This document shows, in pieces, positions 1 through 64,000 of a stretch of 64,000 nucleotides of DNA. The position numbers and the translations under genes are program-made. Under the pieces are notes generated by a model that saw nothing but the letters and a program-made list of their open reading frames with translations, was not told the DNA's origin and ran no database searches. Source of the DNA: Leucobacter tardus (GTDB lineage Bacteria > Actinomycetota > Actinomycetes > Actinomycetales > Microbacteriaceae); the NCBI RefSeq assembly GCF_017583045.1, contig NZ_JAGFBF010000005.1, positions 434,001 through 498,000 on the forward strand, given 5' to 3'. How positions within the stretch are numbered: the first letter of the stretch is position 1; every line of letters starts with the position of its first letter.

Positions 1-2113
<2,113 letters not shown>

Positions 2114-3292
2114 TTACTTGGTCTCCTGGGTCGAGGTGCCTGCGGCGCGGTCGGAGACCAGCGCCCGGAAGCGGTCGAAGAGGTAGAAGGCGTCGTGCGG
2201 TCCGGCCGCCGCCTCGGGATGGTACTGGACGGAGAAGGCGGGGATGTCGAGGCATTCCAGACCCTCCACCACGTGGTCGTTCAGGCTGTAGTGGCTCACC
2301 TGCACTCGGCCGAAGCCCTCCGCGGATTCGAGCTCGCCGTCGAGCGGGGCGTCGACGGCGAAGCCGTGGTTCTGCGCCGTGATCTCGACGCGACCGGTGC
2401 GCTTGTCGAGCACCGGTTGGTTGATGCCCCGGTGACCGAACGGCAGCTTGTAGGTGCCGAACCCGAGGGCGCGGCCGAGCAGCTGGTTGCCGAAGCAGAT
2501 GCCGAAGTAGGGCACGCCGTCGCGGAGCAGCTCGCGCAGCACCTCGACCTGCGCATCGCTGGCGGCGGGGTCGCCCGGGCCGTTGGAGTAGAACAGCGCA
2601 TCGGGTGCGATCGCGCGCAGTTCGTCCGGCGAGGTCGTCGCCGGGAGGACGATGACGTCGAAGCCGTGCTCGGAGAGGTACTGGATCGTCGCCCGCTTCA
2701 CGCCCAGGTCGAGCACGGCGATCGATCCGACGCGCGGCACGCCCTCGGCCGCCGGCACGTCGTACCGCTCGGGTGTCGTCACCTCGGCGGACAGGTTCTT
2801 GCCTGCCATGCCCTCCTGGCTCGTCACGAGAGCGAGCTGCTCGTCGTCGGTGAGGTCGAGCGCCGCACCGGAGAACACCCCGGCGCGCATGGCGCCGGCC
2901 GAGCGGATGTGCCGGGTCACCGCTCGGGTGTCGATCCCCGAGATCCCGACGACGCCGTCCGCGACGAGATCGTCGTCGAGCGGACGCTGCGAACGGAAGT
3001 TGGAGACCCGACGTGCGGGGTCTCGGACGATGAATCCCGAGACCCAGATCTTGCGCGACTCCATATCGGTGTCGTTGGCACCGGTGTTTCCGATGTGGGG
3101 GGCCGTCATCAGGACGATCTGCCCGGCGTACGACGGGTCCGTGAGGGTCTCCTGGTAGCCGGTCATACCCGTCGAGAAGACGACCTCTCCGAGCGTCTGA
3201 CCGGTCGCGCCGTAGGCCTTTCCGGTGAAGCGGGTGCCGTCCTCGAGAACGAGCACGGCGGCGGGGGTCGCCGCGGTGGGTGTGGGAGTCAC
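2114..3292 (-). CDS. carA: Carbamoyl-phosphate synthase small (glutaminase) subunit
   Basis: Hydrolyses glutamine and channels ammonia to CarB. The 392-residue protein has the N-terminal CPSase small-subunit domain (VLVLEDGTRFTGKAYGATGQ near the start) and a class I glutamine amidotransferase domain with nucleophile Cys in YFGICFGNQLLG and the catalytic His-Glu in QYHPEAAAGP. The start is GTG at 3292; it overlaps the stop of the upstream PH-domain gene by 4 bases, implying translational coupling. Its stop is immediately followed by the carB ATG. Length is normal for the family. Confidence 0.97.
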   Translation of the reverse strand: MTPTPTAATPAAVLVLEDGTRFTGKAYGATGQTLGEVVFSTGMTGYQETLTDPSYAGQIVLMTAPHIGNTGANDTDMESRKIWVSGFIVRDPARRVSNFRSQRPLDDDLVADGVVGISGIDTRAVTRHIRSAGAMRAGVFSGAALDLTDDEQLALVTSQEGMAGKNLSAEVTTPERYDVPAAEGVPRVGSIAVLDLGVKRATIQYLSEHGFDVIVLPATTSPDELRAIAPDALFYSNGPGDPAASDAQVEVLRELLRDGVPYFGICFGNQLLGRALGFGTYKLPFGHRGINQPVLDKRTGRVEITAQNHGFAVDAPLDGELESAEGFGRVQVSHYSLNDHVVEGLECLDIPAFSVQYHPEAAAGPHDAFYLFDRFRALVSDRAAGTSTQETK

Positions 3293-3834
3293 GCATCCTC
3301 CTGGGTGGTGTGTGGATCGTCGGCCGGGTGCGGCCGTGGAGTGTCCGAGGTGTGGGCGGCGATCTGATCGATCGCCGTGGTGAAGGTGTGCTGGTCGGCG
3401 GAGGTCAGGGCCCGGAAGCCGGATTCGAGTTCGCGGTCCCCTGAGCGCCAGATCAGGAGGGCGAGTCCGTCGCGCTCGACGGCTTTGCCGACCCGGGCTC
3501 GCGCGGTCGCCGTGCGGATCACATCGGCGGCGGCCACGTGCACGGACGGCTCACCCGTGACGGTCACCGTGAGACCGTCGGTGCGCACCGTGACGGAGGC
3601 ATACCCGCGGTACGCGAGGCCGGGCAGCGCGATGCGCTCGAAGGGGGCGCCCGCCGGGGTCGTCGAGATGTAGCTGATCCGCGGGATCTCGGCGATCACG
3701 CGGCCGACCGGTGCCTGCTGCCCGGTCGGCACCGCACGATCGCGGCGCAGGCGCGCACGCCAGGCGAACCACATGCCCGCCAGAATGGGGAGTGCGCACA
3801 CCCCCATGATCGTCGCGAGTGCGGTGGCGTTCAT
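3289..3834 (-). CDS. Membrane-anchored PH-like domain protein of the pyrimidine operon
   Basis: A 181-residue protein of unknown biochemical role. Residues about 5-25 form one N-terminal membrane segment (ATIMGVCALPILAGMWFAW) followed by an arginine-rich stop-transfer stretch; residues about 50-150 form a beta-rich domain of bacterial PH-like type; the C-terminus is a hydrophilic tail with many His, Pro and Asp. It lies between pyrC and carA with 4-base overlaps on both sides. The M. tuberculosis pyr operon has an uncharacterised membrane or export protein (Rv1382) in the same slot, so the position is conserved in actinobacteria. No catalytic motif is visible. Its place suggests a structural or regulatory link to pyrimidine synthesis, but that is inference. 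Confidence 0.8.
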   Translation of the reverse strand: MNATALATIMGVCALPILAGMWFAWRARLRRDRAVPTGQQAPVGRVIAEIPRISYISTTPAGAPFERIALPGLAYRGYASVTVRTDGLTVTVTGEPSVHVAAADVIRTATARARVGKAVERDGLALLIWRSGDRELESGFRALTSADQHTFTTAIDQIAAHTSDTPRPHPADDPHTTQEDA

Positions 3835-5224
3835 CGGGCGCTCTCGGCGGCAGCGGCGACCTGTGCGGCGTCGACGAGCACCCCGTCATCGACGGTGAGG
3901 ATGCCGCGACGAATCGTGGTGTGGATGCGGCCGGGCAGCTCCATCCCGAGGAACGGCGAATTCGTGCTGCGTCCGTGCAGGCGCGCAAGATCGAAGACGC
4001 TCGATGCCGCGGGGTTCACGAGCACGAGATCGGCGGAGTGACCCTCGGCGAGTTCGGCGGGATGTCCGGCGAGACGGCCGATCGCGGCGGGTCGCTGCGA
4101 GAGCAGTTGCTCGACTTCGGCCCAGCTGGCGTGCCCGCCCTCGATGAGGGTGAGGATCGCGATCGGCAGTGCCGACTCGAGCCCGACCATGCCGAATGCA
4201 GCCGCATCCCACTCGCACTCCTTCGCCTCGACGGGGTGCGGCGCGTGATCCGTCGCGATGATGTCGATGACACCGTCGGAGACCGCCGCCCGCAGCGCGC
4301 GCACATCGCGGTCACTGCGGAGCGGCGGATTGACCTTGTACCGGGGGTCGTAGGTCCGTGCGAGCTCGTCGGTGAGGATGAGGTGGTGCGGCGTGACCTC
4401 GGCCGTGACCTGCACCCCCCGCGCCTTCGCCCAGCGGATGACTTCGACGGATCCGGCGGTCGAGAGATGGCAGATGTGGAGGCGCGCGCCGACGTGCTCG
4501 GCGAGCAGCACGTCGCGAGCGATGATCGACTCCTCCGCGACCGCGGGCCAGCCCTGCAGACCCAGTTCGCTCGAGAGCGCGCCCTCGTTCATCTGCGCGC
4601 CCTCGGTCAGCCGCGGATCCTGCGCGTGCTGGGCGACGACGCCGTCGAACGTCTTCACGTACTCGAGCGCACGTCGCATGAGCAGCGGGTCGTGCACGCA
4701 CTTGCCGTCATCGGAGAAGACGCGCACGGCCGCTCGGGACTGCGCCATCGCACCGATCTCGCTCAGGCGTTCGCCTGCAAGGTCTTCCGTGACCGCGCCG
4801 ATGGGCCTCACCGTCGCGTATCCCGCGGCGTCGCCGAGCGCCTGCACCTGCTCCACGACCCCGGCCGTGTCGGCGACCGGACTCGTATTCGCCATCGGGA
4901 AGACCGTGGTGAACCCGCCAGCCGCAGCCGCCCGCGTGCCGGTGAGCACCGTCTCCGACTGCTCGAATCCCGGCTCGCGCAGGTGGGTGTGCAGATCGAC
5001 CAGACCCGTCAGCGCGACGAGCCCGTCGGCCTCGATGACCCGCTCGCCCTCACGCGCATCGAGTCGCGCGCCGGGTGCGCTGCGCTCGGAGATCACGCTG
5101 CCCTCGATGCGGAGATCGACAACGGGAGCGGTCGTCACGACGGGGCCGACCCCCTGCGACCCGCGCTCCGTGAGGTCGCCCGCGAGGCGCGCACCCCGGA
5201 TCAGCAGACTCGTGACTGGAGCGT

Positions 5225-5228
<4 letters not shown>
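3831..5228 (-). CDS. pyrC: Dihydroorotase
   Basis: Converts carbamoyl-aspartate to dihydroorotate, step 3 of de novo UMP synthesis. The protein is 465 residues, a class I amidohydrolase. The metal-binding HxH lies in [14 protein letters not shown] (near residue 65), later histidines in HICHLST, and the C-terminal Asp in [10 protein letters not shown] chose the ATG at 5228 ([15 protein letters not shown]) because it overlaps the pyrB stop by 4 bases; the frame stays open upstream, but that part lies inside pyrB and does not look like dihydroorotase. It also overlaps the downstream PH-domain gene by 4 bases. Confidence 0.97.
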
Positions 5229-6761
<1,533 letters not shown>

Positions 6762-6784
6762 CTCTTAAAGAAAAGCCTCCGACG

Positions 6785-6790
6785 ATCATA
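6785..6790 (-). promoter_or_regulatory. Candidate -10 element of the pyr operon
   Basis: TATGAT on the minus strand, 55 bases upstream of the pyrR start, leaves room for a leader of about 50 nt that contains the PyrR loop. No good -35 hexamer is visible at 17 bases. nusB ends just upstream, at 6824, so read-through from efp-nusB is an alternative. Confidence 0.4.
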
Positions 6791-6823
6791 GCGCACCGTT
6801 CGAGGGTCCGCACCGATCGTCCG

Positions 6824-7240
6824 CTATGCCGCCCGGTGCTCCGCGATCCGGCCGAGGACGCCGTTCACGAACCTGCCCGAATCCTCGGTCGAGAGTTCCT
6901 TCGCCAGCTCCACGGCTTCGTCGATCGCCACCGCAGCGGGGACGTCCGCGTTGTGCAGCAGTTCCCAGCTCGCGAGCCGCAACAGGGCACGATCGATGTT
7001 CGGCATGCGCTCGAGGGTCCACCCCTGCGCGTAGGTCGTGATCAGTTCGTCGATCTCCTCGCGATGATCATCGACGCCGTCGACGATCTCGCGCGCGTAC
7101 AGCCACGAGGCCATCCGGTCGGGTTCGCCCGCGGCGCGCTGCGCCTCCGCGTGGACGACGGCGGAGAGCCGCTCGTTGCGGACGTCGGCCTGGAACAGCA
7201 TGTCCAGGGCGCGCTTCCGGGCTTTGGTGCGTGCGCTCAC
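6824..7240 (-). CDS. nusB: Transcription antitermination factor NusB
   Basis: All-helical protein that binds boxA RNA with NusE (S10) in rRNA antitermination complexes. The 138 residues begin MSARTKARKRALDMLFQADV and include the family signature IDRALLRLASWELL and VAIDEAVELAKELS near the C-terminus. It starts with GTG at 7240, eight bases after the efp stop, with GGGA as ribosome-binding site, so it is probably co-transcribed with efp, the usual actinobacterial pair. Confidence 0.96.
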   Translation of the reverse strand: MSARTKARKRALDMLFQADVRNERLSAVVHAEAQRAAGEPDRMASWLYAREIVDGVDDHREEIDELITTYAQGWTLERMPNIDRALLRLASWELLHNADVPAAVAIDEAVELAKELSTEDSGRFVNGVLGRIAEHRAA

Positions 7241-7248
7241 TCCCGCGC

Positions 7249-7812
7249 CTAGTCGTTGACGCGACCGAGGTAGTCACCCGTACGGGTGTCGACCTTGACG
7301 CGCGTGCCGGTCTCGAGGAACAGCGGCACCTGGATCTCGGCACCCGTCTCGACGGTGGCGGACTTCGTGCCTCCCGTGGAACGGTCGCCCTGCAGTCCGG
7401 GCTCGGTGTAGGTGACCTCGAGCACGACCGACGGGGGAAGCTCGACGTAGAGCGGATCCCCCTCGTGCAGGGCGATCTGCACCTGCTGGTTCTCGAGCAT
7501 GTACTTCGAGGCGTCGCCGACGACAGCTCCGGAGACGGTCAGCTGATCGTAGTCGGCCTGGTCCATGAAGACGAAGTCGTTGCCGTCCTGGTACAGGTAC
7601 TGGTAGTCGCGGCGATCCACGAGGGCGGTCTCGATCTTGGCACCCGCGTTGTAGGTCTTATCGATGATCTTGCCCGACAGCACGTTCTTCTGCTTCGTGC
7701 GCACGAACGCTCCGCCCTTGCCCGGCTTGACGTGCTGGAACTCGACCACGCTCCAGAGCTGACCGTTCTCTTTGATGACGGTGCCGTTCTTGATGTCGTT
7801 CGAGGATGCCAT
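7249..7812 (-). CDS. efp: Translation elongation factor P
   Basis: Relieves ribosome stalling at polyproline stretches by binding between the P and E sites. The 187 residues have the three-domain EF-P layout: the N-terminal KOW-like domain, then two OB folds ending in [19 protein letters not shown]. The tip of the domain I loop is KPGKGGAF with Lys32 at the position modified in other bacteria. Actinobacterial EF-P with this PGKGG loop is reported to act without lysylation; no modification gene is seen here. ATG start at 7812; followed 8 bases later by nusB. Confidence 0.97.
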
Positions 7813-7865
7813 GTGCCGTATGCTCTCCGGTTCAGTACGATTCGGGCGCAGGATCGCGCCAGACC

Positions 7866-7871
7866 ATTCTA
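7866..7871 (-). promoter_or_regulatory. Candidate -10 element for efp-nusB
   Basis: TAGAAT on the minus strand, 53 bases before the efp start, inside the 152-base divergent gap between efp and the thioesterase gene. It matches 5 of 6 bases of TATAAT. No clear -35 was found. Confidence 0.45.
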
Positions 7872-7952
7872 CATCCTCGCGCCCGCGCGACTTCCAGCGC
7901 GTGGGGTTGTGCCGATCCCACAGTGCGCTCGGACCGCCGTCCGCCGGGCGGC

Positions 7953-7958
7953 TAGGCT
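7953..7958 (+). promoter_or_regulatory. Candidate -10 element giving a leaderless thioesterase mRNA
   Basis: TAGGCT lies 6 bases before the ATG at 7965, so the expected transcription start coincides with the start codon. There is no Shine-Dalgarno sequence. Leaderless transcripts of this kind are common in actinobacteria. Confidence 0.45.
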
Positions 7959-7964
7959 CACCCC

Positions 7965-8531
7965 ATGCACATGCTCTTCCGCACCCTGTGGCACCTCATC
8001 CTCGTCGGACCCCGCGGTCGCCGGCTCGGTTTCGACGAGGTCTCGCGCTCGCGCTTCCGTGTGTGGCCGACGGATCTCGATGTGCTCGGTCACATGAACA
8101 ACGGGAAGTACCTGTCGATCATGGATGTGGCACGGTTCGACCTGATCCAGCGCAACGGCGTGCTCGACATCTTCAAGCGCGAGCGCTGGTACTCGGTGGT
8201 CGTGAGCCAGACCGTCTCGTATCGCAAGTCGCTGAACCCGTGGCAGCGCTTCTGGATCGAGTCGCGCATCCTCGGGTTCGACGACCGCGCCGTCTACATG
8301 GAGCAGCGCTTCGTGCGGCCGGATGGCGATCGACGACCAGAGGTGTACGCGCGGGCCGTGGTGCGCGCCAGGATCCTCCGCCGCTCGGGCGGCACGGTGC
8401 CGATGGCCGAGGTGATCGAACGGACGGGTGCAGACGCCTCGGCCCTCGCGGTGCCGCGGGAGATCCTCGACTGGGCTGAGGCGGTGCGCCTCCCGGCGAC
8501 GCGTGCCGAAGCGCTCAGCGTCTGGGAGTGA
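7965..8531 (+). CDS. Hotdog-fold acyl-CoA thioesterase family protein
   Basis: A 188-residue protein of the 4HBT-like thioesterase superfamily, closest in character to the THEM6-like group. The signature is [19 protein letters not shown] near residues 32-50, containing the conserved Asp and HMNNGKY helix start, followed by [20 protein letters not shown] and VYMEQRF. The natural acyl substrate cannot be read from the sequence. It stands alone on the plus strand between two minus-strand groups and faces the unknown gene 8544-9443 tail to tail. No signal peptide; the hydrophobic N-terminus ([11 protein letters not shown]) may associate with membrane. Confidence 0.85.
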
Positions 8532-8543
8532 TCGACCGCACGA

Positions 8544-9443
8544 TCAGCAGTACGGCTGCCGCGCCCCCATGTGCGGCCCCTGGTTGAAGACCCCGCGAGT
8601 ACTCACCCGCACCACGCCCTCCGAGTCGTCGAAGATGTGACGCGCACCTAGCCGCCCCTCGCCGAGCGCGTTGGCGAGCCAGGTGAAGCTGTTCGCGTCC
8701 AGCGGCTCGCGCTCGCCCGCAGCCAGTCGTCCGAGCTGCAGCATGAACATTTCCGTCAATGAGACGTGGGGTCCGTGGGCGAAGCCGAGCCCGAGGAGCG
8801 GGGGCGCGTCACTCGCGGGCACGAGTCGCAGGGTCCAGACCGGCGCGCGGGTCCCGCGACCGTCCGACGCGCCCCCGACCCGGACCTCGGCCTCCATCGG
8901 AGGCTGATCGAGCAGGGCGAACTCGCGCTCGGCCTCGTGCGACAGCACGAGTCCCGCCGTGCCGCGGAACACCTCGGGGAACCGTCGGGCCGCATCGGCG
9001 AACAGCGCGCTCCACGCCGTTCTCCCCAGGCCGTACGGAGCGGGGACGGCCACGAGCGCGGGATCCTGAGCGATCCGCTCGCCGAGCCGCATGAGATCGG
9101 CGCCCGCGGCGGCGAAGGCCTCGGGCTCGGGGACTGCGATTCCCGCCCACCCCGCCACCGCGCGTGCGGCGGTGAAGCTCGCCTCCATGCTCGACCGTGC
9201 GGCATCATCGATGATCTCGGCGAATCCGGTGGCCTGGAACTCCGACGCGCGGAGTCGGGACGCACCCGCGTCGAGCCAGGCATCGATGTCGTCCGTGCGG
9301 CGATCCGACGTCCCTCCGACGGCCGGATCCGAGTCGGATGCACGTCCATGACGCGCGAGCGCCGCATCGAGACGGGCGGCGAGATCCGGGAACATCCCGC
9401 GAGCGTTGCGCAACCGATCCCCGCCGTCGTCCCAGTGCTGCAT
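8544..9443 (-). CDS. Unrecognised protein encoded beside the VWA gene
   Basis: A 299-residue protein that I do not recognise. The N-terminal 100 residues are helical, rich in Ala, Asp and Arg (FPDLAARLDAALARHG; IDAWLDAGASRLRASEF); the middle has EPEAFAAAGADLMRLGERIAQ; the C-terminal half is beta-rich (WTLRLVPASDAPPLLGLGF, VVRVSTRGVFNQGPHMGA). No signal peptide, membrane segment or known catalytic motif is seen. It follows the VWA gene on the same strand after 60 bases, so it is likely the second gene of that unit. Candidate roles are adaptor or substrate of the MoxR/VWA machine. I chose the ATG at 9443; another possible start lies 11 bases upstream in a different frame and was rejected. Confidence 0.7.
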   Translation of the reverse strand: MQHWDDGGDRLRNARGMFPDLAARLDAALARHGRASDSDPAVGGTSDRRTDDIDAWLDAGASRLRASEFQATGFAEIIDDAARSSMEASFTAARAVAGWAGIAVPEPEAFAAAGADLMRLGERIAQDPALVAVPAPYGLGRTAWSALFADAARRFPEVFRGTAGLVLSHEAEREFALLDQPPMEAEVRVGGASDGRGTRAPVWTLRLVPASDAPPLLGLGFAHGPHVSLTEMFMLQLGRLAAGEREPLDANSFTWLANALGEGRLGARHIFDDSEGVVRVSTRGVFNQGPHMGARQPYC

Positions 9444-9503
9444 GCCCCGATCATCCCACGCGAACCGGCGATCTCGTGCCGGGTCGCGCGTGTCGCAGGC
9501 CGT

Positions 9504-11375
9504 TCAGTCGACGCGCAGGCCGCTCACGCTCCGCTCGATCAGCGACTGCACCGCGGCGGGCAGCTCTCCGGCGTCTGCCACGCCGATGCTCGTCGGCGCG
9601 TACCGGCGCACCAGCTCGTCGGCCGCGATGCCGATGCCGAACACCTCGATGCCTGCGGCGCGCAGCGCACGGATCCGCTCGTCCGCGGCCCCGGGGTCGT
9701 TCGAGTCGCCGTCGCTCACGACGATGACAATACGCCGTCGGGCGATGCCGTCGCCCGCCTCGCCCGAGCCCGGTGGATGCGTCTCCGGAGAGCCGGCGTC
9801 GATCCCGAACAGGCGTCCGGCCAGCAGCAGCGCGGCGGCATCATTCGTCCCTCCCGCCGGGCTCCGGATCTCGGCCTGGAGTGCGAGGCGGGCCTGATCG
9901 GTGAGCGCTCCGGCCAGCGGCTTCACCAGAAGCGCGATCGCATCGAACGCGATCAGAGCGGTGCGGATCCCGAGTTCGAGCGACTCCCCCGCGGTTCGCT
10001 CGGCGTGCTCGATGTCGCGCTGGGCCCCCGCCAGACCCTCGAGCATGATGAGCGCGGCGTCCGCGGCCGCCTCCGCCGGGCGGCCCCACATCGAACCCGA
10101 ACGATCGACGGCGAGCACGTAGTCGGTGTTGCCGGGGCGTTCGGTGCGCCTGGGCACCCGGGATCGTCGCCGGAACGCCGCGGGCCGGGGGGCACCGGCA
10201 CGCACCTCGGCCACGGCACGGGCGAGCGCTTCCGTGTGCAGCTCCTCCCCGTCGGCGTCCGGGTTCCGACTCGCCGCGCGCCGCGGCGCCGTGCGTTCGG
10301 CGATCACGTCCTGCCACACCGCCCGCATCCGGTCGATCGCCTCCGACCGATCGACCGTGCGTCGCCGGTACTCCGCGAGCGCGATCGCGTCACGACCCGT
10401 GCCTCCCGCAACGCGATCGGCATCGCCCGCCTCCGCCTCGAGCTGCGTCGCGTCGGCGAGCACCGCCGACACGAGGGCCCCGTGAGCGGGAATCGGCGTG
10501 GCGAGCACGCGGTCCAGGAAGCCGGAGTGCGCGGCCGCGAACAGGTTCTCGGGCACGGTGCTCGACGCGGAATCGCCCGCATCCGGCACCGCATCCTCAT
10601 CGGGTTCCTCGGACTCGTCGGTCGCGTCGGCGCCCGTTCCGAGTGGTGCGGCGGAAGTGTCCAGCGGATCATCCGCTGCGGGATCCGTCTCCCCGCCCGC
10701 TACGGCGAGACCAGTATCGTGCTGATCGAGCTCGAGAAGCCGCCGGTACGGTTCGAGCGTGAGGGCGAGACCGCGTTCGAGCCGCTGCAGCGAGGACCGG
10801 CCGGATCGCGGCGCCACCGCGACACGGAGCACCTCCCCCGCCCGTGCCGCATCGCCCGGGCCGAACGCGGTGTCGGCGACGGCCTGCACCTCAGGGGCGA
10901 CCCGCGGGCGGCCATCAGGCGCGAGCTGCAGGGTCAGCACGAGCACCACCCACTGCAGATGCCTCGGCCACGATCGGACATCGGGCGGCACGCTCCGACG
11001 CACCGCCGCCGCGACGCTCCCGTGGACCGCTGGCAGCGCGGTGAGCAGGCCGCTCGCCGCCTGCATCCGATCGAGCGCGGCGAGCAGGGGTTCGAGCTCC
11101 GGGTGCGCCGCGGCGATCGAACGCCGCCTGCGGACGCGGATCGGATCGATCCTCGCCTCACGGACCACCCCCCAGAGCTCGAGCAGTGCGAGCGCCTCGG
11201 CTTCGGCGTCCGGATGACCCCGCGCGGCGAAGTACCCCAGGCCCACCTCGATCGTGCCGTCGTCGACGCGCCACTCCTCGCCGTCGTCGACGATCACTCG
11301 CGCCCCGAGCACACGCCCGGCTGCTTCGAAGCGCGATCTCAATGATGCGCGTCGCTCCGCGGACGACTCACCCAT
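9504..11375 (-). CDS. VWA-domain protein paired with a MoxR-type ATPase
   Basis: A 623-residue cytoplasmic protein. The C-terminal 200 residues form a von Willebrand factor A domain with a complete metal-ion-dependent adhesion site: DRSGS in YVLAVDRSGSMWGRP, the conserved Thr in SPAGGTNDAAALL, and the Asp in IVVSDGDSNDPG. The N-terminal two thirds are mostly helical, interrupted by an acidic low-complexity linker around residue 240-275 (DESEEPDEDAVPDAGD). VWA proteins of this kind usually act as the client-binding partner of MoxR AAA+ ATPases, and such an ATPase is encoded divergently 68 bases away. Start ATG at 11375. Exact function unknown. Confidence 0.88.
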   Translation of the reverse strand: MGESSAERRASLRSRFEAAGRVLGARVIVDDGEEWRVDDGTIEVGLGYFAARGHPDAEAEALALLELWGVVREARIDPIRVRRRRSIAAAHPELEPLLAALDRMQAASGLLTALPAVHGSVAAAVRRSVPPDVRSWPRHLQWVVLVLTLQLAPDGRPRVAPEVQAVADTAFGPGDAARAGEVLRVAVAPRSGRSSLQRLERGLALTLEPYRRLLELDQHDTGLAVAGGETDPAADDPLDTSAAPLGTGADATDESEEPDEDAVPDAGDSASSTVPENLFAAAHSGFLDRVLATPIPAHGALVSAVLADATQLEAEAGDADRVAGGTGRDAIALAEYRRRTVDRSEAIDRMRAVWQDVIAERTAPRRAASRNPDADGEELHTEALARAVAEVRAGAPRPAAFRRRSRVPRRTERPGNTDYVLAVDRSGSMWGRPAEAAADAALIMLEGLAGAQRDIEHAERTAGESLELGIRTALIAFDAIALLVKPLAGALTDQARLALQAEIRSPAGGTNDAAALLLAGRLFGIDAGSPETHPPGSGEAGDGIARRRIVIVVSDGDSNDPGAADERIRALRAAGIEVFGIGIAADELVRRYAPTSIGVADAGELPAAVQSLIERSVSGLRVD

Positions 11376-11389
11376 GCGCCCACCCTACC

Positions 11390-11419
11390 GGCGCGTCACG
11401 CCGACGTCCCTGACGCGCC
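11390..11419. repeat. Perfect 9-bp inverted repeat in the MoxR/VWA divergent promoter region
   Basis: Left arm GGCGCGTCA (11390-11398) and right arm TGACGCGCC (11411-11419) are perfect reverse complements separated by 12 bases; the half-site centres are 21 bp apart, about two helical turns. The whole intergenic region is only 68 bases, so the repeat sits where both divergent promoters must be. It looks like an operator for a dimeric regulator, with no regulator gene next to it. A hairpin function is less likely because of the large loop. Confidence 0.6.
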
Positions 11420-11443
11420 TCATCGGCCTGATAGCGTGACGAC

Positions 11444-12877
11444 ATGCTGCCCGTCGCCGCCGATCCCGTGGTTCACGAAGCCGCTCGCCTGCGTCGCGAG
11501 CTCCGCCTCACGCGACGCGCCCGTCGCGCCGCCGTGCACATTCCCGGTACGGAGGTGACGGAGGCGCTCCGGACTGCGGAAGCGCGCCTCGAGACGCAAC
11601 TCGCCGATGTGCTCGAGGATCCCGCGCACGCCCGGGCGATCGCGCGTGCGCTCGATGCCAGGGCCGGTGCCCTGCGGGTTGCGGTCGCCGCGCGTCGTGC
11701 GGAGGACGCGCGAGCCGAAGCCGGGGTCGCGGCGGCCGCGCTGACGGCCGCAGCGGCGGCGCGCGGCGGATCGATCACAACGGCCGAGCGCGATCGGGTC
11801 GCCGAGCTGCTCGCAGAATCGCACGGCAACGGCCCCGCCGACGACTGGGAGGCCGAGATCGTCTCCTCGCAGGTGAGGGACGAGGTCCTCGAAGCGCTGA
11901 CGACGCTCCGTCTCCGCGACGCCGCCGCGCAACTGCGCACCGGCGTGCTCCTCACCGCGCAGATGCGGGAGATCATCGCCGAAGCGCTGCCGGCGACCCG
12001 ACGCGGGGACCCGGTGCTGCTGCTGGGCGAGACCGGGGGCGCGAAGACGGCGCTGGCCGAGTCGCTCGCGCACCGCGCCACCGGCACAGCCCCCGAGTTC
12101 ATCTCCGGATACGGCGACATCACCGGCGCACAGGTCATCGGGGCCCATGAACTGCGATCCGAGGCCGGAGCCACTGTCAGCGCGTTCGTCGACGGACCGC
12201 TGCTGCGCGCGATGACCGATGGCCGGGCCCTGATCCTCGACGAGATCAACGCCATGCCCGCCGAGTTCTTGAAGCGACTGAACCGGATCCTGCAGCTTCG
12301 GCCGGGCGACCGGTACGCCGTGCAGGAGAACGCCGGCCGGGTCGTCACGATCGCACCGGGGTTCGCGATCCTCGCGACCGCGAACGAGCAGACCCCGCAC
12401 CGGTATCGCGGACTCGACCGCCTGAGCGCCGAGCTCATCAACCGATTCGGGGCGAACGCCTACCGCGTGCACTACCCCGACACCGGCAACGACTACACCG
12501 ACTTCCCCGCCGAGAACGTGCTCCTCGCGACGGCGTCCGTCGTCGACCGGCACGGGGAGTTGCCGACCGGACTCACCCACGCCGAGCTGGCGCGCGTCTG
12601 CCGCGCGGCGTTCATCAGCCAACAGGTCTTCGCCGGAACGCACGGCACCGGATTCGACTCCTACGTCAGCACCGAACGCGATATCGACGGGCGCCCGGGG
12701 CTCGAGGAATCCGTGCTCGCGCCGCGCACCCTCGTGGCGATCCTGCAGAAAGTCGCGGGCAGCGGCGGCGGGGTCACCCTCGACCAGGCGCTGCGTCGTT
12801 TCGTCGCAGGCATCATGCACCAGGAGGATCGCCGCGTGCTCACGCTCGTGATCCAGGGTCAGGGCTTCGACCTCTGA
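11444..12877 (+). CDS. MoxR-type AAA+ ATPase with helical N-terminal extension
   Basis: A 477-residue protein. Residues 1-160 are Ala/Arg-rich and helical, probably coiled coil. The AAA+ module follows: P-loop GETGGAKT at residues 195-202, Walker B ALILDE ending at Asp266-Glu267, sensor 1 Asn in ILATANE (about 314), and an arginine finger in LSAELINRF (about 334). The P-loop has Ala where nearly all P-loops have Gly just before the Lys. Proteins of this family act as chaperones that remodel or activate VWA-partnered clients; the VWA partner is divergent at 9504-11375. The gene converges on aroB. Substrate unknown. Confidence 0.9.
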   Translation: MLPVAADPVVHEAARLRRELRLTRRARRAAVHIPGTEVTEALRTAEARLETQLADVLEDPAHARAIARALDARAGALRVAVAARRAEDARAEAGVAAAALTAAAAARGGSITTAERDRVAELLAESHGNGPADDWEAEIVSSQVRDEVLEALTTLRLRDAAAQLRTGVLLTAQMREIIAEALPATRRGDPVLLLGETGGAKTALAESLAHRATGTAPEFISGYGDITGAQVIGAHELRSEAGATVSAFVDGPLLRAMTDGRALILDEINAMPAEFLKRLNRILQLRPGDRYAVQENAGRVVTIAPGFAILATANEQTPHRYRGLDRLSAELINRFGANAYRVHYPDTGNDYTDFPAENVLLATASVVDRHGELPTGLTHAELARVCRAAFISQQVFAGTHGTGFDSYVSTERDIDGRPGLEESVLAPRTLVAILQKVAGSGGGVTLDQALRRFVAGIMHQEDRRVLTLVIQGQGFDL

Positions 12878-12928
12878 ACCGGCGCTGCGGTGCCGCGTCT
12901 CCGGGTCGCCCCGGTCAGACGTTCGCGA

Positions 12929-14011
12929 TCAGTTCGCGATCTCCTGATACGCGAACTGCAGCACCGACTGATCGACGCCGGCCAGCACACGCGGCTTCGC
13001 GATGTCGTCGAGCACGATGAAGCGCAGCATGCCCGCACGCGCCTTCTTGTCGCGCTGCATGGTGGCGAGCAGACCGGGCCAGCGGCCGGCGGGATACGAC
13101 TGCGGAAGCCCGAGCAGCGTCAGCACGCGTCGGTGACGCTCGACCGCCTCGTCGGAGAGCGATCCGGCCATGCGGCCCAGCTCGGCGGCGAACATCATGC
13201 CGATGGCGACAGCGACGCCGTGCCGCCACTGATAGCGTTCGGCGTGCTCGATCGCGTGACCGAGCGTGTGCCCGTAGTTGAGCATCTCGCGCGCGCCGCC
13301 CTCGAGGAAGTCCTCCGAGACCACGGAGGCCTTCACCGCGATCGCGCGCTCGATGACCTCACGGAACTCGGAGGTCGACGGGTCGCTGACGCGGTCCACA
13401 TCGGCCTCGATCAGGTCGAGGATCGCCGGATCCGCGATGAACCCGGCTTTCGCGACCTCGGCGAAGCCGGCCAGGACCTCGTTCTTCGGCAGGGTCTCCA
13501 GGAGATCGAGGTCGCAGATCACCGCACGAGGCGCGAAGAAGGCTCCGACGAGGTTCTTCCCCTCGGCCGTGTTGATCCCGGTCTTGCCCCCGACGGCCGC
13601 ATCCACCATGCCGAGCACCGTCGTCGGGATCTGGACGACCTGCACGCCGCGCAACCACGTCGCCGCCACGAACCCGGCGAGGTCGGTGACCGCGCCACCA
13701 CCCAATCCGATCACGGCGTCGCTCCGCGTGAAATCGGCCTGCCCCAGGATCTGCCAGCAGAACGCCGCGACCTCCACCCGCTTCGCCGACTCGGCGTCGG
13801 GCACCTCGGCGAGCAGCACCTGGTCGTACCGATCCTGCAGCGACGCGCGCAACTCCTCGGCCATCCTTCCGACGGTCGGGGTGTGCACGATGAGCACCTT
13901 CGCGACGCGCTCATCGAGAGCGTCCGCGACGGTTCCGATGATCCCCCTGCCGACGGTGATCTCATACGCAGCGGATCCCGTCACCGGGATGCGAGTGGGG
14001 GCGTCAGTCAT
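12929..14011 (-). CDS. aroB: 3-dehydroquinate synthase
   Basis: Second enzyme of the shikimate pathway: NAD- and divalent-metal-dependent conversion of DAHP to 3-dehydroquinate. The 360 residues include the NAD-binding glycine motif GLGGGAVTDLAGFVAATWLRG near residue 100, VDAAVGGKTGINT, and metal-ligand His in LNYGHTLGHAIEH near residue 265. ATG at 14011 overlaps the aroK stop by 8 bases. It is the last gene of the alaS-aro unit and converges on the MoxR gene, 51 bases apart. Confidence 0.96.
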   Translation of the reverse strand: MTDAPTRIPVTGSAAYEITVGRGIIGTVADALDERVAKVLIVHTPTVGRMAEELRASLQDRYDQVLLAEVPDAESAKRVEVAAFCWQILGQADFTRSDAVIGLGGGAVTDLAGFVAATWLRGVQVVQIPTTVLGMVDAAVGGKTGINTAEGKNLVGAFFAPRAVICDLDLLETLPKNEVLAGFAEVAKAGFIADPAILDLIEADVDRVSDPSTSEFREVIERAIAVKASVVSEDFLEGGAREMLNYGHTLGHAIEHAERYQWRHGVAVAIGMMFAAELGRMAGSLSDEAVERHRRVLTLLGLPQSYPAGRWPGLLATMQRDKKARAGMLRFIVLDDIAKPRVLAGVDQSVLQFAYQEIAN

Positions 14012-14744
14012 CGGATCGTGACTCCTTTACGGGTTCGGAACTCGGAGTGTGCGGGCGCGCGCGGTTCCGCTCGCGCCATGCCTTGCGGCCCTGCGCCGCC
14101 ACCCACCGAGATGTGCGTTCGGTGAGCTGGTCCTTCGTCGCACGGTCGGTGCGGAACGTGACATCGGCCACGGCGTCGTAGAGCGGGCGGCGCTCGCGCA
14201 GAATGCGTCCCCAGGCGGAGGGGTCATCGCGCAGCAGCGGACGCTTCGCCAGATTCGCGGTGCGCAGCACCGCCTCCTGCGTCGTCATGAGCAGCACGAC
14301 GGGGTGCTCGGCGAGCAGCGCACGCGTGCCCTCGTGGATCACGGCGCCGCCGCCGAGCGCGACGATACGCGCACCCGTCTCGGCGAGTTCGTGCGCGATG
14401 ACCTCGGCCTCGCGCCGCCGGAACTCGTCCTCCCCGTGCGTGACGAAGAACTCCGCGATCGGACCGTACTTCCGCACGAACTGGGCATCGGTGTCGACGA
14501 AGGGGATGCCGAGTTCACGTGCGACCCGCTTGCCGAGACTCGTCTTCCCCGCGGCCATCGGGCCCACGAAGACGATGGCGCGCTCGGGCAGGCGCTGACC
14601 GCCCCGTCTGCGACGCGCCGGTCTGACGCCGCCCGCGGACCGGGCGCGCTCACGCCGCGCCGCCGGAGCGAAGCTCGGCGGCGTCGGTACGGGTCGCGTC
14701 TCGGGTGGGCCGACCGGGCGGCCGGCGCGGCGTGGCTCGTTCAC
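14004..14744 (-). CDS. aroK: Shikimate kinase with basic N-terminal extension
   Basis: Phosphorylates shikimate. The kinase core begins near residue 56 ([20 protein letters not shown], the P-loop), with DTDAQF for shikimate binding, [15 protein letters not shown] and the lid RPLL. The core is of usual size, but it is preceded by about 55 residues rich in Pro and Arg and followed by a basic tail, giving 246 residues against the usual 170-190. The start at ATG 14744 is supported by the 4-base overlap with the aroC stop. A shorter form from an internal GTG cannot be excluded. Confidence 0.93.
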
Positions 14745-15937
14745 GAGTCGATCGGCGCCCGCAGCCGTTCGGGGATGTTCGCGACGTACGCCTCGAGGTT
14801 GCGCCGCGTCTCCGACACGCTGTCCCCACCGAACTTCTCCGCGACGGCATCCGCGATGACGAGCGCGACCATCGCTTCGGCGACCACTCCGGATGCCGGT
14901 ACCGCGGATACATCGCTGCGCTGGTGGTGCGCCTTCGCGTCCTCACCCGTCGCGACATCGACGGTGGGCAGCGCCCGGGGCACCGTGGCGATGGGCTTCA
15001 TCCCGGCGCGCACGCGCACGACCTGGCCAGTCGTCATGCCGCCCTCGATGCCCCCGGCACGGCCGGTGTCTCGGGTGATGCCGTCCGCACCGGCGTGCAG
15101 CGCATCGTGGGCTTCGGAGCCGCGGCGGCGCGTGGTCTCGAAGCCGTCACCGACCTCGACCCCCTTGATCGCCTGGATCCCCATGAGGGCTCCGGCGAGC
15201 CGGGAGTCGAGACGGCGGTCCCAGTGGACATAGGATCCGAGCCCCGGGGGAAGTCCATAGGCCAGCACCTCGACGACGCCGCCGATGGTGTCGCCCGACT
15301 TCTTCGTGTCATCGACCTCGGCGACCATGCGCGCGCTCGTCTCGGGATCCGCACAGCGCAACGGGTCGGCGTCGAGCGTCGCGACATTCTCGGGCCTCGG
15401 CAGCGGCGTCCCGTCGGGAACTGCGACTCCGCCGATCGACACGGTGTGACTGACGAGACGGATGCCGAGCTCGGCGAGGAACGCGCGGGCGACCGCGCCG
15501 AGCGCGACCCGTGCGGCGGTCTCGCGCGCGCTCGCCCGCTCGAGCACTGGACGCGACTCGTCGAACCCGTACTTCTGCATGCCTGCGAGATCGGCGTGAC
15601 CCGGACGCGGGCGCGTCAGCGGTGCACCGCGACCCCGCGACCGTTCGGAGAGATCGGTGGGCTCGGCGCTCATGACCTCGGCCCACTTCGGCCACTCGGT
15701 GTTGCCGATGCGGATCGCGACGGGCCCGCCGATGCTGACGCCCTGCACCACGCCGCCCGAGAGATGCAGCTCGTCCTGCTCGAACTTCATGCGCGAACCG
15801 CGTCCATATCCGAGCTTGCGTCGGGCGAGATCCTCGCGGATCCCGTCGAGGGTCACGGGCACGCCCGCGGGCAGCCCCTCGAGCACAGCAATGAGTTCGG
15901 GGCCGTGGGATTCCCCGGCGGTGAGCCAACGCAGCAT
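14741..15937 (-). CDS. aroC: Chorismate synthase
   Basis: Last shikimate-pathway step, making chorismate with reduced FMN. 398 residues: N-terminal [20 protein letters not shown] with the conserved His of GESHG, then [20 protein letters not shown]-type motif in [12 protein letters not shown], and the C-terminal [11 protein letters not shown] region. I chose ATG 15937, which has AGGA eight bases upstream, over an in-frame ATG three codons earlier. It follows aroE after 10 bases and overlaps aroK by 4. Confidence 0.96.
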
Positions 15938-15947
15938 AGGCACCATC

Positions 15948-16793
15948 CTATGACACGGCGGCGGCCACCATCTCCGCGCGGACGCGCTCCTCGACCGGGA
16001 GCGGCGCTGCCGGGTCGCCCGTGGTGAAGATGCGCACCTGCACGATCGCCTGCTCGACGAGCATGTCGAGACCGGCGTGCGCACTGCCGCCCGCGGCCGT
16101 CCAGCGCCGCGCGAGCGGCGACGGCCACGGATCGTACGCCACATCGTAGAGCGGTACGTCGAACGCGTGCGACGGGAGTTCGAGCGCGGTGCCGGCAGGG
16201 CCTGGCAGCGTCGAGACGATGAGCGTGGCATCGCGTATCGCCGCTGCAGCCGCGTCACTGTCGAGCGCCTGACCGATGACGTCGAACCGCCGCGCGAGCT
16301 CCGCAGCGGCCTCCGCTCGCCGGCCGAGCACGGTCACCGCCTCGGCCGCGAGACGACGTGCCGCCAGAACGGCGGAGACCGCCGTCGATCCGGAGCCGAG
16401 CACGACCGTCCGGGTCGCGTCGAGGCCCGCCCGGTCGATCGCGCGCGCCAGGCCGACGACATCCGTGTTGAAGCCGGACCAGTGCGGTACCTCGCCCGCA
16501 GTCCCGACGCGCAGCAGCGTGTTCACGACACCGCTCTCCATCGCCACGGCGTCGAGCGAGGCCGCGATGCGATGCGCCTCGGCTTTGAGCGGCATGGTCA
16601 GCGAGAACCCGATCCAGCGCTCGTCGCGCCCATCGAGGAACGAGCGCAAGCCGGATTCGCCGACCCGGATCGCGCGATAGTCCCACGGCAGCTGCAGTGC
16701 GCGATACGCCGCGGCGTGGATCACCGGCGACCGCGAATGCGCGATCGGCGAACCGAGGACCGCCACGCGGCGCGCGCCGGAGGGAACGCCCAT
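15948..16793 (-). CDS. aroE: Shikimate dehydrogenase
   Basis: NADPH-dependent reduction of 3-dehydroshikimate. 281 residues: substrate-binding [16 protein letters not shown] near residue 16, catalytic Lys in [20 protein letters not shown], and a Rossmann glycine motif [12 protein letters not shown] near residue 125. The ATG at 16793 shares one base with the mltG stop (TGATG). The usual VT.P.K loop reads LTMPLK here, a mild variant. Next gene is aroC. Confidence 0.94.
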
Positions 16794-17887
16794 CAGCACC
16801 CGCTGTCTGGGGTGGTGTCGCACCATTCGCGGTACTCGGCGACCGCCTGCTCGTGCTCCGCGGCGGTGACCGAGAAGGTCGATGCGCCCGTGCCGCCCGG
16901 GGACACCACGAAGTACATCCAGTCGCCCTTCGTGGGCTGCAGCGCCGCCTCGATGGCCGCCCGACCGGGGTTCGAGATCGGCCCCTCGGGCAGTCCCGTG
17001 TGCACGTAGGTGTTCCACGGGTTGTCGTCTTGCAGCGCCTCGTCGGTGGACCAGACACTGCCGTCGCTGTGCTCCCCCATCCCGTACTGGGCGGTGGAGT
17101 CCATCTGCAGACGCATGCCGTCATCGAGCCGGTTCGCGATGACGCGCGACACCTTGCCGAAGTCGTCGGCGATACCGCTCTCCTTCTGCACCATCGCGGC
17201 GATGTTCAGCACGCGCTCGCGGTCGTCGACCGCCACATCGAGGCTGTCGAGCACCGCCCGCTGCTCGTCGACGAGCCGCTGGATCGCCTCCGTCGGGGTC
17301 GTGTCGAGTTCGAACTCGTACGTAGCGGGGAACAACCATCCCTCGAGCGAGTCGACGCCGCTCGGCAACGAGAACGCCGCGGGATCCTCGGCTGCGGCCT
17401 GCAGGTCCTCGAGCGGCATGTCGATGGAGGTCGAGATGCGCTCGAGCGTCTGCTCGACCGTGAAGCCCTCCGGAATCGTCACCGTCAGGGGCACCCGGTT
17501 CTCAGGATCCTGCAGCGCGTCGAGTGCCGCGGCGGAGCTCATCTGCTCCCGGAGCTGATACGCGCCCGGCTGGAACTCGACCGTCGGCCGTTCCAGGAGC
17601 AGCGAGTAGAAGGCGTCCGAGGTTTTCACGACATCGTGGTCCTCGAGCGTCGCGGCAATGTCTTGACCGATCTCGCCCTCCTGGATGACGACGACCACTT
17701 CTCCGCTGCCTTCGCCCTCGTAGTCGTTGCTCGTCCACCCGAGCGCCAGTGAGACCTGCGACCCGTAGTGCGACCACAGGTACCCTCCGGCCGCAGCGAG
17801 GCCTCCGAGCAGCACGACGGCGACACCGAGCGAGATCAAGAGGCGATTGCGGGTCTGGCGACGGTCTCGCTGTGCACGTCGATTCAT
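16793..17887 (-). CDS. mltG: Endolytic murein transglycosylase MltG (YceG-like)
   Basis: Cleaves nascent glycan strands and is thought to terminate peptidoglycan polymerisation. 364 residues: short basic cytoplasmic N-terminus, one membrane anchor at about 16-38 (LLISLGVAVVLLGGLAAAGG), a LysM-like region, and the YceG catalytic domain with the proposed catalytic Glu236 in AMVQKESGIADDFG followed by VSRVIANRL. The C-terminus has two cysteines (EWCDTTPDSGC), possibly a disulfide outside the cell. Start overlaps ruvX stop by 4 bases. The mltG-aroE link is usual in actinobacteria. Confidence 0.95.
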   Translation of the reverse strand: MNRRAQRDRRQTRNRLLISLGVAVVLLGGLAAAGGYLWSHYGSQVSLALGWTSNDYEGEGSGEVVVVIQEGEIGQDIAATLEDHDVVKTSDAFYSLLLERPTVEFQPGAYQLREQMSSAAALDALQDPENRVPLTVTIPEGFTVEQTLERISTSIDMPLEDLQAAAEDPAAFSLPSGVDSLEGWLFPATYEFELDTTPTEAIQRLVDEQRAVLDSLDVAVDDRERVLNIAAMVQKESGIADDFGKVSRVIANRLDDGMRLQMDSTAQYGMGEHSDGSVWSTDEALQDDNPWNTYVHTGLPEGPISNPGRAAIEAALQPTKGDWMYFVVSPGGTGASTFSVTAAEHEQAVAEYREWCDTTPDSGC

Positions 17888-18378
17888 CGTTCGTCTCCCC
17901 TCTCGGGCGATCCGGCCGCAGCCAGGCGCCCCGGCGCGCTGCCGCGCGAGCGTTCGGTGTCAATGGCGTGCTGCAGGATCACCACGGCCGCAGCCTGATC
18001 GATCACGGCGCGACTCTGCCTCGTCTTGCGTCCGGCCTGGCGCAACTGCCCCTGAGCGGACACGGTCGAGAGGCGCTCGTCGACGAACCGAACGGGTACG
18101 CCCTGCTCTCGCAGCGCCGCAGCGATGCGGTCGCCGAACGCTTCGGCGTCGTCGGTCGACGGCGTGTGCTCGCCTCTGAGGTTGAGCGGCAGGCCGACGA
18201 CGACCTCGACGGCGCTGGTCTCCGCGACGATCTCGATGATCCGACCGATGTCGGTATCGCCGCTGAGGTCTCGGGTGATCGTCTCGACCGGCGTGGCGAG
18301 CATGGCGTGCGGATCGCTGCGCGCGATCCCCACACGCGCTTTGCCGACGTCCACGCCGAGCCGCGTTCCTGGGCGCAC
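17884..18378 (-). CDS. ruvX: Putative pre-16S rRNA nuclease / Holliday-junction resolvase-like RuvX (YqgF)
   Basis: RNase H-fold nuclease; YqgF is implicated in 16S rRNA 5-prime maturation and has been proposed as a junction resolvase. I place the start at GTG 18378, one base after the alaS stop with AGGGG as ribosome-binding site, giving 164 residues; the reading frame stays open further upstream but overlaps alaS and has no family similarity. The fold motifs are RLGVDVGKARVGIARSD at the N-terminus, VVVGLPLNLRGE, FVDERLSTVSA and DQAAAVVILQ with its Asp. Confidence 0.94.
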   Translation of the reverse strand: MRPGTRLGVDVGKARVGIARSDPHAMLATPVETITRDLSGDTDIGRIIEIVAETSAVEVVVGLPLNLRGEHTPSTDDAEAFGDRIAAALREQGVPVRFVDERLSTVSAQGQLRQAGRKTRQSRAVIDQAAAVVILQHAIDTERSRGSAPGRLAAAGSPERGDER

Positions 18379-18379
18379 G

Positions 18380-21034
18380 CTACCCCTGCAGGCTGCGCCG
18401 GATCTCGGCGAGTGCGGGGTCGATACGTGCGGGGTCGGTGCCGCCGCCCTGCGCGAGGTCCGGCTTCCCGCCGCCGCCGCCGCCGAGCACTCCGGCACCG
18501 AGTTTCGCGAGATCACCGGCCTTCACACCGGCGTCGCGCGCGGCCGCCGTCGTCGCGGTGATCACCACGGGCTTGCCGGCCGCATCTCCGGCGAGGGCGA
18601 CGACCCCCGCCTCGCTGCCGAACTGCTCGCGAAGCTTCAATGCAAGTCCGCGGATGTCATCGGCGGATCCGACGGATCCGAGCGACGCGATCACGGCCCG
18701 CACGTCACCGACGCGCTCCGCACCCGCCATGAGATCGGGGACGCGCTGCGCGAGCTGCTGCGCCTCGAACGCGGCGATCTTCTTCTCGGCCGCCTTCAGC
18801 TGAGCCGACAGATCCTGCACCTTCGAGACCACCTCGAGGCGCGGCACCTTCAGACCGCTCGTGAGCTGCTGCACGATGGCGCGCTCTGCCGCGAAGTTGC
18901 GGAACGCTTCGAGCCCGACCAGCGACTCGACACGGCGGTTGGTCGAGCCGACCGAGCTCTCGGACACCAGGTTGATCATGCCGATCTCGGCGGAGCTCGA
19001 CACGTGCGTTCCGCCGCACAGTTCGCGCGACCACGGGCCCCCGATGTCGACGACGCGGACACGGTCGCCGTACTTCTCGCCGAAGAGCGCCATGGCGCCG
19101 ATCGACTTCGCTTCGTCGAGATCCATCTCTCGGGTCACGACATCGTAGTCGGATCGGATCGCGAGGTTCGAGATCTCTTCGATCTCGCTCTTCGTCTCTG
19201 CGGACAGCGCGTCCGAGTGCGTGAAATCGAGCCGGAGGTACCCCGCCTTGTTGTAGGAGCCCGACTGGTGCGCGTTGGGGCCGAGCACATCGCGGAGCGC
19301 TGCGTGGACGACGTGCGTCCCCGAGTGCGCCTGCGTCGCTCCGCGTCGGTAGTCGGCGTCCACGCGGGTTTCGGCGCGAGCATCGAGACCGATGGTGCCG
19401 ACCGTCACCTTCACGGTGTGGACGATCAGTCCGGGTACGGGCTTCTGCACATCGAGAACCTCGGCCTCGAATCCGTCGCCGACGATGAGTCCCTGATCGG
19501 AGTCCTGGCCGCCCGATTCGGCGAAGAGCGAGGTCTCGGCGAGCACCAGCTCCGCGATCTCCCCCTCGCGCGCCTCACGAGCGGTCGCGCCGTCAACGAC
19601 GAGGCCGAGCACGCGACTCTCATGCCGCAGCTCCGAGTAGCCCGTGAACAGCGTCTCGCCAAGGCCGCGCAACTCCTTGTAGACGGACAGGTCGGCGCGC
19701 TGGCCCTTCTTCGCCTTCGCATCGGCCTTGGCGCGGTCGCGCTGCTCCTGCATGAGCGACGCGAACACGCCCTCGTCGACCGCCACTCCCGCTTCTTCCG
19801 CGATCTCGAGCGTCAACTCGATGGGGAATCCGTGGGTATCGTGCAAGAGGAATGCCGTGTCCCCGGCGAGATCGGTCCGATCCGCCTGCGCGCGACCGAC
19901 CGCGTCATCGAGGATCTCGATACCCGAGTGCAGTGTGCGCAGGAAGGTCCGCTCCTCCGCGTACGCCGCGCGCGAGATGAACGCGAAGTTCCGCTCCACA
20001 TCGGGATAGCCGTCACGCATGGCGTCGCGCGACACGGGGAAGAGTTCGGGGAACGTGGCCCCCTCGACACCCAGCAGCCGCATCGAGAGGATGACTCGAC
20101 GCAGCAGCCGGCGCAGGATGTATCCGCGACCCTCGTTGGAGGGCGTGACGCCGTCCGAGATGAGCATGAGTCCGGACCGCACGTGGTCGGCGACGACGCG
20201 CAGACGCACGTCATCGTCGTGGTTCGCACCATAGGTCTTGCCCGCGAGCTCGGCGGCCCGGTCGAGCACCGGACGCACCTGATCGATCTCGTACATGTTG
20301 TCGACGCCCTGCTTCAGGAACGCCACGCGCTCGAGACCCATGCCGGTGTCGATGTTCTGCTTCGGCAGCTCGCCGACGATGCGGAAGTCGACCTTCGACT
20401 GCACATCGGCGATCTCGTACTGCATGAAGACGAGGTTCCAGATCTCGACGTAGCGATCGTCATCGGTCGCCGGCCCTCCGTCGATCCCGTAGGCGGGGCC
20501 TCGGTCGAAGAAGATCTCGGAGCAGGGTCCCGCCGGCCCGGGCTGACCGGTCGACCAGTAGTTGGTGTCCTTGCCGAGCCCCTGGATGCGCTCGTCGGGC
20601 AGGCCGATCTCATCGCGCCAGATCCCGCGCGCCTCGTCGTCCTCCTCGTAGACCGTCACCCACAGATCCTCGGGATCGAACCCGAGCCCCCCGTCGGCCT
20701 CGGACGACGTGAGCAGGCCCCACGCGTAGCGGATGGCACCGGCTTTGAAGTAGTCGCCGAACGAGAAGTTGCCGCACATCTGGAAGAAGGTGCCGTGACG
20801 CGGTGTCTTGCCCACCTCTTCGATGTCGTTGGTGCGGATGCACTTCTGCACGCTCGTCGCGCGCGGGTACGGTGCGGGAACGAGACCCGAGAGATACGGC
20901 ACGAACGGCACCATGCCCGCCACCGTGAACATGAGACTCGGATCGTCGCTCACGAGTGAGGCCGACGGAACGACGGTGTGCCCGTTGCGTTCGAAGTAGT
21001 CGAGCCAGCGGCGACGAATGTCAGCGGTCTGCAT
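18380..21034 (-). CDS. alaS: Alanine--tRNA ligase
   Basis: Charges tRNA-Ala; class II synthetase. 884 residues, normal length. Order: catalytic core (MQTADIRRRWLDYFERNGHT; GMVPFVPYL; class II motif 2 region TPRHGTFFQMCGNFSFGDYFK), the tRNA-recognition region, the editing domain with HSGTHVVHAALR and ELCGGTHV that carry the zinc and catalytic residues, and a C-terminal DHHA1-like domain ending in glycine-rich GVLGGGGGGKPD. ATG at 21034. It follows a small membrane-protein gene after 41 bases and leads the ruvX-mltG-aro genes. Confidence 0.98.
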   Translation of the reverse strand: MQTADIRRRWLDYFERNGHTVVPSASLVSDDPSLMFTVAGMVPFVPYLSGLVPAPYPRATSVQKCIRTNDIEEVGKTPRHGTFFQMCGNFSFGDYFKAGAIRYAWGLLTSSEADGGLGFDPEDLWVTVYEEDDEARGIWRDEIGLPDERIQGLGKDTNYWSTGQPGPAGPCSEIFFDRGPAYGIDGGPATDDDRYVEIWNLVFMQYEIADVQSKVDFRIVGELPKQNIDTGMGLERVAFLKQGVDNMYEIDQVRPVLDRAAELAGKTYGANHDDDVRLRVVADHVRSGLMLISDGVTPSNEGRGYILRRLLRRVILSMRLLGVEGATFPELFPVSRDAMRDGYPDVERNFAFISRAAYAEERTFLRTLHSGIEILDDAVGRAQADRTDLAGDTAFLLHDTHGFPIELTLEIAEEAGVAVDEGVFASLMQEQRDRAKADAKAKKGQRADLSVYKELRGLGETLFTGYSELRHESRVLGLVVDGATAREAREGEIAELVLAETSLFAESGGQDSDQGLIVGDGFEAEVLDVQKPVPGLIVHTVKVTVGTIGLDARAETRVDADYRRGATQAHSGTHVVHAALRDVLGPNAHQSGSYNKAGYLRLDFTHSDALSAETKSEIEEISNLAIRSDYDVVTREMDLDEAKSIGAMALFGEKYGDRVRVVDIGGPWSRELCGGTHVSSSAEIGMINLVSESSVGSTNRRVESLVGLEAFRNFAAERAIVQQLTSGLKVPRLEVVSKVQDLSAQLKAAEKKIAAFEAQQLAQRVPDLMAGAERVGDVRAVIASLGSVGSADDIRGLALKLREQFGSEAGVVALAGDAAGKPVVITATTAAARDAGVKAGDLAKLGAGVLGGGGGGKPDLAQGGGTDPARIDPALAEIRRSLQG

Positions 21035-21075
21035 GAATGGTGTCCTTCGGGGAGAGGAGGTGCGGGAGGGAGGGG

Positions 21076-21306
21076 TCAGTTGTTCGGTCGCGCATCGGAG
21101 TCGGCCAGCGTCTGCTCGACGTGATCGAGCACCTCTTTGGCCTCGGACTCGACCTCGTGGTACCCGGCAGACACGGCGTCAGAGATCTCGCGAGCACCCT
21201 GGCTCACACGATCGAAGAAGCGCCGCCCCTCTGGCGTCTGGTTCACGAAGTGCGCCCCGACGAACCCGAGACCGATGCCCACGATCAGCCAGAACAGCTT
21301 GCCCAT
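21076..21306 (-). CDS. Small single-span membrane protein
   Basis: 76 residues. The N-terminal hydrophobic segment LFWLIVGIGLGFVGAHFV (about 3-20) should anchor it; the rest is an amphipathic helix with heptad-like spacing (RRFFDRVSQGAREISDAVSAG). Ribosome-binding site AAGGAAT precedes the ATG. It resembles the short protein of unknown function found ahead of alaS in related actinobacteria. Function unknown; it is the first gene of the long alaS-aro unit. Confidence 0.82.
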   Translation of the reverse strand: MGKLFWLIVGIGLGFVGAHFVNQTPEGRRFFDRVSQGAREISDAVSAGYHEVESEAKEVLDHVEQTLADSDARPNN

Positions 21307-21369
21307 ACGGTATTCCTTCCAACGAGTGCCGACCCCGCCCCGTTTCGGCGCAGGGAAAACATAGGGAAC

Positions 21370-21375
21370 AGTGTA
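21370..21375 (-). promoter_or_regulatory. Candidate -10 element of the alaS-aroB operon
   Basis: TACACT on the minus strand, 64 bases before the small membrane-protein start. It sits between that gene and the rpsD terminator hairpin, the only gap in this region large enough for a promoter. An alternative is TATGTT a few bases downstream. Confidence 0.35.
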
Positions 21376-21389
21376 GCGCCCGCCTATGA

Positions 21390-21421
21390 CAAGAGGGGGC
21401 GCCTCACGGCACCCCCTCTTG
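21390..21421 (-). terminator. Hairpin terminator after rpsD
   Basis: CAAGAGGGGG (21390-21399) pairs perfectly with CCCCCTCTTG (21412-21421); three further inner pairs follow one mismatch. It begins 11 bases past the rpsD stop codon and lacks a U-tract on the minus strand, as is common in high-GC actinobacteria. Confidence 0.7.
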
Positions 21422-21432
21422 CGGATCAGACC

Positions 21433-22062
21433 TTAGCGGCCCGAGTAGTACTCGACGACCAGCTGGACTTCACAGGTCACCGGAACCTCGGCGCGCTTCG
21501 GGCGGCGCACGAGACGCGCCTGGAGCTTGTCGAGCTCGACCTCGAGGTACCCGGGGACGTTCGGCAGGACCTCGGCGTGACCGCCGGCGGCCGCGACCTG
21601 GAAGGGCTCCATGGCCTCGGAGCGCTGCTTCACGTGGATCAGCTGACCGGGCTTCACGCGGAAGGACGGACGATCGACGATCTTGCCGTCGATCAGAATG
21701 TGGCGGTGCGTCACCATCTGACGCGCCTGCGCCGTTGTGCGGGCGAAGCCGGCGCGGAGCACCAGCGCGTCGAGACGCATCTCGAGCAGCTCCACGAGGT
21801 TCTCACCCGTCAGCCCGTCCTGGCGACGCGCCTCGGCGAACGCGATCGTCAGCTGCTTCTCGCGGATGCCGTACTGCGCCCGCAGACGCTGCTTCTCGCG
21901 GAGACGGACAGCGTAGTCGCTGTCACTCTTGCGCTTGGTGCGGCCGTGCTGACCGGGAGCGTAGGGACGCTTCTCGAGGTAGCGTGCGGCCTTCGGGGTG
22001 AGGGCGATGCCCAGCGCGCGTGAGCGGCGGGTCTGTGAGCGAGTACGCGACGTAGTCGACAC
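21433..22062 (-). CDS. rpsD: Small ribosomal subunit protein uS4
   Basis: Primary 16S rRNA-binding protein and assembly initiator. 209 residues from GTG 22062 (MSTTSRTRSQTRRSRALGIA) with AAAGGATC as ribosome-binding site. The S4 RNA-binding domain is MRLDALVLRAGFARTTAQARQMVTH. The N-terminus has no CxxC zinc motif, so this is the zinc-free form. It is monocistronic here, with its own terminator hairpin and a long leader, not in an rpsM-rpsK-rpoA operon. Confidence 0.97.
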   Translation of the reverse strand: MSTTSRTRSQTRRSRALGIALTPKAARYLEKRPYAPGQHGRTKRKSDSDYAVRLREKQRLRAQYGIREKQLTIAFAEARRQDGLTGENLVELLEMRLDALVLRAGFARTTAQARQMVTHRHILIDGKIVDRPSFRVKPGQLIHVKQRSEAMEPFQVAAAGGHAEVLPNVPGYLEVELDKLQARLVRRPKRAEVPVTCEVQLVVEYYSGR

Positions 22063-22271
22063 GGGGATCCTTTCGGGGTTCTGTACAGAATTTCTTGTTC
22101 TCTCGGCCTCGCTGCGCCCGCATTCACGCGAACTCTCGCGCAATGCACGCGACGCAACATACCGTCTTCGGTGAGGGAACGACCAGTGCAGAAACCCGGC
22201 TACGGGGACCCTGCCACCCATCCCCCGCGTGCAGCCAGCCGCGGAGGAGATGTTGGCCAGCGAAGAGTCTA
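22063..22271 (-). promoter_or_regulatory. rpsD promoter and long 5-prime leader region (no gene seen)
   Basis: The 209 bases between rarA and rpsD hold no credible coding sequence. Minus-strand -10 candidates are TAGACT at 22266-22271 and TATGTT at 22157-22162, giving leaders of roughly 195 or 88 nt. A small hairpin CGCGA-N4-TCGCG is at 22127-22140. S4 autoregulates through leader RNA in other bacteria, so an autoregulatory structure is possible but not shown. Confidence 0.35.
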
Positions 22272-23636
22272 TCAGATTCGTGTGATCCGGCGGATCTTCT
22301 CCAGGCGCTCCGCAAGGTCGCGCTCGTGCCCGTGCGCAGCGGGCTGGTAATAGACGCGGTCCGCGAGCTCATCGGGGAGGTACTGCTGGCCGACGACGCC
22401 GCGCGGGTCGCTGTGGGGGTACCGATACCCCTTGCCGTGACCGAGTCGCTTCGCCCCCGGATAGTGCGCGTCGCGGAGATGCTTCGGAACCTGACCGAAC
22501 TTGCCCGCTTTCACGTCGGCGATCGCTGAGTCGATCGCGGTGATGGTCGCGTTCGACTTCGGTGCGGTGGCGATGTAGATCGTGGCCTCGGCCAGCGGAA
22601 TGCGGGCTTCGGGCAGACCGATGAGCTGCGCGGCCTGCGCTGCGGCGACGGCGACCTCCAGTGCGTGAGGGTCCGCCATGCCGACATCTTCTGCCGCGTG
22701 CACGATGAGACGGCGGCCGATGAACCGCGGATCCTCACCCGCCTCGATCATGCGGGCCAGATAGTGGAGCGCCGCATCGGGATCGGACCCGCGCATCGAC
22801 TTGATGAACGCGCTGATCACGTCGTAGTGCTGGTCCCCGTTGCGGTCGTAGCGCAGCAGTGCGCGATCGACCGACTCGGCGACGATCTCCGCCGTCACGA
22901 CCGCAGGGACTTCGATGTCGCGTCGGTCTCCCTCGTCGCCAGCGTCACCCTCTTCGGCGGCAGCGCCCAGCGCGGATGCGGCCGCCGCCTCGAGCGCCGT
23001 GAGGGCGCGCCGCGCATCTCCCGACGCGAGCCGGACGATCGCGGTCATCGCCTCCTCGTCGAGACTGACCGCCCCGTCGAGCCCGCGCGGTTCGGCGACC
23101 GCACGCCCCACCAGCTCGCGGAGGTCGTCGTCGTCGAGCGGTTCCAGCGTCAGCAAAAGGGAGCGGGACAGGAGTGGGCTGATCACAGAGAAGGACGGGT
23201 TCTCCGTCGTCGCCGCGACCAGCGTCACCCACCCGTTCTCGACACCGGGCAGCAGTGCGTCCTGCTGAGCCTTGGTGAACCGGTGAATCTCGTCGAGGAA
23301 GAGTACCGTCGAGGTGTCGAAGAGATCGCGATCGTTGAGGGCGCGCTCCATCACGGTGCGGACGTCTTTGATGCCGGCAGTGACGGCGGAGAGCTCGACG
23401 AACTTGCGCCCGCTCGAGTGCGCGATCGCCTGCGCGAGCGTCGTCTTCCCCGTGCCGGGAGGACCCCACAGAATAATCGAGACCGCGCCGCCTCCACCAC
23501 CTTCCGACGACGCCAGGGTCCGCAGCGGCGATCCCGCCTTCAACAGATGCTGCTGACCCACCACCTCGTCGAGCGCGCGTGGGCGCATGCGCACCGCGAG
23601 CGGTGCCGTGTGCACGAGAGGACGAGAGGGAGTCAC
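22272..23636 (-). CDS. rarA: Replication-associated recombination protein RarA (MgsA), AAA+ ATPase
   Basis: Clamp-loader-related ATPase that acts at stalled replication forks. 454 residues from GTG 23636: P-loop in [18 protein letters not shown] near residue 60, Walker [12 protein letters not shown], sensor 1 [11 protein letters not shown], and the family-specific C-terminal oligomerisation domain with [15 protein letters not shown] and [18 protein letters not shown]. Length is normal. Upstream 60 bases are shared with the divergent DUF349 gene. Confidence 0.95.
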
Positions 23637-23742
23637 GCCGCCATGTTACCGACCACCTCCGACACCGGCCAGAAACGCGCCTGTGTGGCATAGTGGGATG
23701 GGTCAATGCCCGGTCGGCGTCCGCCGACTCCCGAGACGACAG

Positions 23743-24990
23743 GTGAGCAGCACGGTGAGCGAAGCGACGAATGAGACGCCCTGGGGCCGAGTGGACGAGA
23801 ACCGCACGGTGTACGTGCGCGAGGGCGACACCGAGCGGGCCGTGGGCGAGTTCCCCGATGGCACCAGTGAGGAAGCGCTCGCCTACTTCACGCGCAAGTT
23901 CGCGGATCTCGAGGGTCAGGTGACGCTGCTCGAACAGCGCATCAGGCGCGGCACCGCGCCCGCCGACGTGAGCGACACCGTCGCCAAGCTGCAGGCGCAG
24001 CTCGTCGAGCCCGCCGCCGTGGGCGATCTCGCCTCACTGCGGGATCGCGTCGAGAAGCTCTCGGGTCGCGCCGAGGAACTCACGGAGAAGCAGCGCGCTG
24101 AGCGCGAGGCCGCGAAGCAGGAGGCCGCAGCGCAGCGGGAGTCCATCGTGACTGAAGCCGAGCGTCTCGCCGCTCAGCCCGAGTCCTCGATCCGTTGGAA
24201 GGAGACCGGACAGGCGTTCGAGCAGCTGTTCACCGATTGGCAGCGGGCGCAGAAGAGCGGCCCTCAGATTCCGAAGTCGCAGGCCGACGCGCTCTGGAAG
24301 CGCTTCCGTGCCGCCCGGCAGTCGTTCGACTCCGCCCGTCGCGCTCACTTCGCACAGATGGACGCGAACAACCGTGACGTGAAGCAGCGCAAGGAACGGA
24401 TCATCGGTGCCGCGGAGGCACTGGCTCCGAAGGGCGCGGACGGCATTCCCGCGTACCGCACGCTCCTGGACGAGTGGAAGGCCGCCGGACGCGCGAGTCG
24501 GAAGCTCGATGACCAGCTCTGGGCGCGGTTCAAGGCGGCCGGAGATGTGCTGTTCGATGCGAAGAAGTCGATCGACGCGCAGGCCGACGAAGAGCAGGTC
24601 GGCAATCTGGCTGCCAAGCAGGCGCTGCTCGACGAGGCTCAGCCGCTGCTGCAGGAGTCCGACCACGCGGTGGCTCGGAAGCGTCTGGCCGAGGTCCAGC
24701 GGCGCTGGGACGAGATCGGTCGCGTTCCCCGGGAGTCGCTCCGCGAGGTCGAGGGTCGACTCCGCCGCATCGAGGATCACGTCAAGGGACTCGAGGAGGA
24801 GCACTGGCGCCGCACGAATCCGGAGACCAAGGCGCGGAGCGAGGGTCTGCGGGGCCAGCTCGAATCGTCGATCGCCGAGCTCGAGGCTCAGGTGAACGCG
24901 GCGCGGGCATCCGGCGACCGTCGCGCGTTGGAGGAGGCCGAGGGGGCCTTGCAGACTCAGCAGAGCTGGCTCGCCGCCATCGGCGACTGA
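23743..24990 (+). CDS. DUF349 coiled-coil protein
   Basis: About 415 residues containing tandem DUF349 repeats, each helical with conserved Trp (SIRWKETGQAFEQLFTDWQRA, then AYRTLLDEWKAAGRASRKLD, then VQRRWDEIGRVPRESLR). The N-terminal domain has WGRVDENRTVYVREGDTERAVGEFPDG, typical of actinobacterial members. The C-terminus is highly charged coiled coil. Function is not established for the family. Start is uncertain: GTG 23743, GTG 23755 and ATG 23698 are in frame; I prefer 23743 because the sequence before it is Arg-rich and unlike the family. Confidence 0.85.
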   Translation: MSSTVSEATNETPWGRVDENRTVYVREGDTERAVGEFPDGTSEEALAYFTRKFADLEGQVTLLEQRIRRGTAPADVSDTVAKLQAQLVEPAAVGDLASLRDRVEKLSGRAEELTEKQRAEREAAKQEAAAQRESIVTEAERLAAQPESSIRWKETGQAFEQLFTDWQRAQKSGPQIPKSQADALWKRFRAARQSFDSARRAHFAQMDANNRDVKQRKERIIGAAEALAPKGADGIPAYRTLLDEWKAAGRASRKLDDQLWARFKAAGDVLFDAKKSIDAQADEEQVGNLAAKQALLDEAQPLLQESDHAVARKRLAEVQRRWDEIGRVPRESLREVEGRLRRIEDHVKGLEEEHWRRTNPETKARSEGLRGQLESSIAELEAQVNAARASGDRRALEEAEGALQTQQSWLAAIGD

Positions 24991-25051
24991 CGTTCTCCAC
25001 AGGGGCCGCGCAGCGCGTGCGGGGCCCGCAGCGGGGCGCCATGCTGGAAGG

Positions 25052-25597
25052 ATGACCTCGCCACTCCCGAACCCGCCGACCCTCGATCATCTGCCGAGCT
25101 CCGTGATCCGCGCCGCACTCCTGCGCGGCGACATCGTACGGTGCGGTCCGGGTGTCCGACCCATCGGATGGCCGGACACGCCCCGCGTACGCGCCCACGC
25201 GCTGACACTCGCTCCTGGCCGAGTCGCGTCGCACCTCACCGCCGCCTGGGTGTGGGGCGCCGCACGTCACCCCGGTGCTCCGCTCCACGCCACGGTCACG
25301 GACCGCCGCCGGCGCGATCCGGTGCGCGACGCCGCGCTCGCCCTGCACCACCGTCCGGTCCCCGAGCTCGATCTGGTGCGCTTCGGCGCCACAGCGGTCA
25401 CGACTCCACGGCGCACCCTCATCGATCTTCTGCACGAGCCGGGAGCCGAAGACGGCTTTCCGCATACGGCACGCGTCGCCTGCCGCCTGCTGAGTCGATC
25501 CTCTCCCGGGGGCATCGATGCGATTCCCCTGACGGAGATCCTCGCCGGTCGTGCGTCGAGCCGCGCACGCATCGAAGCACGTCTGGCGAGACTGTGA
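25052..25597 (+). CDS. Short AbiEi-like / DUF559-associated protein without partner
   Basis: 181 residues resembling the N-terminal part of actinobacterial proteins annotated as AbiEi antitoxin-like regulators: a degenerate N-terminal winged-helix region (VIRAALLRGDIVRCGPGV), then RVASHLTAAWVWGA and ALHHRPVPELDLVRFGATAVTTPRRTLIDLL. Family members are usually about 280-300 residues with a C-terminal DUF559 nuclease-like domain, which is absent here. No toxin gene (AbiEii-type nucleotidyltransferase) is adjacent. It may be a shortened relic or a stand-alone regulator. It lies 61 bases after the DUF349 gene and converges on rel. Confidence 0.65.
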   Translation: MTSPLPNPPTLDHLPSSVIRAALLRGDIVRCGPGVRPIGWPDTPRVRAHALTLAPGRVASHLTAAWVWGAARHPGAPLHATVTDRRRRDPVRDAALALHHRPVPELDLVRFGATAVTTPRRTLIDLLHEPGAEDGFPHTARVACRLLSRSSPGGIDAIPLTEILAGRASSRARIEARLARL

Positions 25598-25630
25598 TCG
25601 CCAGACCCCCGACCGCTGCGCCGTGTCGCC

Positions 25631-27907
25631 CTAGTTCGTATGCGTACGGTACACGTCGTACACGCCATCGATGCGTCGTACCGCATTGAGCACCCGGTCC
25701 AGGTGCGTCGAGTTCGCCATTTCGAAGATGAAGCGGCTGATCGCCAGGCGCGACCGAGAGGTCTGCACCGATGCGGACAGAATATTCACGTGATGCTCGC
25801 TGAGCACCCGCGTGACGTCGAGCAGCAACCCGGACCGGTCGAGGGCTTCGACCTGGATCTGCACCAGGAAGACGCTCTTCGCGGTCGGCGCCCACTCCAC
25901 CTCGACGATACGGTCGGGCTGGGACTCGAGAGCGAGGAAGTTCTGGCAGTCGGTGCGGTGCACCGAGATGCCCTGCCCTTTGGTGATGAAGCCGCGGATC
26001 TCGTCACCCGGTACCGGTGTGCAGCACTTCGCGAGCTTCACCAGAACATCGGAGGCGCCCTTGACGACGACACCGCTGTTCGAGTCCGTCTTCGGCTCGG
26101 CGGGGCGCGAGATCCGATCGGGCTGCTGCGCGGTCACCGCGGGCTCGGTGGAGGCCTGGTCTTCAGCGACGAGCGCGCCGACCTTCTCGATCACGGACTG
26201 CGCGGAGACATGCCCCTCGCCGATGCCGGCGTAGAGCGCTGTCACGTCGGTGTAGTGCAGCTGCAGTGCGACCTGCTGCAGCGACTCCGAGTTGAGCGAC
26301 TGCCGCAGCGGCAGCCCCTGCTTGCGCAGGGCGCGCGTCATCTCGTCCTTGCCGCGTTCGATCGCCTCATCGCGCCGCTCTTTGGTGAACCACTGCCGGA
26401 TCTTGTTCTGCGCCCGCTTGCTCTTCACGAACCGGAGCCAGTCCTGGTTCGGACCCGCCTCCGGATCCTTCGAGGTGAAGACCTCGACGACGTCGCCGTT
26501 CTGCAGCGGCGTCTCGAGCGGCACCAGTCGTCCGTTCACGCGGGCGCCCATCGTGTGATGCCCGACCTCGGTGTGCACCGCGTAGGCGAAGTCGACGGTC
26601 GTACCGCCCTCCGGGAGCCCGATCACGCGCCCCTTCGGCGTGAAGACGTAGACCTCCTTCGCACCGATCTCGAACCGCAGTGCATCCAGGAACTCGCCAG
26701 GGTCCTCCGTCTCGGCCTGCCAGTCGGAGATGTGCGCGAGCCACGCCATGTCGGACGAGGGCGCCGTCGCGGCCTGCGACCCGGACTGCTTCTGTGAGCT
26801 CTGCTGCTTGTACTTCCAGTGCGCCGCAACGCCGTACTCGGCGCGCTGGTGCATCTCGAAGGTGCGGATCTGGATCTCGACGGCGCGCCCGTCCGGTCCG
26901 ATCACCGTGGTGTGCAGCGACTGGTAGAGGTTGAACTTCGGGGAGGCGATGTAGTCCTTGAAGCGACCGGGGATCGGGGTCCACCGCGCATGCACGGCAC
27001 CGAGCACGGCGTAGCAGTCGCGGATCGAGTTCACCAGCACACGGATGCCGACCAAGTCGTAGATGTCGTCGAAGTCGCGACCCCGGACGATCATCTTCTG
27101 GTAGATCGAATAGAACTCTTTCGGGCGCCCTGTCACTTCTCCGCGGATGCGCGCGTCGCGGAGGTCCTGCTCGATCGAGCCGATCACGACGCCGACGAGT
27201 TCGTCGCGCTGCGGATTGCGCTGCACGACCAGATTCTCGATCTCCGCGTACAGCTTCGGCTTCAGCACCGCGAACGACAGGTCTTCGAGCTCGGTCTTGA
27301 TCGACTGGATCCCGAGGCGGTGCGCGAGCGGCGCGTAAATCTCGAGCGTCTCCTGCGCCTTCCGCTTCGCGGAGTCCGACGAGACGAACCCCCAGGTGCG
27401 CGCATTGTGCAGGCGATCGGAAAGCTTGATGACGAGGACGCGAATGTCCTTCGACATCGCGACCACCATCTTGCGCACGGTCTCCGCCTGCGCGGAACTC
27501 CCGTACTTCACTTTGTCGAGCTTGGTCACGCCATCGACGAGCATGGCGATCTCTTCACCGAACTCGTGCGACAGCTCCGTCAACGAGTACTCGGTGTCCT
27601 CGACCGTGTCGTGCAAGAGGGCCGCCGCCACCGCGACCGGTGCGACGCCGAGCTCGGCGAGGATCTGGGCGACCGCGATCGGGTGGGTGATGTAGGGTTC
27701 GCCGCTGCGGCGCTTCTGGCCCCGATGCGCCTGCTCGGCAACGACGTACGCGCGATCGATGACCGAGAGATCCGCTTTCGGGTGCGCCGCGCGCACGGTG
27801 CGGATCACCTCTTCCACCGCCCCAGGGGCACTCGCGCGCGAGAAGATGCGCGGCACGAGGCGTCGCAGCGACGACGTCCCGGTTCCTGTGACGTCACTCG
27901 TTGCCAT
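25631..27907 (-). CDS. rel: Bifunctional (p)ppGpp synthetase/hydrolase Rel
   Basis: Makes and degrades the stringent-response alarmone. 758 residues in the long RSH order: HD hydrolase domain with intact LLHDTVEDTEY near residue 96, synthetase domain with GRFKDYIASPKFNLYQSLHT near residue 315, TGS domain (KEVYVFTPKGRVIGLPEGGT), a conserved Cys/zinc-finger region (KCCTPVPGDEIRGFITKG) and a C-terminal ACT domain. Both catalytic centres look intact. ATG 27907 is preceded by AAGGGGGTGG. It is 84 bases downstream of secF. Confidence 0.97.
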   Translation of the reverse strand: MATSDVTGTGTSSLRRLVPRIFSRASAPGAVEEVIRTVRAAHPKADLSVIDRAYVVAEQAHRGQKRRSGEPYITHPIAVAQILAELGVAPVAVAAALLHDTVEDTEYSLTELSHEFGEEIAMLVDGVTKLDKVKYGSSAQAETVRKMVVAMSKDIRVLVIKLSDRLHNARTWGFVSSDSAKRKAQETLEIYAPLAHRLGIQSIKTELEDLSFAVLKPKLYAEIENLVVQRNPQRDELVGVVIGSIEQDLRDARIRGEVTGRPKEFYSIYQKMIVRGRDFDDIYDLVGIRVLVNSIRDCYAVLGAVHARWTPIPGRFKDYIASPKFNLYQSLHTTVIGPDGRAVEIQIRTFEMHQRAEYGVAAHWKYKQQSSQKQSGSQAATAPSSDMAWLAHISDWQAETEDPGEFLDALRFEIGAKEVYVFTPKGRVIGLPEGGTTVDFAYAVHTEVGHHTMGARVNGRLVPLETPLQNGDVVEVFTSKDPEAGPNQDWLRFVKSKRAQNKIRQWFTKERRDEAIERGKDEMTRALRKQGLPLRQSLNSESLQQVALQLHYTDVTALYAGIGEGHVSAQSVIEKVGALVAEDQASTEPAVTAQQPDRISRPAEPKTDSNSGVVVKGASDVLVKLAKCCTPVPGDEIRGFITKGQGISVHRTDCQNFLALESQPDRIVEVEWAPTAKSVFLVQIQVEALDRSGLLLDVTRVLSEHHVNILSASVQTSRSRLAISRFIFEMANSTHLDRVLNAVRRIDGVYDVYRTHTN

Positions 27908-27991
27908 GTGCCACCCCCTTGGAATGAATGATTGAACGTTACACCAGGTCAGCGTCGATCACGAATCGGGGGTCGTCCTCGGCGGAGACGC

Positions 27992-29059
27992 TCAGACGCC
28001 CGTGCTCCGCCCGCTCTCCGCGTCACCCGCGAGCACGTCGTTCGGGTGCTCGGCACCGTCGCCCTCCCGGAGATGCTGCTCGCGGATCTCACGCACTCGC
28101 GCGTCGCGCTTCTTGAGCGCGGGCTCGTGCGAACGCATGTCCGCGTACACAGGCGCGGCCACGAAGATCGTCGAGTACGCTCCGACCAGGATGCCGATGA
28201 ACAGGGCGAGGGAGATGTCGCGCAGCGTCGCCGCACCGAGCCAGTACCCGCCGATGAAGAGAATGCCGCCGACCGGCAGAAGACCCACGACGGAGGTGTT
28301 GATCGACCGGACCAGCGTCTGGTTGACCGCGAGGTTCACCGACTCGGAGAAGGTGCGCGTCTCGTTGAGCGCGCCGGGCGACGTGTTCTCGCGAATCTTG
28401 TCGAACACCACCACGGTGTCGTAGAGCGAGTAGCCCATGATCGTCAAGAATCCGATCAGTGCCGCCGGCGTCACTTCGAAGCCGGTGATCCCGTAGATGC
28501 CCGCCGTGATGATGAGGTCGTGCAGCAGCGCGACCAACGCAGCGGCGGCCATCTTCCAGGTGCGGAAGTACACCGCCATGACGAGGGCGGCGAACACCAG
28601 GAACACCGCGACGCCGATCATCGCCTGCTTGGTGATGTCCTGGCCCCACGCGGGTCCCACGAACGAGTACGTGACGTCGGTCTCACCGACGTCGAACGCC
28701 TCCTGCAATGCTGCCGAGACCTCGGTGTTCTCCGTCTCGCTCAGGTCCTCCAGCTGGATCCTGACGTCGGTCTGTCCGACGTGGCTGACGCGCGGAGTGC
28801 TCGACGGGAGTACTTCCGCGACAGCCTCCTCCGCGATCTGCTGGTCGTTCTCGACGGACGTGTCGAGATGCACCTGGAACTGGCTGCCGCCGGTGAACTC
28901 GATCCCGAAGACGAATCCGCCGCGGAGGAACGGCCCGACGATGGAGACGATGACGAGCGCGATGGCGATGGTGTACCAGAGCTTCCGCCGACGAACGAAC
29001 TCCACCGACTGCTCGCCGGTGTAGATCGCATTGCCCCACTCGGAGAATGAGCGTGCCAT
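27992..29059 (-). CDS. secF: Protein translocase subunit SecF
   Basis: Works with SecD to use proton motive force to complete protein export through SecYEG. 355 residues: first membrane segment LWYTIAIALVIVSIVGPF, periplasmic P1-type head with FGIEFTGGSQFQV, then five membrane segments including TPAALIGFLTIMGYSLYDTVVVFD, the conserved SecF motif. Starts one base after the secD stop. The C-terminus is a charged cytoplasmic tail. Confidence 0.97.
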   Translation of the reverse strand: MARSFSEWGNAIYTGEQSVEFVRRRKLWYTIAIALVIVSIVGPFLRGGFVFGIEFTGGSQFQVHLDTSVENDQQIAEEAVAEVLPSSTPRVSHVGQTDVRIQLEDLSETENTEVSAALQEAFDVGETDVTYSFVGPAWGQDITKQAMIGVAVFLVFAALVMAVYFRTWKMAAAALVALLHDLIITAGIYGITGFEVTPAALIGFLTIMGYSLYDTVVVFDKIRENTSPGALNETRTFSESVNLAVNQTLVRSINTSVVGLLPVGGILFIGGYWLGAATLRDISLALFIGILVGAYSTIFVAAPVYADMRSHEPALKKRDARVREIREQHLREGDGAEHPNDVLAGDAESGRSTGV

Positions 29060-29060
29060 G

Positions 29061-30785
29061 TCAGCTCTCCTTTCCGACGGGTTCGACGCCCGCGTCCGCA
29101 GCCTTGCGCTCGGCGATCGTCTGCCGGCGCTCGGCTTCCTTGCGGCTGCCCAGGTTCTTCTTGCTCTTCCCGCGTCCGCCGGTCGCCACCGGTGCGCGGA
29201 ACTGCAAACGTCCGCGGTACACCGCGCCGAGTCGACGCGGGTCCAACCCGGACGCCGGGTGCCCCTCGCGGTAGAACTTGGTGCGCGCCAGCAGCGTCAT
29301 GAGCGGGTGCGTGAACGCCATGACGACGATGATGTCGATCAGGGTGGTGAGCCCCAGCGTGAACGCGAAGCCCCGCACGTTCGCGACGGCGAAGATGAAG
29401 AGGATCACCGCGGCCATGATGTTGATCGCATCCGAGGCGAGGATCGTGCGCAGCGCTTTCTTCCAGCCGTGATCGACGGCGGAGTTCAACGCGAATCCGT
29501 CTCGAATCGAGTCTCTCACACGTTCGAAGTACAGGATGAACGAGTCGGCGGTGAACCCGACCGCCACGATGATGCCGGCAACGCCGGCCAGGCTCAATCG
29601 ATACCCCTGCCGCCATGAGAAGAAGGTCAGCAGCAGGTATGTGAGCACCGCGGCGATGCCGAGCGACATGATCGTCACGGTGCCGAGCACACGGTACTGG
29701 AAGAGCGAGTAGACCACGACAAGCGCGAGGCCGATGATGCCGGCGATGAGACCCGCCTGCAGCTGGTTCGAACCGAGCGTCGCCGAGATGTCCTCCTGGC
29801 TCTGCGTCTCGAATCCGATCGGCAGCGCACCGAACTTCAGCTGATCGGCCAGCACTTCGGCGGACTCCTGCGTGAAGTTGCCCGAAATCGACGGGCGACC
29901 GTCGAGGATCTGCGCGTTCATCGTGGGCGCGGACACCACGCGGCCGTCGAGTACGAATGCGAATTGATTCAGCGGGGGCTGCGCGCCGAACATCCGCGAG
30001 CTGATCTCGCCGAAGGCCTGGCCGCCGGCATCAGTCATGCGCAGCTGTACTGCCCACCCGCCGGTCGTCGCACCCTGCTGAGTGGTCTCGGCCTGCGCCG
30101 TCGCATCGGTGATGACGTCACCGTCGAGCTCGACCGGCCCCAGGATGTACTTGACCTGATTGGTCTCGTCGCACGTGACGAGCGGACGATCGGTCGCGGA
30201 CTCACCGGCGTTGAGCGCGGCCTCCGAGTCGCACGTGAAGTCGTCGAACTCCTGCTGCAATGCCGGCGTGATCCACTCCAGATCTCCGGCACCGTCCGGA
30301 AGCGGATCGGGATCGCGATCTTCGGCGGGCACCGGCTCGCTCTCGGCTGCAGCGTCGTCCTCTTCGCCCTCGGGGGTCAGCGTACCGGCCGCGTCCATCG
30401 CCAGGACGGGCCGGAAGTCGAGCTTCGCCGAGGCCGAGATGCGCGCGAGCGTCTCCTCGTCGGCCTGGCCCGGAATGGCGACGGAGATGTTCTGGCTTCC
30501 CTGAGTCGTCACCTCCGCCTCGGAGACGCCCGAGGCATCGACACGATCGCGGATGATGCTGACGGCCTGGTCGAGCTGCTCTCCGCTCACCGAACCGCCG
30601 CCGTCCGTCAGCTGCGGGGCGAGCAGAATCTGCGTTCCGCCCTGCAGATCGAGGGCGAGCTTCGGCGCCCACCCGGTCTCACCCCGTGCGACGCCGATCG
30701 CGATGACGCCGACGAGACCCACGATGAGGACGAGGAGGAGGGTGAGCGAACGCCACGCTTTCTTCACGGCAGGTGATGACGCCAA
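29061..30785 (-). CDS. secD: Protein translocase subunit SecD
   Basis: Partner of SecF. 574 residues: N-terminal membrane segment LTLLLVLIVGLVGVIAIGVA, signature LALDLQGGTQILL, a large external domain interrupted by an acidic insertion (EGEEDDAAAESEPVPAEDRD, near residue 145) and then five membrane segments with GVAGIIVAVGFTADSFILYF. The start codon is TTG 30785 with GGAAAG upstream. C-terminal cytoplasmic tail is basic. Forms yajC-secD-secF unit. Confidence 0.97.
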   Translation of the reverse strand: MASSPAVKKAWRSLTLLLVLIVGLVGVIAIGVARGETGWAPKLALDLQGGTQILLAPQLTDGGGSVSGEQLDQAVSIIRDRVDASGVSEAEVTTQGSQNISVAIPGQADEETLARISASAKLDFRPVLAMDAAGTLTPEGEEDDAAAESEPVPAEDRDPDPLPDGAGDLEWITPALQQEFDDFTCDSEAALNAGESATDRPLVTCDETNQVKYILGPVELDGDVITDATAQAETTQQGATTGGWAVQLRMTDAGGQAFGEISSRMFGAQPPLNQFAFVLDGRVVSAPTMNAQILDGRPSISGNFTQESAEVLADQLKFGALPIGFETQSQEDISATLGSNQLQAGLIAGIIGLALVVVYSLFQYRVLGTVTIMSLGIAAVLTYLLLTFFSWRQGYRLSLAGVAGIIVAVGFTADSFILYFERVRDSIRDGFALNSAVDHGWKKALRTILASDAINIMAAVILFIFAVANVRGFAFTLGLTTLIDIIVVMAFTHPLMTLLARTKFYREGHPASGLDPRRLGAVYRGRLQFRAPVATGGRGKSKKNLGSRKEAERRQTIAERKAADAGVEPVGKES

Positions 30786-30832
30786 AGTGAACCGCTTTCC
30801 GGGAACAGTGAGGAGGAGTGAGTGGAGCCGGC

Positions 30833-31276
30833 CTAGGCCTTCGGTGCTCCGCCGTTCGGGCGGTCGTCGCCTTCGTCGGCCGGACGCTCGACAGCGGGGT
30901 CGGCGTCGGCGACGCGGCGATCCTCGTCGATCACGACGTTCTCCTCCTCGACCACCTTCGGGCTGAACTCGGGGTCATCGTCGGGCGCGACAACGGTCTC
31001 CTCGACGACCGGCGCATCGACCGGCTCCGTGATCTGACCGATCGCGTTGCGGTGCACCACGAGCGTGCTGTCGCCGCTCAGGATCGTGACCCGACTGTTC
31101 TCCTCGTCCACCGACTCGACGATGCCGAAGATGCCGGACTGCAGCATCACGCCGGCGCCGGGTCGCAGACCGCTCTGCAGCTGCTCCATCGCCTGACGAC
31201 GCTTCTTGCCATTGCGGAACATGAAGATGATGAGCACGCCGATGAGCGCGATCATGACGAGTGAGATCGGATCCAC
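30833..31276 (-). CDS. yajC: Preprotein translocase subunit YajC
   Basis: Single-span membrane protein of the SecDF-YajC holotranslocon. 147 residues from GTG 31276, with GAAAGGACC as ribosome-binding site; the open frame extends upstream into ruvB but is unrelated there. Membrane segment at 5-20 (LVMIALIGVLIIFMF), then FRNGKKRRQAMEQLQSGLRPGAGVM, the YajC beta domain, and a long acidic C-terminal tail (VVEEENVVIDEDRR) typical of actinobacteria. Confidence 0.94.
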   Translation of the reverse strand: MDPISLVMIALIGVLIIFMFRNGKKRRQAMEQLQSGLRPGAGVMLQSGIFGIVESVDEENSRVTILSGDSTLVVHRNAIGQITEPVDAPVVEETVVAPDDDPEFSPKVVEEENVVIDEDRRVADADPAVERPADEGDDRPNGGAPKA

Positions 31277-31334
31277 GGTGGTCCTTTCGATCGGGGGTCT
31301 GAGGGAGCGCCCGTCGGACGCAAACCACCCCAGT

Positions 31335-32329
31335 CTAGCTGACGGGAGGCATGGGGATGCCTGTGTGCTCCCAGCCCATCCGGGTGACGGTGCGGCCGCG
31401 CGGCGTCCGCGACAGCAGGCCGGCCCGGACCAGGAAGGGCTCGACGACCGACTCGATCGTCTCCGCCTCTTCACCGACCGACACGGCGAGCGTCGAAAGC
31501 CCGACGGGGCCTCCCCCGAACCGCTCGACCACGGCGCGCAGCACCTCGCGATCGAGCCGATCGAGGCCCTGCGCATCCACGTCGTAGAGGGCGAGGGCCG
31601 CCTGCACGGCGTCCGTTCCCCCGGCGACGCCGTGCACCAGGCTGTAGTCGCGCACACGCCTCAGCAGGCGGTTGGCGATACGCGGTGTGCCGCGCGACCG
31701 TCGGGCGATCTCACTCACGCCCGCGGCAGCGATGTCGAACTCCAGCAGTCGCGCCGCGCGGGTGACCACGCTCTCCAGCTCGTCGTCGGCGTAGAACTCG
31801 AGGTGGGCAGTGAACCCGAAGCGATCGCGCAGCGGGTTCGGCAGCAGGCCGGCACGAGTCGTGGCACCGACCAGCGTGAACGGCGCGATCTCGAGCGGAA
31901 TCGATGTCGCGCCCGCGCCCTTGCCGACCATGATGTCGATCTTGAAGTCCTCCATCGCGAGGTAGAGCATCTCCTCGGCACTGCGCGCCATGCGATGGAT
32001 CTCGTCGATGAAGAGCACCTCTCCCGGAGTGAGCGCCGAGAGCACCGCCGCCAGATCACCGGCGTGCTGGATCGCGGGACCCGATGTCTGGTGGAGCGGC
32101 TTCTCGAGCTCGGCTGCGACGATCATCGAGAGCGTCGTCTTGCCGAGTCCCGGAGGGCCCGCGAGCAGAATGTGGTCGGGCGTGCGCTGCTGCATGGTGG
32201 CGGCGTCGAGCAGCAGCCGGAGCTGCTGCCGGACTCGGGACTGACCGACGAACTCCTCGAGTGAGCCCGGGCGGAGCGCGCCCTCGTACCCGAGCTCGCC
32301 CGTGGTCGCCTGACCCGATAGTTCGCCCG

Positions 32330-32333
<4 letters not shown>
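31335..32333 (-). CDS. ruvB: Holliday junction branch-migration helicase RuvB
   Basis: AAA+ motor that drives branch migration with RuvA. 332 residues: DEFVGQ-type start ([22 protein letters not shown]), P-loop [14 protein letters not shown], Walker [11 protein letters not shown], sensor 1 LVGATTRAG, and the C-terminal winged helix with [14 protein letters not shown]. The ATG at 32333 overlaps the ruvA stop by 4 bases. Confidence 0.98.
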
Positions 32334-34782
<2,449 letters not shown>

Positions 34783-34796
34783 TCAGCCAACACGAA

Positions 34797-34839
34797 CGCC
34801 GCGACGAGGGAGGCCTGGGAACTAGGTCTCGTCGCGGCG
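34797..34839 (-). promoter_or_regulatory. leuA leader hairpin (attenuator-like)
   Basis: Arms 34797-34808 and 34828-34839 are perfect 12-base complements (CGCCGCGACGAG on the plus strand) around a 19-base loop. On the minus-strand RNA the upstream arm overlaps the last sense codons of the leader peptide (Arg-Arg-Asp-Glu), and its stop codon lies in the loop, so a ribosome reading or leaving the peptide would disturb the fold. No U-tract follows. Structure seen directly; regulatory role inferred from known actinobacterial leu leaders. Confidence 0.75.
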
Positions 34840-34866
34840 GCTAAGAAGAAGCGAGCCGAACAGCAT
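34822..34866 (-). CDS. leuL: leuA leader peptide (MLFGSLLLSRRDET)
   Basis: A 14-codon reading frame, ATG 34866 to TAG 34824-34822, with four Leu residues including three consecutive CTT codons. CTT is a rare Leu codon in such high-GC genomes, which would sharpen sensitivity to charged tRNA-Leu. The promoter -10 ends 6 bases before the ATG, so the mRNA appears leaderless. Leu-codon leader peptides upstream of leuA have been predicted across actinobacteria by comparative analysis. Coding status rests on these signals, not on length. Confidence 0.75.
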   Translation of the reverse strand: MLFGSLLLSRRDET

Positions 34867-34872
34867 GCCGCC

Positions 34873-34878
34873 ACTATA
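34873..34878 (-). promoter_or_regulatory. -10 element of the leuA operon
   Basis: TATAGT on the minus strand, 11 bases beyond the era stop codon; 6 bases separate it from the leader-peptide ATG, so transcription should start at or next to that codon. The -35 region would fall within the end of era and has no obvious TTGACA-like hexamer. Confidence 0.6.
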
Positions 34879-34888
34879 GCAGCCGACC

Positions 34889-35797
34889 TCAGAACCCGAG
34901 ACGGCCGAGGAACTTCGGATCCCGCTGCCACTCCTTCAGCACCTTCACCCGCAGCGACAGGTAGACGCGCCGGTCCAGCAGCGCCTCGATCTCGTGTCTC
35001 GCGCGCTCGCCCACCGATTTCAAGCGGGATCCGCCCTTCCCGATCACGATCCCCTTCTGGCTATCGCGCTCGACGTAGAGGCTCGCGTACAGTTCGAGCA
35101 GTCCGGGCGCGTCGCCGTCGGGTTCGCGTTCGACGCGATCATCGACGGTCACGGCGAGGGAATGCGGCAGCTCGTCGCGCACACCGTCGAGCGCGGCCTC
35201 GCGAATGAGCTCGGCGATGCGGTCGTCCTCGCTCTCGTCCGTCACCTGCGCGTCCTCGTAGAGCTGGGGCGACTCCGGCATCAGGTCGAGCAGCACGTCG
35301 GAGAGCACGTCCAACTGCTCCTCGGCCACCGAGGAGAGCGGAACCACCGCGTCCCACTCCCTCAGCGTTCCGAGCCGCGCGAGCTGATCGACGATCTCGG
35401 TGCGACTCGCACGGTCCGTCTTGGTGAGCACGGCGACCTTCTTCGCTCTCGGGAAGTCGTCGAGGCGCTCGTTGATGAACCGGTCGCCCGGCCCGAGCTT
35501 CTCGTCGGCCGGCACGCAGAATCCGATCACGTCGACGTCGCCGAGGATCGACTCGACGAGCGCGTTCAGCCGTTCGCCGAGCAGCGTGCGCGGACGGTGC
35601 ACCCCAGGGGTGTCGACGATGATGAGCTGGCCGTCCGGTCGATGCATGATGCCCCGGATCGCCCGACGGGTCGTCTGCGGCTTCGGGCTCGTGATGGCTA
35701 CTTTCTCGCCGACGAGCGCGTTCGTCAGTGTCGACTTGCCGACGTTCGGGCGCCCGACGAAGGTGACGAAGCCGGCGCGGTACGGTGTGTCGCTCAC
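34889..35797 (-). CDS. era: GTPase Era
   Basis: GTP-binding protein that binds the 3-prime end of 16S rRNA during 30S assembly. 302 residues from GTG 35797, which overlaps the corC stop by 4 bases. G1 is GRPNVGKSTLTNAL near residue 15, G3 VDTPGVHRP, G4 TKTD; the C-terminal KH domain has GIVIGKGGSRLKSVGERARHEI. The protein ends KFLGRLGF. Confidence 0.96.
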   Translation of the reverse strand: MSDTPYRAGFVTFVGRPNVGKSTLTNALVGEKVAITSPKPQTTRRAIRGIMHRPDGQLIIVDTPGVHRPRTLLGERLNALVESILGDVDVIGFCVPADEKLGPGDRFINERLDDFPRAKKVAVLTKTDRASRTEIVDQLARLGTLREWDAVVPLSSVAEEQLDVLSDVLLDLMPESPQLYEDAQVTDESEDDRIAELIREAALDGVRDELPHSLAVTVDDRVEREPDGDAPGLLELYASLYVERDSQKGIVIGKGGSRLKSVGERARHEIEALLDRRVYLSLRVKVLKEWQRDPKFLGRLGF

Positions 35798-37170
35798 GGG
35801 CGATCCTCTCGGTGGTGCGGGTTCGGGGATCCCGCGCGGTCGTCCCGAGTGGAGGATCGGGAGTCCATGGCATCGATGAGTCCGGAGATCGGCCCGGTGG
35901 ACGGCGCGCCGACCCATTCGGCGCGCACGGTGACGAGCCGCTGCCTGCGCCGCTCGGTATCGACGGCGGTCAACGCGATGCCGTGCACCTCGACCCGGTC
36001 GCCGACCTCGGCGAGTCGGCCGAGATACTTCGAGACGAGTCCGCCGACGGTGTTGACGTCGTCGTCGTCGAGCTCGATGCCGAACAGTTCTCCCAGCCGA
36101 TCGACCGGCATGCGCGCACTCACCAGCTGGGATCCGTCCGGCTGCTCCACAGCCTCTGGCACCTCGCGGTCGTGCTCATCGGTGATGTCGCCGAGCAACT
36201 CCTCGATCAGATCCTCGAGCGTCGCGAGGCCCGAGATGCCGCCGTACTCGTCGACGACGAGCGCCAGGTGATTCGCCTCGAGCTGCATCTGCTTGAGGAG
36301 GTCGTCGGCGACCTGCACCTCGGGGACGAACATTGCGGGCTTCATGATCCGGGTGACGGCCGACTGCTCGGCCTCATCGGGGCGACGCAGCACGTATCCG
36401 CTCGCGTCGCGCAGGTGGACGATGCCGATCACGTCGTCGGAGTCGTCCGACACCACCGGCAGCCGCGAGTGACGCGACGCGAGCAGCTGCTCGAGGGCCT
36501 CGCGCACTGTTTCGTCGGCATCCACCGTGATCATGTCGATCCGCGGCACCATGATCTCCTTGACGCGGGTCTCGCCGAATTCCACGATCGAGTGGATGTA
36601 ATCGCGGTCGTCATCCTCGAGCAGCTCCTGCTCGGCGGCCTGATCCACCATCGAGAGCAGCTGCTGCTCGTCGCGGATCGGAGCGTTCCCCGCGACGCCG
36701 GGGGTCACGCGGTTGCCGAACCTGATGAGTGCCGTCGCCAGAGGCCCGAGCAGCACGCGGATCGCGCGAATGGTCGGAGCGCAGAACCGGATCACCTGAT
36801 CGGGATACAGTGTGCCGACGGATCGCGGACTCGACCCGACCAGCACGAACGAGAGGCCCGTCATCACGATCGTGGCGATGACGAGCTCGAGCCAGAGGTA
36901 GGCCAGGCTGTAGGCCACGACGAGCGTGATGAGCACCGCCGCGAACGTCTCGGCGAAGACGCGGGCGAAGCTCAGAGCGCTGCGGTGCGTGCTCTCGTCC
37001 TCGGCGATGGCGCGTACGGCGCGGCTGCTGCGTTGGTGGTCATCGGCGAGATTGAGCAGTTCGGCCTTCGACCGCGCACTCAGTGCCGCATCGGCGGCAG
37101 CGAGGAGCGCACCCACCGCCAGGAGCGCGAACGCCGCGATGAGCAGCAGCGCGACGACGAGACCGCTCAT
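35794..37170 (-). CDS. CorC/HlyC-family CBS-domain membrane protein
   Basis: 458 residues: an N-terminal CNNM/DUF21 membrane domain with about four segments (GLVVALLLIAAFALLAVGAL; LAYLWLELVIATIVMTGLSFVL), a pair of CBS domains (VPRIDMITVDADETVREALEQL ... IMKPAMFVPEVQVADDLLKQ) and a C-terminal CorC/HlyC transporter-associated domain (DGSQLVSARMPVDRLGELFGI). Family members are linked to magnesium or cobalt homeostasis; hemolysin is a historic misnomer. It lies in the conserved ybeY-corC-era chain with 4-base overlaps on both sides. Confidence 0.92.
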   Translation of the reverse strand: MSGLVVALLLIAAFALLAVGALLAAADAALSARSKAELLNLADDHQRSSRAVRAIAEDESTHRSALSFARVFAETFAAVLITLVVAYSLAYLWLELVIATIVMTGLSFVLVGSSPRSVGTLYPDQVIRFCAPTIRAIRVLLGPLATALIRFGNRVTPGVAGNAPIRDEQQLLSMVDQAAEQELLEDDDRDYIHSIVEFGETRVKEIMVPRIDMITVDADETVREALEQLLASRHSRLPVVSDDSDDVIGIVHLRDASGYVLRRPDEAEQSAVTRIMKPAMFVPEVQVADDLLKQMQLEANHLALVVDEYGGISGLATLEDLIEELLGDITDEHDREVPEAVEQPDGSQLVSARMPVDRLGELFGIELDDDDVNTVGGLVSKYLGRLAEVGDRVEVHGIALTAVDTERRRQRLVTVRAEWVGAPSTGPISGLIDAMDSRSSTRDDRAGSPNPHHREDRP

Positions 37171-37628
37171 CGCGAACGCTCGCGCATGGCGAAGCTCAGG
37201 ATCAGATCGCGCTGCAGACCGAACATCTCGGCCTCCTCATCGGGCGCCGCGTGATCGAACCCGAGCAGGTGCAGCATGCCGTGCGTCACCAGGATCATGA
37301 TCTCGCGCTCGGTGTCGTGCCCCGCCGCTTCGGCCTGGCGTTCGGCGACCTGCGGGCACACCACGATGTCCCCGAGAATGCCGAGCGGCGTCACGGCATC
37401 CGGCCGGCCCGGACGCAGCTCGTCCATCGGGAAGCTGAGGACATCGGTTGCGCCCGGCTCGTTCATCCACTGCAGGTGCAAACGCTCCATCGCCGCTTCA
37501 TCGACGAGCATGACACCGAGTTCGGTATCCGGGTGCACGTGCATGGACTCCAGCACGAACGCGACGAGCCGCAGCAGCTTCGCGTCGTCGATCGCGGCGC
37601 CGGCCTCGTTGTTGATCTCGACGGTCAT
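37167..37628 (-). CDS. ybeY: Endoribonuclease YbeY
   Basis: Single-strand endoribonuclease in rRNA maturation and ribosome quality control. 153 residues; the zinc signature H-x3-H-x5-H is in THGMLHLLGFDHA near residue 112, and the conserved TDVLSFPMDE lies mid-protein. ATG 37628 overlaps the phoH stop by 4 bases. Confidence 0.96.
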   Translation of the reverse strand: MTVEINNEAGAAIDDAKLLRLVAFVLESMHVHPDTELGVMLVDEAAMERLHLQWMNEPGATDVLSFPMDELRPGRPDAVTPLGILGDIVVCPQVAERQAEAAGHDTEREIMILVTHGMLHLLGFDHAAPDEEAEMFGLQRDLILSFAMRERSR

Positions 37629-38617
37629 GCGTCTGCGCTCCGTGGGTCGTGACCGCCCGAGCTCCGGGCGTCGTAGGTGTCGTACGCATCCACGATGCGG
37701 CCGACGAGGCTGTGGCGGACGATGTCGTCCGCCGTGAGGTCTGAGAAGTGGATGTCTTCGACGCCGCGCAAGATCCGGCTGACCTGTCGCAGTCCGCTCG
37801 ATTTGTGCGGGAGGTCGACCTGGGTGAGGTCGCCGGTCACCACCATCTTCGAACCGTACCCCAGTCGCGTGAGGAACATCTTCATCTGCTCGGGAGTCGT
37901 GTTCTGCGCCTCGTCCAGAACGACGAACGACTCGTTCAACGTGCGTCCGCGCATATACGCGAGCGGCGCGACCTCGATGGTGCCGCTCGCCATCAGTCGG
38001 GGCACCAGGTCGGGCTCCATCATGGCGCCGACCGCATCGAACAGGGGGCGCAGATACGGATCGATCTTGTCCTCGAGCGTGCCAGGCAGGTACCCGAGGT
38101 GCTCGCCCGCTTCGACGGCGGGACGCGTCAGGATGATCTTCGACACTTCACGACGCTGCAGCGACTGCACGGCCTTGGCCATCGCGAGATACGTCTTCCC
38201 GGTGCCGGCCGGGCCGATGCCGAAGACGACGGTGTGGTCGTCCATGGCGCGCACGTACTCCCGCTGACCCTGAGTCTGCGGTCGCACCGAACGACCGCGG
38301 ACCGTGAGGATCGGTTCGGCGAGCATCTGCGCCGCACCCGGGCCGTTCCCCTCGCGGACCATCCGGCCCACCTCCTTCACATCGGAGCGGCTGACGGCGC
38401 CGTTGCGCCGAGCCAGCTCCAGCATCTCGCCCACACCCTGCTCGACGTCGCGGACGGCGTCCACTGGCCCGCGGACGGTGAGTAGGTCTCCGCGGACGTG
38501 GAAGACCACGGCCGGATGCTCGGTCTCGAGCTGACCGATCAGTTGCTCCCGGTCTCCGAGGAAGGCGGCGAGGTCGACGCCGGTGAGCGAGATCGTCCGC
38601 TGCAGCTCAGGATCCAA
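37625..38617 (-). CDS. phoH: PhoH-like ATPase
   Basis: Cytoplasmic P-loop ATPase related to helicases and associated with RNA metabolism through its conserved neighbour ybeY. About 330 residues: N-terminal KH-like region (SLTGVDLAAFLGDREQL), then the ATPase with P-loop FGIGPAGTGKTYLAMAKAV and Walker B ESFVVLDEAQNT. The start is uncertain: I prefer TTG 38617 (MDPELQRTIS), overlapping the end of hit with GAGGAG upstream; an in-frame open region runs further into hit without family similarity. Confidence 0.9.
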   Translation of the reverse strand: MDPELQRTISLTGVDLAAFLGDREQLIGQLETEHPAVVFHVRGDLLTVRGPVDAVRDVEQGVGEMLELARRNGAVSRSDVKEVGRMVREGNGPGAAQMLAEPILTVRGRSVRPQTQGQREYVRAMDDHTVVFGIGPAGTGKTYLAMAKAVQSLQRREVSKIILTRPAVEAGEHLGYLPGTLEDKIDPYLRPLFDAVGAMMEPDLVPRLMASGTIEVAPLAYMRGRTLNESFVVLDEAQNTTPEQMKMFLTRLGYGSKMVVTGDLTQVDLPHKSSGLRQVSRILRGVEDIHFSDLTADDIVRHSLVGRIVDAYDTYDARSSGGHDPRSADA

Positions 38618-38957
38618 CGAGGCTGCGCTCCTCGAGGCCGCCGCAGAGCACGTGGGCGTGGACGTGGAACACCGTCTGCCCGGCTCCGGCGCCGTTGTTG
38701 AAGAGCAGGCGGAAGTCGCCGTCGCCGTGGGCGGCGGCGATCCTCTGCGAGACGTCGACCATCTCCGCGAGCAGCGTCGGATCGCCCGCGGCGAGGGCGG
38801 CGACATCGCGGTACTCGGTCGTCTTCGGGATCACCAGGACGTGGACGGGCGCCTGCGGCGACTGGTCGGGGAACGCGATGACGCGCTCCGTCTCCATGAG
38901 GATCTCGACGGGGATCTCGCCCGCCACGATCTTGCCGAATACCGTCTCTGCTGCCAT
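38607..38957 (-). CDS. HIT-family nucleotide-binding protein
   Basis: Histidine-triad hydrolase of nucleoside phosphoramidate type, 116 residues. N-terminal TVFGKIVAGEIPVEILMETERV and the triad HVHAHVL near residue 97, with the catalytic middle His. Typical HINT length and order. It lies between rsmE and phoH on the same strand, a conserved actinobacterial position; physiological substrate unknown. Confidence 0.94.
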   Translation of the reverse strand: MAAETVFGKIVAGEIPVEILMETERVIAFPDQSPQAPVHVLVIPKTTEYRDVAALAAGDPTLLAEMVDVSQRIAAAHGDGDFRLLFNNGAGAGQTVFHVHAHVLCGGLEERSLVGS

Positions 38958-38987
38958 GCCTTCAGTGTACCTTCCGCGCCACGACCG

Positions 38988-39755
38988 TCACCAACGACCG
39001 AGGGTCACGTTGAGGACCGCCAGCGCGGCCGGGCCGGCGCTCGAGGTGCGCAGCACGGCACTCCCCAGCGTCATCACGTGCGCCCCGGCATCTGCGAGCG
39101 CGGCGAGCTCGGAGTCCGTCAGACCGCCCTCCGGGCCGACGACGAGGCGGACCTCTCGAAGGTCTGCGGCGCGGGTGTCGGCGGCGGGTCGCCACGCTGT
39201 CGCGGGCGCCGAGCCGCGCGGGTGGAGCACGATCGTCTCGCGCACGCCCGGCTCATGGCTCGCGCACAGGTCGGGCAGGGTGGCCAGCGGCTCGACCGAC
39301 GGCACTCGGGAGCGCATCGACTGCTTCGCCGCCTCGCGAGCGATCCGTCGCCACTTGGCCTCGCCCTTCGCGACCTTCGCGGCATCGCCGCGCCATCGAG
39401 AGACGGATCGCTCCGCCTGCCATGGGACGATCGCATCGACCCCGAATTCGGTCGCCTGCTCGACTGCCCGCTCATCACGGTCGCCCTTCGCGAGCGCCTG
39501 CACGAGCGTCAGGGTCGGCGTGGCCGCGGCGGCGCGTTCGGGGGCGCCGATCCTCACCGAGAACTCGTCAATGCCGACGTGCTCCACCGTCCCCGTGCTC
39601 CGCACCCCGTCTCCGTCTGCCACCGCGATCGATTCGCCCAGCCGGAGTCGGCTCACCCTGACCGCGTGCCTCCCCTCATCGCCATCGACGCGCACCACGT
39701 CGCCGTCGCCGAGCGCGTCGAGCGATCCGGTCGGGACGAGGTAGAGGTTCGCCAC
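38988..39755 (-). CDS. rsmE: 16S rRNA (uracil-1498-N3)-methyltransferase
   Basis: SPOUT-class methyltransferase modifying U1498 in 16S rRNA with S-adenosylmethionine. 255 residues from GTG 39755: PUA-like N-terminal domain (GRHAVRVSRLRLGESI), and a C-terminal trefoil knot with VGPEGGLTDSELAAL and LGSAVLRTSSAGPAAL, the SAM-binding signature. It follows dnaJ after 5 bases. Confidence 0.95.
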   Translation of the reverse strand: MANLYLVPTGSLDALGDGDVVRVDGDEGRHAVRVSRLRLGESIAVADGDGVRSTGTVEHVGIDEFSVRIGAPERAAAATPTLTLVQALAKGDRDERAVEQATEFGVDAIVPWQAERSVSRWRGDAAKVAKGEAKWRRIAREAAKQSMRSRVPSVEPLATLPDLCASHEPGVRETIVLHPRGSAPATAWRPAADTRAADLREVRLVVGPEGGLTDSELAALADAGAHVMTLGSAVLRTSSAGPAALAVLNVTLGRW

Positions 39756-39760
39756 GGGTG

Positions 39761-40867
39761 TCAGCCCTGGCGGAAGAAGCGGTCGCGGATCTTGCCGAAG
39801 AAGCTCTGCTGGAACTCGCCGAGGGCCGGCGACTCGTTGCCGTGCTGCGCGGCGAACTGCCGCACGAGATCCTTCTCCCGATTGGACAACCGAGTCGGGG
39901 TGTGCACCTGGAGTGCCACCTTCAGGTCGCCGCGGTTCGTGGTCTGCAGGCCCTGGATGCCCCGCCCGCGCACCGTGATGACGTCGCCTGACTGCGAACC
40001 GGCCGGCAGGTCGACGACGATCTCACCGTCCAGCCCTTCGACGGTGACCTGCGTGCCGAGGATCGCATCGACCATGCTCGTGTGCATCGTCGAGAGCAGA
40101 TCGTCCCCGTCGCGACTGAAGATGTCGTGGTGGGCGACGCGGAACTCGATGAACAGATCGCCGTTCGGGCCGCCGCCTGGGCCGACCTCTCCACCGCCCC
40201 GCATCTGCATGCGCGTGCCCGTGTCGACTCCGGACGGGACATCGATCGACATGGTGCGCCGCTCCCGCACGCGCCCCTTGCCGCCGCACTCGACGCACGG
40301 GTGCTCGATCACGGTGCCGAACCCGGAGCAGTTGCCGCAGGGGTGCATCGTGACGACGTTGCCGAAGAGCGACCGCACCTGGCGCTGCACCTGACCCTGG
40401 CCGCCGCAGATCTCGCAGGTGACGGGATGCGTCCCCGGTTGGCAGCACGTGCCCTGGCAGGTCTCGCAGATGACCGCCGTGTTCACGGTCACGTCGCGCT
40501 GCGCACCGAAGATGACCTCGTCGAGAGTCACGTCGACGCGAATCAGCGCGTCGTCGCCGCGCTGCGAACGCGACCGGGGACCGGCGGATCCCCCACCGAA
40601 CCCGCCCCCGCCGAAGAACGTCTCGAAGATGTCGCTGAACCCGGCGGCACCGCCGCCGCCTTCGCCGCCGCCCATGTCGTAGCGGCGCTTCTGATCGGGA
40701 TCGCTCAGCACGTCGTACGCGTGCGTCACGCTCTTGAATCGCTCCGCCGCATCATCGCTCGGGTTCACATCGGGGTGCAGCTGGCGTGCGAGTTTGCGGT
40801 ACGCCTTCTTGATCTCGTCAGCGCTCGCCTCGCGCGACAGTCCCAGTGTTTCGTAGTGGTCAGCCAC
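39761..40867 (-). CDS. dnaJ: Chaperone DnaJ (DnaJ2 type)
   Basis: Co-chaperone that stimulates DnaK. 368 residues from GTG 40867: J domain with HPD in ARQLHPDVNPSDD near residue 35, Gly/Phe region (FSDIFETFFGGGGFGGG), four zinc motifs (CETCQGTC, CEICGGQG, CGNCSGFG, CVECGGKG) and C-terminal client-binding domains. The first zinc motif has Cys in place of the last Gly, with CC adjacent. Follows hrcA after 75 bases, the usual hrcA-dnaJ pair. Confidence 0.97.
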   Translation of the reverse strand: MADHYETLGLSREASADEIKKAYRKLARQLHPDVNPSDDAAERFKSVTHAYDVLSDPDQKRRYDMGGGEGGGGAAGFSDIFETFFGGGGFGGGSAGPRSRSQRGDDALIRVDVTLDEVIFGAQRDVTVNTAVICETCQGTCCQPGTHPVTCEICGGQGQVQRQVRSLFGNVVTMHPCGNCSGFGTVIEHPCVECGGKGRVRERRTMSIDVPSGVDTGTRMQMRGGGEVGPGGGPNGDLFIEFRVAHHDIFSRDGDDLLSTMHTSMVDAILGTQVTVEGLDGEIVVDLPAGSQSGDVITVRGRGIQGLQTTNRGDLKVALQVHTPTRLSNREKDLVRQFAAQHGNESPALGEFQQSFFGKIRDRFFRQG

Positions 40868-40942
40868 CGGTTGCAGCTCCTCTGATCGGTCGTTCGTTGC
40901 GTCTGGTCACGGGTGCCGCGTCTCCGACGCCGCACCCGAAGT

Positions 40943-41977
40943 TCATTCGTCGCCGAGTGCGCGGTTCAGGTACCGTGCAACCGCGCGCACGGCCGCGATG
41001 TTCCCGGCGTAGTCCATGCGCGTCGGCCCGAGCACGCCGAGCCGCGACACGGAGTCGCCGTCGTTCTCGTAGCTCGACGCGATCACGGCGGCCGCGCTCA
41101 ACCCGTACGGAGCGTTCTCGCGACCGATGGAGGCCGCCACATTCCCGTCGCCGTGCGCCAGCTCGCCGAACAGCCTGAGCAGCGTGACCTGCTCCTCGAT
41201 CGCTTCCAGCACACTGTGCAGGTCGCCCGTGAACTCTCCGGGTCGCGTCAGGTTCGCCGCCCCGGCGATCGCGATGCGGTCGGTGCGATTGGCGCGCAGC
41301 TGATCGACGACGACATCGAGCACCCGCCGAACCAACTCGGACTCCTCGGGCGCCGCCCAGTCGCCGAGCGTCTCGGCCAGGGATTGCAGGCCGGTGACGG
41401 CGGATTCCAGGTCACTGCCCACGATGGAGCCCGCGATCCGCTGCCGCAGCCCGTGCACCCATGCCTCGGTCACCTGATCGGCGGGAAGTCGTGCGATCCG
41501 CTGCTCGACGACCCCGCTGCCGAGAATCAGGACGCTGAGGACGCGATCCTCTCCCACCGCGACGAGGTCGAGGTGCCGCACCGTCGTCTTGCGCAGCGAC
41601 GGGTACTGCACCACCGCCACCTGATTGGTGAGCTGCGCGAGCAGGCGCACAGTGCGCACCATCACGTCGTCGAGGTCGCGGGACTCGTGCAGAAAAACCT
41701 CGATCGCCGCTCGCTGAGCCTGGCTGAGCGGGCGGATGCGCGCCAAGGTGTCCACGTAGGTCCGGTATCCCTTGTCGGTCGGCACGCGACCCGAGGAGGT
41801 GTGCGGCGCGGCGATGAGCTCTTCCTCCTCGAGCAGCGCCATGTCGTTCCGGATCGTCGCCGCGGAGACACCGAACTGGTGCCTCGCCACGATCGACTTC
41901 GATCCGACGGGCTCGTTGGACGACACGTAATCGCTCACGATCGCGTGCAGCACGTCCAGACTGCGTCCGGAAACCAT
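40943..41977 (-). CDS. hrcA: Heat-inducible transcriptional repressor HrcA
   Basis: Represses heat-shock operons by binding CIRCE; its activity depends on GroE in other bacteria. 344 residues: N-terminal winged helix (RSLDVLHAIVSDYVSSNEPVGSKSI; SAATIRNDMALLEEEELI; SGRVPTDKGYRTYVD), then the GAF-like dimerisation domain. A CIRCE element lies 50 bases upstream, so it is self-repressed together with dnaJ. Confidence 0.97.
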   Translation of the reverse strand: MVSGRSLDVLHAIVSDYVSSNEPVGSKSIVARHQFGVSAATIRNDMALLEEEELIAAPHTSSGRVPTDKGYRTYVDTLARIRPLSQAQRAAIEVFLHESRDLDDVMVRTVRLLAQLTNQVAVVQYPSLRKTTVRHLDLVAVGEDRVLSVLILGSGVVEQRIARLPADQVTEAWVHGLRQRIAGSIVGSDLESAVTGLQSLAETLGDWAAPEESELVRRVLDVVVDQLRANRTDRIAIAGAANLTRPGEFTGDLHSVLEAIEEQVTLLRLFGELAHGDGNVAASIGRENAPYGLSAAAVIASSYENDGDSVSRLGVLGPTRMDYAGNIAAVRAVARYLNRALGDE

Positions 41978-42026
41978 GCGTCTTCCTCTCCTCGTCGTGT
42001 TCGCTCGCGGGTCCGCCCTGACGGGT

Positions 42027-42053
42027 CTGGCACTCGCGAAGTCCGAGTGCCAA
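42027..42053. promoter_or_regulatory. CIRCE operator
   Basis: TGGCACTC-N9-GAGTGCCA, 8 perfect pairs with the diagnostic 9-base spacer; the outermost pair is mismatched. It differs from the classical TTAGCACTC arms only in the outer bases. It touches the downstream edge of the hrcA -10 element, so HrcA binding would block RNA polymerase at the hrcA-dnaJ promoter. Confidence 0.92.
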
Positions 42054-42058
42054 TCTTA
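42053..42058 (-). promoter_or_regulatory. -10 element for hrcA-dnaJ
   Basis: TAAGAT on the minus strand adjoining CIRCE, 75 bases before the hrcA start. It matches 5 of 6 bases of TATAAT. The -35 region lies toward the end of hemW and is not distinctive. Confidence 0.55.
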
Positions 42059-42074
42059 CCGCAGGTGTCGCGCC

Positions 42075-43298
42075 CTATCGCAGGAGTCGCTGGACGACCG
42101 TGTCGGCGAGCAGGCGCCCGCGCCGTGTCGGTGTGACGCGCCCACGGATCGCCGCGCGTCCATCGAGGAGTCCTGCGGCGATGAGTTCGGGGATCGCGCG
42201 CCGCTCATCGGGCTGCAGGACGTCGGTCGGCAGTCCGTCCGCGATGCGGGTCTCCAGCAGGACCCGCTCGCTCCGCCGCGCTTCGTCGTCGAGAATCTCG
42301 CGCGCGAACGCAGGCGAGACTCCCGCGGCGATGCGCTCGGCGTAGGCGCGCGGGTGCTTCACGTTCCACCACCGCACGCCGCCCGCGTGGCTGTGCGCGC
42401 CCGGACCGACACCCCACCAGTCGGAGCCGGTCCAGTACGAGAGGTTGTGGCGCGAGCGCGTCGCGTCTGAAGTGGACCAGTTGCTGATCTCGTACCAGGA
42501 GTATCCGGCTGCGGTGAAGCGGTCGTCGACGAGCTCGTACATCTCGGCGTGCAGATCGTCGTCGGGCGCGACGATCTCACCGCGGCGGATCCGAGCGGCG
42601 AGCTTGGTTCCCGCTTCGACGATCAGCGCGTACGCCGACAGGTGATCCGGCGCCAGTTCCAGCGCCGCCTCCACCGACTGCGTCCAGTCGTCGATCGTCT
42701 CTCCCGGTGTTCCGTAGATCAGGTCGACGCTCACCTGCAACCCGGCAGAGCGCGCCCACTCCACGACGAGCGGCACCCGCTCGGGCGCGTGCGTGCGGTC
42801 GAGGGTTGCCAGCACCGATGGCACGGCCGACTGCATGCCGAAGCTCACCCGTGTGAAACCGGCGTCCGCGAGGGTGTTCAAGTAGGCGCTGTCCACGGAG
42901 TCCGGGTTCGCCTCGGTGGTGATCTCCGCCCCGGAGGCCAGCCCCCACACGCTCCGGATGCGGTCGAGCATGCGGACGAGGTCCGCAGCAGGAAGGAGCG
43001 TGGGGGTGCCACCCCCGAAGAACACGGTGGAGGCTTCGCGCTCGGGAAGACCCGCGCGGCGCAGCACCTCTCCTCCGAACGAGATCTCCGTCTCGGCCTG
43101 CGCCGCGTACTCGGCTCGACTGGTGCCGCCGAGCTCGCTCGCCGTGTAGGTGTTGAAGTCGCAGTACCCGCATCGCACTCGGCAATAGGGGACATGCACG
43201 TACACGCCGAACGGCCGGTCCTCCGCTCCCGCGCGCACCGACGGGGGAAGCGAACCGTCTTCGGGCGCGGGTTCGCCGTCCGGCAGAATGCTCGGCAC
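42075..43298 (-). CDS. hemW: Radical SAM heme chaperone HemW
   Basis: Related to coproporphyrinogen dehydrogenase HemN but now understood as a heme chaperone. 407 residues: radical-SAM cluster motif C-x3-C-x2-C in YVHVPYCRVRCGYCDF, FFGGGTPTLL, TTEANPDS, GMQSAV and the HemW C-terminal domain. It lacks the extra HemN cysteine pattern. I chose GTG 43298, 4 bases after the DUF1990 stop; the frame is open upstream but overlaps that gene. Confidence 0.92.
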   Translation of the reverse strand: MPSILPDGEPAPEDGSLPPSVRAGAEDRPFGVYVHVPYCRVRCGYCDFNTYTASELGGTSRAEYAAQAETEISFGGEVLRRAGLPEREASTVFFGGGTPTLLPAADLVRMLDRIRSVWGLASGAEITTEANPDSVDSAYLNTLADAGFTRVSFGMQSAVPSVLATLDRTHAPERVPLVVEWARSAGLQVSVDLIYGTPGETIDDWTQSVEAALELAPDHLSAYALIVEAGTKLAARIRRGEIVAPDDDLHAEMYELVDDRFTAAGYSWYEISNWSTSDATRSRHNLSYWTGSDWWGVGPGAHSHAGGVRWWNVKHPRAYAERIAAGVSPAFAREILDDEARRSERVLLETRIADGLPTDVLQPDERRAIPELIAAGLLDGRAAIRGRVTPTRRGRLLADTVVQRLLR

Positions 43299-43302
43299 GG
43301 GC

Positions 43303-44070
43303 TTACGGCAGCTCGCGCTCGGCAGCGGACGCTGACTCGGACGCGGACGTCTGATCGTCAGTGACGGCCGCGGACTCCGCCTCAACGGGCAGCAGCCCGG
43401 CCTCGACGACCGCGTGCGGCGCGAGGGCGCGCAGCTGCGCGTGGGCCGCGGCGAGTTCCGACTTGAGTGTCGCCCGTCCTTTGAGACCGAGGAGACCGTT
43501 CTGCGCGGCGGCCATGAACCCGCGCGCGCACGCCCACACGGAATCGTCCTCGCGGTGCTCGACCGTGAGGAGTTGTTCACCGATCGCGCCGGTCTCATCA
43601 CCGGCGCCCCACGCGAATCCGACTCGGCGCGGTTCGTCAACGGTGTAGACGACCATGATCGCGTGCGGTGCCTCGCCCGCACCGCGGTCGACGACGGCGG
43701 TGGTGCCCGCCGTGAGGTACGGCTCGCCATCCGGACCGTACTGGTGCTCGGCGTGGCCGCCGCTCTCGGCACGGCCCTGATCGTCGAAGGTGAGCCCGGT
43801 GTAGCGCTCGCCCTCGCCCGGATCGATATCGGTGACCGTGTAGCCGGCCCCCCGCTGCGCTCCCCAGGTCATGAGGAGACTCGAGGCCACGAGGAACCGG
43901 TCCTGTCCGCTGCCGAGCTTCACCTCGTCCTCGTACGGCGTGGTGTCCTCGGGCGGGAAACGCATGAGGTCGGCGGCACTCGATGCTCCGACAGCCGCGT
44001 AGGCCATCGGCATGCGCTGGTGCGTGCTCCGACGACGGACCGGCTCGTTCCGCTGCGCTGCTGGGCTCAT
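43303..44070 (-). CDS. DUF1990 family protein
   Basis: 255 residues. The DUF1990 body runs from [20 protein letters not shown] to about residue 180, with [36 protein letters not shown] and [19 protein letters not shown]. The C-terminal 50 residues are Ala/Ser/Glu-rich and low in complexity. Function unknown; homologues are cytoplasmic. The ATG overlaps the lepA stop by 4 bases, and hemW follows, so it is co-expressed with translation and heme genes. Confidence 0.85.
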
Positions 44071-45917
44071 TTCTTAACCTCCTTGCCCTCCACATCGCCG
44101 GAGAGCGCCGCGATGAACGCCTCCTGCGGCACCTCGACGCGCCCGACCATCTTCATCCGCTTCTTGCCCTCTTTCTGCTTCTCGAGCAGCTTGCGCTTCC
44201 GGCTGATGTCGCCGCCGTAGCACTTCGCGAGCACGTCCTTGCGGATCGCTCTGATCGTCTCCCGAGCGATGACGCGCGCGCCGATCGCCGCCTGGATCGG
44301 CACTTCGAACTGCTGCCGCGGAATGAGCTTGCGGAGGCGCTCGGCCATCATCGTGCCGTAGTGGTACGCGCTGTCGCGGTGGACGATCGCGCTGAACGCG
44401 TCGACCTTGTCGCCCTGCAGCAGGATGTCGACCTTCACGAGATCGGCCTCCTGATCCCCCATCGGTTCGTAATCGAGGCTCGCGTATCCCTGCGTCCGAC
44501 TCTTCAGATGATCGAAGAAGTCGAACACGATCTCGCCGAGCGGCATGGCGTACCGCAGCTCGACCCGCTCGCCGAGGTACTCCATACCCAGCAGATTGCC
44601 GCGCCGCGACTGGCAGAGGTCCATGATGGTGCCGACGTAATCCTTCGGCACGAGGATCGCCGTGCGCACCATGGGCTCGCGTACACTGCCGATCTTGCCG
44701 TCCGGGTACTCGGAGGGGTTCGTGACGGTCACCACTCCCCCGTCTTCGCGAGTGACCTCGTAGATCACGCTCGGCGCGGTCGCGATAAGATCGAGATCGA
44801 ACTCGCGCCGCAGCCGCTCGGAAATGATCTCGAGGTGCAGGAGGCCGAGGAAGCCGCAGCGGAACCCGAAGCCGAGCGCCACCGAGGTCTCGGGCTCGTA
44901 CTGCAGTGCCGCGTCGGAGAGCTTCAGTTTGTCGAGCGCCTCGCGCAGGATCGGGTAGTCGCTCCCGTCGAGCGGGTACAGGCCCGAGAACACCATCGGC
45001 TTCGGGTCGGTGTACCCCGGCAGGGCCTCCGTCGCGGGCTGCCGCTTCGCCGTCACGGTGTCGCCCACCTTCGACTGCCGCACGTCTTTCACACCGGTGA
45101 TGAGGTACCCGACCTCGCCGAGCGCGAGGCCCTGCGTCGCCTGCGGCTCGGGTGAGGACACCCCGATCTCGAGCGCCTCGTGCTCGGCCCCCGTCGACAT
45201 CATCTGAATCTTCTCGCGCGGCGCGAGCCGCCCGTCGACCATGCGCACGTAGGTCACCACACCGCGATAGGAGTCGTACACCGAGTCGAAGATCATCGCG
45301 CGTGCCGGGCCGTCGGCGTCGCCGACCGGTGCCGGCACCCGCTCGACCACGCGATCGAGCAACTCCTCCACGCCCGCGCCGGTCTTCCCGGAGACCGCCA
45401 GGATCTCGGACGGGTCGCCGCCGATGAGGTCGGTGATCTCGCGGGCCACGCGCTCCGGCTCGGCGGCAGGCAGATCGATCTTGTTGAGCACGGGGATGAT
45501 CTCGAGATCGTGCTCCATCGCGAGGTACAGGTTCGCCAGCGTCTGCGCCTCGATCCCCTGCGCCGCGTCCACGAGCAGGATCGCGCCCTCGCACGCGGCG
45601 AGCGAGCGGGAGACCTCGTAGCTGAAGTCGACGTGACCCGGCGTGTCGATCATGTTGAGCGCATACGCGGTGCCGTCCGTGTCCCAGTGCATCCGCACCG
45701 CCTGAGACTTGATCGTGATGCCGCGCTCGCGCTCGATGTCCATCCGGTCGAGATACTGCGCGCGCATCTCGCGATCGGGGACGGTGCCGGTGATCTGCAG
45801 CATGCGGTCCGCGAGCGTCGACTTGCCGTGATCGATGTGCGCGATGATGCAGAAGTTGCGAATCACCGCCGGCTCGGTCGCGGCCGGGGCTGGGGGATGT
45901 GCGGTGCGTGGAGACAT
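44067..45917 (-). CDS. lepA: Elongation factor 4 (LepA)
   Basis: Ribosome-bound GTPase that back-translocates or helps initiation under stress. 616 residues: G1 [16 protein letters not shown] near residue 25, the RGITIKSQ switch, G3 DTPGHVDF, G4 NKIDLP, then EF-G-like domains and the LepA-specific C-terminal domain ([21 protein letters not shown]). ATG 45917 has no Shine-Dalgarno but a good -10 just upstream. Confidence 0.98.
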
Positions 45918-45925
45918 TGTCCGCC

Positions 45926-45931
45926 ATTATC
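45926..45931 (-). promoter_or_regulatory. -10 element giving a leaderless lepA mRNA
   Basis: GATAAT on the minus strand, 8 bases before the lepA ATG, so the transcript starts at or within 1-2 bases of the start codon. It matches 5 of 6 bases of TATAAT. The upstream glycosylase gene ends 56 bases before lepA. Confidence 0.55.
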
Positions 45932-45973
45932 CCATGATCCGAGCGGACGGTGCCGCACGACGCGGCGCCCAGA

Positions 45974-46402
45974 TCAGGGGCGCTCCCAGGATTCGATGTC
46001 GCCGCTCTCGATGCGGAAGAGCGGATGCGGTTTCGGCGCCGCCACGCGCCACGCTTCCCACCGCTCCGGGTCGCGCTCGGCGAGCTTGCGACCGAGATGG
46101 TCCCATTCGAAGGCGAGTTGACCGTCGGTGACCGGGAGCGGCGCCGACGGCGGTTCGGGTTCGCGGATCTTCGTCGCATCGAAGCGGTAGCCGCGCTCGG
46201 TGGCCTCCTGCTGCAGCGCGGACAGGTAGGTGCCCATCGCGCCGAGCGGATGGGCCGTACCGCGGAAGCGGATGAGCTGAGGGTGGTTCCGATAGCCGCG
46301 AGTGTTGCCGGCCAGTACATTCTGCGCGAGGAGCGACTCCCGCCAGCACGCCACGAGACCGACACGGTCGAGCTGTTCCGGGTGCAGCGACCACAACCTC
46401 AC
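45974..46402 (-). CDS. Pyrimidine dimer DNA glycosylase family protein
   Basis: 142 residues. The start MRLWSLHPEQLDRVGLVACW and ESLLAQNVLAGNTRGYRNHPQL match the bacterial Pyr_excise family related to T4 endonuclease V, which nicks DNA at UV-induced dimers. The family Glu in the first helix region is represented by WRESLLAQ. Activity has been shown only for some members. Its ATG overlaps the epimerase stop by 4 bases. Length is normal for the family. Confidence 0.8.
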   Translation of the reverse strand: MRLWSLHPEQLDRVGLVACWRESLLAQNVLAGNTRGYRNHPQLIRFRGTAHPLGAMGTYLSALQQEATERGYRFDATKIREPEPPSAPLPVTDGQLAFEWDHLGRKLAERDPERWEAWRVAAPKPHPLFRIESGDIESWERP

Positions 46403-47301
46403 GCGCGCAGGGCCAACTCGGACCGGATCGCCGCCTCGATGGTGTGGTGCCTGAACTCGAAGCCGGTGCTCTCGAGCACCGCAGGTCGGGTCCGCTGATC
46501 AGACAGGAGCATCTCGCGCCCGCCGGTGCCGAGCACCCCCGCGAGGATGGGCGCCGGGAGCGGCGCCCAGTACGGCCGGTGCGCCGCGCCCGCCACCGCA
46601 CGGACGATCTCGGCCGCGGTCGCCGGTTCGGGCCCGACGGCGTTCACGACACCCTCGCGATCGCCGTCGATGAGGTGGATGATCGCGGCGACTTCATCGC
46701 GCAGACTCACCCACGGCCAGTGCTGCGTGCCCGGTCCGATGGGGCCCGCGAGACCGAGTCGTGCGATCCGACGCAGCACTCGCCCGGCCCCGCCGTCGCC
46801 CATGACGATGCCGGTGCGAATGAGCGCCAGTCGGGTTGCCGCGGGCGCCGAACGCGCTTCGCGCTCCCAGCGGTCCACGACATCGGCGAGAAACCCGTCG
46901 CCCCGCACCGAGCGCTCGTCGAGCGTCTCCCCCGGGCGGTCCCCGTAGATCCCGACCGCCGAACCACTGACGAAGGTCGGCACCGCATCGCCGGCCTCGG
47001 CGAGCGTGCGCAGCGCGGACGTCAGTGTGGCGGTGGCATCGACACGCGAGTTCAGAATCTCCTCGCGGTACGCCCGCGTCCACGGCAGCTTCGAGAGCGA
47101 GGCCCCCGAGAGGTTGACGACCGCGTCCGCACCCGCGAGGTGAGCGGGATCGAGACTCCGCTCCCCCGGGTTCCAGGTGCGCTCCTCCGGTCGCCGGGCC
47201 GGCCGCCGGACGAGAGCGATGGCCTCGTCGCCGCGGGCGCGCAGCTCCTGCTGCAGCGCGGTTCCGATCATGCCGGATGCGCCGCCGATCACGATTCTCA
47301 T
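46399..47301 (-). CDS. TIGR01777-type NAD(P)-dependent epimerase
   Basis: 300 residues of the extended short-chain dehydrogenase fold: N-terminal MRIVIGGASGMIGTALQQEL with GGxxGxxG, central VVNLSGASLSKLPWTRAYREEILNSRV and VSGSAVGIYGDR, and a C-terminal domain of the DUF1731 type (LPAPILAGVLGTGGREMLLSDQRTRPAVLESTGF). Substrate unknown. The ATG follows the HAD-gene stop with no gap, and the gene overlaps the glycosylase gene downstream. Confidence 0.9.
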   Translation of the reverse strand: MRIVIGGASGMIGTALQQELRARGDEAIALVRRPARRPEERTWNPGERSLDPAHLAGADAVVNLSGASLSKLPWTRAYREEILNSRVDATATLTSALRTLAEAGDAVPTFVSGSAVGIYGDRPGETLDERSVRGDGFLADVVDRWEREARSAPAATRLALIRTGIVMGDGGAGRVLRRIARLGLAGPIGPGTQHWPWVSLRDEVAAIIHLIDGDREGVVNAVGPEPATAAEIVRAVAGAAHRPYWAPLPAPILAGVLGTGGREMLLSDQRTRPAVLESTGFEFRHHTIEAAIRSELALRA

Positions 47302-48135
47302 TCAGGCCTCCAGCAGGTGTTCGAGCACCCGGACCACTCCGTGGGCGCGGTTGGATGGAGCGGTGAAGCGGGCGCCCTCGGCGACGCGCGCGTGCGCGTT
47401 CTCCATGGCGAAGGAGAGCTCGGCCGCCTCGAGCATCTCGAGATCGTTCAGATAGTCGCCGAACGCCGCCGTCTGCGCGGGGGTCACGCCGAGCGATTCC
47501 TGCAGCGCGCGCAGCGCGACGCCCTTGTTCACCGCGGGATTCATGATGTCCGCCCAGTGCTCGCCGGAGACGACGATCTCGTGATCTCCCGGAATGCCGA
47601 TCAGCACGTCTCGTGCCGCCGACTCCGCCCCATCGAAGGCGTAGACGGCGAGTTTGAGCGGCAGGTCGTCGATCTCCGTGATGTCGTCGACCTGCTGCAG
47701 CTCGGCGTAATACCGTTCCGCTTCGGCGACGAAGGCCGCGTCGCGTCGCTCGATGTACGCACTCCGGCGGCCGCAGTAGACGAGGCCGAGGTCTCGGTCC
47801 GTGGCGCCGCGTACCCGCTCGGCGACGCGCCCGACGAGTTCCTGCGGCAGACTGCCGACGACATCGGCTTCGCCGTCGCGGACGACGAGATTGCCGTTCT
47901 CGGCGATGAACGTGGTGATGCTGCGCTCGTCGGCGAACATCTGCTGCAGTGTGGCGTACTGGCGTCCGCTCGCGGGCACAAGGGCGATGCCGCGCTCGGC
48001 GAGACGCTCGGAGACGGCCCAGAACTCATCGGGGATGCGCTGGTCGCCGTCGAGCAGGGTGCCATCCATGTCGCAGACGACCAGGCGGAGGTCGCGCCCC
48101 AGCGGGATCGCCTCTGACCAGGGACTCGGACTCAT
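47302..48135 (-). CDS. Cof-type HAD hydrolase
   Basis: 277 residues. HAD motif 1 is VVCDMDGTLLDGDQ near residue 20, the C2 cap domain covers the middle, and motif IV is AFGDYLNDLEMLEAAELS near residue 225, typical of Cof-like sugar-phosphate or nucleotide phosphatases. ATG 48135 with GGAGCG upstream. It is the first gene of a three-gene minus-strand unit ending in the glycosylase. Confidence 0.9.
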   Translation of the reverse strand: MSPSPWSEAIPLGRDLRLVVCDMDGTLLDGDQRIPDEFWAVSERLAERGIALVPASGRQYATLQQMFADERSITTFIAENGNLVVRDGEADVVGSLPQELVGRVAERVRGATDRDLGLVYCGRRSAYIERRDAAFVAEAERYYAELQQVDDITEIDDLPLKLAVYAFDGAESAARDVLIGIPGDHEIVVSGEHWADIMNPAVNKGVALRALQESLGVTPAQTAAFGDYLNDLEMLEAAELSFAMENAHARVAEGARFTAPSNRAHGVVRVLEHLLEA

Positions 48136-48202
48136 CGGCGTACGCTCCTCAACCCCTCGGTGTGCGGTGCTCGTGCACCCGCATCGCCATCGTATCGGAC
48201 GG

Positions 48203-48208
48203 TAGGAT
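48203..48208 (+). promoter_or_regulatory. Candidate -10 element for gdh
   Basis: TAGGAT, 44 bases before the chosen GTG start. It lies in the 117-base divergent gap between the HAD gene and gdh. The -35 region is weak. Confidence 0.4.
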
Positions 48209-48252
48209 GGCGATGTCTGTCACTCACATACGAGGAAAGGTCGATACGCACC

Positions 48253-51200
48253 GTGTCTGCCCCCGCCCAGGTCCGCGCTCAGATTCTCGAGGCCGCCGGC
48301 GACCTCGACCCCGATGTGCGGAGGGGGGTGGAGCATCTGCTCGGACAGGTCGCGACGGAGACCCTGAGCGAGCGCGAGCCGCGCGACGTCGTCGGCGCGA
48401 TCCGGTCGATGGTCGAGCTCGGCGCGCGACGCGAGCCGGGCGAGACGCTCATCAGCGTCTTCACGCCGACACTCCGCGAGCACCACTGGACGTCGCGACG
48501 CACCATCGTCGACATCTGCACCGACGACTCGCCGTTCCTCGTCGATTCGGTGACGGCGGCGATCGCCCGCCTCGGCTCGACGGTCCACCTGCTGGTGCAC
48601 CCGCTCGTCTCGGTCAGGCGCGACCACCGCGGTGCGCTCATCGAGACGGCGGCGCACGGCGGTCAGCTCGAGTCGTGGATGCACCTCGAGATCGACCGGC
48701 TCGCCACCGAGGAGGATCGCGAGCAGCTCGTCTCCCACCTGCGCAAGGTGCTCGGCGACGTGCGCAGCGCCGTCGAGGACTGGCGACCGATGCGGCGCGC
48801 CTGTCTCGACATCGTGACCGATCTCCGCACGCAGCCGCCCGCCACCGTCGACCCGACCTCGGTCGAGCCGACCGTCCAGTTTCTGAACTGGCTGGCCGAC
48901 GACCACTTCACCTTCCTGGGATACCGGGAGTACGCCCTCGACACCGTCGATGGGACCGAGGTGTTGAAGCCGCTCCCGCACACCGGCCTCGGGATCCTGC
49001 GCAAGCAGTCGTCCGACATCGTGCATCTGCGCCCGGAGGCGCAACGCACGGCGCGCGAACCCCGCCTCCTCACCATCACGAAGGCAAATTCGCGGGCCAC
49101 GGTGCACCGCGACGTCTACCTCGACTACATCGGCGTGCGCACGTTCGACGACGCGGGCAACGTCACCGGCGAACGACGGATCCTCGGCATGTTCACGTCG
49201 GCCGCGTACGCGACGTCAGTGCTCACCCTCCCCATCGCCGGCCAGAAGGTGCGCGACGTTATCGACGCCTCCGGATTCTCACTCACCTCGCACTCGGGCA
49301 AGGATCTTCTGCAGACGCTCGAGCAGTACCCCCGCGACGAGTTGTTCCAGGACTCGGTCGCCCACCTCCTCGAGGTCGCGACCGAGGTGAGCCGTCTGCA
49401 TGAACGCCGTCGAGCACGCGCGTTCCTCCGCAGGGATGAGTTCGGCCGGCTCTTGTCCGCGGTCGTCTTCCTCCCGCGGGATCGCTACAACACGACGGTC
49501 CGTCTGCGCATCCAGGCGCTGCTGCGCGAGACCTTCGGTGCGGAGCGCATCGAGCACACCACCCGGGTCGGCGACGCGCCGCTCGCGCAGTTGCACTTCG
49601 TGGTGCGGATGCCGAAGGGCGTCTCGATCCCCGAGGTCGACGAGGATCGACTGCAGCGGGAACTCGAGCACGCGATCCGCACGTGGGAGTCCGGTCTCGT
49701 CGACGCCCTGCATCAGTCGTACGGGGAGGAGGAGGCCGGCGAGATCCTCAGTCGCTACAGCTCGGCCTTCCCCGAGGCGTACAAGGAGGCGGTCGCCCCT
49801 GCGGACGCCGTCGGCGACATCGCGAGGCTCGAAGGACTCGTCGACGACAGCGACATCAGGGTGCATCTGTACGCTCCGGTGGGCGCCGACTCGACGGTGC
49901 GCCGACTGTCCGTCGCCGCGATGCGCGAGTACCCGCTCACCCGGGTGCTGCCGATGCTCACCGCCCTCGGCGTCGATGTGATCGATGAGCGGCCGTACTC
50001 CATCGCACTCCCGAACGGTGAGACGCGCCACCTCTCCGACTTCGGGCTGACCGTCACCGAGGCCGAGCTCTGGGGCGATGGAGCGCGCGGCGCGGCATTC
50101 GAAGACGCCTTCCGCGCCGCATGGTCGGGAGCAGCCGAGAGCGATCGACTCAACGCACTCGTGCTGCGCGCCGGCCTCGACTGGCGCGACATCGTCGTGC
50201 TGCGCGCGATCGGTCACTACCTCAGGCAGATCGGCTCGGCGTTCTCCACCGAGTACATCGACGCAGCACTCACGGCGAATCCCGAAACCGCAGCGGGACT
50301 CGTCGCACTGTTCCGTGCCGCGTTCGATCCGGATGCTGCGGCGAGCGGCGCCGCGCGCGCCGCGCGGACCGCCGAACTCTCCGCCGCACTGCTCGATTCA
50401 CTCGACGACGTGGCGAGCCTCGATCACGATCGGATCCTGCGCTCGTTCATCGGGGTCATCGGAGCGACGCTCCGCACGAACTTCTACACCCGCGACGAGT
50501 CGGGATCCCCGAAGCCCTGGGTGTCGATGAAGCTCGACTGCGCTCGAGTCCCCGGTCTGCCCAAACCTCACCCGATGGCCGAGATCTGGGTGTACGCGCC
50601 ACAGGTCGAGGGTGTGCATCTGAGGTTCGGCAAGGTGGCGCGCGGCGGTCTCAGGTGGAGCGACCGCCGCGAAGACTTCCGGACCGAGGTCCTCGGCCTC
50701 GTGAAGGCGCAGATGGTGAAGAACGCCGTGATCGTGCCCACCGGTTCGAAGGGGGGCTTCGTCGCGAAGCAGCTGCCCGACCTGAGTGATCGCGCCGCGT
50801 GGCTCGCCGAAGGACGCTCGGCGTACCGCACCTTCATCCGAGGACTGCTCGACGTGACCGACAACCGCGACGGTGCCGAGATCGTGCCGCCCGCGCGCGT
50901 CGTCCGGCACGACGGCGACGACCCCTACCTCGTGGTGGCGGCCGACAAGGGCACCGCATCCTTCTCCGATATGGCGAACAGCATCTCTGCGGAGTACGGG
51001 TTCTGGCTCGACGACGCCTTCGCATCGGGCGGTTCAGCCGGGTACGACCACAAGGGCATGGGGATTACGGCGCGCGGCGCCTGGGAATCCGTGAAGCGTC
51101 ACTTCCGCGAACTCGGGCACGACACGCAGACCGAGGACTTCACCGTGGTCGGGGTCGGTGACATGTCCGGTGACGTGTTCGGCAACGGGATGCTGCTCTC

Positions 51201-53037
51201 GGAGCACATTCGTCTGGTCGCGGCTTTCGACCATCGTCACGTCTTCATCGATCCGACGCCCGACGCAGCCGCATCGTACGTCGAGCGTCAACGTCTTTTC
51301 GAGACGCCCGGGTCGTCCTGGAACGACTACGACGCAGCACTCATCTCCGAGGGCGGTGGCGTGTTCCCGCTGACGGCGAAGTCCATTCGGGTGACGCCGC
51401 AGATGCGCGAAGCGCTCGGACTCGACGCCTCGGTCGCGAAGCTCACCCCCACCGAGCTGAAGCGCGCCGTCCTGCTCGCTCCGGTGGACCTGCTCTGGAA
51501 CGGCGGCATCGGCACCTACGTGAAGTCGAGCGCCGAATCCGATGCGGAGATCGGCGATCGCGGTAACGACGCGATCCGCGTCGACGGGGCGGACCTCAGA
51601 GTGCGGGTGGTCGGCGAGGGCGGCAACCTCGGCGTCAGCCAGCGGGGACGCATCGAGGCCGCACAGGCGGGCATCCAGATCAACACCGACGCCATCGACA
51701 ACTCGGCCGGTGTCGGCACCTCGGATAAAGAGGTGAACATCAAGATCCTGCTCAACGGTCTCGTGCAGGCGAACCGCATGGATCTCGAGGCCCGCAATGC
51801 ACTCCTGCGGTCGATGACCGACGAGGTGGCCACGCAGGTGCTGCGCGACAACTACGAGCAGAACGTGCTGCTCGGCAACTCCCGGGCCAATGCCGCCGTG
51901 ATGCTGCCACTGCATCAGCGCCTCATTGACTGGCTGGTGGGGCGCGACGAGCTCGACCGCGAGCTCGAGTACCTGCCGAGTGCGGCGGAGGTGTCCGCGC
52001 GGATCGAGCAGGGGGTCGGACTCAGCCGACCCGAGTTCGCGGTACTCGTCGCGTATGCGAAACTGGCGCTCAAGTCGGATCTCGCCGACACCGATTTCGC
52101 CGACGACCCCTGGTTCGCGCGCACGCTCGCCGACTACTTCCCGACCGCGATCCGCGAGGCGTACGGGGACGAACTCCACTCCCACCCGCTGCGCCGCGAG
52201 ATCATCGTGAACTCGGTCGTGAACTCGATGGTGAATCGCGGCGGCATCACGTTCGCGTTCCGCGCCGCGGACGAGACCGGGGCGAGCAGCGAACAGATCG
52301 CTCGCGCCTACGTCGTGTCGCGCGAGGTCTTCGACCTCCGCGGCTTCGTGGAGCAGGTCGAAGCGACGGACACCGTGGTCGACACCGCGACGCAGACCGG
52401 GCTCTATCTCGGGTTCAGGCGACTGCTGGACCGGTCGGCGCGCTGGTTCGTGCAGCACCGTCCGGAACGCATCGATGTCGGCACCGAGATCACGATGTTC
52501 CAGGATCAGGTGTCGACGGCGGCCCACTGCATGGACGACCTGCTCCGCGGCGATGAGCTCGCCGCGTTCCAGGAGCAGGTCGCCGAATTCGAGGCCGCAG
52601 GCATGGATCCTGCGCTCGCTCGCACCGGAGCCGGTCTGCTCGCCTCGCTCTCGCTCCTCGACATCGCCGAACTCGCGCGGGTCAGGTCGTGGGACTCGTC
52701 GACCGTCGCGCACGTCTACTTCGAGCTCTCGGCGCTCATCCGGTTCGACGAGCTCCTCACGAGTGTCACCCGCCTGCCCCAAGAGGATCGCTGGGACTCG
52801 ATGGCCCGCGCCGCGCTGCGTGACGACCTCTACGCGGTGGTCGTCTCACTGACGGCCTCAGTGCTCGAGACCACGAGCGACGACGACGCCGCGTCCCGCG
52901 TGACCGCGTGGGTCGATGCGGGGGGCACGCAGGCCGAACGAGCGCTCGACGCGTTGGAGACGGTGCACTCGCTCGATGCTCCCGGGATCGCCGCGCTGTC
53001 GGTGGCGCTGCGGCAGCTGCGGTCGCTGATCCGTTGA
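48253..53037 (+). CDS. gdh: NAD-specific glutamate dehydrogenase, large (180 kDa) class
   Basis: Oxidative deamination of glutamate to 2-oxoglutarate, mainly catabolic. About 1594 residues, as in the Streptomyces L180 class. N-terminal ACT-like regulatory region, then the catalytic core with KVARGGLRWSDRREDFR and VLGLVKAQMVKNAVIVPTGSKGG, TASFSDMANSISAEYGFWLDDAF, and VVGVGDMSGDVFGNGML for the NAD domain. I chose GTG 48253 (MSAPAQVRAQILEAAG) with GAGGAAAGG 12 bases upstream; the frame is open for 31 more codons without family character. Standalone gene with a strong hairpin after it. Confidence 0.96.
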   Translation: MSAPAQVRAQILEAAGDLDPDVRRGVEHLLGQVATETLSEREPRDVVGAIRSMVELGARREPGETLISVFTPTLREHHWTSRRTIVDICTDDSPFLVDSVTAAIARLGSTVHLLVHPLVSVRRDHRGALIETAAHGGQLESWMHLEIDRLATEEDREQLVSHLRKVLGDVRSAVEDWRPMRRACLDIVTDLRTQPPATVDPTSVEPTVQFLNWLADDHFTFLGYREYALDTVDGTEVLKPLPHTGLGILRKQSSDIVHLRPEAQRTAREPRLLTITKANSRATVHRDVYLDYIGVRTFDDAGNVTGERRILGMFTSAAYATSVLTLPIAGQKVRDVIDASGFSLTSHSGKDLLQTLEQYPRDELFQDSVAHLLEVATEVSRLHERRRARAFLRRDEFGRLLSAVVFLPRDRYNTTVRLRIQALLRETFGAERIEHTTRVGDAPLAQLHFVVRMPKGVSIPEVDEDRLQRELEHAIRTWESGLVDALHQSYGEEEAGEILSRYSSAFPEAYKEAVAPADAVGDIARLEGLVDDSDIRVHLYAPVGADSTVRRLSVAAMREYPLTRVLPMLTALGVDVIDERPYSIALPNGETRHLSDFGLTVTEAELWGDGARGAAFEDAFRAAWSGAAESDRLNALVLRAGLDWRDIVVLRAIGHYLRQIGSAFSTEYIDAALTANPETAAGLVALFRAAFDPDAAASGAARAARTAELSAALLDSLDDVASLDHDRILRSFIGVIGATLRTNFYTRDESGSPKPWVSMKLDCARVPGLPKPHPMAEIWVYAPQVEGVHLRFGKVARGGLRWSDRREDFRTEVLGLVKAQMVKNAVIVPTGSKGGFVAKQLPDLSDRAAWLAEGRSAYRTFIRGLLDVTDNRDGAEIVPPARVVRHDGDDPYLVVAADKGTASFSDMANSISAEYGFWLDDAFASGGSAGYDHKGMGITARGAWESVKRHFRELGHDTQTEDFTVVGVGDMSGDVFGNGMLLSEHIRLVAAFDHRHVFIDPTPDAAASYVERQRLFETPGSSWNDYDAALISEGGGVFPLTAKSIRVTPQMREALGLDASVAKLTPTELKRAVLLAPVDLLWNGGIGTYVKSSAESDAEIGDRGNDAIRVDGADLRVRVVGEGGNLGVSQRGRIEAAQAGIQINTDAIDNSAGVGTSDKEVNIKILLNGLVQANRMDLEARNALLRSMTDEVATQVLRDNYEQNVLLGNSRANAAVMLPLHQRLIDWLVGRDELDRELEYLPSAAEVSARIEQGVGLSRPEFAVLVAYAKLALKSDLADTDFADDPWFARTLADYFPTAIREAYGDELHSHPLRREIIVNSVVNSMVNRGGITFAFRAADETGASSEQIARAYVVSREVFDLRGFVEQVEATDTVVDTATQTGLYLGFRRLLDRSARWFVQHRPERIDVGTEITMFQDQVSTAAHCMDDLLRGDELAAFQEQVAEFEAAGMDPALARTGAGLLASLSLLDIAELARVRSWDSSTVAHVYFELSALIRFDELLTSVTRLPQEDRWDSMARAALRDDLYAVVVSLTASVLETTSDDDAASRVTAWVDAGGTQAERALDALETVHSLDAPGIAALSVALRQLRSLIR

Positions 53038-53043
53038 TGCACG

Positions 53044-53078
53044 GCGAACGGGCGCGGACGGCATCCGCGCCCGTTCGC
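53044..53078. terminator. Bidirectional hairpin terminator between gdh and dinB
   Basis: A perfect 15-bp stem: GCGAACGGGCGCGGA (53044-53058) and its complement (53064-53078) around a 5-base loop. It starts 6 bases after the gdh stop and ends 7 bases before the stop of the convergent DinB gene. No U-tract on either strand. Confidence 0.8.
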
Positions 53079-53085
53079 GAGGAAA

Positions 53086-53598
53086 TCACTCGAAGGCGTC
53101 CTCATCCATGCCGGCCACATATGCGGCTTGACCGAGATGCGCCATCGCGTCGCCGGAGATGCTGATGAGCCGGGAGCCCCGGGTCACGGGCGGATCCCAT
53201 GTATCGTCGATCACGTCGTCGAGCTGGTCCGGGGTCAGTCCGCCGATGTAGGCGCACTGGGCATCGATCACCGCTTCCAGGTGCGCGATGAGCAGCGATG
53301 CGTCCGCAGTGACGACCTCGCGCGCTCGAGTCGCGGAGTGTCCGTACCCCATGTCATCTGGTCCCGCGGAGAATTCGAATCGACTGTCGAAGGCCTGACT
53401 CGTCCAGACGGGCTCCTCGCCCGAGAGCTCGGAGATCTGCGCGTCGATCTCTCGAGCGGAGTGCCAGAGCAGCCAGGCGATGGAGTTGTCGTGGTGCGGG
53501 TGCGCGTTCAGCAGTTCGGACGTGAGCAACGGACGGAGTTCGCGAGCGGACTCGAGCGGCCGCGCCGCGAGGTCGAGCAGCAGATCGATGGCGTTCAT
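53086..53598 (-). CDS. DinB-family (mycothiol transferase-like) protein
   Basis: 170 residues, predicted four-helix bundle of the DinB/DUF664 group. Putative metal-ligand histidines are in HPHHDNSIAWLLWHSAREID (near residue 32) and AMAHLGQAAYVAGM at the C-terminus. Actinobacterial members include mycothiol-dependent transferases; others have no known role. I chose ATG 53598 with GATGAGG upstream; an in-frame ATG 18 codons earlier overlaps the divergent acetyltransferase gene. Confidence 0.82.
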   Translation of the reverse strand: MNAIDLLLDLAARPLESARELRPLLTSELLNAHPHHDNSIAWLLWHSAREIDAQISELSGEEPVWTSQAFDSRFEFSAGPDDMGYGHSATRAREVVTADASLLIAHLEAVIDAQCAYIGGLTPDQLDDVIDDTWDPPVTRGSRLISISGDAMAHLGQAAYVAGMDEDAFE

Positions 53599-53639
53599 GA
53601 CCTCATCCTCTCCCGCCCGCGCCGAAAAGGGAGCAGAAT

Positions 53640-54197
53640 GTGAGCATGTCATCGAAACGAGACGCGCAGCCGACGCTGCATGGCCCGCTCGTCACCCTCC
53701 GCGATCCGAGCGCTGACGACCTCACCCCGCTCCGCCGGATCCTCTCCGAGCCGGAGGTCGCGGAGTGGTGGGTCGGCTACGACGAGGCGCGGACTCGCGA
53801 CGAGTTCATCGCGCATCCGGACGTCACCCGCGTGATCGAGGTGGAGCGGCGGACGGTCGGCGTCCTGTGCGTGTTCCGCGCCGACGATCCCGAGTACCCG
53901 ACCACCGTGATGCACATCTTCATCAGCACCGCGTCGCGGGGACGGAGGATCGGTGAGGAGGCGCTCGCACTCGCCATCGCGCACGAGTTCGCAGCCGGGG
54001 TCAGCCGGGTCACGCTCGACCCGAACGTGCACAACGTCGGCGCGATCCGCAGCTACGAACGGCTCGGGTTCGCGCGGGTCGGAGTGCTGCGCGACTATCA
54101 GGTGCGCCCGGGGGGCGGGCTGCAGGACGGACTGCTCATGGACCTCACGCGCTCCGACTACCCCGACGGCCCGCCGATGCCGCCTCGCGAGGCGTAG
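53640..54197 (+). CDS. GNAT-family N-acetyltransferase
   Basis: 185 residues with the AAC(6-prime)-like order: LHGPLVTLRDPSADDLTPL at the start, WWVGYDEARTRDEF, FISTASRGRRIGEEALALAI (acetyl-CoA loop Q/R-x-x-G-x-G/A) and DPNVHNVGAIRSYERLGF. The acceptor is unknown; sequence likeness to aminoglycoside acetyltransferases does not prove resistance. GTG 53640 is preferred because AAGGGAG lies 6 bases upstream; ATG 53646 is the alternative. Divergent from the DinB gene. Confidence 0.85.
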   Translation: MSMSSKRDAQPTLHGPLVTLRDPSADDLTPLRRILSEPEVAEWWVGYDEARTRDEFIAHPDVTRVIEVERRTVGVLCVFRADDPEYPTTVMHIFISTASRGRRIGEEALALAIAHEFAAGVSRVTLDPNVHNVGAIRSYERLGFARVGVLRDYQVRPGGGLQDGLLMDLTRSDYPDGPPMPPREA

Positions 54198-54216
54198 CAT
54201 CGCGCGACCGCGCACG

Positions 54217-54252
54217 AAAAAAGGGGCCGGATCGATGACTCGATCCGGCCCC
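54217..54252 (-). terminator. Intrinsic terminator for csbD
   Basis: Perfect 13-bp stem (54223-54235 with 54240-54252) and a 4-base loop, followed on the minus strand by six U residues (A-run 54217-54222). It is the one classical U-tract terminator I found in the window. On the plus strand it can also stop the acetyltransferase transcript. Confidence 0.9.
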
Positions 54253-54269
54253 TCATCGGAGAAGAGTGC

Positions 54270-54467
54270 TTACTCCTCCTTGGCTCCCTTGAATGCGCCC
54301 TTGACCGAGTCGGAAGCATCGTTCACGGTGTCCTTGACGTCGGCCTTCGTCGCCTGAGCGGCGCCTTCGGCCTGCATCTCCTTGTCACCGGTCACCTTGC
54401 CAGCGGCTTCCTTGATCTTGCCGCCGAACTTCTCGGCCTTGTTGTCGGCCTTGTCGTCTGCTGACAT
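54270..54467 (-). CDS. CsbD-family stress protein
   Basis: 65-residue hydrophilic protein: MSADDKADNKAEKFGGKIKE, then AAGKVTGDKEMQAEG and AQATKADVKDTVNDA, the CsbD repeats. Strong GGAGGT ribosome-binding site before ATG 54467. CsbD proteins are abundant in general stress; molecular role unknown. A GGGTAC sequence at 54510-54515 on the minus strand resembles the -10 of stress sigma factors but lacks a clear -35. Confidence 0.93.
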   Translation of the reverse strand: MSADDKADNKAEKFGGKIKEAAGKVTGDKEMQAEGAAQATKADVKDTVNDASDSVKGAFKGAKEE

Positions 54468-54691
54468 GTCATACCTCCTCGGTTGGTGTGCACAACGTTC
54501 TCCTCCACCGTACCCGAGCGATCCCGAGTCCGATGGGGGTTGCGAGCGCACGAATGTTTCCGCTAGCGCGCGCAGACCTCTCGGATAGTGTCGCTCGTCG
54601 AGACGACGACCGCCCGTACTTTCGTTCACCCGGATGACACCACGTGGGGTGCCCGAGGCGCAACCCATAGCGGGACTTTATTTTGACCTGA

Positions 54692-54699
54692 TAACGTTA
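54692..54699. promoter_or_regulatory. TAACGTTA palindrome over the tetR -10 element
   Basis: An 8-bp perfect palindrome directly before tetR. Its left part TAACGT is positioned as a -10 element for a transcript beginning at the ATG 54705, and TTGACC lies slightly upstream. An autorepressor binding here would block its own promoter. Short palindrome, so chance occurrence is possible. Confidence 0.4.
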
Positions 54700-54704
54700 C
54701 CCGA

Positions 54705-55289
54705 ATGAGCCCGACAAGTGGTGGTCGACCGTTCGACACTCAGATCAGCAGGAAGCTTCTCGAAGCTGCACAGGCGATGATGGAGGAGCGCGGCTTCTCC
54801 GAACTCAGTGTCGACTCGATCACGTCCGCGGCGAACACGACGGCCCCGGCGTTCTACCGCAGGTACGCGAACCTCGCAGAACTCGCGGTCACCGTCATCA
54901 CGGAACGTTTCGGAGACGTCCGCATCGGAGACTCCGGTGACCTCGAATCGGATCTGCTCGTCTTCCAGCAGCACGAGGTCGAGGTGTACGACTCGCCGCT
55001 CGTGCGGCACAACCTGCCGGCGCTGTTCGACATGGCGCGGACCCACGAGGCGATTCGCGACTTCACCGTGAACAAGCTGGTGCAGCCGCGTCGCGACAGA
55101 CTCAAGGAACTCTTTGCGGCGGCGCGGGATCGGGGAGACATCGGTCACGGAGGCGACGACGACTACGCCTGCGATGTGCTGACCGGACCGCTGCTCTCGC
55201 GACTGCTCCTGCCCCTCGGTCTGCCCGTCGACGACGCATTCGTCCGACGCACGGTCGCGAGCGCGGTGAGCGAACTCCGCTCCGCCTAG
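54705..55289 (+). CDS. TetR-family transcriptional regulator
   Basis: 194 residues. The N-terminal helix-turn-helix is ISRKLLEAAQAMMEERGFSELSVDSITSAANTT-type (residues about 15-60) with APAFYRRYANLAELAVTVI, the TetR recognition-helix region. The C-terminal ligand domain is of the TetR_C_11-like style (RHNLPALFDMARTHEAI). Start ATG without Shine-Dalgarno, likely leaderless. No obvious target gene; csbD is divergent across 237 bases that hold only promoters as far as I can see. Confidence 0.93.
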   Translation: MSPTSGGRPFDTQISRKLLEAAQAMMEERGFSELSVDSITSAANTTAPAFYRRYANLAELAVTVITERFGDVRIGDSGDLESDLLVFQQHEVEVYDSPLVRHNLPALFDMARTHEAIRDFTVNKLVQPRRDRLKELFAAARDRGDIGHGGDDDYACDVLTGPLLSRLLLPLGLPVDDAFVRRTVASAVSELRSA

Positions 55290-55369
55290 GTCACTTACGA
55301 CCTTGGTGCACATTCGAATGGCACCGCGGGTGGACGCGGTCGATAGCGCCGCCTGGAACAATTCAGCGT

Positions 55370-56128
55370 ATGTGCGTCTCTCCGGACTCGTCCCCCGCCT
55401 CCGAGTCGACATCGGCGGACGGCGGCGTCCCGCCGATCCGTGTGCTCATCGTGGACGACCACGCGGCGGTCAGGGCCGGACTGAGCATGATCCTGCGGAC
55501 CGCACCCGATGTCACGGTCGTCGGTGAGGCGCAGAGCGGAAGCGACGCGATCACGCTCGCAGCAGAGTTGCGACCCGATGTCGTCCTGATGGATCTCCGG
55601 ATGCCCGGCATGTCGGGCGAGCAGGCGACCCGCGCGCTTCGTCGATCGGGCACCCACGTGCTCGTGCTCACCACGTTCGACGATGATGCATCGGTGTTCG
55701 GCGCGATTCGCGCCGGAGCGAAAGGGTTCGTGCTGAAGTCGACCGATGCGCCGAGCCTCATCGCCGCCGTGAGACAGGTCTCGGCGGGAGCGGGCGCGCT
55801 GGCGCCCGAGGTGACGGACCGGGTGTTCTCAGCGCTCCGATCACCCGCCAAGACGCAGCGCGCCGGGCGAAGCCGGCACCCCGCGGCTGGTGCGCGGAGC
55901 ATCAACGGAATCACGCTGACGCAGCGGGAGTGGCAGGTGCTGGGCGAGATCGGCGCCGGACACCCGAACGCCGTGATCAGCGAGCGTCTCGGCATCCGAC
56001 AGGGAACCGTGAAATCTCACATCACGCGATTGCTCGCCAAGCTCGGCGTCCGCTCGCGACTGCAGGCCGCGCTCCTGGCCCGGGAGGCCGGCGTACCGAA
56101 CGCGGGGCCCGCTGACCCAACCGAATGA
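55370..56128 (+). CDS. Orphan NarL/LuxR-type response regulator
   Basis: 252 residues. Receiver domain: acidic pocket DD at 29-30 ([14 protein letters not shown]), phosphoacceptor Asp75 in [13 protein letters not shown], Thr in LVLTTFDDD and Lys in [12 protein letters not shown] 30-residue Arg/Ala linker leads to a LuxR-type HTH ([37 protein letters not shown]). No histidine kinase is adjacent. Stop overlaps a possible start of the DUF2200 gene by 4 bases. Confidence 0.93.
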
Positions 56129-56169
56129 GCTACGCTACCGCCATCGAGTCCCCTCACGATCGGCTTCTC

Positions 56170-56523
56170 ATGGCGAAATACAACATCTTCGCGGCTCCCG
56201 TCTCGAGCGTCTACCCGCATTACGTGACGAAAGCCGAACGGAAGGGACGGACCCGCGCCGAGGTCGATGAAATCATCCGCTGGCTCACGGGGTACTCGCA
56301 GGACGACCTCGAGCGCACCCTCGAGGCCGAGACGGATTTCACCGACTTCTTCCGCGAAGCCCCCGCACCGAATCCGGTACGACGACGCATCACCGGCGTC
56401 GTGTGCGGCATCCGCGTGGAAGAGATCGAGGATCCGCTGATGCAGGAGATTCGCTATCTGGACAAACTCATCGACGAACTCGCGCGGGGAAAGGCGATGG
56501 AGAAGATCCTCCGCTCCGCCTGA
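56170..56523 (+). CDS. DUF2200 family protein
   Basis: 117 residues from ATG 56170 ([19 protein letters not shown]), matching DUF2200: [50 protein letters not shown] and [20 protein letters not shown]. Function unknown. A longer form from ATG 56125 overlaps the response-regulator stop by 4 bases and would add 15 unconserved residues; translational coupling favours it, family alignment favours the shorter one. Ends 3 bases from the convergent NYN gene. Confidence 0.88.
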
Positions 56524-56526
56524 GCC

Positions 56527-57498
56527 TCACCCGACCTGGTCGCGCAGTCGCACGAGGCGCTCGTGCCCCTCCTCCTCGAGCTCCGCCACGTCGGAGCGGG
56601 AGTTCAAGAAGTCGGAGAACGAACTGAAGCCGAGTGCCTTCTCGTTGAACGACGGGTCCATGCGGCGCATCTGCTGCTTCACCGCCGAACTGTAGAGCCA
56701 ACCCGAATCGTCCTTCGCCTGCCCCAACCAGAGCGCGCGGATCAACAGACCGGTGACGGCGATCTCCGGGTCCTCGACGGGTTCGTCCCCATCATCGTCC
56801 GCGCGCGCCGCGGCGACCGGTTCGGTGCGGGCCGCAACGGGCGCCTCGGAACGGCTGACGGCCGCCGCCTCGCGCGTGCTCGCCTCGCGCTTCCGCTGAC
56901 GTTCAGGCTTCGCCTGCGCCTCGCGCTCGGGGCGCTCCACCCCGGGAAGCGAATCGTACGACGCGAACTCATCGCAGGCCGCCGTCAGTGCCTTCGCCGT
57001 CGAGCCGGCCACGCCGATCCCCACGACATACCTGCCCAGTCGCTTGCAGCGCTGCGCCAGCGGCACGTAATCGGAGTCGCCGGCGACGATGACGACGTGA
57101 CTGAGATCGTCGAGACGGAACATATCCTCGACCGCATCGACCGCCAACCGGATATCCGCACCATTCTTCGCATACGCCGCGGCGGGGAACAGCTGCACGA
57201 GGTCCACGGCTCGAGCGACCAACTGAGACCGGTACTCGGCGTTCACGGGCGCCGACCAGTCGGCGTACGCGCGCGTCAGCACGAGCGTGCCGAACGACGA
57301 GGCGTAGTCGATGATCGCTCCGACGTCCACCACCGCCGCCTGCAGACGAGCAGCGACTTCGGTGTTGTCCGGCTCGTTGGCGATGCGCTGCCGGTCCCGG
57401 GAATACGCGTTCCTGCCGTGCACCCGGTCGTACCAGGAGAGCACGACGTTATCGAAGTCGAGGTAGACGGCGACCCGGCCGTTCTGTGTTTCTGCCAC
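56527..57498 (-). CDS. NYN-domain ribonuclease-like protein with C-terminal LOTUS-type domain
   Basis: 323 residues. Residues 1-180 form a NYN (PIN-like) domain with acidic residues Asp14/Asp16 in VAVYLDFDNVVLSW, NGADIRLAVDAVEDMF and VVIVAGDSDYVPLAQRC. A basic, low-complexity linker (REAQAKPERQRKREASTREAA) joins a C-terminal domain (EIAVTGLLIRALWLGQAK... FSSFSDFLNSRSDV) of OST-HTH/LOTUS character, a predicted RNA-binding module. Likely an RNA-targeting nuclease; substrate unknown. Confidence 0.86.
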   Translation of the reverse strand: MAETQNGRVAVYLDFDNVVLSWYDRVHGRNAYSRDRQRIANEPDNTEVAARLQAAVVDVGAIIDYASSFGTLVLTRAYADWSAPVNAEYRSQLVARAVDLVQLFPAAAYAKNGADIRLAVDAVEDMFRLDDLSHVVIVAGDSDYVPLAQRCKRLGRYVVGIGVAGSTAKALTAACDEFASYDSLPGVERPEREAQAKPERQRKREASTREAAAVSRSEAPVAARTEPVAAARADDDGDEPVEDPEIAVTGLLIRALWLGQAKDDSGWLYSSAVKQQMRRMDPSFNEKALGFSSFSDFLNSRSDVAELEEEGHERLVRLRDQVG

Positions 57499-57679
57499 GA
57501 CCCCAGTCTGACAGGTCGGCGGCGACTCTGCGGGACGGGTTGCTCGACGCCGATGCAGGAGTCAGTGACGTACGCTATAGCCTCGGCCTATGAGCCCCGG
57601 TGCGCGGCACCGCATTGTTCCACGACGAACGGTGCAATACGGTGTGGAGAACTCCCCTCACCCGGTGAAAGGAACACCC

Positions 57680-59113
57680 GTGCAGACTTCCGAGCAGAGT
57701 GGCCCCGGATTCAAGAAAGCATTGAACGCCTTCGATTCGTATGCGTTGGGCTTCGGCGCGATGATCGGTTTCGGGTGGGTGGTGCTCTCCGGCGGCTGGC
57801 TCGAGGACGCCGGCACGCTCGGCGCCGCGATCGCGATGGGCGGCGGCGGCCTCATCATGGCACTCGTCGCCTACCTCTACGCGGAACTGACGTCGGCGAT
57901 GCCGAAGGCCGGCGGCGAGCACCACTACCTCATGCGGGGCATGGGTCCCCGGTGGGCGTTCGTCGGCTCGTGGGGTATCACCGGCGGGTACATCAGCATC
58001 GTCGCGTTCGAGGCGGTCGCACTCCCCCGCACCATCTCCTACATCTGGCCGGAGATCCTCGACAATCCGATGTACTCGATCTTCGGATCGGAGGTCGCGC
58101 TCACCTGGGCGCTCATCGGCGCCGTCTCAGCCGTCGTCATCACAGCGATCAACTACATCGGGATCAAGGTCGCGGGCGTCGTGCAGACCTTCGTGGTGCT
58201 CTTCCTCGTCATCGTCGGCATCCTGTTGGCGACCGGAAGCTTCATGAACGGCACGGTGAGCAACATGGAGCCGTTCTTCACGGACTCCGCGGGCCTGTTC
58301 ACGGTGCTCGTCGTCGTCCCCTTCCTCTTCGTCGGCTTCGACGTGATCCCGCAGGCATCAGAAGAGCTCAACATGAGCCCGCGCCGCATCGGCCGCTTGA
58401 TCGTCGTCTCGGTGTTCATCGCGACGCTCTGGTACGTGCTCGTCATTTTCACTTCGTCGTCGGCGATGAGTCGCGAGGCACTCGCCGCAAGCGACCTCGC
58501 GACCGCAGACGCGATGGGTGCGCTCTGGAACAGCCAGTTCATGGCGAACATCCTGCTCGCCGGCGGCATCGCGGGCATCCTGACCTCGTGGATCGCGCTG
58601 CTCATCGGCGCCTCGCGACTCATGTACGCCATGGGTCACTCCGGCATGCTGCCGCGCTGGTTCGGCAAGCTCCACCCTCGCTTCAACACCCCGAGCAACG
58701 CGATCCTGTTCATCGGGGCGCTCTCGGTCGCCGCGCCGTTCTTCGGCACCGGTATGCTCGGCTGGCTCGTGGACTCCGGATCGCCCAGCATCGTCGTCAC
58801 CTACTTCCTCGTCTGCATCGTCTTCCTGATGCTCCGCCGACGGGAACCCGAGATGGAGCGCCCGTTCCGTTCGGGCCGGGGGAAGATCGGTGTCATGTTC
58901 GGCGTGCTGGGCGCGATCCTGACCTTCGGTCTGCTCACCCTCTACATCCCGGGTATGCCGGCGAGCATCGATCCGATGTCGTACGTGCTGTGCCTGCTGT
59001 GGTGGGCGATCGGCATGGTGTTCCTGTTCCGGATCCCGCGCGGGATCGAGGCGGGCGTGCGGACCGAGGCGATCCTGCTCAATACGCTTCGGGAACGTCG
59101 CCGGAAGCGCTGA
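57680..59113 (+). CDS. APC-superfamily amino acid/amine permease
   Basis: About 477 residues with roughly 12 membrane segments. The first is LGFGAMIGFGWVVLSGGWL with the APC substrate-loop GFG, then YAELTSAMPKAGGEHHYL, the conserved cytoplasmic loop. Amine or amino acid substrate cannot be read. I chose GTG 57680 with AGGA six bases upstream; ATG 57590 is in frame but adds a basic stretch. Its 3-prime end overlaps the convergent lysR by 35 bases, and a HisD-like dehydrogenase lies just beyond. Confidence 0.9.
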   Translation: MQTSEQSGPGFKKALNAFDSYALGFGAMIGFGWVVLSGGWLEDAGTLGAAIAMGGGGLIMALVAYLYAELTSAMPKAGGEHHYLMRGMGPRWAFVGSWGITGGYISIVAFEAVALPRTISYIWPEILDNPMYSIFGSEVALTWALIGAVSAVVITAINYIGIKVAGVVQTFVVLFLVIVGILLATGSFMNGTVSNMEPFFTDSAGLFTVLVVVPFLFVGFDVIPQASEELNMSPRRIGRLIVVSVFIATLWYVLVIFTSSSAMSREALAASDLATADAMGALWNSQFMANILLAGGIAGILTSWIALLIGASRLMYAMGHSGMLPRWFGKLHPRFNTPSNAILFIGALSVAAPFFGTGMLGWLVDSGSPSIVVTYFLVCIVFLMLRRREPEMERPFRSGRGKIGVMFGVLGAILTFGLLTLYIPGMPASIDPMSYVLCLLWWAIGMVFLFRIPRGIEAGVRTEAILLNTLRERRRKR

Positions 59114-60023
59114 CCCGCGCAGCCGCCGCCGAACGCTCGCGCAGCACCGCGCCCACGAGGTCGACCACCTCGAGGATCGCGGGAGACATCACGCTGTTCG
59201 CCCGTCGAATGACCGCGATGGTATCGAAGAGGGGCTCGGCGAACGGCGCGGTGCAGATGCCGTCGGGGAACGCGGCGCTGCTCGCCACCGCACTGGACAC
59301 CATGGTGTCGCCGATCCCCCGACGCACGAGTTCGAGCGCGGCTTCCAAATACTCGACCTCGACGACGGGCTCGATGCGGAGCCCGCGCTCCTGCGCGCGC
59401 TCGCTCAGTTGGCGTCGTGTCGGATCGTTCCAGCTGTGACTCGCGTCGTAGAGCACCGCAGGGCCCTCCGCCACCTGTTCGACGGTGACGGGGGCCGACA
59501 CTCGCGTCGGATCCGCACTGGCCCACAGCACTTCGTCGCGCAGGAGCGGGAAGACCTCGAGTTCGTCATCCGGCACCGGGAGCACCACGATCCCGGCTTC
59601 GAACCGCCCCGCCTTCACCCCCTCGACGACCTCGAAGGAGTTCTGCCCGAAGAGCCGGAGCTGCACGTGGGGTCGACGCCGACGGAAGGTCTCCACGACG
59701 TCGGGCAAGAAGTAGAAGTTCGCGTTCCGCAGCACCCCGAGTGAGATCGATCCGCGTTCGAGACCGCGCAGCTCGACGAGCGCCTCATCGGCGCGGTCAG
59801 CCGATTCCACGATCTGGCGCGCCCACCCGACGAGCTCGCTGCCGGCGGCGGTCAGCTCGAGACGTCGTCCGGTGCGGATGAAGAGCGGCAGCCCGTGATG
59901 CTCCTCGAGCTTCCGGATGAGTGCGGACACGGTGGGTTGGGCGATGCCCAGCCGTCCGGCCGCACCCGTGAACGAGCCGTCGTCGATCGCGGCGATGAAC
60001 GCGCGGAGCTGGGTCAACGTCAT
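59079..60023 (-). CDS. LysR-family transcriptional regulator
   Basis: 314 residues: N-terminal winged HTH (MTLTQLRAFIAAIDDGSFTGAAGRLGIAQ-type with PTVSALIRKLEEHHGLPLFIR) and a periplasmic-binding-like effector domain (SISLGVLRNANFYFLPDVVETFRRRRP). Divergent from the HisD-like gene with a LysR-type box over its start codon, which suggests autoregulation and control of the dehydrogenase, and possibly of the permease with which it overlaps tail to tail. Confidence 0.94.
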   Translation of the reverse strand: MTLTQLRAFIAAIDDGSFTGAAGRLGIAQPTVSALIRKLEEHHGLPLFIRTGRRLELTAAGSELVGWARQIVESADRADEALVELRGLERGSISLGVLRNANFYFLPDVVETFRRRRPHVQLRLFGQNSFEVVEGVKAGRFEAGIVVLPVPDDELEVFPLLRDEVLWASADPTRVSAPVTVEQVAEGPAVLYDASHSWNDPTRRQLSERAQERGLRIEPVVEVEYLEAALELVRRGIGDTMVSSAVASSAAFPDGICTAPFAEPLFDTIAVIRRANSVMSPAILEVVDLVGAVLRERSAAAARVSASGDVPEAY

Positions 60024-60037
60024 AGCTTCACCCTATG
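60021..60037. promoter_or_regulatory. LysR-type operator (T-N11-A) between lysR and the HisD-like gene
   Basis: CATAG-N7-CTATG forms a perfect inverted repeat, which contains the T-N11-A core recognised by LysR regulators. It overlaps the lysR start codon (60021-60023). A second inverted repeat, ACCAC-N6-GTGGT, lies at 60048-60063. Both sit within the 72-base divergent gap. Confidence 0.6.
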
Positions 60038-60095
60038 CCCTGAGAAGACCACCGCCCAGTGGTGCTCTGCACCTCGCCATTTCTAGGATGGCGTC

Positions 60096-61412
60096 ATGCA
60101 GTTCACTCCCGCGCTCCTCGCCCAGCACACCGGCCGCTTCACCCGCCTGAAAACACCGCTCGACACTCCCGCCGCCCAGCGGGATCCCCAGGTCGTCGCG
60201 ACCGTATCGCGCATGCTGCTCGACATCGAGCGCCGCGGACTCGATGCGGTCCGCGAGTACGCGCGCGACCTGGACGGATGGACGCGGGAGGACTTCTCGC
60301 TGGCGCCCGATCGGGTGGCGCAGAGCGGTGATCGGCTCGATCCCGAGCTGCGTTCCGCCATCGAGCTCGGAGCCGAACGGACCCAGGCCTTCGCCCGCCG
60401 CCAGCGCGAGGGGCTCGTCGACTTCGATGTGGAGCTCGAGCCGGGCCTCCACACCGGGGTCAGGTACATCCCCGTCGGCCGGGTCGGCGCCTATCTGCCC
60501 GCCGGACGCTTCCCGCTGACGGCCAGCGCGTTCATGACGGTCGGCGTCGCGAAAGCCGCCGGTGTACCGCATGTGACGGCGTGCACCCCGCCGCAGCCGG
60601 ACGGCGGAGCCAACGACGCCGTGCTCTACACGGCTCACGTCTCGGGCGTGGACCGAGTGTTCGTGCTCGGCGGGGTGCAGGCACTCGCCGCGATGGCCCT
60701 CGGGCTGATCGACGATCTGCCCGTCGACATGCTCGTGGGGGCGGGGAACGCCTATGTCGCGGAGGCGAAGCGACAGCTCTTCGGACGCGTGGCGATCGAT
60801 CTGCCCGCCGGCCCATCCGAAGTCGCGGTGCTGTCGGACGCGAGCGCCGACCCGGCCATCGTCGCCGCCGACCTGCTCGGGCAGGCTGAGCACGGCACGA
60901 ACTCGCCGGCAGCGCTCGTCACCACCGATGCCGATCACGGCGCCGCGGTGATCGCCGAGGTCGAGCGGCAGCTCGCGACGCTCGCGACGGCGGACATCTG
61001 CGGCCCGGCGTGGCGGGATCACGGCTCCGTCACCGTCGCGGACTCCCCCGAGGTCGCCGTCGCGCTGATGGACGATCTGGCCCCCGAGCACCTCGAAGTG
61101 CTCACCGCGGACGATGCCTGGTACCACGACCGCCTGCGGAACTACGGGTCGGTGTTCCTCGGCGAATGGAGCACCGTCGCATACTCCGACAAGGGCATGG
61201 CCGGAACCAACCACACGCTGCCCACGGCGGGAGGCGCCAAGCACAGCGCTGGTCTCTCGGTGTCGCGCTTCATGAAGCCGCTCACCTACCAGCGCGTGGA
61301 GCGGGAGGCGACGCGCCTGGTGGCTCCCGCCACCGTCACCATCTCCCGCTCGGAGGGGATGGCCGCGCACGAGGCGACCGCCCAGATGCGTCTCGATCGC
61401 TGGGAGCGGTGA
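60096..61412 (+). CDS. Histidinol dehydrogenase-family zinc dehydrogenase (probably catabolic)
   Basis: 438 residues. The HisD zinc and catalytic residues are all conserved: Gln263 and His266 (LLGQAEHGTNSPA), Glu331-His332 (LAPEHLEVL), Asp365 (AYSDKGMAGTNHTLP) and His425 (GMAAHEATA). Details such as YIPVGRVGAYLPAGRFPLTA and RLRNYGSVFLGEWSTVAY match the HisD paralogue group that includes sulfopropanediol dehydrogenase HpsN rather than biosynthetic HisD. No other his gene is near; it is divergent from lysR and close to a permease. Substrate unknown, perhaps an amino alcohol or diol. Confidence 0.85.
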   Translation: MQFTPALLAQHTGRFTRLKTPLDTPAAQRDPQVVATVSRMLLDIERRGLDAVREYARDLDGWTREDFSLAPDRVAQSGDRLDPELRSAIELGAERTQAFARRQREGLVDFDVELEPGLHTGVRYIPVGRVGAYLPAGRFPLTASAFMTVGVAKAAGVPHVTACTPPQPDGGANDAVLYTAHVSGVDRVFVLGGVQALAAMALGLIDDLPVDMLVGAGNAYVAEAKRQLFGRVAIDLPAGPSEVAVLSDASADPAIVAADLLGQAEHGTNSPAALVTTDADHGAAVIAEVERQLATLATADICGPAWRDHGSVTVADSPEVAVALMDDLAPEHLEVLTADDAWYHDRLRNYGSVFLGEWSTVAYSDKGMAGTNHTLPTAGGAKHSAGLSVSRFMKPLTYQRVEREATRLVAPATVTISRSEGMAAHEATAQMRLDRWER

Positions 61413-61419
61413 TCACGGG

Positions 61420-62262
61420 TCAGGGGGACCTGCGGGCGATGATGTCGGCGTACCCCTCGACGTAGGTGGGGAACCGCAGCGGTCCGGTGAACTCCTCGAT
61501 ACGTCCTCGCAGGATCGCTCCCCCGCCCGGGTCGGGGTCGAGTGCGGGCGGCGGCGCGACCCCGAGGAGCTCTCCGATGCAGCCGACGACCTCGCCCATC
61601 GGAGCAGGGGCGCGGTCCACGGCATGCACGAGTGCGGGGCGCGGCCCGTCGGCGGCGATGAGCGTTTCGAGCAACGTCACCAGGTCGAACTCATGGATCC
61701 GGTTGGTGCCCTTCCGCATCGCCATGGCCTCCCCCTGCAGCACTTTCCGCAGCAAGAACTCGCGTCCTGGCCCGTAGATCCCCGCCGGTCGCACGACGGC
61801 GGCGCCGAACAGGTCGACCGCCGTGCGCTCACCCGCCAGGAGGAGCCGTCCGCGATCGGTCTCGGGTTCTGGGACGTCGCCCTCCCACCGCTCCGCACCC
61901 TCGGGGCGCCCCTCGAACACGCCGGTCGAGGAGACGAACACGACCCGGTCGGGTCGGGACGGGAGGGCGTCGGCGAGGTGCCTGAGCGACGCCAGATAGG
62001 CGCTGTCATCGAGCGTCGGCGCCGGACGGCCCGGGGTGAGCGTGATCACCATCGCGTCGACGTCGGGAAGCTCGCTTGTGAGCGGGGCGCTCAGATCGGC
62101 GGCGATCGGCGTGAAGGCGGGCGGCAGGGAACTCGGATCGCGCCGCAACGCGAAGACCCGGTCGCCGCGTTCGACGAGACGTTGCCCCAGCCGCGTCCCG
62201 ACCTTCCCGGCGCCGACGAGCAACGTGCGCCGCGACCCCGGGACACCCGCCTGCTCGGTCAT
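61420..62262 (-). CDS. NAD(P)-binding epimerase/reductase of the extended SDR type
   Basis: 280 residues from ATG 62262 with AGGAAG/AGGAG upstream. Rossmann motif LLVGAGKVGTRLGQRLVERG (GxGxxG) near residue 15, VVFVSSTGVFEGRP for the active-site Ser-Thr, and VVRPAGIYGPGREFLL with the conserved YGPGR. No sign of a classical YxxxK. Substrate unknown. An in-frame start 21 codons upstream exists. It converges on the HisD-like gene with 7 bases between them, and follows the AarF gene region after 85 bases in the other orientation sense of the same strand. Confidence 0.85.
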   Translation of the reverse strand: MTEQAGVPGSRRTLLVGAGKVGTRLGQRLVERGDRVFALRRDPSSLPPAFTPIAADLSAPLTSELPDVDAMVITLTPGRPAPTLDDSAYLASLRHLADALPSRPDRVVFVSSTGVFEGRPEGAERWEGDVPEPETDRGRLLLAGERTAVDLFGAAVVRPAGIYGPGREFLLRKVLQGEAMAMRKGTNRIHEFDLVTLLETLIAADGPRPALVHAVDRAPAPMGEVVGCIGELLGVAPPPALDPDPGGGAILRGRIEEFTGPLRFPTYVEGYADIIARRSP

Positions 62263-62347
62263 TGCTCCTGCTTCCTGCTGGTCCACCACGTGTCGATCAT
62301 CCCAGACTGCGAGCGTCGAGGCCACGATCCCGGCCGTGTCGAGTCGG

Positions 62348-64000
62348 TCATCGCGGCGGGCGACCGAAGGCTCCTGCGAGCAGGGCGTGCAGCAGGAGCG
62401 GCGCGGCTGCGACGCACATGACAGTGCCGATCACGGGGTACTCGGGCATCACGAGGATGCCCCCGACGAGCAGCGCCAGGAAGAGCACCGCCGAGATGAT
62501 GCGGCGGCCGAGCTGCTCGAGCCGAGCGAGCCTGCGTTCCACGCTCGACGTGTCGAACACCAGGCGCCCCTGATCGACACTCGTGAGGAGCGCGTCCACC
62601 CTACGGGGCAGTGCGGCCAACGTACCGAGCGTGGAGACCGCGTTCTCGGAGAACTCGCGAATGAGGTTGCCGCGCTCGTCTCGCAGGAGCTGAGACGCGT
62701 ACGGCTCCACGGCGTCCCACAGATTGAAGGCCGGGTCGATCGAGGTGCAGACCCCCGAGGTGAGCGACATGGCACGGACGATGAGCAGGAAGTTCTCCGG
62801 CAGCTGGAACGGGAGCGTGCGGATCACATCGCGGAACTCGAGCCCGAAATCCCGGAACTCCCGGGGGTCCACATCGCGCAGTTCGGCGAAGCCCATCCCG
62901 CCGAAACGCGAGAAGAGCGCGGACATGGCGCGCTCGAGTTCACGCGTGTCCGCCGAGGGCAGGAGCACGCCGATATCCTCGACGGCCGCCACCACGCCGG
63001 TGCTATCGCGTGAGGCGACGGCGATCATCAATGCGCGCAGGCCACGACGAATCTCATCGGGAACGGACCCCATCATGCCGAAGTCGATGAAGGCGAGGGA
63101 CCACCCGCCCTCCGCGCGCGGCGCCACGAAGATATTGCCCGGATGCGGGTCGGCGTGGAAGTACCCGAAAGTGAACAGCTGGTCGAACATGACGTCCGCG
63201 AAGCACTGCGCGACCGCTTGAGGATCGATCCCCGCCGCGCGCAACGCGTCGACATCGGTGATCTTGATCGCGGTGACATCGGAGAGCGTGAGCACGCGTC
63301 GCGATGAGCGCTCCCACACGATCTCGGGCGTCGAGACCCGGTCGTCACCGTCGAAGAGCTGCGCGAATCGCTCGCCGTGCGCAGCCTCGGCGAGGTAGTC
63401 GATCTCCTCGAGGCTCGTCTGCGCGAACTCCTCGACCAGTTGCGGCGCGTCGACGCGGTCGGAGACGATGCGCACCCGCCGCAACCAGCCGCCCACGCGC
63501 CGCAGCGCGGCGAGATCGACGTCGACGATCGCATCGATCCCGGGACGTTGCACCTTCAGCACCACCGCCGAGAACCCGGTGTCATCGGCCAGTTCAGGGG
63601 CGAGGACCGCTCGGTGCGCCTGCCCCAGCGAGGCGGCGGCCACCGGCACCGCGTCGACATGCGCGAACGCCTCGTCCAGTCGGACACCGAGCTCGCGCTC
63701 GGCGAGCTCGCGGATCCGGTCGAACGGGACCGGCGGCACCTCGTCCTGCAGTCCTTCGAGTTCCGAGGTGATCTCGGGGGGTAGCACGTCGAGACGCGAC
63801 GAGAGGAACTGCCCGACCTTGATCATCAGCCCGCCGAGTTCGATCGCGAGCGCGTGGAAGCGCTCCGCGATCCGCTGCATCCGCCGCGCGCGCGTCCGTT
63901 CCGCGAGCCGTGCGAGGCCGAGCTTCGGCAGGGCGATCTCGTACCACCACGACTGTGCGAGATACCGGGCGGCGAACCGCAGGATGCGACGGTAGCGTCT
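62348..64000 (-). CDS. AarF/UbiB (ABC1) family atypical kinase (partial at the 5-prime end)
   Basis: The window ends inside this gene. Visible 550 residues: a helix-rich N-terminal part (RYRRILRFAARYLAQSWW), the family-specific LMIKVGQFLSSRLDVLPPEI near residue 60 of the visible part, AAASLGQAHRAVL with the Ala-rich loop, VVLKVQRPGID, the kinase catalytic HADPHPGNIFV and DFGMMG, and two C-terminal membrane helices (ISAVLFLALLVGGILVM; GTVMCVAAAPLLLHALL). Members bind ATP and are linked to quinone or lipid metabolism; actinobacterial role is unresolved. Confidence 0.93.
   Translation of the reverse strand, partial: RRYRRILRFAARYLAQSWWYEIALPKLGLARLAERTRARRMQRIAERFHALAIELGGLMIKVGQFLSSRLDVLPPEITSELEGLQDEVPPVPFDRIRELAERELGVRLDEAFAHVDAVPVAAASLGQAHRAVLAPELADDTGFSAVVLKVQRPGIDAIVDVDLAALRRVGGWLRRVRIVSDRVDAPQLVEEFAQTSLEEIDYLAEAAHGERFAQLFDGDDRVSTPEIVWERSSRRVLTLSDVTAIKITDVDALRAAGIDPQAVAQCFADVMFDQLFTFGYFHADPHPGNIFVAPRAEGGWSLAFIDFGMMGSVPDEIRRGLRALMIAVASRDSTGVVAAVEDIGVLLPSADTRELERAMSALFSRFGGMGFAELRDVDPREFRDFGLEFRDVIRTLPFQLPENFLLIVRAMSLTSGVCTSIDPAFNLWDAVEPYASQLLRDERGNLIREFSENAVSTLGTLAALPRRVDALLTSVDQGRLVFDTSSVERRLARLEQLGRRIISAVLFLALLVGGILVMPEYPVIGTVMCVAAAPLLLHALLAGAFGRPPR

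Follow-up and report, generated by a model that had tools for sequence, protein, structure and literature searches.

A putative leaderless leucine leader and its RNA fold upstream of leuA in Leucobacter tardus: a probable translational attenuator of the LEU element type

The window considered here is a stretch of 64,000 nucleotides from the actinobacterium Leucobacter tardus, a member of the family Microbacteriaceae. On its minus strand lies leuA, the gene for 2-isopropylmalate synthase, with its ATG at 34746, and upstream of it the era gene ends with a stop at 34889. The intergenic region of 142 nt between them contains a short leader reading frame, a hairpin and a purine-rich region in front of leuA. 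The features of the locus, in the direction of transcription, are as follows.

34873..34878, minus strand: -10 box TATAGT, separated by 6 nt from the leader ATG, a spacing kept in relatives
34822..34866, minus strand: leader reading frame (leuL) encoding MLFGSLLLSRRDET and a stop, putatively leaderless; the frame is seen in the sequence, with similar leaders in relatives
34846..34855, minus strand: 5' strand of the base stem (a), CTCGCTTCTT, whose complement lies in the purine-rich ribosome-binding region of leuA; from the fold and the swap tests
34843..34851, minus strand: three CTT leucine codons, the putative sensing codons; from the sequence, the last being CTT in 65/65 named relatives
34828..34839, minus strand: hairpin 5' arm (b), CGCCGCGACGAG; from the sequence and family covariation
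34812..34815, minus strand: loop side (c) of the pseudoknot, GGCC, which in this species has no more than 4 bp; from family-wide covariation
34797..34808, minus strand: hairpin 3' arm (b'), CTCGTCGCGGCG; from the sequence
34783..34788, minus strand: segment c', GGCTGA, partner of the loop GGCC (pseudoknot) or of TTAGCC after the leucine codons (alternative stem)
34750..34769, minus strand: purine-rich leuA ribosome-binding region (a'), GAGAAGCGAGAAGAACGAGT, mostly paired with the leader in the predicted fold
32959..34746, minus strand: leuA, 2-isopropylmalate synthase, by NCBIfam TIGR00970 and Pfam

The leader opens with an ATG at 34866-34864 and closes with TAG. CTT CTT CTT are its codons 6-8, and codon 2 is an additional leucine codon (CTG). 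The hairpin is perfect over 12 bp, with the last codons of the leader inside the 5' arm and the leader stop in the loop; when the 142-nt intergenic region was shuffled 2000 times, a 12-bp inverted repeat with a loop of 4-40 arose only once. The initial annotation had recognized TATAGT followed by a leucine-rich leader with three CTT codons, overlapping a perfect 12-bp hairpin whose upstream arm includes the final codons, and all of this is found again on the minus strand. Its remark that CTT is rare in the genome also holds nearby, since CTT accounts for 1 of 215 leucine codons in six neighbouring genes. It had likewise stated that no U-tract follows the hairpin; none is present, and a terminator scan finds no terminator. 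The terminator hairpin with U-tract that defines a classical transcription attenuator of the trp/leu type is thus absent from the window, and the word attenuator, if taken as intrinsic transcription termination, is not supported. A scan for sigma-70-type promoters gave nothing at its threshold, so that the -10 box, with its conserved spacing, is the basis of the promoter call. A scan of the window with Rfam 15 returned 0 matches at the gathering score. Elsewhere in the window, at 53044-53078 and 54222-54253, there are two further perfect inverted repeats, each exceeding 12 bp and having a short loop.

The arrangement recurs throughout the relatives. Leader, hairpin and conserved downstream segment are present in 29 of 29 leuA upstream regions extracted from Leucobacter, the window included, and in 19 of the 20 that represent other families of the order, the element being absent from one locus (L049). 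A covariance model built for the element matches the coding strand of 76 of the 80 named leuA loci from actinobacteria, and the presence of the element in these loci and in all 29 Leucobacter regions shows that the leader-hairpin arrangement is not due to chance. In genome scans, the family gave a match in 177 of its 179 good genomes and the order in 165 of its 188 good ones, while a scan of the phylum with the first model and strict filters gave at least 32 of 247. Two or more matches are carried by about 129 of the 192 family genomes with a match, by a hand count of the table in which the extra matches were partly examined. A subgroup of Leucobacter (L006, L007, L019, L020, L028-L031) has a leader longer by four codons (RDESSTSN) and a correspondingly extended hairpin loop.

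Among the 29 Leucobacter regions, the end of era lies upstream only in the window (L002) and in L003; the element therefore travels with leuA while the upstream gene changes. This bears on the reading of the hairpin as the terminator of era with an incidental leader frame. Its position, about 50-90 nt past the era stop, is what such a terminator would have, yet the lack of a U-tract, the persistence of the element next to other upstream sequences in relatives and its recurrence before leuC make this explanation highly improbable.

The start of the leader is conserved as well. A TANNNT box 6-7 nt before an in-frame start codon, with a reading frame running into the hairpin, is found in 65 of the 76 named elements, against 1.35 (maximum 5) in a shuffled null for this spacing. 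In another set of relatives, all members have a spacing of 5-9 nt, and 6-7 nt predominates. As 65 of 76 elements keep the -10 box 6-7 nt ahead, a leaderless start appears to be conserved, and to judge from this spacing the leader would begin at +1.

The codons of these leaders point to translation. The frame of the hairpin relative to the leader is identical in 65 of 65 leaders. Codon -4 is leucine in 65 of 65 and codon -3 in 64 of 65, and the third base is free, CTC, CTT, CTG, CTA or TTG being used at these two positions. That leucine is kept while the third base varies favours translation of the leader. The last leucine codon (codon -2) is CTT in 65 of 65 leaders, a fixation which argues for an added RNA-level or codon-specific role. 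CTT makes up 45% of the leucine codons in the leaders and 4% in the same leuA genes. The idea that CTT was chosen merely for its rarity was not adopted; the codon also fits pairing with the purine-rich ribosome-binding region, and the two causes are not separated.

The RNA structure was assessed across the family by covariation and by swap tests, in which each segment is paired with its own partner or with those of other elements. In the hairpin, 97.1% of cells are paired, six pairs show two-sided changes and none of 500 shuffles reaches the covariation score; the alignment used was fitted to the model, and an independent MAFFT alignment agrees. The pseudoknot, formed between the loop and the segment downstream of the hairpin, is better with its own than with swapped partners (0/20000, z -5.2, with one pair per genus and ungapped helices), and the same is true of the elements at genes other than leuA (0/20000, z -6.9). 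Examples of such pairs are AACCGACC/GGUCGGUU, GUCAGCCA/UGGCUGAC and CGACCGGC/GCCGGUCG. When energies of whole duplexes were used, the pseudoknot swap test gave 2143/20000, a value blurred by gapped duplexes and shared consensus. The run of leucine codons pairs better with its own pre-start region than with swapped ones in two tests (16/20000 and 84/20000). As controls, swaps of the loop with the pre-start region were not significant, and swaps of the leucine codons with c' were (60/20000). Because of the latter result, an alternative pairing must exist and the picture of a single structure is too simple; the result is in line with the alternative hairpin that the 2005 paper describes (PMC1262725). 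The swap tests were made without full correction for relatedness, and the base stem is poor in some members, e.g., Kocuria.

In the window itself, the minimum-energy fold of the element has -48.7 kcal/mol (z -2.73). It contains a 10-bp base stem, CTCGCTTCTT:GAGAAGCGAG, with additional pairs as far as 34750, so that the purine-rich region is mostly paired. The alternative stem TTAGCC:GGCTGA is formed inside the base stem. The pseudoknot is short in this species, a 4-bp match of GGCC with GGCU; it is the longer pseudoknot of the family that is significant in the swap tests. A base stem between the leucine codons and the Shine-Dalgarno region of leuA is thus present both in the fold of the window and in the two family swap tests.

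An element with these properties is already known. The LEU element upstream of actinobacterial leuA was described by Seliverstov et al. in 2005 (PMC1262725), and the element of the window is a LEU element, because its leucine-run leader, Shine-Dalgarno base stem and alternative hairpin, with the pseudoknot of the family, match that description; the two also share the absence of a terminator and the position before leuA. The mechanism was left open in 2005, and a leader-peptide mechanism was doubted there; mutations in the leuA leader of Streptomyces coelicolor were reported to have effects inconsistent with classical attenuation (PMC1262725). In Streptomyces lividans, the peptide LeuL1, MRFGLLLLSCRGEGL, is encoded before leuA by a leaderless frame lacking a typical terminator (PMC8079986). 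It shares these features with the leader of the window and differs in the ends of the peptide; leuL1 was reported as an attenuator whose mechanism is unsettled there (PMC8079986). The exact LeuL1 peptide is encoded at two loci found with model R1 (L071 and L076). In Mycobacterium abscessus, the uORF of leuA is ribosome-protected (PMC4974804). The ilvB leader attenuators of Actinobacteria likewise place branched-chain codons in a short leader before a gene of branched-chain biosynthesis (PMC1262725, PMC13236596); they possess an intrinsic terminator with a U-tract, whereas the element of the window has none. In Mycobacterium smegmatis, cysteine leaders act by translational attenuation (Canestrari et al. 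2020, as cited in PMC13236596). The mycobacterial poly-cysteine uORFs share with the LEU element a leaderless short frame, a codon run for the amino acid of their own pathway and translational attenuation; they concern cysteine and other genes, and the likeness lies in these described features.

LEU elements are not restricted to leuA. Leifsonia xyli is presumably a member of the same family as the organism of the window. It belonged to the genome set of 2005, in which LEU elements were reported only before leuA and one transposase gene (PMC1262725). In the genome of the window, model R1 finds a second element at contig C5:114992-115076 (1501-1585 in locus L053), with its first base 126 nt before leuC, which is identified by NCBIfam TIGR00170. 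Its leader is MRVRQLLPCRDGGE, with TAAACT seven bases ahead of the start, and its pseudoknot comprises 8 bp (AACCGACC/GGTCGGTT). In its minimum-energy fold, the loop/downstream pairing replaces the hairpin, and this fold is weakly better than shuffles (z -1.70). Among the genomes examined, an element also lies before leuC in 11 further Leucobacter genomes and in 12 from the rest of the family. Paralogues of leuA also carry the element in relatives (L088, L089, L095, L123, L126, L128 and L130). In seven Leucobacter genomes (L233, L235, L237, L239, L241, L243 and L249), an element with an LLL leader precedes a gene for an MFS transporter, which on this sequence context is a candidate leucine-related transporter, and a different MFS gene is preceded by an element in one genome. 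The transporter of these relatives is not found in the genome of the window, where the best hit is a partial match of 32% (E 4.8e-4). No paper on LEU elements at leuC or transporters was found in the part of the literature covered.

Some elements carry codons for valine or isoleucine, variants found in the present survey. At three loci from other families (L093, L094 and L096), a LEU-like element precedes a tiny reading frame of about 20-32 codons upstream of leuB, and the leaders, MRHALILRCRGGA, MARQLVILSSRGEFR and MRKQLVVIACRGGAS, contain isoleucine or valine codons. Two of these tiny frames have ARQALQESMD in common, and in two cases a terminator-like hairpin lies between the tiny frame and leuB. 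Two further LEU-like elements, likewise from other families (L150, 498-582, plus strand; L151, 6064-6147, minus strand), stand before genes for small stand-alone proteins resembling the allosteric domain of LeuA, which match Pfam PF08502 with E 2.4e-6 and a weak 0.053; their leaders, MSRMLVVRRRSGV and MSWQKLLVTRRSGV, have leucine/valine codons. Weak model matches at L097, L098 and L246, having no leucine gene and no convincing leader, were taken as false.

These variants are relevant to the proposal of Seliverstov et al. (2005) that the folded element is the binding site of a regulatory protein, for which orthologues of Mycobacterium leprae ML1624 were suggested, translation of the leader being secondary. 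Their argument was based on the S. coelicolor mutants (PMC1262725), and strong conservation at the RNA level, with hairpin and pseudoknot and invariant CTT and GCCGCG stretches, is in keeping with it. If translation were irrelevant, however, one would not expect leucine to be kept at two codons through synonymous third-base changes, nor valine and isoleucine to appear among the leucine codons before the leuB-linked frames and the LeuA-domain-like genes, nor the leaderless start geometry to be conserved. A protein ligand as the main regulator is therefore considered doubtful.

The reading preferred here is that the LEU element works by leucine-responsive translational attenuation, to which a probability of roughly two in three is given. 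The transcript would start at the leader ATG, and a 70S ribosome would read the leader at once. With ample charged Leu-tRNA, the ribosome would pass the leucine codons and come off when it reached the stop codon in the loop. This would let the RNA fold into the hairpin with the pseudoknot or the alternative stem, and in this folded state the leucine-codon run would pair with the ribosome-binding region of leuA and so hold its translation down. If charged Leu-tRNA were scarce, the ribosome would stall on the CTT run, covering the codons, which form the base-stem strand, together with the hairpin's 5' arm; the ribosome-binding region would stay open and leuA would be translated. The comparison of sequences supports the leaderless geometry, the leader frame, the hairpin, the pseudoknot and the base pairing between the codons and the ribosome-binding region. 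From these we infer the stalling, the direction of the response and an output at translation rather than transcription; leucine would then be the probable signal controlling leuA. Translational attenuation is preferred because it unites leaderless translation, conserved leucine (or valine/isoleucine) codons, the absence of an intrinsic terminator and the codon/ribosome-binding-region pairing. Since the same nucleotides serve both as codons and as anti-Shine-Dalgarno strand, mutations in the codons would also disturb repression, and this overlap may explain why the S. coelicolor mutants did not fit classical attenuation (PMC1262725).

The ribosome might instead control Rho-dependent or other non-intrinsic termination: without stalling, the untranslated RNA behind the leader would be exposed to Rho, and stalling would refold the RNA and prevent termination. 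The hairpin without a U-tract would suit such a scheme, Rho has been raised for cys leaders (PMC1262725), and if the start of leuA were masked, this alone would help Rho to act on the untranslated mRNA. It does not require, however, that the leucine codons pair preferentially with their own pre-start region, and it is regarded as unlikely, if less so than a protein-binding site. Of the two options left by the initial annotation, non-canonical termination or translational control, the latter is better supported, and the comparative data favour its broader suggestion that a leaderless leucine leader may control leuA without an intrinsic terminator.

The element at leuA has been known since 2005; what is added is that many genomes support the pseudoknot, the leaderless start and the base pairing to the ribosome-binding region. 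Four points go beyond the initial annotation: the leucine-codon/ribosome-binding-region pairing, the pseudoknot, the identification as a LEU element and, in front of leuC, a second copy in the same genome. The family, which was not returned by the Rfam scan, now has a covariance model, and for an MFS family of Leucobacter a candidate role in leucine-related transport can be proposed. It seems somewhat more probable than its opposite that LEU elements constitute a family of codon-programmed translational-attenuation RNAs in Actinobacteria, sharing a single fold in which the sensing codons are the anti-Shine-Dalgarno strand, with leuA, its paralogues, leuC, the candidate leucine-related MFS gene and stand-alone genes resembling the LeuA regulatory domain as targets, and valine/isoleucine codons at some others. 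With leuC and other genes joining leuA as its neighbours, the element outlines a testable leucine regulon.
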